DNA of 36,650 nt from IMG/VR virus record IMGVR_UViG_3300009431_000067, positions 1-36,650 of that record; one strand, given 5' to 3'. Positions 1 through 36,650 of this stretch are shown piece by piece. Made by a program: the position numbers and the translations under genes. This DNA comes from a virus. How positions within the stretch are numbered: the stretch's first letter is position 1; each line of letters begins with the position of its first letter. The notes below the pieces were generated by a model. It made no database searches. It saw nothing but the letters and a program-made list of their open reading frames with translations, and was not told where the DNA came from.

Positions 1-46
1 CAAGTGGTACGAGAGACATATCTGGCCGGTGATAAGGAGAATCATC

Positions 47-1150
47 ATGAAAAAAAGAACATTATGGATCTTGGGGTTTCTGGCCTTCCTGTCCGTTACC
101 TATATTATAGCCATGGCCGCCGATATCACGGACCTGGAGGGGATCACGGGCAAGGTCGGAAAAGAGGACATCGAGTGGGGCCAGGGCACGTCCGATGATA
201 CCTATTCCATTACGAGCTATGATGGCGGTACGGCCACCCTGACCCGTGTGCCCAGCCTGTATGAGGATGAGGCTTCAGTGATCAAGAATGCCTGGTTCGT
301 GAATGCGGCCAGCACCATCACGGACCACGGGGCAGCCTCCGGGGCCGATTACGAGGCGTACAATGCCAAGGCAGTCATGGACTTATCCGGGGCCAGCAAT
401 ATGGTCTATCCGGGGAACACGGTCTATAATTTCACCACAGGGGTAACCGTGCCCACGAATATCACGTCTGTTTTCTTTTCCGGTGTCTCCATTACGCCGG
501 CAGCCGGGGTGTCCATCTGGATCACCGGTCCGATTATAGCGGGTAACTATCCCATATTTGACTGCTCTGCCTCTGGCAGCACGGTGATCCTGACGGATGA
601 CGCCTTGAACGGGATCGTGTGCGAGGCATGGTGGGGAACCGGTCATAATATCGGGATCGGCAAGGTGCCGGATGGGTATAAGCTGGATGTCAATGGCGGG
701 ATTAGAGGCACATCTCTATCCGGCCTTGAAAATTCTGATCTGCCAGATCCGATCACATCCGGTGTATCAACATCACAGCCCATTACCGGGGGTGTATCTA
801 TTTATAATCTTACTTCAAGCCAGACGCTCACAGCAGAGATGCTTCACGGATCATTTATAGGGAATTATGGGGCAACGAGCGGGATAACATTGACCGTGGT
901 TACAGGTTTCCAGACCGCATCCTGCAACATCTCTCTTGACCAGGATCAAACATCCGGGGGCTCTATTTGGGTAGTATTTCAGACAGCAGACAAGTTTATC
1001 AACAAACCAGACTTCCTGTGTGGCACAGGAGCCGGATCAAGCGTCTATTTTCTGAGTGGCACAACCGGTGAAAGCATCTCTCTTGTGGGAAAGGCTGCGA
1101 ACACATGGAGGGTTTGGGAAGAGGGTACACCGTCCACCAATACAATGTAA
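47..1150 (+). CDS. Secreted, tail-fibre-like protein with Sec signal peptide
   Basis: Start chosen at ATG 47 because AAGGAG (35-40) lies 6 nt upstream; an in-frame GTG at 29 lacks this support. The N-terminus is a classic Sec leader: basic MKKR, a hydrophobic stretch to about residue 20, then AMA as a likely cleavage site. The body is Thr/Ser/Gly-rich and beta-like. Around residue 210 it reads VPDGYKLDVNG followed by GIRGTSLSG, a pattern common in phage tail-fibre and host-recognition proteins, and the C-terminal 130 residues resemble a fibre-type beta domain. It is followed 35 bp later by another exported protein. The fibre role is inferred from composition; the leader is seen directly. A leader is odd for a virion protein, so a surface-displayed lysogenic protein is the alternative. 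Confidence 0.7.
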   Translation: MKKRTLWILGFLAFLSVTYIIAMAADITDLEGITGKVGKEDIEWGQGTSDDTYSITSYDGGTATLTRVPSLYEDEASVIKNAWFVNAASTITDHGAASGADYEAYNAKAVMDLSGASNMVYPGNTVYNFTTGVTVPTNITSVFFSGVSITPAAGVSIWITGPIIAGNYPIFDCSASGSTVILTDDALNGIVCEAWWGTGHNIGIGKVPDGYKLDVNGGIRGTSLSGLENSDLPDPITSGVSTSQPITGGVSIYNLTSSQTLTAEMLHGSFIGNYGATSGITLTVVTGFQTASCNISLDQDQTSGGSIWVVFQTADKFINKPDFLCGTGAGSSVYFLSGTTGESISLVGKAANTWRVWEEGTPSTNTM

Positions 1151-1185
1151 TGGGTTCACCAACTATAGATTGGGAGTAAAAAATC

Positions 1186-2328
1186 ATGAAAGATGAAACC
1201 AGAAGGGAATTTATAAAAAAGGCATTTCAGGTTGGAGGCATAGCGGCGATTCATGCGTTTGGGATTGCTGCTTTGAAGGATGCCAGGGCATTTGGAATAT
1301 TACCCGCTGTCGTATCCAGCCCAGGGGACAATAATTATTTTGGTGATGGTTCAGACGGTGCTCTGTCTACGTCTGGTAATGTGACCCATACAGTAGCGAA
1401 CAAGGATGGTAGCTATGACGGGGATATGTATGTTTGCAATTACTCTTCCCTTATTATCAACAATGGTCACACCATGACCGTTGATCAGCCATGCAAAGGT
1501 TTACTGGTTTACGTGCAGGGTAATTGCACAATAGACGGGACCCTCACCATGACGGCCAGGGGGGCATTGGAAGACCCCACTGTCGCGGTAAGTGCTACTG
1601 GCATAAGACTCCCCATGCTTAAAACAGGAGAGACAGACACCCTTTCAGCGGCGGACTTCGCCGGCTGCGGATCGGCGGCTATTGCAGCCGTAGCAAACCA
1701 GGGCGCAATTGCCGGAAATGGGAAAATATATACGATAGCAAGGGCAGGGGCGGCAGGCGGAGCTGCAAAGAGCAACGGCACTTTCGATGGTAATCCAGGT
1801 AGTGCAGGCGGTGTCGGAGAGTCCGGCGGCGGCGGCGGTGGAAGCGTTGAAGGGACCGGATCGTCTGGTGCCGGAGCGGCAGGAATTTGCTTTTCTGGCG
1901 GCCCTGGCGGCGGCGGTTGTTCGGGGACTCCTACAGCCGGAAGCGGAGTGGCTAATGGCGGTGCAGGCGGTGATGGAGCAACAACTGTCAAAAATGCTAC
2001 TGGCGGCGCAGGGAATCCGGCCGGAGCAGATCAAGGAGGCGGTCCTACTCAGGATGGAACCGGAGGACTCCTATTGCTTGTTGTCGGCGGGGATTTAACG
2101 ATTGGAGCGACGGGCGTTGTATCAGCCAACGGGAAAAATGGCGGAGATGCGGTTACAGGCATGGGCGGCGGGGGCAGTGGCGGAGGAAATGTATTGACAT
2201 TGTATGCCGGCACCCTGACCAACAATGGTTCTATAGCCGCAGATGGCGGCGCAGGCGGACCCGGAGGGACCAACGGCGGCGCAGGCGGCGCAGGATCGGT
2301 GCAGACAGCGCAGGTGGACGTTGCATAA
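1186..2328 (+). CDS. Glycine-rich protein with twin-arginine (Tat) leader
   Basis: The N-terminus reads TRREFIKKAFQVGG (residues 5-18), matching the Tat consensus S/T-R-R-x-F-L-K. A weakly hydrophobic stretch and an ARA cleavage-like site near residue 35 follow. Residues of about 50-150 form a beta-rich segment (INNGHTMTVDQPCKG, then 'GNCTIDGTLTMTARG'), reminiscent of right-handed beta-helix or adhesin repeats. From about residue 190 to the end it is dominated by GGAGG and GGGGSGG runs, like phage glycine-rich adhesin tips. It probably forms a two-gene host-interaction module with the preceding gene. Tat export of a phage-encoded protein is unusual. Precise function unknown. Confidence 0.75.
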   Translation: MKDETRREFIKKAFQVGGIAAIHAFGIAALKDARAFGILPAVVSSPGDNNYFGDGSDGALSTSGNVTHTVANKDGSYDGDMYVCNYSSLIINNGHTMTVDQPCKGLLVYVQGNCTIDGTLTMTARGALEDPTVAVSATGIRLPMLKTGETDTLSAADFAGCGSAAIAAVANQGAIAGNGKIYTIARAGAAGGAAKSNGTFDGNPGSAGGVGESGGGGGGSVEGTGSSGAGAAGICFSGGPGGGGCSGTPTAGSGVANGGAGGDGATTVKNATGGAGNPAGADQGGGPTQDGTGGLLLLVVGGDLTIGATGVVSANGKNGGDAVTGMGGGGSGGGNVLTLYAGTLTNNGSIAADGGAGGPGGTNGGAGGAGSVQTAQVDVA

Positions 2329-2343
2329 TGAAAGGGGGAATTA

Positions 2344-2574
2344 ATGATTATTCTACATAATAAACACTCCAAGGAAAGCCGGGCGTTTGTAGATAAATAT
2401 GGCGCGGGAAATACTATAATAGATTGGTATGGAGATATGGAGGCACGGAAAGCGTATTATGCCGCTGGTAATCCGCATCCGAGTGCTTTTCCGAGTATTG
2501 TTGATGAAAGCACTAAAATAATGGTTAGAAAACCTGAAAAACCACAGGCTTTAATTGATAAAATAAATAATTGA
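2344..2574 (+). CDS. Small conserved-looking protein downstream of the fibre-like genes
   Basis: 76 residues, starting 15 bp after the glycine-rich gene with GAAAGGGGG just upstream of the ATG. It begins with a beta strand (MIILHNK), then a helix containing SKESRAFVDKYG, the stretch IDWYGDMEARKAYYAAGN, and PSAFPSIV. This order (strand, Ser-rich turn, helix, later a Pro before a strand) could be a cut-down thioredoxin-like fold, but the usual Cys pair is absent. Its place at the end of the operon, before a terminator, suggests an accessory to the fibre proteins. Function not recognised. Confidence 0.65.
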   Translation: MIILHNKHSKESRAFVDKYGAGNTIIDWYGDMEARKAYYAAGNPHPSAFPSIVDESTKIMVRKPEKPQALIDKINN

Positions 2575-2599
2575 AAAAGGGCGTTTATATGCGGGTGGG

Positions 2600-2619
2600 G
2601 GGCCTTTAAGCCCGTTTTT
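2600..2619 (+). terminator. Rho-independent terminator closing the leftmost rightward operon
   Basis: GGGC (2600-2603), loop CTTTAA, GCCC (2610-2613), then GTTTTT. The stem is short (4 bp) but GC-only and directly followed by T residues. It overlaps the stop codon of the converging leftward gene. Confidence 0.5.
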
Positions 2620-2794
2620 CAAGCTCTATCTCGATATCGTTCTCGTTTTCCCGGTGTCCCCACCTGATTAAGTTTTCTCCAACCCGAAAAAGGTGGGCTT
2701 CATGGGTGCCATCGGCGAACATCTGAAATCCCTTTAAAAGCCTTTCCATAATCGGTATTTGACTGACTTTCAATTCAATTCTTGAGGTGGCCAC
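2606..2794 (-). CDS. Small unknown protein, last gene of the repressor operon
   Basis: A GTG start at 2794 is preferred because AAAGGAG precedes it by about 10 nt on the minus strand. The frame stays open upstream, but that stretch is a hairpin-rich leader rather than obvious coding sequence. The 62-residue product (starts MATSRIELKVSQIP, ends IEIELEKRA) is mixed alpha/beta and charged, with no recognised motif. It lies 150 bp downstream of the 59-residue gene in the leftward repressor operon, so it may be expressed in lysogens. Confidence 0.45.
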   Translation of the reverse strand: MATSRIELKVSQIPIMERLLKGFQMFADGTHEAHLFRVGENLIRWGHRENENDIEIELEKRA

Positions 2795-2944
2795 CTTGAT
2801 TTTTCTCCTTTCTCCCGAATAAGACTCAATTCCCGGACGCCAACGACTCGGCGTAGATCCCCCGCCCATGGGGGAGACGTGTGCTACCTGGAACCATATT
2901 AGACTCAATATAACTTAATATTTTAGTTTGCCGGGTTTTGAGTC
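2795..2944 (-). promoter_or_regulatory. Structured leader with two hairpins and three AGACTCAA copies
   Basis: Between two leftward genes lie two perfect hairpins: ACGCC(2837-2841)/GGCGT(2850-2854) with an 8-nt loop, and TCCCCC(2858-2863)/GGGGGA(2870-2875) with a 6-nt loop. The block is flanked by direct repeats AGACTCAAT at 2822-2830 and 2901-2909, with an inverted copy TTGAGTCT at 2938-2945. No tRNA T-arm is present. It may be an RNA leader for the 62-residue gene or a set of protein-binding sites. Confidence 0.35.
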
Positions 2945-3124
2945 TCATTCGGTTTTGAATAGCTTTATTTGTCGGTCTTTAAATTTCCTCCATGACGTTC
3001 TGACCATTTGATAAGATATTCCTCTTTGCCTTAAAAGTGAGCAATAAATGGTCAACAGATTCCGGCCAGAAAGTGTGTCAATTTCCTCCAAGATAAACTC
3101 TTTCATTTCCCGTTTGGGTATCAT
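2945..3124 (-). CDS. Small basic protein overlapping the repressor gene
   Basis: A 59-residue frame starting MIPKREMKEFILEE and ending KDRQIKLFKTE, with GGAGGA 9 nt before its ATG. It overlaps the end of the repressor gene by 47 nt, suggesting translational coupling. The predicted structure is helical and the C-terminal half is rich in Arg/Lys (LRQRGISYQMVRTSWRKF), compatible with a small nucleic-acid-binding protein. The middle (LLTIYCSLLRQRGISYQMV) could form a helix-turn-helix, but this is inference. No family recognised. Confidence 0.6.
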   Translation of the reverse strand: MIPKREMKEFILEEIDTLSGRNLLTIYCSLLRQRGISYQMVRTSWRKFKDRQIKLFKTE

Positions 3125-3629
3125 CGGCTAAAATCCTCCGATCAAATAAAAACTGTTGCCTATTATTTATCGGCGGATTCGGGTATAAACTTAACTTATT
3201 ATTAAATGGTTCGTTTCTCATTGTTTTAGTGGGATTGTGGAGTCTTTTGTCTGATTGGCCCAGGGCTTCGATAAACTTGGCAAGGTCCGATAATATATAA
3301 GATGTAAACTTACCACCCGGTAGGGTAGGGGACATAATTCGATTTGTAAAATCAATAAAGAAATTCCTTTCCAGCCGGACAAAACGCTCATATCGTTCTG
3401 GCTCAAACTCCTGGATTTTTTCAACTATATCTTGAGGATTGATACCGAGGACTTCAGCCCAAGGATGAATATACTCAAAAGGGATGCATGTTCTTCCGCC
3501 TTCAACACTTGTTATTGTTCCCTTTGAATAATACCCCAATTTTTTTACGAGATCAGGGATCTTAATATTTTTTCCCATCCTTATAGACTTTATCCAAAAT
3601 CCAAATTTCTTTCTTTGATCATAGTCCAT
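3078..3629 (-). CDS. XRE-family (CI-like) transcriptional repressor
   Basis: 183 residues. Residues 1-70 match a Cro/CI helix-turn-helix: FWIKSIRMGKN, IKIPDLVKKLGYYSKGTITS, then VEGGRTCIPFEYIHPWAEVL with the typical 'wa..lgi.p.di' ending. The rest (about 75-183) is not a LexA-type peptidase; no Ser-Lys dyad context is visible, so induction would not be the classic RecA-triggered cleavage. GGGAGAG lies 9 nt before the ATG. It is transcribed divergently from a Cro-like gene from a consensus promoter. Most likely the lysogeny repressor. Confidence 0.8.
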   Translation of the reverse strand: MDYDQRKKFGFWIKSIRMGKNIKIPDLVKKLGYYSKGTITSVEGGRTCIPFEYIHPWAEVLGINPQDIVEKIQEFEPERYERFVRLERNFFIDFTNRIMSPTLPGGKFTSYILSDLAKFIEALGQSDKRLHNPTKTMRNEPFNNKLSLYPNPPINNRQQFLFDRRILADDTQTGNERVYLGGN

Positions 3630-3659
3630 TCTTAATATCTCTCCCTACTATTTGTATTC

Positions 3660-3687
3660 ATTATATTTCATTGATTTTCGTTGTCAA
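3660..3687 (-). promoter_or_regulatory. Leftward promoter for the repressor gene
   Basis: On the minus strand a perfect -35 TTGACA (plus coordinates 3682-3687) is followed after 16 nt by a perfect -10 TATAAT (3660-3665), 30 bp before the repressor start. This is a near-consensus sigma-70 promoter. Confidence 0.8.
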
Positions 3688-3722
3688 GAAAAATTCATTT
3701 TATTTCATTTTTTTTCTTGACA
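3682..3722. promoter_or_regulatory. Perfect 12-bp inverted repeat between divergent promoters (operator candidate)
   Basis: TGTCAAGAAAAA at 3682-3693 is the exact reverse complement of TTTTTCTTGACA at 3711-3722, separated by 17 nt. The outer end of each arm is the -35 box of one of the two divergent promoters, so a dimer bound here would cover both. Two TTTCATT-like copies lie in and near it. Confidence 0.55.
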
Positions 3723-3745
3723 CATCATTATGTGGGGTATAGAGT
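3717..3745 (+). promoter_or_regulatory. Rightward promoter for the Cro-like gene
   Basis: A perfect -35 TTGACA (3717-3722) is followed by TATAGA at 3738-3743 (15-nt spacing) or TAGAGT at 3740-3745 (17-nt spacing). The Cro-like ATG lies about 35 bp downstream. Confidence 0.6.
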
Positions 3746-3776
3746 CTGTACCACCACAAAATATGGGAGTGTTAAA

Positions 3777-3980
3777 ATGAATTCTTCCTTTGGAAACCAG
3801 ATTGAGAGAATGCAGGCAAAAGAGGGAATCAGCTTAAATGAACTGGCCAGAAAGTCAGGGTTTTCAAGACAAAGCCTTTATCGCATTAAGAAATCAAAGA
3901 GGCCGCACCCTACAACAGTTCATAAAATAGCCAATGCTTTAGGTGTGGAAGTTGATATTTTTTTGCCTGATGAAGGATAG
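3777..3980 (+). CDS. Cro-like XRE helix-turn-helix regulator
   Basis: 67 residues. Start set at ATG 3777 because GGGAG (3765-3769) lies 7 nt upstream; the longer open frame covers the promoter. The protein is one HTH_3 domain: IERMQAKEGISLNELARKSG, then FSRQSLYRIKKSKRPHPTT as the recognition region, then KIANALGVEVDIFL. Its size and divergent position to the larger repressor are those of a Cro protein or early regulator. It probably binds the shared inverted repeat. Confidence 0.85.
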   Translation: MNSSFGNQIERMQAKEGISLNELARKSGFSRQSLYRIKKSKRPHPTTVHKIANALGVEVDIFLPDEG

Positions 3981-4001
3981 ACTATATCCTATCCTTCTTT
4001 T
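3975..4001 (+). terminator. Hairpin at the end of the Cro-like gene
   Basis: GGATAG (3975-3980, including the stop codon) pairs with CTATCC (3989-3994), followed by TTCTTTT. A second perfect 10-bp inverted repeat, CTTTTCAAAG/CTTTGAAAAG (3997-4006, 4012-4021), follows immediately. Together they could end transcription from both sides. Confidence 0.4.
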
Positions 4002-4218
4002 CAAAGAGACGCTTTGAAAAGAACCAGGCCATATAAACCAGAGAAAGGACCGTGAGTAAAGCACAGCCCCAGATGAGGGGACCGAATATCAGGAGGGAGA
4101 TAATTTCAAACCAGCTATCTTCCGGACGGATGAGATGGAAGTAAATCAAATAATCAATGATGAGATACCAGACCAGGATAGCGATGGATACTCTTTTTTC
4201 AGATATGATTTTTATCAT
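3982..4218 (-). CDS. Small membrane protein, two transmembrane segments
   Basis: 78 residues. Two hydrophobic segments are visible: about residues 11-29 (SIAILVWYLIIDYLIYFHL) and about 38-68 (WFEIISLLIFGPLIWG continuing to YMAWFF). A basic tail KRLFEKKD follows. It converges on the Cro-like gene with almost no gap. No good ribosome-binding site is seen before ATG 4218, so start and reality are less certain. Possible roles are superinfection exclusion or a holin-type membrane protein, but neither is shown. Confidence 0.45.
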   Translation of the reverse strand: MIKIISEKRVSIAILVWYLIIDYLIYFHLIRPEDSWFEIISLLIFGPLIWGCALLTVLSLVYMAWFFSKRLFEKKDRI

Positions 4219-4253
4219 GGAGAGAATCTAACAGTCTCGAGGGGATCAAGTCA

Positions 4254-4445
4254 ATGGCGATCCGGCACAGGATAAGGACAAGGGGAGGTAGGACCAGGCG
4301 CGTGATGCTTACGGCCAGGAAGGCGATTATTAAGCATTGCAGGGAATGTATGGGCTTTAATTCGGCTGAGGTTCGCCGATGTGCTTCGCCGCTTTGTGCG
4401 CTTTTTCCTTTCCGGACGAAAGATACTCCGAAAAGCACCTGTTAG
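4254..4445 (+). CDS. Small four-Cys phage protein (zinc-binding type)
   Basis: 63 residues with a basic N-terminus (RHRIRTRGGRTRR). Then comes KAIIKHCRECMGF, followed by EVRRCASPLCALFPFR. The pattern C-x2-C-M-G plus V-x-x-C-x4-C-x-L-(Y/F)-P-(F/L)-R recurs in many small phage and prophage proteins of unknown function and implies a zinc site. GAGGGGA precedes the ATG. First gene of the early rightward operon. Confidence 0.7.
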   Translation: MAIRHRIRTRGGRTRRVMLTARKAIIKHCRECMGFNSAEVRRCASPLCALFPFRTKDTPKSTC

Positions 4446-4509
4446 GGGCATATTTGCGCCTGAGAGAAACGAGAATCGATCAAAAATCAAGATAGGTAGA
4501 TTATTCGGC

Positions 4510-4689
4510 ATGTGGAATGAGGAATATAACGAAACGCACGGTAAAGGGCAGATGCCGCCGAACTGGTGAGAGGGATATGATCCCCCCAGGGAGGTGGCAT
4601 ACGAGTCCTGTAAATGGCACCGGGACCTGGGAGATCCCCGGTGTACCGGGTGCCGGAACTTTGAAGGGGAAGATTATTTAAGTGAATGA
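4510..4689 (+). pseudogene. Small zinc-motif protein interrupted by an in-frame TGA
   Basis: The frame from ATG 4510 encodes 19 residues (MWNEEYNETHGKGQMPPNW), then TGA at 4567-4569, then 39 more sense codons to TGA 4687-4689. The downstream part holds CKWHRDLGDPRCTGCRNFEG, a C-x(10)-C-x2-C zinc-like motif typical of tiny phage proteins. Its stop overlaps the methyltransferase start by 8 nt, as expected for a translated gene in an operon. No ATG restarts the frame after the TGA; a GTG at 4594 has no properly spaced ribosome-binding site. It may be a recent nonsense mutation, readthrough, or initiation at an unusual codon. Confidence 0.4.
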
Positions 4690-5377
4690 TCAGCTCGAGA
4701 TATTTCGTGGGGAAAACAGGGCGATTAAAAAAGGCTTAATCCGATCGGTTTCAACCAAACAGGATCAGATTTTACAGTGGATAATGAGCCTCTATTGTCC
4801 GAATGGCTTTGATCTTGACCCGACGTACGGCGCCGGAGGTTTTTATCGGAAGATACCGAGGCCCAAATATTGTTTTGATCTGTCTCCACGTCTCGCTGCA
4901 GTAGGGAAAGCCGATGCTCGTTTCCTTCCCATCAAGAGCAAATCCCTGAGAAGCATTATCTTTGATCCTCCCTTTCTCGCTCGAGGAGGAGAAAACGGAA
5001 TAATGAATAGCAAGTATGGGGCCGGTGGGCTTCCTGATGAGCTATGGTCCTTGTTCTATCAGGCCATGTGCGAGTTTGTGAGAGTCTTAAAGCCTCAAGG
5101 TGTGTTGGTCTTTAAATGCCAGGATTATATTTACGGCAGAACTCAATATATGAGTCATGTTGAGATCATGAACTATGCTGTTGAGTTAGGTCTCTACCCC
5201 AAAGACATCTTTATCCTCATCTCCTTCTCGAGGCCTATCTCCTGGAATCACTCCAATCAAAATCATGCCCGGAAATTTCATTCCTATTTCTGGGTGTTCG
5301 GCAAACAAAAGCGATCGGTCGGGTATTCTCGGGACCCGAGAGTCACCGGAACCAGAAAGGAGGTACAGTATGCCTGA
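4682..5377 (+). CDS. DNA methyltransferase with DPPF motif (N6-adenine or N4-cytosine type)
   Basis: 231 residues with a GTG start, GGGGAAG about 12 nt upstream. The SAM-binding motif I appears as DLDPTYGAGGFY (residues 44-55). The catalytic motif IV is IIFDPPFLARGG (about 92-103), the amino-methyltransferase signature. VLKPQGVLVFKCQDYI (about 138-153) is a typical later strand of the Rossmann fold. No endonuclease gene lies next to it, so it is an orphan enzyme, probably marking phage DNA against host restriction or regulating genes. It overlaps its neighbours at both ends, showing tight operon packing. Confidence 0.85.
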   Translation: MNDQLEIFRGENRAIKKGLIRSVSTKQDQILQWIMSLYCPNGFDLDPTYGAGGFYRKIPRPKYCFDLSPRLAAVGKADARFLPIKSKSLRSIIFDPPFLARGGENGIMNSKYGAGGLPDELWSLFYQAMCEFVRVLKPQGVLVFKCQDYIYGRTQYMSHVEIMNYAVELGLYPKDIFILISFSRPISWNHSNQNHARKFHSYFWVFGKQKRSVGYSRDPRVTGTRKEVQYA

Positions 5378-5597
5378 GATCCATAAGAAGAAATGTGTCA
5401 GTTGCTTAAAGCAGTTTGAAAGCCCCGGAAGTAAGAACTGCCCTCATTGCGGGAGTGATGCATGGGTGTTCGTTCATGAGGATGGCCGGGCCTTTAATCC
5501 GATCCGGGCAGCCCAGAGGCGAAAGGCAGCCGAGGAGGCCCGGCACCATGCGAATTTAGATCGGCTTTATCCTGATTTTGTTTGTTCCAGGAGTTAG
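5370..5597 (+). CDS. Small zinc-ribbon protein
   Basis: 75 residues. AAAGGAGG (5356-5363) precedes the ATG by 6 nt and fixes the start, which overlaps the methyltransferase stop. CVSCLKQF and NCPHCGSDAW give two C-x2-C knuckles 14 residues apart, a zinc ribbon. A charged helix (RAAQRRKAAEEARHHANL) follows. Probably DNA- or protein-binding; function unknown. Confidence 0.75.
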   Translation: MPEIHKKKCVSCLKQFESPGSKNCPHCGSDAWVFVHEDGRAFNPIRAAQRRKAAEEARHHANLDRLYPDFVCSRS

Positions 5598-5600
5598 GGG

Positions 5601-5777
5601 ATGGACTTTTTTGTCTTTAAGATATTGTTGCTCTGTTTTTCATGGTTCATGGTGGGTGCGATCATGGCCGGCATTATATGCTGGTTAATATTTACGAGGA
5701 TGGAGATCAAAGAAGAAGATGAATTGTTTTATTCTGCAAGGGAGGAAGGAATTGACAACGGTGAACATATTAGCTAA
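5601..5777 (+). CDS. Small single-span membrane protein
   Basis: 58 residues. AGGAG lies 7 nt before the ATG. Residues 3-32 are strongly hydrophobic (FFVFKILLLCFSWFMVGAI, then MAGIICWLIF). A charged tail containing EIKEEDELFYSAREEG follows. It could be a holin- or spanin-like or exclusion protein, but early-operon position argues against lysis. Not recognised. Confidence 0.6.
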   Translation: MDFFVFKILLLCFSWFMVGAIMAGIICWLIFTRMEIKEEDELFYSAREEGIDNGEHIS

Positions 5778-5907
5778 CCGGGACCGGAAGTCCCCTGGCC
5801 AGGCCACCGGGAAGGGGCAGACTCGCAGGGGGCCATGGGTTAATCCCGGTTTGAGGTATGCGATCCGTCTGCCAAAGATAAAAAAAGGCATAGCTACTCC
5901 AGTCTAA
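5752..5907 (+). CDS. Small basic protein, TTG start
   Basis: 51 residues. A TTG at 5752 sits 6 nt after GGAGG (5741-5745); a GTG at 5761 is the alternative. It begins inside the membrane-protein gene. The sequence is basic and Gly/Pro-rich (SPGQATGKGQTRRGPW, then LPKIKKGIATPV). No motif recognised. Confidence 0.4.
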   Translation: MTTVNILANRDRKSPGQATGKGQTRRGPWVNPGLRYAIRLPKIKKGIATPV

Positions 5908-5962
5908 ATTCGGCGGTTTTCCTTCCTTCCTTGGAGAATAAAACATGATTGGAGGTAGTGAA

Positions 5963-6145
5963 ATGGAGTCACGAAGCATGATGGAACACTTGGAGGATCA
6001 GGAAGTCAAAGAAGAAGTAATAGGGCTATCATTTCTGAAATTAAAGTCTGGTATGCGATTAAACATCGAAGGCGGGGCTTATAAGGTTATCGCGGTCCGG
6101 CCAAATGGCAAAATAACAATAAAATTTCTGGGGGTAGTGAAATGA
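5963..6145 (+). CDS. Small unknown protein upstream of the primase
   Basis: 60 residues from ATG 5963, chosen because GGAGG (5951-5955) lies 7 nt upstream and the same context GGTAGTGAAATG precedes the next gene. ATG 5945 (66 residues) also has a usable GGAGAA. An acidic helix is followed by a beta-rich part (LKSGMRLNIEGGAYKVIAV, then ITIKFLG) like a small SH3/OB-type barrel. It overlaps the primase start (ATGA). Confidence 0.65.
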   Translation: MESRSMMEHLEDQEVKEEVIGLSFLKLKSGMRLNIEGGAYKVIAVRPNGKITIKFLGVVK

Positions 6146-6873
6146 AATGTCATGAGGAATGTGCAAGGACCTATGAGCTATTCTTTAAGCCCGGTGAAGT
6201 GACGGAGATCCGGTCCTTCGGGCTTAACGGGAAAGGCCCATGGGAGGGGTTTGCCAAGGGTGCCGGCATTGTCTACGGATATTTTGACAATGCCAAGGAT
6301 TTCGGCATGTGGGCCGAGAAACTGGAAAACATAGGTCCACCTGGTATCTACTTTACCATTAACCCGGTGATCCCGGATCTCCTGGCCAGGGCGGCCAACA
6401 GGCTGAAGGCCGCTGATGCAAAGTCAAGCAGTACTTCTGATGTGGACATCCTCTGTATCCGGTGGCTGCCCATTGACCTGGACCCGGTAAGACCGAGCGG
6501 GATCTCCTCTTCTAAGGAGGAATTGGAAGAGGCTATTAAGTTAAGAAACGAGATCTATAGATATTTCAGGAAAAAAGACTACGAGGGTGTATTGATCCCC
6601 GCCTGTTCCGGAAACGGTGCCCATCTTAATGTAGGATTACCGGATTTAGATAATAACAAAAAATCTATTGACCTTGTAAAAAGAGCATTATCTTTTCTGG
6701 CCAAGAATTTCACAAATAAGAAAGTAGACGTTGACCAGGCCGTGCACAATCCCTCCCGGATCTGGAAGCTGTACGGCACTTCGGTCAGGAAGGGAGACAG
6801 CATCCCCTCCAGGCCCCACAGGAAAAGCTATGTCGAACCTGGATTTATGGATGGACAAACAAATAAACAATAA
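6142..6873 (+). CDS. AEP-superfamily primase (PrimPol-type) catalytic subunit
   Basis: 243 residues. The three archaeo-eukaryotic primase motifs are visible. Motif I is the metal-binding WLPIDLDPVRP (D112, D114). Motif II is SGNGAHLNVGLP (156-167). Motif III is DQAVHNPSRIWKLYGTSVRKG (198-218, shown as HNPSRIWKLYGT). The protein should make primers or extend DNA at the phage origin. In most P4-like systems this domain is fused to the SF3 helicase; here the helicase is a separate gene downstream with two small genes between. The start overlaps the preceding stop. Confidence 0.85.
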   Translation: MKCHEECARTYELFFKPGEVTEIRSFGLNGKGPWEGFAKGAGIVYGYFDNAKDFGMWAEKLENIGPPGIYFTINPVIPDLLARAANRLKAADAKSSSTSDVDILCIRWLPIDLDPVRPSGISSSKEELEEAIKLRNEIYRYFRKKDYEGVLIPACSGNGAHLNVGLPDLDNNKKSIDLVKRALSFLAKNFTNKKVDVDQAVHNPSRIWKLYGTSVRKGDSIPSRPHRKSYVEPGFMDGQTNKQ

Positions 6874-7021
6874 AACATTCGATACTCATCAATTCAAAAA
6901 CCTTGCAGAGGCCCTTGATTGGGATGGCACCGAACAAGAGCTGATGGAGGGATTGGAGAAGTTAGCGGATGAGAGGCAAAGGACCCATAAAAGCGGTGGG
7001 GATTGTAGAGATCCTGGATGA
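6830..7021 (+). CDS. Small acidic protein overlapping the primase end
   Basis: 63 residues from ATG 6830 with AGGA 7 nt upstream; overlaps the primase by 44 nt and the next gene by 53 nt. Helical and acidic in the middle (LAEALDWDGTEQELMEGL). No known motif. The close overlaps suggest it belongs to the replication operon and may link primase and helicase. Confidence 0.5.
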   Translation: MSNLDLWMDKQINNKTFDTHQFKNLAEALDWDGTEQELMEGLEKLADERQRTHKSGGDCRDPG

Positions 7022-7190
7022 ATCCGACTATGGCTATAAAGTAATCTTAGAGAAGTCAGGAAAAGAGATATGGATAAACCGCAGATTGATTGAAGATGCA
7101 GCCCCAAAATCACTGTTCGTACCGGAATGGTATTACAATAAAGAAATAGCACCCCTTGAGGATCTACCGCAAAGTGAAATCCCTTTCTGA
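6969..7190 (+). CDS. Small beta-rich protein between primase and helicase
   Basis: 73 residues. GGAG lies about 11 nt before ATG 6969. The stretch KAVGIVEILDESDYGYKVIL followed by EIWINRRLIEDA looks like an OB- or SH3-like barrel, as in small single-stranded-DNA or accessory binding proteins, but this is fold inference only. Its end overlaps the start of the helicase gene. Confidence 0.6.
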   Translation: MRGKGPIKAVGIVEILDESDYGYKVILEKSGKEIWINRRLIEDAAPKSLFVPEWYYNKEIAPLEDLPQSEIPF

Positions 7191-8955
7191 CATTGAAAGA
7201 CTCCCCATCGAATTCTTGGAAGAATTAGCAGCCAAAGCCCCAGAGGATGCCGAAAAAGGTGAAGGCCATAGCAAGGGCAAGCCTGAGAAGTCGCAGTCTC
7301 GTGGCTCTAAGGCTTCCGATTTAGGGCCTTTGGACGTTCCGAAGTACTTAAATGCCCATGGTGTCCCTTTTAACGAAAAAGAACGGGGCGATGATGATAT
7401 GCTCTACAGGTTCGAGAAGTGTTACAACAACCCGAACCATGGAAAGAATGAATCTTATATTCGTCAGAGCAGCGATGGAAAACTAACAGGGCACTGTTCT
7501 CATAAAAGCTGTAAGGACGTAGTAACCTGGGCCTTTATTAAAAACGCAATTTCAGGTGATGAAGATCTAAAAAAATTCCATAAGAACTACGACCCCAACT
7601 GGAAACCTTCCAATAAGAAGAAAAGTAAAAGCACACCATTAAAAGATAAGCCTTTTATACTTTTAAACGAAGATAGCAGGCCAAAATTCAACCCGGCAAA
7701 GATGGCCAATTACCTGGAGGACAAATTCAAGCCCTTCATCTGTGAAGGTAAAGACTTTGGGGAACAATGCTATCAATACCAGAAGGCCGGAATCTGGACC
7801 TTCTTTCCTGAAGCAGCGGCACGGAAGATCACACGGGATGCCCTGGGCGACTATGCTAAACCAAACTGGATAGATAATGCCATATCGCTATTAAAGGACC
7901 AGGTCTTTAAATGGCCGGATGAGCTGGAGATAGATCCCATGTGGATAAACCTGAAAAATGGAATGCTGCATCTCAAGACCAGGGAGCTGGTCCCCCACTC
8001 CCCCAAATTTAATTCCAGGGCGCAATTACCTGTAAGCTATGATCCAAAGAACAAGGCAACGTCATCTTTATGGGTGGAAACATTGGCCGGGATCTTCGAG
8101 GATGATCCCGCAAAAGCAAATGTGATTCAACAGTTTTTTGCCTACTGCTTGTTTCCGAAGATCATCTTCCCCTGCGCCCTCTTTCAGATCGGAGGCGGTG
8201 CCAACGGTAAGGGGACCGTTGAGAGTGTTTTATATTCCATGCTCGGAAACGATAATGTCTCCCATATCTCTCTGGCCAGGATGTCAAAGGATTTCGGGCC
8301 GGTGGAGATAAAAGACAAGCTGCTCAATTCCTGCGGCGAGACAGAGACCAAACCAATAGACGTGACAAACTTTAAGAAGCTGGCCTCCGGCGATCGGGTC
8401 CAGGCGGAGGTAAAGTATAAGCCCGATGTCAAGTTTACTCCCTTTGCAAAGCACATGATCAGCATGAACGCCTTCCCTGGGATCAGAGACAAGACAGATG
8501 CATTCTTCAGGCGAATAATAGTGATTGAATACAATCAGAAATTCGAAGGCAAAGGCGATGTAAAGGGCCTGGCCGAGAAGATTGTGGATGAAGAGCTTGA
8601 CGGTGTGTTTGCCTGGGCCTTCGATGAGTTAAAGAATGTCCTCAAAAATAAAGAGATAAAGGTACCTGAAACCGTTGTAGAGGCAAAGAAGAGATTCAGG
8701 CACAAGGTAAATCCCATGCTGACGTTTGTTGAGGAGGACTGCTGTCTGGGTGAGGAGTTTTATGTGCTGCCAGATAAGCTATATAAGGCTTACCTGGATT
8801 GGTGTGAGGATGCCAAGAAGAAGAGCACCCTGGGCAAACAAGGATTCTACGAGCAGATCTATGGTAACTTTAAGGTAAGCAAGAAGCGTAAGGGAAAGAA
8901 GGAATACTATGAGGGTATCGGATTACTGGAAGATCCTAAGCCGCGTATTGATTAA
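7174..8955 (+). CDS. SF3 replicative helicase (D5/P4-type primase C-terminal family) with zinc finger
   Basis: 593 residues from GTG 7174; a TTG at 7156 would add six residues. A zinc site near residues 83-113 (FEKCYNNPNHG and TGHCSHKSCKDVVTW) resembles the phage primase zinc finger. A D5_N-type middle follows. The SF3 core shows Walker A GGGANGKGT (340-348), an acidic B-type motif around LLNSCGETE, the sensor HMISMNAFPG, and arginine finger DAFFRRIIVIEY. A winged-helix tail ends the protein. It should unwind the origin together with the stand-alone AEP primase, in the position of a P4-type primase-helicase split in two. Confidence 0.9.
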   Translation: MKSLSDIERLPIEFLEELAAKAPEDAEKGEGHSKGKPEKSQSRGSKASDLGPLDVPKYLNAHGVPFNEKERGDDDMLYRFEKCYNNPNHGKNESYIRQSSDGKLTGHCSHKSCKDVVTWAFIKNAISGDEDLKKFHKNYDPNWKPSNKKKSKSTPLKDKPFILLNEDSRPKFNPAKMANYLEDKFKPFICEGKDFGEQCYQYQKAGIWTFFPEAAARKITRDALGDYAKPNWIDNAISLLKDQVFKWPDELEIDPMWINLKNGMLHLKTRELVPHSPKFNSRAQLPVSYDPKNKATSSLWVETLAGIFEDDPAKANVIQQFFAYCLFPKIIFPCALFQIGGGANGKGTVESVLYSMLGNDNVSHISLARMSKDFGPVEIKDKLLNSCGETETKPIDVTNFKKLASGDRVQAEVKYKPDVKFTPFAKHMISMNAFPGIRDKTDAFFRRIIVIEYNQKFEGKGDVKGLAEKIVDEELDGVFAWAFDELKNVLKNKEIKVPETVVEAKKRFRHKVNPMLTFVEEDCCLGEEFYVLPDKLYKAYLDWCEDAKKKSTLGKQGFYEQIYGNFKVSKKRKGKKEYYEGIGLLEDPKPRID

Positions 8956-8963
8956 AATAGGTT

Positions 8964-8992
8964 GCCCAGGCGATAGCCTGGGCTTTCCTTTT
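8964..8992 (+). terminator. Strong terminator after the helicase gene
   Basis: GCCCAGGC (8964-8971), loop GATA, GCCTGGGC (8976-8983), then TTTCCTTTT. An 8-bp perfect stem with a tetraloop and T-rich tail, ending the early replication operon. Confidence 0.85.
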
Positions 8993-9103
8993 AATGGCTT
9001 TTGGAAGTCAAATGGTTTGACTTCCATTTATTTTTTTTGTCTTTGTCGTCTGTTTTTTCGCTTTTTCCCTTTACCCTATTTAATTGACCCTTTGGATTGA
9101 AAA

Positions 9104-9397
9104 CATGAAATATGGGGTATTTTCATGAAATTGTACTTAAAATATGAAACGGTAGGGCTTTGATATTGTTAGCAAATAAGAAGATTTTACATGGTTTCAT
9201 GGTTTTGAGGTCTAACAATCTATATATATTTTTTCATGTATTAAGTAGCTATACCTTATTAATTACCTTTTTATTTATAAAACTCTTTAAAAATAGATAT
9301 GAAAAGCATGAAATAGGTGAAATCATTAAAGAAAAACGCTTAAAACCATGTAGAAAACCATGAATGAAAACATGAAAAAGGGGCTGAAACCATGAAA
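9104..9397. repeat. CATGAAA iteron cluster, candidate replication origin
   Basis: Forward CATGAAA occurs at 9104, 9124, 9307, 9371 and 9391. Inverted TTTCATG occurs at 9121, 9195 and 9232. ATGAAA variants lie at 9144, 9299 and 9364. The block is strongly AT-rich between about 9160 and 9300 and follows the replication operon. No convincing gene lies in 8993-9470. Iterons beside an AT-rich stretch next to a primase/helicase are typical of a phage or plasmid origin. Confidence 0.6.
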
Positions 9398-9472
9398 AAT
9401 AGCGGTTTCGAGCGGGTAAAATAGAGATCATGGGAGATCTCCGCTGCCAGGCTGAAAACTGAATATTAGTGA

Positions 9473-9619
9473 ATGGTAGAGAATGATGTGTGTGTGGAGG
9501 ATGAGAAATCCATCATTCAATTCAAAGAGGTTTCATCCTTCCAGTGGGCAAATTGTTGGAAAAAAAGGGGAGAAGGGAGGAAGCGATGTTTACATTCTGG
9601 CTCTTTGACCTGGTGTTAA
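9473..9619 (+). CDS. Possible small protein after the iteron region
   Basis: 48 residues starting MVENDVCVEDEKSIIQFKEV and continuing with SSFQWANCWKKRG. Its amino half looks protein-like, but no ribosome-binding site precedes ATG 9473 and it overlaps the next, better-supported gene by 34 nt. Low confidence. Confidence 0.25.
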   Translation: MVENDVCVEDEKSIIQFKEVSSFQWANCWKKRGEGRKRCLHSGSLTWC

Positions 9620-9744
9620 TTACCAGGCGAGAACAAAAGAAAGCGTTTGGTCGTGTCCTTATTGGGAAGGAAACGAACCGGATCTTGATGCGGTGTATTT
9701 ATGATAGATTTTGGGATGAATATACTCGTTACTCTAATTTATAG
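9586..9744 (+). CDS. Small basic protein of unknown function
   Basis: 52 residues. GGAGG (9576-9580) lies 5 nt before ATG 9586, which decides the start. Hydrophobic N-terminus (MFTFWLFDLVLI), then basic (TRREQKKAFGRVLIG) and aromatic (DRFWDEYTRYSNL). No family recognised. 9745-10027 downstream holds no convincing gene. Confidence 0.45.
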   Translation: MFTFWLFDLVLITRREQKKAFGRVLIGKETNRILMRCIYDRFWDEYTRYSNL

Positions 9745-10027
9745 CGATTATCATGGAGATATGGCTGTTTTCTCGGTTATTGATGATGGTAATTGGTGAA
9801 ATAAGCGGTTAGGAGCGGTTTTGGGGCATTATCCGGGATTAAGGTGTTTTTTTATCAGGCCGACTTACAGTTGTTTCGATCTTCGAATTTTGAAGGGAAA
9901 CTTCCGGATTTGTGAGCTTGTGAAAAAAGGAGTTCTCGATAATGTTCTTTATGTAAACCTTTTGGCCTATTTTCGGCCATTTCCAGCGCCGGTTATAGCC
10001 GATGAGAGGCGATTACGGGGGGCAATC

Positions 10028-10360
10028 ATGGGAGTGATCAAGTGTTTCAATCGGGAGTGCCGGGCCTGGGATCTGGACAAGCCCGATCATTGCTCGGAGA
10101 TCTTAACAAAGATCCAGGAATGTGAAAAGGGGAATGTCAAGGTTTCCGGAATCCGATCGAAAGGTTTTTATGTCGATGAGCTATCCAGTAATAGCTGCCC
10201 GTGCGGTGAGACGAAAAAGAGAAAGCACTCATTATGCCCTGGCTGCTATCTGGCCTTGCCACCGGATCTGATGATGGATTTATATCTACCTTTGGGCGAA
10301 GGATATGAGGAAGCCTATGAGGCAGCAGTCCAGCATTTGGAGGAGATTGGAAGGATTTAA
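10028..10360 (+). CDS. Cys-rich phage protein, probable zinc binder
   Basis: 110 residues from ATG 10028. The open frame extends 69 codons upstream, but that part lacks protein character. Cys clusters: CFNRECRAWDLDKPDHC near the start, and CPCGETKKRKHSLCPGC in the middle, followed by YLALPPDLMMDLYLPLGEGY and EEAYEAAVQHL. The C-P-x-C-(Y/W)-x-L-P...GEGYEEAYE pattern recurs in phage proteins near HNH/terminase regions. Zinc binding is inferred; function unknown. Confidence 0.65.
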   Translation: MGVIKCFNRECRAWDLDKPDHCSEILTKIQECEKGNVKVSGIRSKGFYVDELSSNSCPCGETKKRKHSLCPGCYLALPPDLMMDLYLPLGEGYEEAYEAAVQHLEEIGRI

Positions 10361-10484
10361 CAAAATGGGATAGGGGGGGTACACACCATCAAAAAGAGGG
10401 TCCCCACCCGGTGACATATTTGGGAGAGCGTGACACGAAACCCAGAAAAATTTTTAGAAATTTTTAACATGGAGGAATTGGTTA

Positions 10485-10856
10485 ATGAAGATAATCAGTT
10501 TTGCATGGACCACTGAGACATTGATAAAAAGGCTTAAGACAGTGACCAGACGAGATTGGTCAGATAATTATGCCAAGCGATTTCATAAAGGAGATTTCTG
10601 TAAGGCGTACGATAAAAGTCCAAGGAATGGGGGTCGGGGGGTGGGAATAATCCGTTTAACCGATGAACCGTATAAGGAACCCCTATCAGCTATGAGCGAT
10701 GATGAGGAGAAGGCTGAGGGTGGCTTATGGGGATCGGCTGAAGCCTTTATTGATGCATTCTGTGAAGGAGCCGGGGTGACTCCGGATTATAAGCTATGGG
10801 TGATACGGTTTCAGATTGTAGAGATTTACCCGAATAAAAACCCATGGAATGACTAA
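10485..10856 (+). CDS. ASCH/PUA-like phage protein
   Basis: 123 residues; GGAGGA lies 9 nt before the ATG. The start MKIISFAWTTETLI, the KTVTRRDW motif, the F-H-K-G-D stretch and AYDKSPRNGGRGVGIIRLTD match a recurrent phage family with an ASCH/PUA-like barrel (W-T..l..G.KTvTRR.W; f..Gd...aydk.pr.gg). Such proteins may bind RNA or modified nucleic acids. Its stop overlaps the HNH gene start (taATG). Confidence 0.7.
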   Translation: MKIISFAWTTETLIKRLKTVTRRDWSDNYAKRFHKGDFCKAYDKSPRNGGRGVGIIRLTDEPYKEPLSAMSDDEEKAEGGLWGSAEAFIDAFCEGAGVTPDYKLWVIRFQIVEIYPNKNPWND

Positions 10857-11128
10857 TGCCTTTTGATCGATCGAAATATCCGGATGGTTGGGATGAGAAA
10901 GCGGAGGCGGTGAAAGAGGCTGCCGGCTGGAAGTGTGAGGTATGTGGAATCGGCCACATGGAAGACGGGACCATGGGAAGCTGTCTAACGGTCCACCATC
11001 CCGATCGTGATCCTGAAAACGAGGATGCCCGATTAATCGCTGCCTGTGCCCGGTGCCACCTGAAAAATGAACGTCAAGCCCGGTGGGAGGAAAGGTATAA
11101 AGACCAAATTCCACTATTTGGAGGATAA
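10856..11128 (+). CDS. HNH endonuclease-like protein
   Basis: 90 residues. CEVCGIGHME and CARCHLKNE supply the zinc ligands. The HNH core is LTVHHPDRDPENEDARLI (HH, then N) and CHLKN. HNH proteins close to terminase genes commonly support genome packaging by nicking or cleaving DNA; this location, about 800 bp before the small terminase, fits. Short but domain-complete. Confidence 0.8.
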   Translation: MPFDRSKYPDGWDEKAEAVKEAAGWKCEVCGIGHMEDGTMGSCLTVHHPDRDPENEDARLIAACARCHLKNERQARWEERYKDQIPLFGG

Positions 11129-11132
11129 GACA

Positions 11133-11507
11133 ATGAGAGAATATAGATGGAGAGATATTAAAACTATTTTCCCTTTTTTAAAACATAGAACTTTAAGCTT
11201 TTGGGTTGAAAGAGGATTAATAACACCAGATATCGAAGACGCAGAAGGTACAGGAAGCACAAGGTTATATTCGTATAATAACTTGATCGAAATTCGATTT
11301 GTTTACGAAATGTCATTTTTTTGGAGAGTCGGTATAAGAAGAATTAAGGGTATTATGAATACTGATAGTTTTAAAAAAGCAATAAAAGAAAAAACTATCT
11401 TCATCCTTGCCGGTCCCGGCCCTTGTGTTTGCAGTTATCTTGTGATCTCTATCCCTAATTTAATAAAATCATTTAGCCCCCAGGAGGATCAAGATGTCAA
11501 ATCCTGA
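11133..11507 (+). CDS. MerR-like DNA-binding protein
   Basis: 124 residues. Start fixed by GGAGGA 7 nt before ATG 11133. The N-terminus YRWRDIKTIFPFLKHRTLSF followed by WVERGLITPDIED and STRLYSYNNLIEI is a MerR-type winged helix with its short wing. The C-terminus is short and hydrophobic (KTIFILAGPG, then SYLVISIPNLI). The gene is clearly more AT-rich than its neighbours up to about 11400, suggesting recent acquisition. Possible late-gene regulator. Confidence 0.65.
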   Translation: MREYRWRDIKTIFPFLKHRTLSFWVERGLITPDIEDAEGTGSTRLYSYNNLIEIRFVYEMSFFWRVGIRRIKGIMNTDSFKKAIKEKTIFILAGPGPCVCSYLVISIPNLIKSFSPQEDQDVKS

Positions 11508-11688
11508 GATAATCTTTAAGAGGGAGAAGATCTGTCAGAGGTTCGATATCGGCAAAAACACCTTCTATAAGCTGGCCGAGGTCCCAGGGTCACCCATCAA
11601 GAAAGTGCAGGGGGTATGGGCCTGCGTGGTGGATCAGATGGCGGAATTCGTCCGTCAATATCCCCCTGATGAGACCCCCCCCAAATAG
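11494..11688 (+). CDS. Nu1/AlpA-like small DNA-binding protein
   Basis: 64 residues; AGGAGG lies just upstream of ATG 11494 within the end of the MerR-like gene. IIFKREKICQRFDIGKNTFY is a winged-helix/AlpA-type helix-turn-helix, followed by PIKKVQGVWACVVDQMAEFV as wing and helix. Similar small proteins are excisionases, AlpA regulators or Nu1-like packaging factors. Its place just before the terminase favours a packaging or regulatory role. Confidence 0.65.
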   Translation: MSNPEIIFKREKICQRFDIGKNTFYKLAEVPGSPIKKVQGVWACVVDQMAEFVRQYPPDETPPK

Positions 11689-11947
11689 CCTGTCAATGTT
11701 TTTTTTCATACCCTTTTGTCCCCTCCATAGAAGTGTCCCTATTTGTCCCCTCAAGAATTCCTTTCAAAATCCCGTGTTAGCCTAAATCCTATCGTAATTT
11801 CAATAACCCAGGGCAACGACACCAGGTTATCCGGGTGAGACTCCTGGTGGAGGATCGTTTAAGGGAGGCACTTCCCGGATCGCTCCCTTCCTGGCCAGCC
11901 CTATAAATGAAGGAAGAGGGGTCGCAAAGGAGAGACGGTCCCGGCCC
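11689..11947. promoter_or_regulatory. Gene-free region before the terminase with repeats: packaging-site candidate
   Basis: TTTGTCCCCTC occurs at 11715-11725 and 11742-11752 with a related TGTCCCT at 11734-11740. A stem ACCAGG...CCTGGT lies around 11830-11858 and GGGAGG...CTCCC around 11874-11888. Binding-site-like repeats immediately before the small terminase gene fit a pac/cos site. No convincing gene is seen. Confidence 0.35.
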
Positions 11948-12529
11948 TTGAGTGCCCCGGGGTCGAATCCCATTAAAGATATGACCAGCCGAAAGAAAAT
12001 TGAGCAGTACGGTCTTGAGAAACGGGTCCTGGAACTCCTGGAGGAGGGTAAGACCGATACGGAGATCGCGGAGATCCTCACGGAGGAAACCCCTGATGAT
12101 GTCTCCCTTAGCCAGCCGACCGTATCCCGATGGTTAGGGCCAATTAAGAAGATCCGCCAGGCCATCGGCACGTCCATGATCTATAACCGGATCAACACCA
12201 AGCTCTTGAGTGATACCGACAAAGTGGAGAAGGCCATAGACCGGCTGGCAGAGGATGCCCTTGACACGAAAATAACCACAGACCCCAAGGCCAGGGCCGA
12301 AATCTGCACGAAGCTGCTTAAGGGGATATTCGAGAAATGGGAGGTCCTGGGGATAAAGCCCTTTGAGGATAAACCCATAAAACACGAGGTTACCGGAAAA
12401 GACGGTGAACCCATACAATCCGAAGGAGAACTTGCTCTTCAGGCCGGACCCGGAATATCGGGAATTGTTGATCGACTTATCAGCAGTGGTATCGCGGGAC
12501 CTGACGGAGAGTCAAAGACTGAAGATTAA
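11948..12529 (+). CDS. terS: Terminase small subunit
   Basis: 193 residues from a TTG start at 11948 with AAGGAG about 15 nt upstream; ATG 11981 is the alternative. Residues 15-65 hold a helix-turn-helix: GLEKRVLELLEEGKTDTEIA, then SLSQPTVSRWLGPIKKI. A helical oligomerisation region and an acidic tail follow. It recognises phage DNA and hands it to the large subunit, whose frame overlaps its end by up to 125 nt. Confidence 0.7.
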   Translation: MSAPGSNPIKDMTSRKKIEQYGLEKRVLELLEEGKTDTEIAEILTEETPDDVSLSQPTVSRWLGPIKKIRQAIGTSMIYNRINTKLLSDTDKVEKAIDRLAEDALDTKITTDPKARAEICTKLLKGIFEKWEVLGIKPFEDKPIKHEVTGKDGEPIQSEGELALQAGPGISGIVDRLISSGIAGPDGESKTED

Positions 12530-13982
12530 TGAAGATATCGCAGCCTACGCCCTTCATGATCTCTATTTTTTATCCAAATACATATTTGGATATTGGTGGC
12601 TTTGCGGTCAACCTCACCGGGAATTCTGTCATGAGATCCAGAAAGACCGTCATCTTTCTCTTTATCTTCTCCCCAGGGGGCACTGCAAGACCAAGATTTT
12701 TTCTATTGCGGATACGATCCGCCATATCATCAAGACCCCTGGTGAACCCATCGGCGTTGGATCGGATATCCAGAAGCGAGCTGAAAAGCGGGTCAGGGAG
12801 ATCCGGTATCACTATGAGAGCAATACCATCTTCCGGACCGTGTTTTATGACAAGGTCTGGACGAACCCCTACAACCGGACCAAGGTCCCCAGGTGGGCCA
12901 ATAGCGAATTATTCCTGCCCGGATATGCCACGGCCACAGAGGCGTCCATCACGGCATTCGGTATCGAGTCCATGCCCACCGGATCACACTATCCCCGGAT
13001 TAAATTCGATGACCTGGTTGTCCCGGAAAACAGCACCACGGCGGAGCAGCTCAAGAAGGTCAAAGACCAGTATGGCATGGTCCGGGCATCCATTCTCACA
13101 ACATTCGGTAATGTCGCCATATGCGGGACTATCTACGATGACGGGGATGTCCATAGGGAGATGGAGGATAGCGGACTCTATCACACCTATAAAAAAGCTG
13201 CCGAATGGAAGGAAAAGGGCGAGGACGGGGGCATGTACCGCCGAACCCTATGGCCTGTTCAGTACGGCCCGGATCAGCTTGACGCCATCAAATCGGACCC
13301 CACCGTCACCGTGTATATCTATTCCTGCCAATACCTTCTGGACCCGACACCGGAAGATGAGAACGCCTTTTTTCAACTCCAATGGTTTCCCAGGTACAAG
13401 AAACTTCCAACGCCACTTAAGCACTTTGCAGCCGGAGATCTGGCCATATCTGAAAAAGAGGATGCGGCGGATACGGCCATTGTGGTCATGGGCCTGGATC
13501 ATCTCTATGAGCTTTATTTCGTCGATGTGCTGTTCGGCCATTGGGACAGCCTCACGATTATCGACACCATTATCCATGTTCAGGCGATGTATAGACCGGG
13601 GATTTTTACGCTTGAGGCGGAGAATATCCAGCGGACCATTATGCCGTTTCTTAAACTTAAGATGCGCGAGACCGGGATATTCCCGAACTTAGATGCGATA
13701 TTGCCGAGGGGAGATAAAATTGCCAAGGCAAGGCCCATGCAGGGGAGAGCGAAGGAAGGGGCTATCTGGCTGCCTAAAAAGGACAGCAATCAACCGCCAT
13801 GGCTCTTTGATGTGGAATATCAGATCCGCCGCTTCCCCAGGGCAAAGAAGAAAGACATTATCGATTCGGCCTCTCTGCTCTGTTATCAGTTAGCCCGGCA
13901 GTGGAAGGCCCGGAAAAAAGACGAGAGACCTCCGGATGATCAAGATAAATATCAACCTTTGGACGCCATAGCGGGGTACTGA
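12405..13982 (+). CDS. terL: Terminase large subunit (packaging ATPase and nuclease)
   Basis: Up to 525 residues from GTG 12405. A TTG at 12432, 3 nt after AAGGAG, is another possible start. Walker A-like LLPRGHCKTKIFS (88-100) and Walker B RIKFDDLVVPEN (198-209) with GTIYDDGDVH as coupling segment form the ATPase. The C-terminal RNase H-like nuclease starts with AAGDLAISEKEDAADTAIV (D345) and ends with KKKDIIDSASLL. It pumps DNA into the capsid through the portal. The HNH and terS genes lie upstream. Confidence 0.9.
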   Translation: MNPYNPKENLLFRPDPEYRELLIDLSAVVSRDLTESQRLKINEDIAAYALHDLYFLSKYIFGYWWLCGQPHREFCHEIQKDRHLSLYLLPRGHCKTKIFSIADTIRHIIKTPGEPIGVGSDIQKRAEKRVREIRYHYESNTIFRTVFYDKVWTNPYNRTKVPRWANSELFLPGYATATEASITAFGIESMPTGSHYPRIKFDDLVVPENSTTAEQLKKVKDQYGMVRASILTTFGNVAICGTIYDDGDVHREMEDSGLYHTYKKAAEWKEKGEDGGMYRRTLWPVQYGPDQLDAIKSDPTVTVYIYSCQYLLDPTPEDENAFFQLQWFPRYKKLPTPLKHFAAGDLAISEKEDAADTAIVVMGLDHLYELYFVDVLFGHWDSLTIIDTIIHVQAMYRPGIFTLEAENIQRTIMPFLKLKMRETGIFPNLDAILPRGDKIAKARPMQGRAKEGAIWLPKKDSNQPPWLFDVEYQIRRFPRAKKKDIIDSASLLCYQLARQWKARKKDERPPDDQDKYQPLDAIAGY

Positions 13983-13984
13983 CA

Positions 13985-14326
13985 ATGAAACTGACTTCTT
14001 TAAAAAGACCTAAGAAAACCAAAAAGGAAATGAAGGCAGAGATGGAGGCCATGCCATCCGAGGAAAGGGATCGCTATCCCTGGGGGACCCGGCTGGAATT
14101 TGAGAAAGAAGAGATCGATAAAATACCCTTTCTTCAAACCGTTAAGAGCGATGCTGAAATAAATATCAAGGCGACCGGGTTCATTAAGGAGGTCTCGGTC
14201 ACGGACGTGTCTAAGAAATCCGGGAGGCGTGCCAGGCACCGGATAGAGATCCAGATAGAGAAGGTCGGTTTTGAGGACAAAAACAGTTTTAAAGAAGGAT
14301 TCGAGGAAGAGGCTGAGAAGAAATGA
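13985..14326 (+). CDS. Capsid-staple-like protein
   Basis: 113 residues. DRYPWGTRLEFEKEEIDKI (29-47) followed by a short beta barrel (INIKATGFIKEVSVTDVSKK, then HRIEIQIEKVGF) matches the pattern of phage capsid staple/decoration proteins (Y-P-(W/Y)-G-l-r-l...l). These small proteins clamp capsomers in podoviruses with HK97-fold capsids. Starts 2 nt after the terminase stop. Confidence 0.55.
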   Translation: MKLTSLKRPKKTKKEMKAEMEAMPSEERDRYPWGTRLEFEKEEIDKIPFLQTVKSDAEINIKATGFIKEVSVTDVSKKSGRRARHRIEIQIEKVGFEDKNSFKEGFEEEAEKK

Positions 14327-14338
14327 TTGAGGGCGAAA

Positions 14339-14479
14339 ATGCTCAGACAGCGGTATAACGAGAAGCGGAAACGGGTGGAATACGCCCTGGTTAGTAAAAA
14401 CGGAAAGAAGATCCTCCAGTGGTTCGGAGTAAAAAAACCCAACGAGGATCGGGTCAACTATCATAAACACCAATCATAG
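14339..14479 (+). CDS. Small basic phage protein
   Basis: 46 residues. GAGGG lies a few bases before ATG 14339. YALVSKNGKKILQWFGVKKP followed by NEDRVNYHKHQS matches a recurrent tiny phage protein pattern (ALVS...vL.WFG.kKPs.erV...). It sits between capsid and portal genes; function unknown. Confidence 0.6.
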   Translation: MLRQRYNEKRKRVEYALVSKNGKKILQWFGVKKPNEDRVNYHKHQS

Positions 14480-14489
14480 GAGACAGGCC

Positions 14490-14657
14490 ATGAAAAAGAA
14501 ATGGTACAAACAAAAGACCACATGGACCGGGGTATTTGCCCTGGTCGGTGCAGCCGCGAGTGTTGTCACCGGTGAGGCCACCGTTGGGCAGGCCATGCAG
14601 GTGGCAGTCCCGTCACTGCTTGCCATCTTTCTCCGTCAGGGGATTGAGAACAGGTAG
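14490..14657 (+). CDS. Small membrane protein, holin-like candidate
   Basis: 55 residues; AGGAGA lies 6 nt before the ATG. Basic start (MKKKWYKQKTTW), hydrophobic TGVFALVGAAASVVTG, then VAVPSLLAIFLRQGI as a second amphipathic or membrane helix. Small proteins of this pattern are frequent in phage morphogenesis regions and some act as holins; that role is not shown here. Confidence 0.6.
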   Translation: MKKKWYKQKTTWTGVFALVGAAASVVTGEATVGQAMQVAVPSLLAIFLRQGIENR

Positions 14658-14671
14658 GAAAGGAGAGAACC

Positions 14672-14935
14672 ATGAAAGGCGTCCAGAAATTTTGTAAGCT
14701 GTGTAAACACCACAGCCAGGCAAAGAAGGATCAGAAATTCGTGAAGATCAAAAAAGTCAAAGGCGAGAAAATCCATCCTGATCCCATATTATTCAAAAAG
14801 TGCCTAAACCCGCTCATAGATGGTGTGAACCGCCAAACCCATGACAAACATACCGCAGTCCTTGTCATGTCCAAGGCCAAGCACCCCATCTACACTACCA
14901 GAACGTTTTCCTGTAGGTTATGGGAGCAGGATTAA
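14672..14935 (+). CDS. Small Cys-containing protein before the portal gene
   Basis: 87 residues; GGAAAGGAG precedes ATG 14672. CKLCKHH near the start with C in FKKCLNP and a final FSCRLWEQD suggest a four-Cys zinc site. C-x2-C-x-H-(H/Y) with a distant C-R-x-W is recurrent in phage proteins. Ends 9 nt before the portal gene. Confidence 0.6.
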   Translation: MKGVQKFCKLCKHHSQAKKDQKFVKIKKVKGEKIHPDPILFKKCLNPLIDGVNRQTHDKHTAVLVMSKAKHPIYTTRTFSCRLWEQD

Positions 14936-14944
14936 AGGGCAGCC

Positions 14945-16756
14945 ATGGCAGAAAAGCACAAATTGGTATCCCAGATCAAGGATGATTATTTCCGGTACAT
15001 GAAGAATGAGCGTCTGGATCTGGAGGATACCTGGAACCTGGCCTATGATGCCTTCAGGGGGATGTACTCATCCGGGAACCTGAAAAAATGGAAAGCCCTG
15101 GAAGGATCGGAATGGCGGAGCAAGGTATTTGTCCGGTTGACCAAGGTGAAGGTCGTTGCGGCTATCTCGCAGATCGAGGACATCTATTTTCAGGGGGGGA
15201 AACTACCCTATAACCTGAACCCCACACCCGTACCGGAAACGGCCCCCGGTTTCTTTCTCGATCCCGTGGTGGCCGATCAGCGGTGCAAGCGGATGAAACT
15301 CCGACTTGACGATCTTCTCGTTCAGGGGAAATTTGAGCGTAAACTAATGGGCGCATTGCTGGAAAAGGCGGTATATGGCATGACCGTTCATAAATGCCCG
15401 GTGATCAGACCCATAAGCCGGATGGGTTATGAACTATTTTTACCCCAGATGTCGGGTATAAATTTTTTCCCCAATACCGAGCTTCTCCATCAATTCGGCA
15501 GGCACCGTTTGAACAAACAAAATATCATGACCCCAACCGTGGAACACCCTAATTTGTGGGACATCTTCTGGGACATGGAATACGAGAATCCCCATGAAGG
15601 ACAGGGAATCGTCCACCGGGTCAAGATGAGTCCGGGCATGCTCTGGCAGTATGCGGACCGGGAAGGCTACGACAAAGAGGCAATAAAGCGTGCGGTCAAA
15701 AATGCGGGTGAGAACAGCGCCAGTGGAGATCAATCAGACCCCCCAGGGCAACGTAACCTCCAGAAGCGCCGCAGGAACATTGAAGTTATCGAATGGAATG
15801 GCCGGGTGGATAAAGCGTGCCTGAAGGATACGCCCATGGAGGAATATTCTCAAAGCGGACGTGAAGTAGAGATCTTTACAGTCCTGGCCGGTGATGAGAT
15901 TATCCGCCCCCCCGTATTGATGATCAATCCCATGGGAATCAGGCCCTATAATTTTTCCTATTGGGAGAATATACCACATGAAAGCAAGGGGGTCGGTATC
16001 CCTGAGAACGTGCAGGATTCCCAGATGATGGTCAACTCCGGGGTCCGGTGCTTTATCGACAACAAGGCCATATCGGGCAACGTGCTGATGGCGGGGAATC
16101 CCCGGAACTTGGCCCCTGGACAGAACCGGTCAGTCTATCCAGGCAAGTTTTTTGAGCTGGCCGAGCATATTGATGATTACCGTCATGGAATCCAGTTTTT
16201 CTCTCCTCCGGACGTGGGGAGAGGGCTTATGGAGCTGGTTAATCTTTTCAGGAATTTTGCGGATGAAGAGGCGAATCTCCCCCGTTTGGTCCAGGGGGAG
16301 AGCAGCAAGAGCGACCCAAAAACCGCCTTTGCATTCTCCCGCCTGATCATGAATGCCAACAAACAGCTTGGCAAGGTCATCCGGAATACGGATGAAGGTC
16401 TGGTAGAGCCGGACGTGGAAAATCTCTATCATTGGGAGATGGCCACGAATCCGGATGAAAATATCAAGGGGGATTTCCGGGCCAATGCCACGGGATTTTC
16501 ATCCTTCCAGGATCAGGTCATGCGAGGGCAGAACCTACAGAACTACCTCCTGTTCGCCCTGAGCAATAAGATGCTGGCCTTGATGGTAAAACCCATGTCC
16601 TTTATGCGCGAGATCGCCATGACCCGTGATATCGATCCGGATGAATTCCTGGTGACGGATGACGAGTTCGAGGGCAAGGCCGCACAATTCCTAAGCATGC
16701 TCACCATGCCGGGCAGCCCCATGGCCGATGAAGAGGAATTGCTCAATGCAGCGTGA
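14945..16756 (+). CDS. Portal protein
   Basis: 603 residues, the usual length for podovirus portals, and in the right position after terL and before scaffold and capsid genes. Recognisable portal-like features include a helical N-terminus (FVRLTKVKVVAAISQIEDI), ENIPHESKGVGIPENVQDSQ (a 'G.gipe...~~Q..~N' stretch), and the helix QDSQMMVNSGVRCFIDN. The dodecameric portal is the channel through which TerL pumps DNA. Overlaps the next gene's start. Confidence 0.8.
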   Translation: MAEKHKLVSQIKDDYFRYMKNERLDLEDTWNLAYDAFRGMYSSGNLKKWKALEGSEWRSKVFVRLTKVKVVAAISQIEDIYFQGGKLPYNLNPTPVPETAPGFFLDPVVADQRCKRMKLRLDDLLVQGKFERKLMGALLEKAVYGMTVHKCPVIRPISRMGYELFLPQMSGINFFPNTELLHQFGRHRLNKQNIMTPTVEHPNLWDIFWDMEYENPHEGQGIVHRVKMSPGMLWQYADREGYDKEAIKRAVKNAGENSASGDQSDPPGQRNLQKRRRNIEVIEWNGRVDKACLKDTPMEEYSQSGREVEIFTVLAGDEIIRPPVLMINPMGIRPYNFSYWENIPHESKGVGIPENVQDSQMMVNSGVRCFIDNKAISGNVLMAGNPRNLAPGQNRSVYPGKFFELAEHIDDYRHGIQFFSPPDVGRGLMELVNLFRNFADEEANLPRLVQGESSKSDPKTAFAFSRLIMNANKQLGKVIRNTDEGLVEPDVENLYHWEMATNPDENIKGDFRANATGFSSFQDQVMRGQNLQNYLLFALSNKMLALMVKPMSFMREIAMTRDIDPDEFLVTDDEFEGKAAQFLSMLTMPGSPMADEEELLNAA

Positions 16757-16985
16757 CCGAGCGGAAAAGATCGTCGCAATTACAGGTGATTTCCGGTTCA
16801 AGGCATTACTTGATGAGGTCCAGGAACGGAAGGAATTAGCGGAAAAAAAACTCCGGAATCCCATCAACACACACGAAAAGGATATGCTTTATAAGGGAGG
16901 TATTTTAATGGCCGAGGATATTCTCGGTTTAACCGAAGAGGCTCATAGAGTGTTAGAACCTCAAAAAGAGGAGGACGTATCATGA
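16746..16985 (+). CDS. Small helical protein coupled to the portal gene
   Basis: 79 residues from ATG 16746, overlapping the portal stop by 11 nt with GAAGAGG upstream. Predicted as two long charged helices (RFKALLDEVQERKELAEKKL, then EDILGLTEEAHRVLE). No motif. Its own stop overlaps the next gene (ATGA), so all three are translationally coupled. Confidence 0.65.
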   Translation: MQRDRAEKIVAITGDFRFKALLDEVQERKELAEKKLRNPINTHEKDMLYKGGILMAEDILGLTEEAHRVLEPQKEEDVS

Positions 16986-17599
16986 AGAAAAAAGTAACCA
17001 AGAAAAAAATCTTTTTATCCATACTGCTTTTGGCTGCCCTTTCGATGGTGATCATGGCCCTCTCCCCACATGAACGTGAAGTGATTAATGCGGAATGGAA
17101 TTTCGAGAAAGGATTAAAGGCCACAGGGGGGAAGATGACTTTTGATACCCCCTGTATCAGCGGTGTAAGTGAATTGGGGTGGACTACCCTGACGTCCGAG
17201 GGTTATTCCGGGGCTTCCGGATTTATTTTGAGAGACATCGATCAGGCGAATCTGTACACATTCGATGCCGATGCAATAACAAATGCCTTTACGGAGCAGA
17301 CGACAGCCGGTGCCGGTACATCCGGTGTGAGCCTTATTGTCATCATCGATATTAATAATGACCACGGGAAGATATTCGGTATCCAAAACCGAACCCCCTC
17401 CGGTACGACCCCCGCCGTTGTGTCGTTTTATGGAAATTTATCCGGAGATTCGCCGTTTTTTGTTGACAGTATTTCATCGGTGACAGAACAAAACATGGAT
17501 GCGTTTGGAGATGTCCAGTGGTATCAGGTCCATGCCCCCCCGAACAATCCAATCCAAACGGGCAATAGTATCTTTGTTGTTAACCGTTACATCCATTAA
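16982..17599 (+). CDS. Exported protein with Sec signal peptide, inside the virion operon
   Basis: 205 residues. The N-terminus MKKKVTKKKIF is highly basic, followed by a hydrophobic core LSILLLAALSMVIMALS and a plausible cleavage site after about residue 28. The mature part is beta-rich, with YFCD-free Thr/Gly/Ser stretches such as TTLTSEGYSGASGFIL and GVSLIVIIDINNDHGKIFG. AAAGAGGAGG lies upstream and the ATG overlaps the previous stop. Function unknown; see the hunt for the set of exported phage proteins. Confidence 0.75.
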   Translation: MKKKVTKKKIFLSILLLAALSMVIMALSPHEREVINAEWNFEKGLKATGGKMTFDTPCISGVSELGWTTLTSEGYSGASGFILRDIDQANLYTFDADAITNAFTEQTTAGAGTSGVSLIVIIDINNDHGKIFGIQNRTPSGTTPAVVSFYGNLSGDSPFFVDSISSVTEQNMDAFGDVQWYQVHAPPNNPIQTGNSIFVVNRYIH

Positions 17600-17610
17600 G
17601 GAGTGCCGTC

Positions 17611-18132
17611 ATGAAACGAGTTTTATTGGTTTTTTTATTGCTCTCTTGTTTTCTTTTTTTCTTGATCCCTCCTCCCTATGTGACTGCATGGGAGAACTGG
17701 CCCTGGGGAACAAAAGATTCCTTTTTGGGAGAAGATCATGAATGGCCTTCGTCGCAGACCCTTGATGATGTAACAGCTTGTACAGGGAGATCAGGTGTTT
17801 CGAAGTGTTTTGAATATTCCGGGGTAACGGCGACACCGGCGATGCTTGCAGGTTGTATCATTTATTGGGATTCCGCAACAATGGGCGGGGTAACCCTTCC
17901 GACAATATCGGGGAATACTGCCACTGTTGTCGTCAAGGACATTCAGGGCAGTGGCATAACCGTATTTACTGAGAACAATCAATCAATTTTAGAGGATGGC
18001 ACTTGGGGGACAAAAATCTGGGTCGCTCCAGGTAATTTAGGACATCAAGTTGCGCTAACATCCGTCAGTAGTGGTATTAGTGATTTTTGGGATGTTATCG
18101 GCAATATCGGGACTAATTGGACATTAGAATAA
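17611..18132 (+). CDS. Exported protein with Sec signal peptide, second in tandem
   Basis: 173 residues. MKRVLLVFLLLSCFLFFLIP followed by PPYVTAW gives a strong leader with VTA as a likely cleavage site. Mature part is beta-rich with Gly/Thr/Val (MLAGCIIYWDSATMGGVTLP, then ATVVVKDIQGSGITVF), and ends NIGTNWTLE, a style seen in trimeric fibre domains. It follows the other exported protein by 11 bp and precedes a three-hairpin intergenic element. Confidence 0.75.
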   Translation: MKRVLLVFLLLSCFLFFLIPPPYVTAWENWPWGTKDSFLGEDHEWPSSQTLDDVTACTGRSGVSKCFEYSGVTATPAMLAGCIIYWDSATMGGVTLPTISGNTATVVVKDIQGSGITVFTENNQSILEDGTWGTKIWVAPGNLGHQVALTSVSSGISDFWDVIGNIGTNWTLE

Positions 18133-18151
18133 ATTTTAATCGATGATTTCT

Positions 18152-18248
18152 CCCTGGGAAGCGCACCCAGGGGGGATTCCCTTCCTGCTTTGCAGGGAGG
18201 GATATAGAAGCCCAATTCCGTAGCTACGGGCGGGATTGGGCTTTTTTT
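18152..18248 (+). terminator. Three consecutive hairpins ending in a terminator
   Basis: CCCTGGG/CCCAGGG (18152-18158, 18166-18172), CCCTTCCTGC/GCAGGGAGGG (18179-18188, 18192-18201), and AGCCCAAT/ATTGGGCT (18209-18216, 18235-18242) followed by TTTTTTT. The last is a rho-independent terminator between the exported-protein genes and the scaffold gene. A further small hairpin CCTGGC/GCCAGG lies at 18271-18285. No gene is seen in 18133-18314. Confidence 0.7.
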
Positions 18249-18314
18249 ATTTTCCGTAGCCACATATGGCCCTGGCAGCGCCAGGATTCCCATAAGAGAA
18301 AGGATAGACAGAAG

Positions 18315-19229
18315 ATGGTAGACGAAAAAAAGGATGAAGAGAAATTAGAGGACGCCTCCCAAGAGGAAGACCAGGATTTTACATCCGGGTTCGATGAAGA
18401 GTCCGACTCTTCCCAGACCCCTTCCCAGGAAGAAGGGACTCTCCAGGAGGATGCCGGCACTGAGGGCGATGTCAAGACGGATGAGACCGGGGATGACAAA
18501 TCCGCAATAGAGCCAGACGACAAGACCGACTGGAAGGCCGAGGCCGAGAAGCTCAAGAAACAGGCCGAGGACAATCAGTCTTGGGCCACGACCATGGCCC
18601 AGGAAAATGCGACCTTGAAAACGGATTTAGAGACAGCCCGAAAAAAGCCGGAGATTAAGCCTGATGAGTCCCAGGATACGCTCGATGGGGGTGAAGTCCC
18701 GGAGGATCTACAGGGGTTTTACAAAGACTACCCGGAGTTCAAGGATGCCGTTCAGTTTGAGGCCAAGCGTCTGTTCAAGGAGACCCTGGGTGATCTGGAC
18801 GTGGGCAAATTAAAGACCACCATCACGGGCCTGGAGCAAGATATCAGCCAGGAGCGATTTAATAACGTGGTCTTGGGCGGATTTTTCGGGGAAGACGGTA
18901 AGTATGTGAACGGACACCCGGACGCCTTTGTGATCTTTAAGTCTCCGGAATGGAAAACCTGGATGGAGACCGAGCAGAAAAAGGACCCGAATATCGGGCA
19001 GATCGCCGACCCAAAGGAGGCGATAAAGTTTATTGGCCGCTACAAGGCGGACATGGCAAAGGGTGCGGCAGAGATCCATGATCAAGACCTGAAAGGCAAG
19101 GCAAAGGAGATGGAAGAAAATGCCGCAGGCAGCATCTCCTCCGGGGCCGGTGGTCCCGGAGGAGACGAGCCGAAAGTGGACGAAAACGATTATGAGGGCG
19201 GTTTTGAGGAAGAGGCCAAGGCCGCTTAA
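18315..19229 (+). CDS. Capsid scaffolding protein
   Basis: 304 residues. Very acidic and low-complexity N-terminus (residues 1-75), coiled-coil helix (WKAEAEKLKKQAEDNQSWAT), a middle domain with GFYKDYPEFKDAVQFEAKRL and NGHPDAFVIFKSPEWKTWME, and an acidic tail ending VDENDYEGGFEEEAKAA. Size, charge and position directly before the major capsid gene are those of a podovirus scaffold, which guides shell assembly and is then removed. Confidence 0.75.
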   Translation: MVDEKKDEEKLEDASQEEDQDFTSGFDEESDSSQTPSQEEGTLQEDAGTEGDVKTDETGDDKSAIEPDDKTDWKAEAEKLKKQAEDNQSWATTMAQENATLKTDLETARKKPEIKPDESQDTLDGGEVPEDLQGFYKDYPEFKDAVQFEAKRLFKETLGDLDVGKLKTTITGLEQDISQERFNNVVLGGFFGEDGKYVNGHPDAFVIFKSPEWKTWMETEQKKDPNIGQIADPKEAIKFIGRYKADMAKGAAEIHDQDLKGKAKEMEENAAGSISSGAGGPGGDEPKVDENDYEGGFEEEAKAA

Positions 19230-19243
19230 TCGACCGACCGTAG

Positions 19244-19265
19244 CCCCTCAGAGATAAAGGAGGGG
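19244..19265 (+). promoter_or_regulatory. Hairpin that can hide the capsid-gene ribosome-binding site
   Basis: CCCCTC (19244-19249) pairs with GAGGGG (19260-19265) across a 10-nt loop. The 3' arm contains the GGAGG (19259-19263) used by the major capsid gene at 19273. It could modulate capsid translation relative to scaffold. Confidence 0.35.
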
Positions 19266-19272
19266 AATAAAA

Positions 19273-20283
19273 ATGCCAGATCCTACAACTTATTTTGGTG
19301 ATATCACTCCCAGGACCGCAGGCCGGGCCGTGGGGAAACTACTCAAACGTGGGCAGCATATCGAGCTGATCGGTCGAATTGCCGACCCCCACCCCATGTC
19401 AAGAGGCAAGGGAAAGACGGCAATTCTCAGGAGATACGACCGGTCATCCATCGTGACCGCACCCCTGGGTGAGGGCGTGACCCCGGAGGGCCGCAAGATA
19501 GCATCAACCGATTATACCATTGTGCTTCAGCAATGGGGGGATGTCCATGTCATTACCGATGTGATCCAGGATACCCACGAGGACCCGGTCCTTAACGAGG
19601 CCATCGGGATCAATTCGCAGCAATGCATGGAGACCGTGGAAACGCAACGGTTTTATAATCTTCGTGGGGGTACGAGTGTGTATTATGCCAACGGGGCCGC
19701 ACGGACGGACGTCAATTCCTTTACGGCCCGTGGCCAGCTCAGGAAGGTGGTACGGTCGCTAAAATCCAACCTGGCCATGTTCTTTACCGAGATCATCGGG
19801 GCCGGGATCAAGTTTAATACCGAGCCGGTGGGTCCCACGTTCTTTGGTCTGGGTCACACGGACCTGGAGCCGGATATCCGCAACTTAGCCGGTTTTGTGC
19901 CTATTGAGAAATATATCGACATCATCGGCGGAAAAGTCTTGCCCGGTGAGGTGGGGAAATGCGAGAACATCCGTTTTGCCCTCTCGGCCCTGTTTACGGC
20001 CTGGGCCGATGGCGGCGGTGCAGCCGGAGACCGGATCACAACCTCCGGGACCAGCGCAGACGTCTATCCATTACTCATCTGTGCGAAAAACTGTTTCGGT
20101 ACCGTCCCCTTGAAAGGACAAAAGGCCGTGGATATCAAGGTGGTGAATCCGGAAAAGCCCACCAAGTCCGACCCGTTAGGGCAGCGGGGCTATGTGGGCT
20201 GGAAACGGTGGGACGGATCGGGTATCCAGAACGAGAGCTGGGTGTACCGGATCGAGGTGGCCCCAGCGGAAGATCCGGATTAA
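19273..20283 (+). CDS. Major capsid protein, N4-gp56 type
   Basis: 336 residues. DITPRTAGRAVGKLLKRG, then a long linker, RYDRSSIVTAPLGEGVTPEG and WGDVHVITDVIQDTHEDPVL reproduce the order seen in N4 gp56-family capsid proteins (RRY...t.pL.EGvtP; a ~d..v~~~Dv). HK97-like fold by family knowledge. Preceded by scaffold, followed by a terminator and a probable accessory virion protein. Start ATG 19273 has GGAGGGG 8 nt upstream. Confidence 0.85.
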   Translation: MPDPTTYFGDITPRTAGRAVGKLLKRGQHIELIGRIADPHPMSRGKGKTAILRRYDRSSIVTAPLGEGVTPEGRKIASTDYTIVLQQWGDVHVITDVIQDTHEDPVLNEAIGINSQQCMETVETQRFYNLRGGTSVYYANGAARTDVNSFTARGQLRKVVRSLKSNLAMFFTEIIGAGIKFNTEPVGPTFFGLGHTDLEPDIRNLAGFVPIEKYIDIIGGKVLPGEVGKCENIRFALSALFTAWADGGGAAGDRITTSGTSADVYPLLICAKNCFGTVPLKGQKAVDIKVVNPEKPTKSDPLGQRGYVGWKRWDGSGIQNESWVYRIEVAPAEDPD

Positions 20284-20308
20284 TTCATATCGATTAACCT
20301 TTAGATTG

Positions 20309-20333
20309 AGCGGGGGATCTCCCCCGCTGTTTT
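20309..20333 (+). terminator. Terminator after the major capsid gene
   Basis: AGCGGGGG (20309-20316), loop ATCT, CCCCCGCT (20321-20328), then GTTTT. 8-bp perfect stem. Partial termination here would keep capsid transcripts above downstream genes. Confidence 0.7.
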
Positions 20334-20351
20334 AAAGAGGAGGACTATATC

Positions 20352-20861
20352 ATGCAACCAGGGGCAAGAGTAGCAGTAGGGACATGCGATGGGACCGGCG
20401 CGGCCATTAATGTCTGTCTGGGATGGAGGCCGAGTTGGGTCAAGGTCCTGAACATGGAGGACGCGGGGACCCTTTATCCGGCAGTGGAATGGTTTGACCA
20501 GCAGAGGTTAATCACCGTCGTGGATGAGGGGATCATGCATGAAGGCGCGGATGACTCGGATCGACAGTTCCTCACCGCCAACGGGATCAGCCGGTATAAC
20601 GGCGGTGATGAGATCACCTACGATGGTGTGACCAACAACCGGTGGGAAAACGCAGCCGGAACCGACGTGGAAGAGACCTATGTGGATGGCTATTACCAGC
20701 GGACAGCCACGACCAGTGCGGCATATCAATGTATCGGAGATGCGTTGTGTCCCGAATTAAGGGACGGGTCCAAGGTGAGAACCCCCATGGGATTCACCAT
20801 CGGGACCAACACGGATCTCAACGCGAATGGTGAGCAGCTCGTCTGGATCGCCATCGAGTAA
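20352..20861 (+). CDS. Virion protein after the capsid gene
   Basis: 169 residues. Opens with GARVAVGTCDGTGAAINVCL and GWRPSWVKVLNMEDAG, a pattern (aaIn..lG..P.~Vkv.N) seen in proteins next to N4-gp56-type capsid genes. A beta-rich body follows. Possibly a capsid decoration or fibre protein; not proven. Lies between two hairpins. Confidence 0.65.
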   Translation: MQPGARVAVGTCDGTGAAINVCLGWRPSWVKVLNMEDAGTLYPAVEWFDQQRLITVVDEGIMHEGADDSDRQFLTANGISRYNGGDEITYDGVTNNRWENAAGTDVEETYVDGYYQRTATTSAAYQCIGDALCPELRDGSKVRTPMGFTIGTNTDLNANGEQLVWIAIE

Positions 20862-20893
20862 CATCAAGCATTTATTAACCATTAATGAAGAGA

Positions 20894-20921
20894 GGGGGGG
20901 CAGTCTTTCTGCTTCCCCCCC
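20894..20921 (+). other. G/C-run hairpin between virion genes
   Basis: GGGGGGG CAG (20894-20903) faces CTG CTT CCCCCCC (20909-20921), forming a hairpin with a TCTTT loop and a 3-nt bulge. No T tract follows, so it may protect or process mRNA rather than terminate. Confidence 0.45.
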
Positions 20922-20935
20922 TAAATGGAGAAAAA

Positions 20936-21319
20936 ATGTCAAAGAAAAAGCAGGAAAAATACCATGTTATTCTCATCGGTATGGGCGGGGAAGATGAACC
21001 CAGGGTCCTGAAACCGAGCATCAACGGCAAAGAGTACTGGATCATGCGAGGGGAGCTGGTCCCGGTACCCGAAGAGGTAAGACACGACCTGGATAATGCC
21101 ACAAGGCCGGTCTATGAAAAACAGGAAAACGGGACCATGGAATATGTCGGAGAGAGACACCGGTATCCCTTTTCCGTTATGTATCGCGATATCCCGAAAG
21201 CGGCCTACATAAAACTCCGGGAGATTGCGACGCAAAAAGGAGCCCACCTGACCGAACCCATGATCGATGAGATCCTTGATGCTGTCAATGAACCTCAGAA
21301 AAAGGCAGCCAATGGATAG
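20936..21319 (+). CDS. Small virion-region protein
   Basis: 127 residues from ATG 20936, chosen because GGAG lies 6 nt upstream; the earlier ATG 20885 runs through the hairpin. YHVILIGMGGEDEPRVLKPS, a strand INGKEYWIMRGELVPVPEEV and NATRPVYEKQ are visible, and the pattern (~~i..~~y.v~rG~~V.vP~~v...L..a) recurs in phage proteins between capsid and adaptor genes. Likely a head or adaptor-associated factor. Confidence 0.6.
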   Translation: MSKKKQEKYHVILIGMGGEDEPRVLKPSINGKEYWIMRGELVPVPEEVRHDLDNATRPVYEKQENGTMEYVGERHRYPFSVMYRDIPKAAYIKLREIATQKGAHLTEPMIDEILDAVNEPQKKAANG

Positions 21320-21330
21320 GGGAGGGACCA

Positions 21331-22161
21331 TTGCCATCTTCATATGCCAGGACCCTCCGCCAGGTAATCAATGACAGCCTTCGTCTATGCAATGACTATC
21401 AGGGGGACGGTAAAAACGGAAAGACATGGACCTGGCTGGAGGTGCGCCGGGAGGCGCAAGGGCTTTTATTGGACCTGGTCCGCCGGACCGGGATCTTAAA
21501 AGACACCCAGGTCATCCCGCTGACCGAGGACGATCAGGTCTATGACCTCCCTTCTGATTGCATCCGCCTCACCCGTGTCAATATTCACGGGTATTCGGGC
21601 TTTATCCTGCTCCCCCGCCAGATGAGCGAGGATGATCTTGTGGGCCGGACCCAGGATGAATCCGGGTACCCCACCCGTTTTTTTAGGGACATCCTCCCAC
21701 CGGGCCAGATCGGGGTCCACCCCATCCCCAACCAGGACGGGTCTTCTTTTACGAGAGACAGTAATACCGGGCTATTGCGCCAGATCAAGGATGCGGACGG
21801 CAATTATATCGAGTACGATGCCAACCGCCCCCTCCGCAGGATCAGTGGCGTGCCCTTTACGCGAAGAGGCCGGGGAAGGATCATCCGGGAAGTGATCAGC
21901 CCCTATGGCAATATCCAGGTGACCTTCATCCGGGTACCGGACTTGTGGGTGAAGCCGGCAGCCTATCCGGATAGCGACATTCCCGAATATATCCACAAGG
22001 ACCTGAAATACGGCATTGCTGCTCGGCTTTTAATGGGATCAAAGAAAAAGATCCATATCCTCAAGCGCAAGCGGTTCGGTTTGAAGTGGCGGACGGTTAT
22101 TGGTAACCTGCAACGTCATACCGAATACAAGGGACCCATGCAGGAGGCATACCCGATATGA
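21331..22161 (+). CDS. Head-tail adaptor protein 1
   Basis: 276 residues. TTG start at 21331 supported by GGAGGG 5 nt upstream. VYDLPSDCIRLTRVNIHGYS and the later AAYPDSDIPEYIHKDLKYG are typical of connector proteins ('yeLP.D~~r~~~v'; final '~~..D.~.iP~.~h~~l~~g'). It should dock beneath the portal. The C-terminal segment is shared with the next gene, so the two appear to be paralogues. Confidence 0.65.
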   Translation: MPSSYARTLRQVINDSLRLCNDYQGDGKNGKTWTWLEVRREAQGLLLDLVRRTGILKDTQVIPLTEDDQVYDLPSDCIRLTRVNIHGYSGFILLPRQMSEDDLVGRTQDESGYPTRFFRDILPPGQIGVHPIPNQDGSSFTRDSNTGLLRQIKDADGNYIEYDANRPLRRISGVPFTRRGRGRIIREVISPYGNIQVTFIRVPDLWVKPAAYPDSDIPEYIHKDLKYGIAARLLMGSKKKIHILKRKRFGLKWRTVIGNLQRHTEYKGPMQEAYPI

Positions 22162-22205
22162 TTGACTATTGAATATTGTCAATTGACTATTGGGGGAAAT
22201 GAAAG

Positions 22206-22910
22206 ATGGCAACTCTTAGTGATTACAGGCAGGATTTGGAGGAATTGATCGACCGGACATTATTGCTCATGGGCGATCCGTTGGGCGAGCGGTTCGACCG
22301 GGACCGGGTAGCCGAGGGCCTGAACGATTCGGTATTGGATTTTGTCCTCCGGACCCAGATGCTAAAGGAAGAGATCAATGTGCAGCTCAAGGCCGATGTC
22401 TGGGACTATGACATCAAAAAGCGGGTGGAAGAGGATGGGACTTTAAGGGATTTCGGTTTTGCCCTCCGGATCGGGTTTAACGGCAATGATGATCCGGCCA
22501 TGATGCCCACCGACCTGATCATGATCGATCTCCGGGGGTACACACGGGATGAGAAGATGGCCAGCACCCATTTCTACCTGGACCCGGTATCTCCCGGGCG
22601 CGTGGCCATATTCGGGCACCCGACCGAGGACGGGGAGGCTTCGCCCTCCGAAGAGGACAATATGCAGGTGACCTTTATCCCCATGCCCACTTACATGGAG
22701 ACCGAGGCAGCCTATCCGGACAGCGATATCCCGTCTCTCTATCACGATCGTTTTCCGATGGGAGCAGCATCCCGGATACTGGAAGAGGGCGATGCCGAGG
22801 ACCTGGCCATGGCAGCCGAGTTTGAAGAGAGATTCTATAATTCCATTCTCGATGCAGTGGCCGAGGAGTACCGGGGCCGGACCATCTATGAGGATGTGAG
22901 GCCCATGTAA
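22206..22910 (+). CDS. Head-tail adaptor protein 2, related to the preceding gene
   Basis: 234 residues. AAYPDSDIPSLYHDRFPMGA resembles AAYPDSDIPEYIHKDLKYGI of the upstream adaptor and continues with SRILEEGDAEDLAMAAEFEE, a usual adaptor ending. A helical N-terminus (DYRQDLEELIDRTLLLMG) is also typical. Two tandem adaptors may form successive rings of the neck. Confidence 0.65.
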   Translation: MATLSDYRQDLEELIDRTLLLMGDPLGERFDRDRVAEGLNDSVLDFVLRTQMLKEEINVQLKADVWDYDIKKRVEEDGTLRDFGFALRIGFNGNDDPAMMPTDLIMIDLRGYTRDEKMASTHFYLDPVSPGRVAIFGHPTEDGEASPSEEDNMQVTFIPMPTYMETEAAYPDSDIPSLYHDRFPMGAASRILEEGDAEDLAMAAEFEERFYNSILDAVAEEYRGRTIYEDVRPM

Positions 22911-22934
22911 CCCATGAAAATAAGGAGAATGAAA

Positions 22935-23426
22935 ATGAAACGATTAATCATTCCAATAATTTTGGCTTTACTTTTGGTTGTAACGAGCATGCCGGCATTC
23001 GGGGAAGAGGACCCCAGGCCGATATACATCCTCCATAACCAGAAGGTTTGTGCAGGCGGTACGTCTACTTTTGTGATTGATCTCAAGGAAAAGAATAAGC
23101 AGCATGTTGAATACCAATCGCTTCAGTTCCTATCAAATACAACCCCTTACTGGACAGCACTTTCAGGTGCGACCGTGAATGCCGCTGCCAGGATCACCCA
23201 TGTATTGCCCTCCAACATTGCATCCGGATTTAGGGGGCTGCTTTCAGGGGTATCGCCTGTAAATGATAATTTCAGATCCACGTCCATTGTCTCGGGCCTG
23301 GCCCATGACAGCGGAAACAGCCGGTATGTATATGATTGGAGCGTAAAAAATACGAGATACGAATTGATCGATATCACTGCCGGCGTGACGGATATGTATG
23401 TGACTGTAGTTGTTAATCTGGATTGA
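22935..23426 (+). CDS. Exported protein with Sec signal peptide, third in the virion operon
   Basis: 163 residues from ATG 22935, since AAGGAG (22922-22927) lies 7 nt upstream; ATGs at 22914 and 22929 are also in frame. MKRLIIPIILALLLVVTSMP then AFG|EED is a strong leader. Mature part beta-rich: YILHNQKVCAGGTSTFVIDL, SGATVNAAARITHVLPSN, and YVTVVVNLD-like ending (TDMYVTVVVNLD). It lies between adaptor and endolysin genes. Role unknown. Confidence 0.75.
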   Translation: MKRLIIPIILALLLVVTSMPAFGEEDPRPIYILHNQKVCAGGTSTFVIDLKEKNKQHVEYQSLQFLSNTTPYWTALSGATVNAAARITHVLPSNIASGFRGLLSGVSPVNDNFRSTSIVSGLAHDSGNSRYVYDWSVKNTRYELIDITAGVTDMYVTVVVNLD

Positions 23427-23448
23427 TCCACAATAAGGGCTTTCACAG

Positions 23449-23742
23449 ATGAGTCTTAGAGAAAGACAGTCCAGGTTCGTTCGTATGGTCGCCCTCCTTA
23501 TTCAGTTTGCCCATGAGAAGGGGTATGAATTGTCTTTCGGGGATGCCTGGGCACGGAAGGGACATAAGGCAAACAGTTTTCATTATATCCGCCTGGCCAT
23601 TGATCTGAACCTGTTTAAGGGAGGCAAATTTCTACGCAAAACCGAGGACCATGAACCACTCGGCCTGTTCTGGGAATCCATTGGTGGGACCTGGGGCGGT
23701 CGATGGAATGACGGGAATCATTACAGCCTGGGGGAAGCATGA
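23449..23742 (+). CDS. Endolysin, peptidase M15 type
   Basis: 97 residues. FVRMVALLIQFAHEKGYELS opens the domain; the zinc motif is NSFHYIRLAIDLNLF (His 45, Asp 52), then EDHEPLGLFWESIG, TWGGRWNDGNHYSLG with the last His ligand and a conserved W. This is the M15C L-alanyl-D-glutamate/VanY-like family used by podovirus lysins. It has no signal peptide, so it needs a holin. Overlaps the next gene by 4 nt. Confidence 0.85.
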   Translation: MSLRERQSRFVRMVALLIQFAHEKGYELSFGDAWARKGHKANSFHYIRLAIDLNLFKGGKFLRKTEDHEPLGLFWESIGGTWGGRWNDGNHYSLGEA

Positions 23743-25292
23743 CCGATCGAATCACTATAAAGCGGTTTCAGGGGATAGCCCCCCGATTTGACCCTCATCT
23801 CAAGCCGGGCTTTGCCAGAACTGCCCAGAATTGCGACCTTTCGGACGGTAAGATCCAGGCCCTCAAGCAATCCTCTCTTCAGGAAGCGGACACGAATAAA
23901 TATAACTCACTCTTTTATTTCAACAGCGCATGGGAGAAGGGGAATGATAAGTATTTTCTGGAATGGAAGATCGGGGACTATGATCTCCTGATCTATCTCA
24001 CCAACGGAGTACCCAAGAAGAAGATCGGGACTTCCGAGGCCAATCTGGGGCAGACCCGGCTCGGTGCGCCCACCGTGGCGACGAACGGTGCCGGCAATGT
24101 CAATGATACGGTCCGGTACATGATCACGACCACGAGGAGCGTAGGGGGCCATGAGGACGAATCCGGGCCTTCCACCCAATCAGATGATATTGTTGCATCC
24201 AATAAAAAGGTCACGGTCACGAGGCCGGATATCAGCGATACGGACGTAACCTACTGGAACATCTATCGCAACGGGGACAAAACCGGGGTCTACCAGCTTG
24301 TAGCACAGGTGGCCGCCGCAACCGCCGCCTATGACGATAATGTCGATGAGGATGACCTGGGTGCATCCCCCACAACCTGGTACACGTCGGATCAGGGGAA
24401 CTCCATCATATTCGATACCCCACAGGTGACCTTTGACGGTCTGATCACCGAACCCTTTACCGGCATGCTCTTTGCCTGGAAAGGGCCAACGCTTTACTGG
24501 CCCGAACCGGGATACCCGGACGCATGGCCGGACTTTTACAATATGAATTTTCCCTCAGACATCAAGCGGGTGATCCCCTTTGCCGGCACCCTGGCCGTTT
24601 TGACCGAGAAGGGACCCCACCGGGTAGACGGGACCCACCCGGAGCTATTGCAGCCGAGCAAGGTCCTGGGAGAAGAACCCTGCACCGGATTGGCGGCCTG
24701 CCCCACACCCAGGGGCGTGGCCTACCTCTCGGATTCGGGCGTGGTCCTCTTTAACCTCATTGATACGTCGGTCCTGTCGGATTCCAATTTTACCGAGGAA
24801 TGGTTTAACAATAACGTCTCCGCCACGGGCGCACACCTGGCAGAGAATGACAATAAGCTCTTTCTCTTTCATTCGGGAGGGGTCCTGGTCCTGGATGCCA
24901 GGGTCAAGCCATGGATCTGGCATACCTTGAACATCATCGCCTATGCCTCATTCAAGAATAAGAGCGATGGGTATGTCTATTACATGGATGATTCCGGGAT
25001 CCAGAAACTCCACGGGGCAGACTCCCCCCTAACCTGGACCTGGATGTCCGGGGATATCATCGGCAAACATGCCCATGACAAGCCCTTTAACGAGGTGGAG
25101 GTCATGGGATCGGGGGCGGTCACCCTCTCTCTTATAGTGGATGATCAGAGTAAGGCCAGTAAGACGTTGGGCTTTGATATGTACCGAAACCGGGTTTTAA
25201 AACTCCCAGAGCATACATTAGGCCGGGCCTTGCAGTTTGAGCTTTCCGGCACGGGCACAATCACCGAGGTAGAGGTCAGATATTCGTCATGA
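23739..25292 (+). CDS. Tail/neck protein of beta-propeller type
   Basis: 517 residues. ITIKRFQGIAPRFDPHLKPG and ARTAQNCDLSDGKIQALKQS at the start are typical of podovirus tail-nozzle/stabilisation proteins (G~~pr.d...l..g.A..a.NcdL..G.l.pl). The middle has a fibronectin-like stretch (VTYWNIYRNGDKTGVYQLVA) and the second half repeats beta-blade-like segments (TLAVLTEKGPHRVDGTHPEL; PTPRGVAYLSDSGVVLFN). Likely the tail nozzle or DNA-stabilising plug. Confidence 0.65.
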   Translation: MTDRITIKRFQGIAPRFDPHLKPGFARTAQNCDLSDGKIQALKQSSLQEADTNKYNSLFYFNSAWEKGNDKYFLEWKIGDYDLLIYLTNGVPKKKIGTSEANLGQTRLGAPTVATNGAGNVNDTVRYMITTTRSVGGHEDESGPSTQSDDIVASNKKVTVTRPDISDTDVTYWNIYRNGDKTGVYQLVAQVAAATAAYDDNVDEDDLGASPTTWYTSDQGNSIIFDTPQVTFDGLITEPFTGMLFAWKGPTLYWPEPGYPDAWPDFYNMNFPSDIKRVIPFAGTLAVLTEKGPHRVDGTHPELLQPSKVLGEEPCTGLAACPTPRGVAYLSDSGVVLFNLIDTSVLSDSNFTEEWFNNNVSATGAHLAENDNKLFLFHSGGVLVLDARVKPWIWHTLNIIAYASFKNKSDGYVYYMDDSGIQKLHGADSPLTWTWMSGDIIGKHAHDKPFNEVEVMGSGAVTLSLIVDDQSKASKTLGFDMYRNRVLKLPEHTLGRALQFELSGTGTITEVEVRYSS

Positions 25293-25561
25293 GTGGCAAT
25301 AAATTAAAGCGAGAACATTACCGGTTATCAAGGTTGGACTTGAATGAGATGAACATGGTCCTTCAAAAGATAGGGATCAGGCTGGACCAGGTGGACCAGG
25401 TGGGCCAGCACCATGACGCAAAGGGAAAGAAGATCGTCAATGTGGCGGACGGGGTGAACTCGGACGATGCGGCGGCCTACGGGCAGATATCGCCGGCAGT
25501 ATCCTCCGGTGTTTCATCCCGGACAACCTATTTCCGGCATTTTTTATTGATGGGAGGATAG
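25289..25561 (+). CDS. Small tail-associated protein with fibre-like motif
   Basis: 90 residues; ATGA overlap with the preceding gene. A coiled-coil helix (LNEMNMVLQKIGIRLDQVDQ) precedes GKKIVNVADGVNSDDAAAYG, the 'G..I.nVa.g....DAv' motif common in tail-fibre shafts. Probably a short trimeric connector in the tail. Confidence 0.65.
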   Translation: MSGNKLKREHYRLSRLDLNEMNMVLQKIGIRLDQVDQVGQHHDAKGKKIVNVADGVNSDDAAAYGQISPAVSSGVSSRTTYFRHFLLMGG

Positions 25562-25564
25562 GGT

Positions 25565-25897
25565 ATGGCCGAGACCGTAAAGAGATTGGGGGCCACAACC
25601 GTTGTGGCCAATACGGATACAACGCTTTACACCGTGCCTGCCGGTACCAGCGCGGTGGTATCTTCCGTCGTTGCCTGCAACCGGGGTGCCGGGGCACACA
25701 CCTTCCGAATAGCCCACGTGGACGGTGCCATCGGCGTGGTGGCCAATGAGGACTATATTTTTTATGACAAAGCAGTGGCAGCAAATGATAGTGAACCCTT
25801 TACCCTGGGGATCGCCATGGAGGCCGGGGACACCCTCCTGGTACGGGCAGACCATGCAGAAGTCAACTTTATCGCATGGGGAGCGGAGATCACATGA
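25565..25897 (+). CDS. Small beta-sandwich virion protein
   Basis: 110 residues. LGATTVVANTDTTLYTVPAG then VSSVVACNRGAGAHTFRIAH and GIAMEAGDTLLVRADHAEVN are the hallmarks of a recurrent phage family ('lYtvPags...vs~l~~~N.....~fri'; 'l~aGd.l~v'). Members are virion decoration or tail proteins. GGGAGGATAGGGT lies upstream. Confidence 0.7.
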   Translation: MAETVKRLGATTVVANTDTTLYTVPAGTSAVVSSVVACNRGAGAHTFRIAHVDGAIGVVANEDYIFYDKAVAANDSEPFTLGIAMEAGDTLLVRADHAEVNFIAWGAEIT

Positions 25898-26373
25898 TGG
25901 AAAAAAGGGAGATAGAGATCCGGAAACAGAAGATCTTGACCGATAAACTGATCTATTTCATGAAGGGCAACCTGGATGCCGTGCGATTTTGCATTGATAT
26001 CGTCTACATCGCCCACCTCTGGGATGATCTGATTGACAGGGATATCGAGAGATCAGGCCATGATATTAACCAGGCGTTCCGGATTGCGCTGATGGATATC
26101 CCTTCAAATCCATTCTATTACAACAATATGTCAGATCTCCGGCCCTTAATGATGAATGCTATCCTTCAATGGCAGGATGCCAATATCCTGGAGCGGGGGA
26201 CAAACCACGAGCGCCACATGGCTTATATGCTCAGGGCTTCGTTTTTACAGATATTCAATTATTGCGCTTACCTGGTCGGAGGCCCGGAGTGGGTCAAGGA
26301 GATAGGCCCGGACATGAGAAGGCTTTATGAAGAGCCTTTGGAATCTTTTATGGAGGAGATGAACAATGCCTGA
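25894..26373 (+). CDS. Helical virion-region protein
   Basis: 159 residues from ATG 25894, overlapping the previous stop. Mostly helical. LDAVRFCIDIVYIAHLWDDL followed by IDRDIERSGHDINQAFRIAL, and IPSNPFYYNNMSDL, reproduce a recurrent phage pattern (hlwDDlID.D...in.~f..~~~~iP.NPFy). Function unknown; its place suggests a morphogenesis or ejection accessory. Confidence 0.65.
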   Translation: MMEKREIEIRKQKILTDKLIYFMKGNLDAVRFCIDIVYIAHLWDDLIDRDIERSGHDINQAFRIALMDIPSNPFYYNNMSDLRPLMMNAILQWQDANILERGTNHERHMAYMLRASFLQIFNYCAYLVGGPEWVKEIGPDMRRLYEEPLESFMEEMNNA

Positions 26374-27172
26374 TCCAGTAACAGGAGTATTAGCAGGTAC
26401 AGCGGTCATAGGGGCCGGCGCAACTGTATACTCGGCCAAGAAATCCAGCAAGGCCGCTGCATCTTCCACCCAGGCACAGAGAGAGGCCACAAGCGAGCAA
26501 TCGATATATCTGGGCAAGATGGCCGATGTTGCAGAGGAGCAATTGGGTCTGTCCAGGGAGCAGTTGGCCCTTGCACAGAAGGAATCGGCCAGGGCCGATC
26601 AGGCATGGAACCGGTATACATCGGTCTTTATGCCCATAGAGGACGAATTGGTCCGGCAGGTCAAGGAAATGCCCGAAGAGCCTCCGGGACTCGCAAGGAT
26701 GATCGGCACCATTGACCGGGGCTATTCGGATCTGGAGGGGAATCTCCGGCGTATGATGGCCGGGAGATACCAGCACGGGTCCGGATTGGAGCGGGGGACC
26801 ATGGAGCGGACAGAATTGGGCCGGACCAGGGCCAAGGCCGGGGCCAAGGCGGATGCCATTTCTGCCTGGGAGAATGAAAAATTCAACCGGATGATGCAGG
26901 TCGCCGGATTCGGAAGGACATCCGCACCTTTGATGACTGTTAGTGGAGGGTATGCCGCCCCAATATCGACCATGGGATCGACCGGAAATATGTTTACCAA
27001 CATAGCCGGCCAGTATGGCGGCCAGGCAGCCAATTACGGCAATATGGCCAATATGTATAACCAGGCCACAGCCAACACCTGGGCCTCAGCCGGGAACACG
27101 GCAGGGAATCTCATGCAGATGTATCTATTAACCCAGGGCGGAAAAGGAGGCCCTCCGGGTTTCATGGGATAA
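26366..27172 (+). CDS. Ejection (DNA-transfer) protein 1
   Basis: 268 residues. Hydrophobic Gly/Ala start (GVLAGTAVIGAGATVYSAKK), a long coiled-coil (SSTQAQREATSEQSIYLGKM, then SREQLALAQKESARADQAW), and a Gly/Ala/Asn-rich tail ending GGKGGPPGFMG. This architecture is typical of small internal virion proteins that are injected ahead of the DNA in podoviruses, and the two following large genes are also ejection-like. Confidence 0.65.
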   Translation: MPDPVTGVLAGTAVIGAGATVYSAKKSSKAAASSTQAQREATSEQSIYLGKMADVAEEQLGLSREQLALAQKESARADQAWNRYTSVFMPIEDELVRQVKEMPEEPPGLARMIGTIDRGYSDLEGNLRRMMAGRYQHGSGLERGTMERTELGRTRAKAGAKADAISAWENEKFNRMMQVAGFGRTSAPLMTVSGGYAAPISTMGSTGNMFTNIAGQYGGQAANYGNMANMYNQATANTWASAGNTAGNLMQMYLLTQGGKGGPPGFMG

Positions 27173-27186
27173 AAAAGGAGGAAACA

Positions 27187-27396
27187 ATGGATAATTATAG
27201 TTTAGATCAAAGATTTACGTATCATTCACCGAAAGAGGATCAACCTGAACGATATGAAAAAATCAGGAATAGAGGCAGAAAGTTTGCAGATCTTATCAAT
27301 GAGTTTTGTCCGGAAAGCCGGGAAAAGTCACTGGCTATAACGAAACTGGAAGAGGCAGTCATGTGGGCAAATGCCTCAATAGCCCGGAATGAATAG
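27187..27396 (+). CDS. Acb2/Tad1-like cyclic-nucleotide sponge (anti-CBASS/anti-Thoeris candidate)
   Basis: 69 residues; AAAAGGAGG precedes ATG 27187. The sequence FTYHSPKEDQPERYEKIRNR (residues 10-29), then FADLINEFCPESREKSLAIT and KLEEAVMWANASIARNE at the C-terminus, matches my recollection of the Acb2/Tad1 hairpin-domain family (fkYH.P..dQ..rY..iR..a...A..i...cP.SREkSlAlt.lEeavmwANAaIARNe). Known members bind cyclic di- and trinucleotides made by CBASS and related defences. The gene lies between two ejection-protein genes. Family assignment is from memory, not a search. Confidence 0.75.
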   Translation: MDNYSLDQRFTYHSPKEDQPERYEKIRNRGRKFADLINEFCPESREKSLAITKLEEAVMWANASIARNE

Positions 27397-27410
27397 GGGT
27401 AGCTTTTTTC

Positions 27411-27437
27411 AATCAACAATCAACAATCAACAATCAT
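27411..27437 (+). repeat. Tandem heptamer AATCAAC spacer
   Basis: AATCAAC is repeated three times (27411-27431) and followed by AATCAT, in the 43-bp gap before the next ejection gene. An 11-bp direct repeat ATTGACTATTG (22161-22171, 22182-22192) fills another short intergenic gap. Simple-sequence spacers, no evident function. Confidence 0.5.
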
Positions 27438-27439
27438 AA

Positions 27440-28606
27440 ATGGTGAATATCATGGACTTAGGAATGGGATATGGACTGAATAAAATGTTCGAGGGGTCTA
27501 CGGGCGGTATGCTTCGGGGGACCCTGGCAAAGATGCAACTGGACGATGCTGCCCTGGATCGCCAGGCGACCCATGATTACCGGGATAAGAGTCTAGATCT
27601 CCAACAGCAAAGACTTGACCTGAGTAAACAGCAGATCACCAACCAACAGGATCTTGCCAGGATTCAGCGAGGGGCCAATGCCATCAAGACCGCCCTTGAT
27701 GCCTACACCAAGACCGGGAACAAGGATGTCTTTAACGTGATCTACAAGTCCATGGACCCGGAAGGAGAGATCCCGGATATCGATCTCGACAATAACCGGA
27801 ACACGGTATCCATCAACTGGAAGGGCATGAAGATCAAGGGATATCAGGACAAGATCCAGGATGCGGTCCGGATCATCTCCCAGAACCCGGAAAAGTCACC
27901 GGAGGTCCTTCAAAAGCTGGCCGAGCTGGGCCTTGCAGAGATCGAGATCCCCAAGGAGAAGCCGGATAAGGAAAAGTTTATCACGGTCTCCCCAGGTCAG
28001 ACCGTCATTGACAGCACAGGGAAGCAGATCTATACGGCGCCAGAGAAAGAGAAACCCGAAGGCGATAAAGAGGGCGATATTACCGAGCAGCAAAAGTTTT
28101 TAGCCACACAACAAAACAGGGTCACCAAGGAGGTTGACCGCCTTTATGGTGCCAGTGATTTTAGCGGATTGTTGCCCGATATAGCGGATAAAGCCGGAGA
28201 TGCCAAAGAATTGGCCACCCAGTACGTTGCCGATGGCATGGACATCGGTAAAGCCGCCAACCGGGCCAAACAGGAGACCGATCGAATTTATAGCAGCCTC
28301 GAAAGCATTCCGAAGGCTGATAAAGGCGGTTTGATGGGCCTTGATAAGGATAATATACCCGAAACGGTTGGTATTGTTAAGGTTTTATTATCCTTCAATC
28401 TTGATCAAAATAAAATAATGCTTCGATTAGAAAAAAAGGGATGGTCTAACGAACAGGCTGTGGATATCCTAAAAAAAGCAGGTGGCATAGAAAATACAAC
28501 CAAGGATAATGATAAATCTGAAATTCAATTAATCCAGGAAAGATATAATCTTTATAGAAATCAGGGTAAATCACCCGAGGAAGCACTCAGATTGGCAAAT
28601 CAATGA
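27440..28606 (+). CDS. Ejection (internal virion) protein 2
   Basis: 388 residues. A Gly/Met-rich start (MDLGMGYGLNKMF), a long coiled-coil with ATHDYRDKSLDLQQQRLDLS and KQQITNQQDLARIQRGA, then charged Pro/Lys/Glu linkers (EIPKEKPDKEKF; EKEKPEGDKEGD) and a helical C-terminus (WSNEQAVDILKKAGG). This is the pattern of podovirus internal proteins injected with DNA. ATG 27452 is an alternative start; neither has a clear ribosome-binding site. Confidence 0.65.
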   Translation: MVNIMDLGMGYGLNKMFEGSTGGMLRGTLAKMQLDDAALDRQATHDYRDKSLDLQQQRLDLSKQQITNQQDLARIQRGANAIKTALDAYTKTGNKDVFNVIYKSMDPEGEIPDIDLDNNRNTVSINWKGMKIKGYQDKIQDAVRIISQNPEKSPEVLQKLAELGLAEIEIPKEKPDKEKFITVSPGQTVIDSTGKQIYTAPEKEKPEGDKEGDITEQQKFLATQQNRVTKEVDRLYGASDFSGLLPDIADKAGDAKELATQYVADGMDIGKAANRAKQETDRIYSSLESIPKADKGGLMGLDKDNIPETVGIVKVLLSFNLDQNKIMLRLEKKGWSNEQAVDILKKAGGIENTTKDNDKSEIQLIQERYNLYRNQGKSPEEALRLANQ

Positions 28607-31600
28607 CACTCACACTTGAAATGTTAGAGCAGGGCTATCAGGCCAGCATAAAGGGTCCGGAATCGGGCATTGATATTAATACCCTTGAGCGTAATTATCA
28701 ATCCAGCTTGCAAGCCCCCGATAATGAAATAAACATTAATACCCTTGAAAATAATTACCAGGCTTCCCTTCCCGAACCGGAGAGGACTGAAAAAACTCAT
28801 CCAATCTCCCCGGATATCCTTCCCGAAACAGACGGAGCCCTCCCCGAATCGGAGCCCACTGAACCCATAGCTTATAAGCCTGAAAAAGAGAAAGATGCCC
28901 GGATCACGTTGAGTCCGGATATCGATGAAGTGAAAAAAGCGGGTAAAGCCAGATTAATCCAAAGACAGATCATGGCTGAAATTGTCCGCAGAAAAGATGC
29001 CCTTTTATCAGCCCCCTACAGAAAGGCCCAAAAAGCCAAAGGAGTAACGGATAAGGAGATAGAAGCCGAACTGGGAGGCCTTGAGATCCCTTGGACCGAC
29101 CCTATAGATGCCGGTGTAATTGCAGCCACCGGGGGCGGAACAATGGCCGTGAAACACGGTGCAAAGGCAGGGAAGGTATTGGCCCGGGCGGGTGCCGCAG
29201 CCATCCCCGCAATGGCCACGGATATCCCTATAGGGACGATGGTGGATTCTCTGTCAGAAGACAATCCCGAACTGGCCTTTCTGGCAGCGGTGGGGTTGGG
29301 ACTCACCTCCGGTTTTACCGTGGAGGCCCTGGCTGAACGAAAGCTGGTCAAGCTGGCTTCTGATATCGCAAAGAAACACCCTGAAAAGGCGAAACAGCTA
29401 TTACCCAAGGAGGTTATTAATCGCTTTACCCAGACGGGAATAAAAAAGTTTTCAGACGGGGATGTTATCGGGACAATTAATGAAGATATAGCTGAAGAAA
29501 TCAATAAACTGGGGTTTTCCACAAAGGCCAGTGACGTGATAATACCCCAGAAATCCATTGATTACATTGACAAAAGCCACAAAGGCCAGCTTACGGACAA
29601 AGATATTGAACAGATTCGGGAGACCATAAAAAATCCTTCTGAAGTCTTGCCCAACCTTCCGACCCGGAAAGCTTCATACAGATCAAAGAGCGTTTTTCTG
29701 GTGAAGAAAAACAACAAAGATTATCTTTCCATCGTTGAAGTAACTCCCGGCCAGGATCAAAATACGTTGTGGAACTTCTGGAAAATGGAAAGGAAAAAAG
29801 CCAATAGATATCTGAATAAATTCAGGCAAGAAAAAGCCCGAAGAGTTCAGCCTGAAGGGGCGACCAATGTTCCCTCGTATTCCTCACAACATGGCGATAA
29901 AGCCAAGGTGGGCCAACCGGAGGGTCTTCCCGGAAGTCAGGCTGAACGATCGAGCATCAAGGAAAAGATAACTCAAAAAAAAGAAGATGTCAAGCTCGGC
30001 GTCCATCCTTCCACCATAGCTGGCCCGATCGGGGGGATCTGGGCCGGTATCGAGACCGATGAAGAGGGGAACATCACCATTAACCCGAAAAGAGCCCTTT
30101 ATGGTGCCATGGCCGGAGTCGCAACGGGCAGTGCCATAAAACCCGCCAGGAGACTTGCCCATAAGATGGCCCGTGGATGGGAAAAAAGAGTAGCCGAGCC
30201 TTTCCTGGATTCTTTGGAAAACACGGTAAACGGCATGATCGTCCACGAGGATCTCCGCCGTACCCTTGGCATGGGACGTTCAAAGGAGTTCCGGGACATG
30301 ACCAGGAACTTTCACCGGGATGTCTCGACTCTCTGGGATGAAGCGACCCGGATCGGCCATGAAATACAGCAGATCGCCCCGACCCAAATAGAGCAAAGAC
30401 GTATGCTCCAGATTATCAAAGGCAGCGTTACAGCCAACCCGGATCTCAATAAAAAGGCCGAAAAGGTCAGGGTACTTTTTGACCAGTTAAGAGAAAAATT
30501 GAAAGAATATAAGCTGTTGGAATATTCCCGCTTCGATAATCTGACCCGGAAGGAAAGGGCGGAGATAAGGAATCTGATCGCCGGTCCGGATCCCGAGACG
30601 ATCGACAATCTTCAGGATCTCAGGCAGTATGCAAAGGAACTTGGTATTGATGTAAAAAAAGAGGTGGCCAGAGAGGAAATAATAAAAGATATCCAGGGAA
30701 AGCTTGATTTTGAGCGATCCAGACTCAATGATTACTACCACTTCGGGAGCGCCCAGGAGTACGCCCCCATATTTTACAGAAAACACGAGGGGCTTTCTCC
30801 TCAAGAGAAAAAGGCATTAAAGGAGGAAATCCGCAATCTCAAGCGTCAATCCCGGCGCGGAAATCCTGAAGGCTCCCAGGAGCTGGAGCCCATGATTATT
30901 GATCTTGAAAAGCTCCTCAAAAAGGGAGGCAAATTCAAGGTAGGCAGCCGGCATCAGATGGATAAGGGATACAGCCACCGCAGGCAGGAAATCCCCGTGG
31001 AGATCCAGAAGATCATGGGCAGGATTGAGGAGGCCCCCTTTCCCGTTGCAAAAGCCATCGGAACGCAGTCCACGGATGTCAGAAAGGCCCAGTTCTTCAA
31101 GGATATCGCCGCCAATCCCGAATGGGTGATGAAGAAGAGACGAAACACGGTAATTCCTTCAAACTTTGTCAAGGTCCAGGACGATCGCTTTGGTGCCTTG
31201 AACGGGCTTTATATCAGAAAAGACATCTGGGAGGATCTCAGGGAAGTTGAAGAGTGGCGGGGCTCGTTTTTAAAAAATTATGATAAGGCCATGGGATGGT
31301 GGAAGTACGGGAAGGTGATCTTGAATCCGGCCACCCATGCCAGAAATACCATGAGCAATACAATCCTTGCCTATATGGGCGATGTTTCGCCGGCCGATGT
31401 CAAGACCTATTCCAGGGCCTTCAAGGCCGTCCGGGAGGGAGATAAGAATGTGTTCTACAAGGAAGCCCAGGGATGGGGGCTTTTCAATAATACGTTCTAT
31501 TCGGCAGAAATTAATAAGTTTCGGGATGAGCTTTTGACCCTGAAAGATCCGAAATCCATGAAAAATTGGATAAGGAAAGTATTTTCAGCACCCGGCGATC

Positions 31601-32586
31601 TTTACCAGGGTAATGAAAAACTGTTCAAAATGGCCGTGTACATCAAGGCCAGGGACTCCGGCATGGATATTGACGCGGCAGCCCGAAAGGCCGAAAAGTT
31701 CATTTTTAATTATGCCGATATCCCCCCCTGGGTAAAGCACATGAAACGGTGGGTCTCTCCCTTCTTCACCTTCACGTACAAGGCGATTCCTCTCGCCGCA
31801 GAGATGTCCATAAGAAAACCCTGGAAAATGGGCGCGATTGCAGCCTCCATGTACGGAATGGAAGAATTGGCCAGAAGGCAATTTGGATACAGCCGGGAGG
31901 AACTGGCAAAAAAGAGAGAGCAGCTTCCCGAATGGCAAAAGGGCAGGGTGCCCCCGCTAATTGGCCCCTATGCCCATGTCTTAATGCCTTTCAGAGATAA
32001 GTGGGGGAATGATCTCTATCTGGATATGTCCTATATCCTGCCCTATGGCACCGCAGCCGAGAAATGGGGTCAAAGCATTTTGCCCTTCAGGGATATATTG
32101 CCCAACAATCCCTTGTTTCAACTGAGTGCGGCAATAGCAACAAACAGGGATCCTTTTTCAGGTAAAGACGTAGCCAATCTTGTCCTTGACGGTACGGCCA
32201 AGGTCATGGGCAAATACCTTGAGTACGCCTGGCGAGAGATGGCACCGAGCATGGCCCCTGGAGGATACGGCTTCAATAAGATCAAGACCGGGATCCAGAA
32301 TATTTTCAAGGATAAGCCGGTACTCGATTGGGCGGACCGCCCCCAGGAGCTCCAGACTGCCTTGTTAAGCTCTATATTCGGCATTAAGCTATCTCCGGCC
32401 AATGAGCGAAAATTGAAGGAATACGAGCTCAAGACACGGAGGATGATTTCCCGTGAAGTCTATAAAGAGGTCGGTAGACTCAGGAAACGCTACGAGAGGA
32501 ATGAAATAGAGTTGGATGAATTCAGAGAGAAAGCCCGTGATCTCGAAGAATTGAGGAGGAAGCTTTTGGGGAGGAGGTCTGATTGA
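28603..32586 (+). CDS. Large ejected polyvalent protein with probable BECR-fold nuclease segment
   Basis: 1327 residues, the largest gene, overlapping its neighbour by 4 nt. Residues 2-60 are three tandem ~20-residue repeats (LEQGYQASIKGPE; LERNYQSSLQAPD; LENNYQASLPEPE). Residues ~170-240 are Gly/Ala-rich and membrane-active-looking. Residues ~318-410 (IDYIDKSHKGQLTDKDIEQI; KSVFLVKKNNKDYLSIVEVT; WKMERKKANRYLNK) resemble phage Barnase/EndoU/ColicinE5/RelE-like nuclease domains. Residues ~475-530 are another Gly/Ala segment, ~540-800 helical, and ~890-1080 (WKYGKVILNPATHARNTMSN; AARKAEKFIFNYADIPPWVK) resemble large polyvalent-protein-associated domains. Likely injected early; domain names are from memory. 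Confidence 0.65.
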   Translation: MTLTLEMLEQGYQASIKGPESGIDINTLERNYQSSLQAPDNEININTLENNYQASLPEPERTEKTHPISPDILPETDGALPESEPTEPIAYKPEKEKDARITLSPDIDEVKKAGKARLIQRQIMAEIVRRKDALLSAPYRKAQKAKGVTDKEIEAELGGLEIPWTDPIDAGVIAATGGGTMAVKHGAKAGKVLARAGAAAIPAMATDIPIGTMVDSLSEDNPELAFLAAVGLGLTSGFTVEALAERKLVKLASDIAKKHPEKAKQLLPKEVINRFTQTGIKKFSDGDVIGTINEDIAEEINKLGFSTKASDVIIPQKSIDYIDKSHKGQLTDKDIEQIRETIKNPSEVLPNLPTRKASYRSKSVFLVKKNNKDYLSIVEVTPGQDQNTLWNFWKMERKKANRYLNKFRQEKARRVQPEGATNVPSYSSQHGDKAKVGQPEGLPGSQAERSSIKEKITQKKEDVKLGVHPSTIAGPIGGIWAGIETDEEGNITINPKRALYGAMAGVATGSAIKPARRLAHKMARGWEKRVAEPFLDSLENTVNGMIVHEDLRRTLGMGRSKEFRDMTRNFHRDVSTLWDEATRIGHEIQQIAPTQIEQRRMLQIIKGSVTANPDLNKKAEKVRVLFDQLREKLKEYKLLEYSRFDNLTRKERAEIRNLIAGPDPETIDNLQDLRQYAKELGIDVKKEVAREEIIKDIQGKLDFERSRLNDYYHFGSAQEYAPIFYRKHEGLSPQEKKALKEEIRNLKRQSRRGNPEGSQELEPMIIDLEKLLKKGGKFKVGSRHQMDKGYSHRRQEIPVEIQKIMGRIEEAPFPVAKAIGTQSTDVRKAQFFKDIAANPEWVMKKRRNTVIPSNFVKVQDDRFGALNGLYIRKDIWEDLREVEEWRGSFLKNYDKAMGWWKYGKVILNPATHARNTMSNTILAYMGDVSPADVKTYSRAFKAVREGDKNVFYKEAQGWGLFNNTFYSAEINKFRDELLTLKDPKSMKNWIRKVFSAPGDLYQGNEKLFKMAVYIKARDSGMDIDAAARKAEKFIFNYADIPPWVKHMKRWVSPFFTFTYKAIPLAAEMSIRKPWKMGAIAASMYGMEELARRQFGYSREELAKKREQLPEWQKGRVPPLIGPYAHVLMPFRDKWGNDLYLDMSYILPYGTAAEKWGQSILPFRDILPNNPLFQLSAAIATNRDPFSGKDVANLVLDGTAKVMGKYLEYAWREMAPSMAPGGYGFNKIKTGIQNIFKDKPVLDWADRPQELQTALLSSIFGIKLSPANERKLKEYELKTRRMISREVYKEVGRLRKRYERNEIELDEFREKARDLEELRRKLLGRRSD

Positions 32587-32787
32587 ATGGAAGACGAAGA
32601 AAAAAAAGAACATGCAAAAAAAATATTAGATCTATTGGCCAAAGAAAAAATAACAGCCAATGATTCGCTCGAAGTCCTCAGAGTGGCGGCTTACACCATT
32701 AATCATGAGGTTTGGAGTATTACTCTAAAAGAGGACATTATCATTCCGGAAGATCTAACTTATGTAAATGACGTAAATATTTTGTAA
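32587..32787 (+). CDS. Small protein, module A rightward gene
   Basis: 66 residues, starting directly after the large gene's TGA with GGAGG about 10 nt upstream. Acidic helical N-terminus (MEDEEKKEHAKKILDLLAKE) and LEVLRVAAYTINHEVWSITL. Its 3' end overlaps a leftward gene by 47 nt. Function unknown; part of the alternating-strand array. Confidence 0.6.
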   Translation: MEDEEKKEHAKKILDLLAKEKITANDSLEVLRVAAYTINHEVWSITLKEDIIIPEDLTYVNDVNIL

Positions 32788-32917
32788 AAGTATCTAATAT
32801 CTCTTTGGAGATATCTTCCGGTTTTCCTGTTTTTATAGGCAATCGCGGTCTCCTGGAAAACTCGGCAACGGTGAGGTTAGAGGCAACAATGGCCTTGGTT
32901 TCCTGGTTTAAATTCAT
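32741..32917 (-). CDS. Small protein, module A leftward gene
   Basis: 58 residues from ATG 32917, with GAGGAGG 6 nt upstream on the minus strand. NLNQETKAIVASNLTVAEF then SRRPRLPIKTGKPEDISK and ILDTFTKYLRHLHKL. The 'ETKAIVASNLT..' start recurs in small phage/prophage proteins. It converges on and overlaps a rightward gene. Helical, possibly oligomeric; function unknown. Confidence 0.6.
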   Translation of the reverse strand: MNLNQETKAIVASNLTVAEFSRRPRLPIKTGKPEDISKEILDTFTKYLRHLHKLDLPE

Positions 32918-32946
32918 ACTTAACCTCCTCAAGAAAGGGTGAAAAA
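32918..32946. promoter_or_regulatory. Bidirectional ribosome-binding spacer 1
   Basis: 29 nt between two divergent start codons. The minus strand carries GAGGAGG for the leftward gene and the plus strand AAGAAAGG for the rightward gene. It is 27/29 identical to the spacer at 33278-33306. Too short for two ordinary promoters. Confidence 0.6.
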
Positions 32947-33153
32947 ATGGACGAAGACAAATCAGCATTCGAAAAGTTAAGCTTTGATCAACGCATGGAG
33001 CTCATAAAGGCATGGGTCCAGTGCCCGAATGATCTATTGCTTTATGGTGGAAGAAAGAAATGTTCCTTTTTTGATTTTTGCTTTCTTCCTTTTACTGGGG
33101 AGCCGTTTCCTCCAGGACCTTCAGGAGTTTCCAGTAATAACGGGAAATCTTAG
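32947..33153 (+). CDS. Small protein, module B rightward gene
   Basis: 68 residues. MDEDKSAFEKLSFDQRMELI then KAWVQCPNDLLLYGGRKKC looks like a genuine helical start; the aromatic/Pro tail (FDFCFLPFTGEPFPPG) lies in the 62-nt overlap with the leftward gene and may be constrained by it. AAGAAAGG precedes the ATG in the conserved spacer. Function unknown. Confidence 0.5.
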   Translation: MDEDKSAFEKLSFDQRMELIKAWVQCPNDLLLYGGRKKCSFFDFCFLPFTGEPFPPGPSGVSSNNGKS

Positions 33154-33277
33154 CAAGGTTGAAATTTTCAAGGTCGTCTTGTTGTCTCTGCGGTGCATCA
33201 GGCGGCCTGCTATAACACGGATCCTTTTCCATCATCTTTGACAGGATAACGGCGGCGGCTATTTTGAGTTCGTCCAT
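33092..33277 (-). CDS. Small protein, module B leftward gene
   Basis: 61 residues from ATG 33277 with GAGGAGG 6 nt upstream. MDELKIAAAVILSKMMEKDP, then LAKISRYYWKLLKVLEET. Position-by-position it resembles the module A leftward protein (hydrophobic A/V-rich start, Arg/Pro-rich middle, Y-rich helical end), so the two look like diverged duplicates. Function unknown. Confidence 0.6.
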   Translation of the reverse strand: MDELKIAAAVILSKMMEKDPCYSRPPDAPQRQQDDLENFNLAKISRYYWKLLKVLEETAPQ

Positions 33278-33306
33278 GCTTAACCTCCTCAAGAAAGGAT
33301 GAAAAA
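33278..33306. promoter_or_regulatory. Bidirectional ribosome-binding spacer 2
   Basis: Differs from spacer 1 at only two of 29 positions and sits exactly 360 bp further on. Carries ribosome-binding sites for divergent genes on both strands. Confidence 0.6.
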
Positions 33307-33651
33307 ATGGAAGAAAAAAAATTAAGCAACAAAAAATTCAATTACGAGAAAGTCCGGCAAATTGCCGATCAGGCCATGTTGATTACAGAAAACTTTAATG
33401 ACCTGGAAGTGCAGGAATGCGTCGTACAAGAATGCCAAAACCGGGTACAGGTGGAACAACTTACAAATATCTGGTCTCCGGGTAGCTATGGGGAAGTCAA
33501 GCAAATCGCCGACAAAGTGATGGCGTTCGTAAAAAAAGAAACGGATGGAGATCTCGACATCCACCAATGCGTTATTGAGGAGTGCAAGTCCAGGGCCGTA
33601 AGATCCCTTGAGATTTATCGCTTTACTCACGGATTTGCAACGGAAGATTAG
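33307..33651 (+). CDS. Small protein with internal duplication, module C rightward gene
   Basis: 114 residues made of two similar halves: YEKVRQIADQAMLITENF with LEVQECVVQECQNRVQVEQL (13-52) and YGEVKQIADKVMAFVKKE with LDIHQCVIEECKSRAVRSL (61-101). Both halves keep the QIAD and C-V-x-x-E-C spacing. Helical, probably a two-domain bundle. The stop overlaps the stop of a leftward gene by 4 nt. Function unknown. Confidence 0.65.
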   Translation: MEEKKLSNKKFNYEKVRQIADQAMLITENFNDLEVQECVVQECQNRVQVEQLTNIWSPGSYGEVKQIADKVMAFVKKETDGDLDIHQCVIEECKSRAVRSLEIYRFTHGFATED

Positions 33652-33815
33652 CTTTTCCTCTGTATTCCCGAAAGCCGGCTTTCAATCTGTTGGATTTTGA
33701 TTTTGATTTGCCGTAATTCAGAGGCGATCACCTGGAAGGCGGCGGTTAGTTTTTTTGGATCCTCCGGAGAATTTGCTGCGGCCAAGATGGCCGCAATGGG
33801 ATCTTTGGGTTTCAT
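33648..33815 (-). CDS. Small coiled-coil protein, module C leftward gene
   Basis: 55 residues from ATG 33815 with AGGAGG 4 nt upstream. MKPKDPIAAILAAANSPEDP, then KKLTAAFQVIASELRQIKIK and IQQIESRLSGI, the last a clear heptad coiled coil. It starts like the other leftward proteins (a hydrophobic I/A-A helix). The stop overlaps the rightward gene's stop. Function unknown. Confidence 0.6.
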   Translation of the reverse strand: MKPKDPIAAILAAANSPEDPKKLTAAFQVIASELRQIKIKIQQIESRLSGIQRKS

Positions 33816-33845
33816 ATAACCTCCTAAATAAGAAAAGGTTAACAG

Positions 33846-34040
33846 ATGTCCATCAATCTACATAATCCCTTGACAAACGACAATTTATTTTTTAGTGTTG
33901 GTATCAGCAAATATAGGGGTCGCCTCCGACCTGCGTGTCCAGTAATGGCCGCGAAAGGGGGGGATAAACTTTTCAAGCCGTTTAGTCGGCTCGACTGGCC
34001 CGGATACCGCGAGGACCGGGGCGCTCCTATAGCGTGCTAA
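33846..34040 (+). CDS. Possible small protein, module D rightward gene
   Basis: 64 residues starting MSINLHNPLTNDNLFFSVGI, 30 nt from the divergent leftward start with AAAAGG in the spacer, which mimics the other modules. The second half is basic and unconvincing, a promoter-like TTGACA lies inside it, and a competing minus frame covers 33885-34067. Low confidence. Confidence 0.3.
   Translation: MSINLHNPLTNDNLFFSVGISKYRGRLRPACPVMAAKGGDKLFKPFSRLDWPGYREDRGAPIAC
33870..33898 (+). promoter_or_regulatory. Possible promoter ahead of the BRO-integrase operon
   Basis: TTGACA (33870-33875), 17-nt spacing, TAGTGT (33893-33898). The -35 is consensus, the -10 poor. It lies about 235 bp before the BRO-N gene. 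Confidence 0.3.
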
Positions 34041-34064
34041 CAGTCGTGCCGTTTTTTTTATTAT

Positions 34065-34089
34065 CATCTGTAGGGTAAACCTACAGATG
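34065..34089 (+). other. Perfect 10-bp hairpin before the BRO-N gene
   Basis: CATCTGTAGG (34065-34074), loop GTAAA, CCTACAGATG (34080-34089), followed by GTTTT. It may be a weak terminator or an operator for the BRO-N/integrase operon. A related CCTTACAGATGG occurs inside the BRO-N gene near 34325. Confidence 0.4.
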
Positions 34090-34133
34090 GTTTTAAGAAA
34101 TCATGTTAATAAATAGCAAATATAGGAGATATT

Positions 34134-34961
34134 ATGAATAATGTAATCAATTTTAGTGATGGAATAGATGAGTATCCCTTAGAAATTATTGATGCAAATG
34201 ATGATAAATGGATACTCGCTCAACAGGTTGGTGAGGCTCTTGGTAATAAAAACATAAGAGACCTTATAAATTCTTTAAAAGAAAAGGGAGAGCTTACGGA
34301 TGGTAAACACATATGTAAGGTTACCTTACAGATGGTCGATGATACTCAGCCGAGAAAATATTCTATTCTTTCTTATCGAGGCATTATCCGGGTCTCCATG
34401 CGGAGTGAAGGAGAGCGGGCAATCCTGTTCAGGGATTGGGCAGAGGATGTGCTTTACGAGGTAATGACTACAGGATCATACAACATGGTCCGAAATGACA
34501 TCAACCGGCATTTATTGGATGAGGCGAGGGTCATTGAGCGGACGGCCCGGATCTTCAGGGCCATCGTGTTCATGGCCAGGACAGCCGGATTCAGGTCCTC
34601 CCAGGCCATTGCCAGGGGGAACATGGTTACCAGGGAGAAGACCGGTATTGACTGTCTCGATCTGATCGGAGCCCCTTATCTGACCGAGCCGGATTCCATA
34701 GGGCCCTATATCTCCGAGCAGTGCGAGATAAAGCCGGATCTGGTAGTTTCAACGCTCGATCTCCATGACAATTACAAGGTCTGGTGCCGGTCAAAGGACA
34801 TTATCCCGGTGGGCAGGAACACCTTTTTTCGGGAGCTCCTGGCCCAGTATCCGGATATCGAGAGAAAGCCCTACGGGCCGGATCGCCTGGCCCATTTCGT
34901 GGGGATCGGGTTCGTCTCCGATGCAGCCCCTGAGGAATGGACGGAAGGGGGTGATGCCTGA
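34134..34961 (+). CDS. BRO-N domain protein (antirepressor-like)
   Basis: 275 residues; TAGGAGA precedes the ATG. Residues ~10-115 form a BRO-N domain: WILAQQVGEALGNKNIRDLI, YSILSYRGIIRVSMRSEGER and ILFRDWAEDVLYEVMTTGSY. Residues ~205-265 (LDLHDNYKVWCRSKDIIPVG; NTFFRELLAQYPDIERKPYG) look like a winged-helix tail of the phage primase/antirepressor type. The first ~260 bp are AT-rich and the rest GC-rich, suggesting a mosaic gene. BRO proteins often act as antirepressors. The stop overlaps the integrase start. Confidence 0.75.
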   Translation: MNNVINFSDGIDEYPLEIIDANDDKWILAQQVGEALGNKNIRDLINSLKEKGELTDGKHICKVTLQMVDDTQPRKYSILSYRGIIRVSMRSEGERAILFRDWAEDVLYEVMTTGSYNMVRNDINRHLLDEARVIERTARIFRAIVFMARTAGFRSSQAIARGNMVTREKTGIDCLDLIGAPYLTEPDSIGPYISEQCEIKPDLVVSTLDLHDNYKVWCRSKDIIPVGRNTFFRELLAQYPDIERKPYGPDRLAHFVGIGFVSDAAPEEWTEGGDA

Positions 34962-36076
34962 TGGGAAAATTTAACGACATCACCGAAGCGGTCGGGGCCC
35001 TTTTTAATTACCTGAAATACCAGAAGGGCCTGAGTTTGAACACCATCCTTGCGTACGGGTATGACCTCAAGGTCTACGGGGAGTACCTGGAGGCAAAAGG
35101 TTTGTCCTTTGCAAAGGTCAAGACCGATGATATTGACCGGTTTATCACGTATTGCGGCAAGGAGCTGGAGAACAGCATCCGGACCATAAACCGGAAGATA
35201 GAGTCCCTTAAGGCGTTTTACAAGTATCTATACCGGATCGATGAGACGGACGATAACCTCATGAAAAAAATCGATTCTCCGAAAATGAAGAAACCCCTCC
35301 CCAAGTTCCTGAAGGCCGACCAGCAGGAAAGGCTTCTGGACTATTTTGCCAAGCGGCCGGAGAAACAGCGGATCACTCGGTTTATCAAGAAACGGGACCG
35401 GGCCATTGCCATGATATTCATTGACACGGGCGTGAGGGTGTCCGAGCTCTGCAACATCCGGATCGAGGACATTGATTTTAATCAGGGTGTCCTCAGGGTC
35501 ATGGGCAAGGGCAATAAAGAGGCCGAGGTAGTGCTTTCACCCAGGCTCATGGCAGCCATGAAGCACTATATTAAACAGGTCAGGCCGCATCTCCTGAGAA
35601 AGGGGCGCATCGTTAAGCTGAAAAAGAAGGGTAAATATTCGACTCGAAGGCATTTACCTGGAGGCGGAGAGAGGATCATTCAGCCGGTCTGCTCCAAGAA
35701 AGATGCCGAGAAGGCCCTTTATGATAATCTGGATCCGGACAAGGGGTATCTGTTCATCAGGAATGGAAAGAAAAAACTGGATACCCGGCATGTGTTCAGG
35801 ATCCTCTCTCTGGCCGGCCATGCCCTGGGCTTTCGGGTCCATCCCCATCTCCTGAGGCACACCTTTGCCAGCAACCTACGGAGAAAAGGGGCTGACCTCC
35901 TCCTCATCAAGGAGGCCCTCAGGCACGAGGATGTCTCCACCACACAGATCTATGCCCATATATCGAGCGCGAGGTACAAAAAAGAGATCGGCAGATATCT
36001 GGCGGACGATCATGACCAGGATCCTCAAGACAATCGCCTCAAGGTAATTCGGGGCGGGAAAGGAGGCCGGCCATGA
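34961..36076 (+). CDS. int: Tyrosine recombinase / integrase
   Basis: 371 residues. SAM-like N-terminal DNA-binding domain (LFNYLKYQKGLSLNTILAYG; RTINRKIESLKAFYKYLY). Catalytic residues are complete: Arg159 (TGVRVSEL), Lys183 (VMGKGNKE), His296-x-x-Arg299 (HPHLLRHTFAS), His322 (LRHEDVS) and Tyr331 (TTQIYAHIS). A ~50-residue basic insertion (about 208-258) lies between the Lys strand and the HxxR helix. It should integrate and excise the phage DNA. Sits in an operon with BRO-N and an unknown gene; att sites not identified. Confidence 0.9.
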   Translation: MGKFNDITEAVGALFNYLKYQKGLSLNTILAYGYDLKVYGEYLEAKGLSFAKVKTDDIDRFITYCGKELENSIRTINRKIESLKAFYKYLYRIDETDDNLMKKIDSPKMKKPLPKFLKADQQERLLDYFAKRPEKQRITRFIKKRDRAIAMIFIDTGVRVSELCNIRIEDIDFNQGVLRVMGKGNKEAEVVLSPRLMAAMKHYIKQVRPHLLRKGRIVKLKKKGKYSTRRHLPGGGERIIQPVCSKKDAEKALYDNLDPDKGYLFIRNGKKKLDTRHVFRILSLAGHALGFRVHPHLLRHTFASNLRRKGADLLLIKEALRHEDVSTTQIYAHISSARYKKEIGRYLADDHDQDPQDNRLKVIRGGKGGRP

Positions 36077-36492
36077 CCAAGAGAAAAAAAGAGATTCTCG
36101 AAATGATAAAGGACGCCGATCCCCATGACATGAAAGAGGTTTTTGCGGAATTAACGGAACAATTCCTTGAGCTCGATGGAAATGTGGATATCCTTATTGA
36201 TGGAATCGAAGTGTTTACGAAAGATATTAGGGAATTGGTCCGGACTCTGAGCTATTCGCTTTACTTTTATTCGATCTCAAATATTGCCCTTACCGAGTCC
36301 CTTATTGAGGCGGGGATTGTCTCGAGGGAAGAACTCAAGCAAAAGATTGCTGATTGTCCTGAAAAGGAAAAGCTCTCGGAATATTTGGGCCTGAAATTTT
36401 TGGCCTATCCGGGGATAGATAGCACGGATATCGGGAGGTTGGAGAAATGGCTTGATCCGAAAACCAAAGATCAGGTCATGAAAGTTCATTGA
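36073..36492 (+). CDS. Unknown protein following the integrase
   Basis: 139 residues; ATGA overlap with the integrase stop and GGAGG just upstream. Mostly helical: KEILEMIKDADPHDMKEVFA, VDILIDGIEVFTKDIRELV, LTESLIEAGIVSREELKQKI. No recognised domain. Coupling to the integrase suggests a role in recombination control, but that is inference. Confidence 0.65.
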   Translation: MTKRKKEILEMIKDADPHDMKEVFAELTEQFLELDGNVDILIDGIEVFTKDIRELVRTLSYSLYFYSISNIALTESLIEAGIVSREELKQKIADCPEKEKLSEYLGLKFLAYPGIDSTDIGRLEKWLDPKTKDQVMKVH

Positions 36493-36546
36493 TAACCGGG
36501 TTTTAGTTTCGGATCGGCCAATCCGGGACTAAGGTAAGAGATAAGA

Positions 36547-36590
36547 GGGGCAGTGTAGGTGCCTACACCACTTGCATTGCCCCTTTTATT
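36547..36590 (+). terminator. Branched hairpin terminator after the integrase operon
   Basis: Outer stem GGGGCA (36547-36552)/TGCCCC (36578-36583) followed by TTTTATT, with an inner perfect hairpin GTGTAGG/CCTACAC (36553-36559, 36562-36568). The inner palindrome next to the integrase operon could also serve as a recombination or binding site. Confidence 0.65.
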
Positions 36591-36615
36591 TGCCCCCCGG
36601 GAGGGCGGTGAACCA

Positions 36616-36650
36616 ATGAAGACAATAATAATCTTGATCGTTTTGGTAGG
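36616..36650 (+). CDS. Start of a leader- or membrane-bearing protein, cut by the window end
   Basis: ATG 36616 follows GGAGGGCGGTGA. The visible residues MKTIIILIVLV are a basic-hydrophobic start typical of a signal peptide or membrane anchor. If the window were circular, this frame would continue without a stop into the frame of the protein beginning at position 47. Confidence 0.45.
   Translation, partial: MKTIIILIVLV

Follow-up and report, generated by a model that had tools for sequence, protein, structure and literature searches.

Does the small gene found between two late genes of this virus encode an inhibitor of bacterial defence and, if so, how did it come to be in a late operon? 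The window analysed here is the whole of a 36,650-bp linear virus record, and the gene in question encodes a protein of 69 aa (MDNYSLDQRFTYHSPKEDQPERYEKIRNRGRKFADLINEFCPESREKSLAITKLEEAVMWANASIARNE). A sequence-only reading had proposed an Acb2/Tad1-like protein that binds cyclic nucleotide signals, citing N- and C-terminal motifs that are indeed present in the translation, and had called the position among late genes unexpected. The features of the region are listed in Table 1. The two genes that flank the hairpin gene are probably ejection-protein genes, judging from gene order and weak similarity; searches of Pfam and PHROG returned only sub-threshold family matches for the upstream gene and no family match for the downstream gene. 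The large protein encoded next includes a PBECR3 nuclease-like domain at residues 297-401, barely above the Pfam cut-off (32.6 bits vs 30). An anti-repressor-like gene and, after it, an integrase gene are found at 34134-36076, and the phage is therefore probably temperate. Most relatives of its capsid protein are in proteobacterial genomes; Victivallales and one archaeal MAG supply the others, and all of them are distant.

Table 1. Positions of the hairpin gene, its cassette and the late genes around it in the window
Feature	Position	Strand	Description	Basis
Portal/head-tail adaptor gene	14945-16756	+	Upstream of the hairpin gene	
Major capsid (head) protein gene	19273-20283	+	Upstream of the hairpin gene	
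Internal-virion/stabilisation protein gene	23739-25292	+	Upstream of the hairpin gene	
Upstream late gene	26366-27172	+	268 aa, probable internal virion/ejection protein	Gene order; L092 homologue
Inserted cassette	27173-27439	+	267 bp	Missing at the matching L092 junction; GC
Leader	27173-27186	+	Upstream stop codon to ATG, with the gene's own strong ribosome-binding site directly 5' of the start (AAAAAAGGAGGAAACA ATG)	Read directly
Hairpin gene	27187-27396	+	Acb2-type hairpin protein, 69 aa, ATG to TAG	Frame read directly; PF24729, AlphaFold2, Foldseek, residue conservation
Putative ligand residues	Y12, R27, T52		In the 69-aa hairpin protein	
Short direct repeat	27410-27437	+	Two 14-nt copies (CAATCAACAATCAA) in the linker 3' of the hairpin gene	
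Downstream late gene	27440-28606	+	388 aa, probable internal virion/ejection protein	Gene order; L092 homologue
Next gene	28603-32586		1327 aa, probable ejected protein	

The protein is a member of the Acb2/Tad1 hairpin family. The Pfam profile PF24729 was matched over its entire length (1-58 of 58) with 86.1 bits (E 1.9e-24), far above the curated cut-off of 27 bits, and the positive control, Vs.4 (Acb2) of phage T4, which experiments have established as a sponge, scored 71.4 bits. PHROG 1454 was also matched (103 bits), while NCBIfam and PADLOC gave no match. With tblastn, 192 phage records were found to contain relatives (E 1e-5). Relatives are also encoded in 176 viral-contig stretches, and 80 viral-contig loci were taken for comparison. 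The two profile matches and the 176 stretches rule out a chance open reading frame. In several Paenibacillus phages (e.g. MH460826, bases 35106-35321), hairpin genes are labelled 'putative phosphomannomutase', apparently a misannotation. When a profile built from 61 relatives was compared with the proteins of solved structure, the best match was Acb2 homolog 43 (PDB 9PTQ, E 1.9e-5), followed by Tad1 and then, weakly, by Vs.4. Acb2 homolog 43 differs, as aligned, in having neither the WANAAIARN ending nor the YHxPK motif.

The single-chain AlphaFold2 model (pLDDT 93.6, pTM 0.76) comprises a short helix (residues 3-9) and two long ones (19-40 and 45-68), and so contains the helical hairpin that the sequence-only reading had supposed. 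This layout matches the shape of the Acb2 protomer, which is made up of one short and two long helices (PMC10419184). In a Foldseek search of the PDB, the structure of Vs.4 with cGAMP (7uq2) took the first and second ranks with a probability of 0.96-0.98, and Tad1 the third to fifth. The E-values, none better than 0.3, are weak, and a helical hairpin this short can be expected to give such values. When viral predicted models were searched, each of the ten best matches carried the name Acb2/Tad1 hairpin.

The conserved positions include residues that affect ligand binding by T4 Acb2. In T4, the Y8A variant is deficient in binding and T68M lowers affinity (PMC12657230). T4 Y8 corresponds to Y12 in the MAFFT alignment and occupies the same position in the Pfam profile register, and T68 corresponds to T52 in the hhalign alignment. 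The 69-aa protein was compared with 69 relatives. Of these 70 sequences, 66 retain Y12 and 66 retain T52, and all 70 have R27, the counterpart of T4 K23 in the alignment. The tyrosine and the basic residue are separated by 15 positions (Y12/R27), as in T4 (Y8/K23). The Acb2 of PaMx33 presumably has its basic residue, K26, 15 positions after Y11. T4 Acb2 thus shares with the 69-aa protein the Pfam family over the full profile, the helix arrangement and the ligand-site tyrosine and threonine, but it is longer (88 aa), with a longer hairpin, has lysine in place of the arginine and is only 23% identical in a pairwise comparison. The T4 gene, vs.4, also differs in location, being near tk and regB and not among virion genes.

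The comparison with Tad1 (PDB 7UAV, 7UAW and 8KBE) is more limited. Both proteins have the C-terminal helix motif SRE...T..EEA.MW.N, but Tad1 also has an N-terminal domain formed by an antiparallel beta-sheet, and this is absent from the all-helical model of the 69-aa protein. Identity with Tad1 was ruled out on this basis and the family label narrowed to Acb2-type. The earlier family assignment is supported by the profile, the predicted fold and the conserved ligand-site residues, and of the outcomes named beforehand as refuting it, neither the lack of a family match nor a predicted fold without the helical hairpin was observed. It is nevertheless conceivable that the protein is a sponge for a signal outside the tested range of Acb2, for example the gcADPR of Thoeris, as Tad1 is. 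The shared C-terminal motif would suit such a role, as would the presence next to the hairpin gene, in one relative, of a gene for the Thoeris inhibitor Tad3 (L072:9150-9476, PF25185, 114.7 bits, about 0.5 kb upstream). However, the beta-sheet that the 69-aa protein lacks contributes to the gcADPR pocket of Tad1 (PMC12043709), and we consider this explanation improbable. The Tad3 gene and the hairpin gene of that relative are a possible counter-defence pair, and the nearness of Tad3 fits a counter-defence role for the hairpin gene. Two other relatives have, immediately 5' of the hairpin gene, a 41-43% homologue (L006:9381-9980 and L007:9594-9980) of the DNA methyltransferase gene of the window (4682-5377, phrog_24333), which here is 22 kb from the hairpin gene.

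To account for the location of the gene, the window was compared with a syntenic phage, L092, which was found via the capsid gene and shares the portal (48%), the capsid (52%) and the gene at 23739 (55%). Homologues of both flanking genes were found in L092, the upstream one at L092:16469-17053 (E 9e-33) and the downstream one at L092:17050-18162 (E 4e-24), and there the two share 4 bp (ATGA, 17050-17053). The hairpin gene was not found at this junction or elsewhere on the L092 record. In this single syntenic relative the site is therefore empty, and the 267 bp were either inserted in the window or lost from L092. Recent gain is favoured over loss because the segment has a GC content of 0.38 (whole window, 0.49) and the hairpin gene has a GC3 of 0.36 (the two genes beside it, 0.56-0.64). 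The hairpin gene is probably a mobile one-gene extra, or moron. The direct repeat in the linker downstream of it is of the CAATCAA type.

Other relatives gave less information on the junction. No relatives of the downstream gene were found in viral contigs, and a search of the same contigs with the upstream gene found three, with short N-terminal matches only. Pseudoalteromonas phage Y3, the capsid of which is 38.5% identical to that of the window, has the same annotated order of portal, N4-gp56-type capsid, adaptor and stabilization protein, but provides no second empty site as its genes after the stabilisation gene are not homologous. Bacterial or archaeal genome records supplied 25 related capsid genes, and the stretches surrounding these do not contain the hairpin gene either. 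A further slot in the late operon varies, as the 165-aa gene at 25876-26373 (PHROG 21390) is replaced in L092 by an unrelated 156-aa ORF. No promoter match was found upstream of the hairpin gene and, given this and its position, the simplest inference is that it is probably co-transcribed with the late operon.

Hairpin genes are found in a variety of locations in other phages. In the Gordonia phages Gray and UBSmoodge, the gene is within the late operon, directly after the portal gene and before an RNA ligase gene. These are phages of a different type, and their hairpin proteins are members of the same family (42-59% identity), but the junction occupied is between portal and RNA ligase rather than between probable ejection-protein genes. 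The gene is near the left end, before the terminase, in Marshawn, adjoins an endolysin gene in KimJongPhill, and is among replication or nucleotide-metabolism genes in the Paenibacillus phages Bob and Heath and the Mycobacterium phage Anthony. In 70 viral-contig loci, the commonest nearest large neighbours belong to terminase, portal, head-protease and head-morphogenesis families. Amongst 44 larger records, a terminase, portal or Mu-F gene could be placed in 32, and in 19 of these such a gene and the hairpin gene are no more than 5 kb apart, compared with 8.3 expected if placement were uniform. A count this high arises in about 2 of 100,000 simulations, but this figure overstates the enrichment, since several families were picked after the neighbour tally and some of the records, many of them fragments, are related. 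In a rough non-head control, phrog_124 was near the hairpin gene (about 1 kb) in 1 of 8 records. We treat the bias towards head modules as a lead, not as proof. A late position can hardly be called unexpected, however, when relatives so often adjoin terminase, portal or head genes.

The same proximity could indicate that the protein is a minor virion or assembly component in which the hairpin fold has a structural use, which would explain its place in the head module here, within 5 kb of head genes in the 19 relatives and directly after the portal in the Gordonia phages. Against this, the absence of the gene from L092 and from the stretches around the 25 capsid genes indicates that virions of this kind can do without it; in other relatives it is found among replication or nucleotide-metabolism genes, and the residues important for ligand binding by T4 Acb2 are conserved. 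A structural role is therefore very unlikely. That a sponge is packaged in the virion, enters the cell alongside the ejection proteins and acts as soon as infection begins is more remote still, as the position between two probable ejection-protein genes is the sole point for it, and the clean insertion of a foreign-looking gene accounts for that position without packaging, while relatives occupy many other positions.

The best explanation is that the gene very probably encodes an Acb2-type sponge for CBASS signals, carried as a one-gene moron by a temperate podovirus-like phage and made with the late proteins. By homology with Acb2 proteins of known structure, the 69-aa hairpin would form a hexamer, with pockets that include Y12, R27 and T52, and would hold cyclic di- and/or trinucleotides stoichiometrically, without cutting them. 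CBASS effectors would then not be switched on, and the same may apply to type III CRISPR effectors that use cA3. The gene would have been gained between two late virion genes and, with its own ribosome-binding site and no recognisable promoter, would be expressed at the same time as the head and ejection proteins. Even if made late, the sponge would be of use against a host system that is triggered late. Phages without acb2 escape CBASS via capsid mutations (reviewed in PMC10419184) and a capsid protein is reported to activate another bacterial immune system directly (PMC9712102). It may be that selection maintains this Acb2 subfamily within or beside head and virion modules, its production being timed with that of virion proteins that can trigger nucleotide-signalling defences, and that this also explains the location here, among ejection-protein genes, which might even lead to delivery with the virion, though this broader proposal is rather doubtful.

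The Acb2 family was already known and the 69-aa member is in itself ordinary. It adds a predicted, compact Acb2-type sponge in a temperate podovirus-like phage, and this subfamily appears here as a mobile single-gene cassette that is often beside head genes. If the bias towards head modules holds in an unbiased survey, phages may time the production of the sponge to the appearance of virion proteins.
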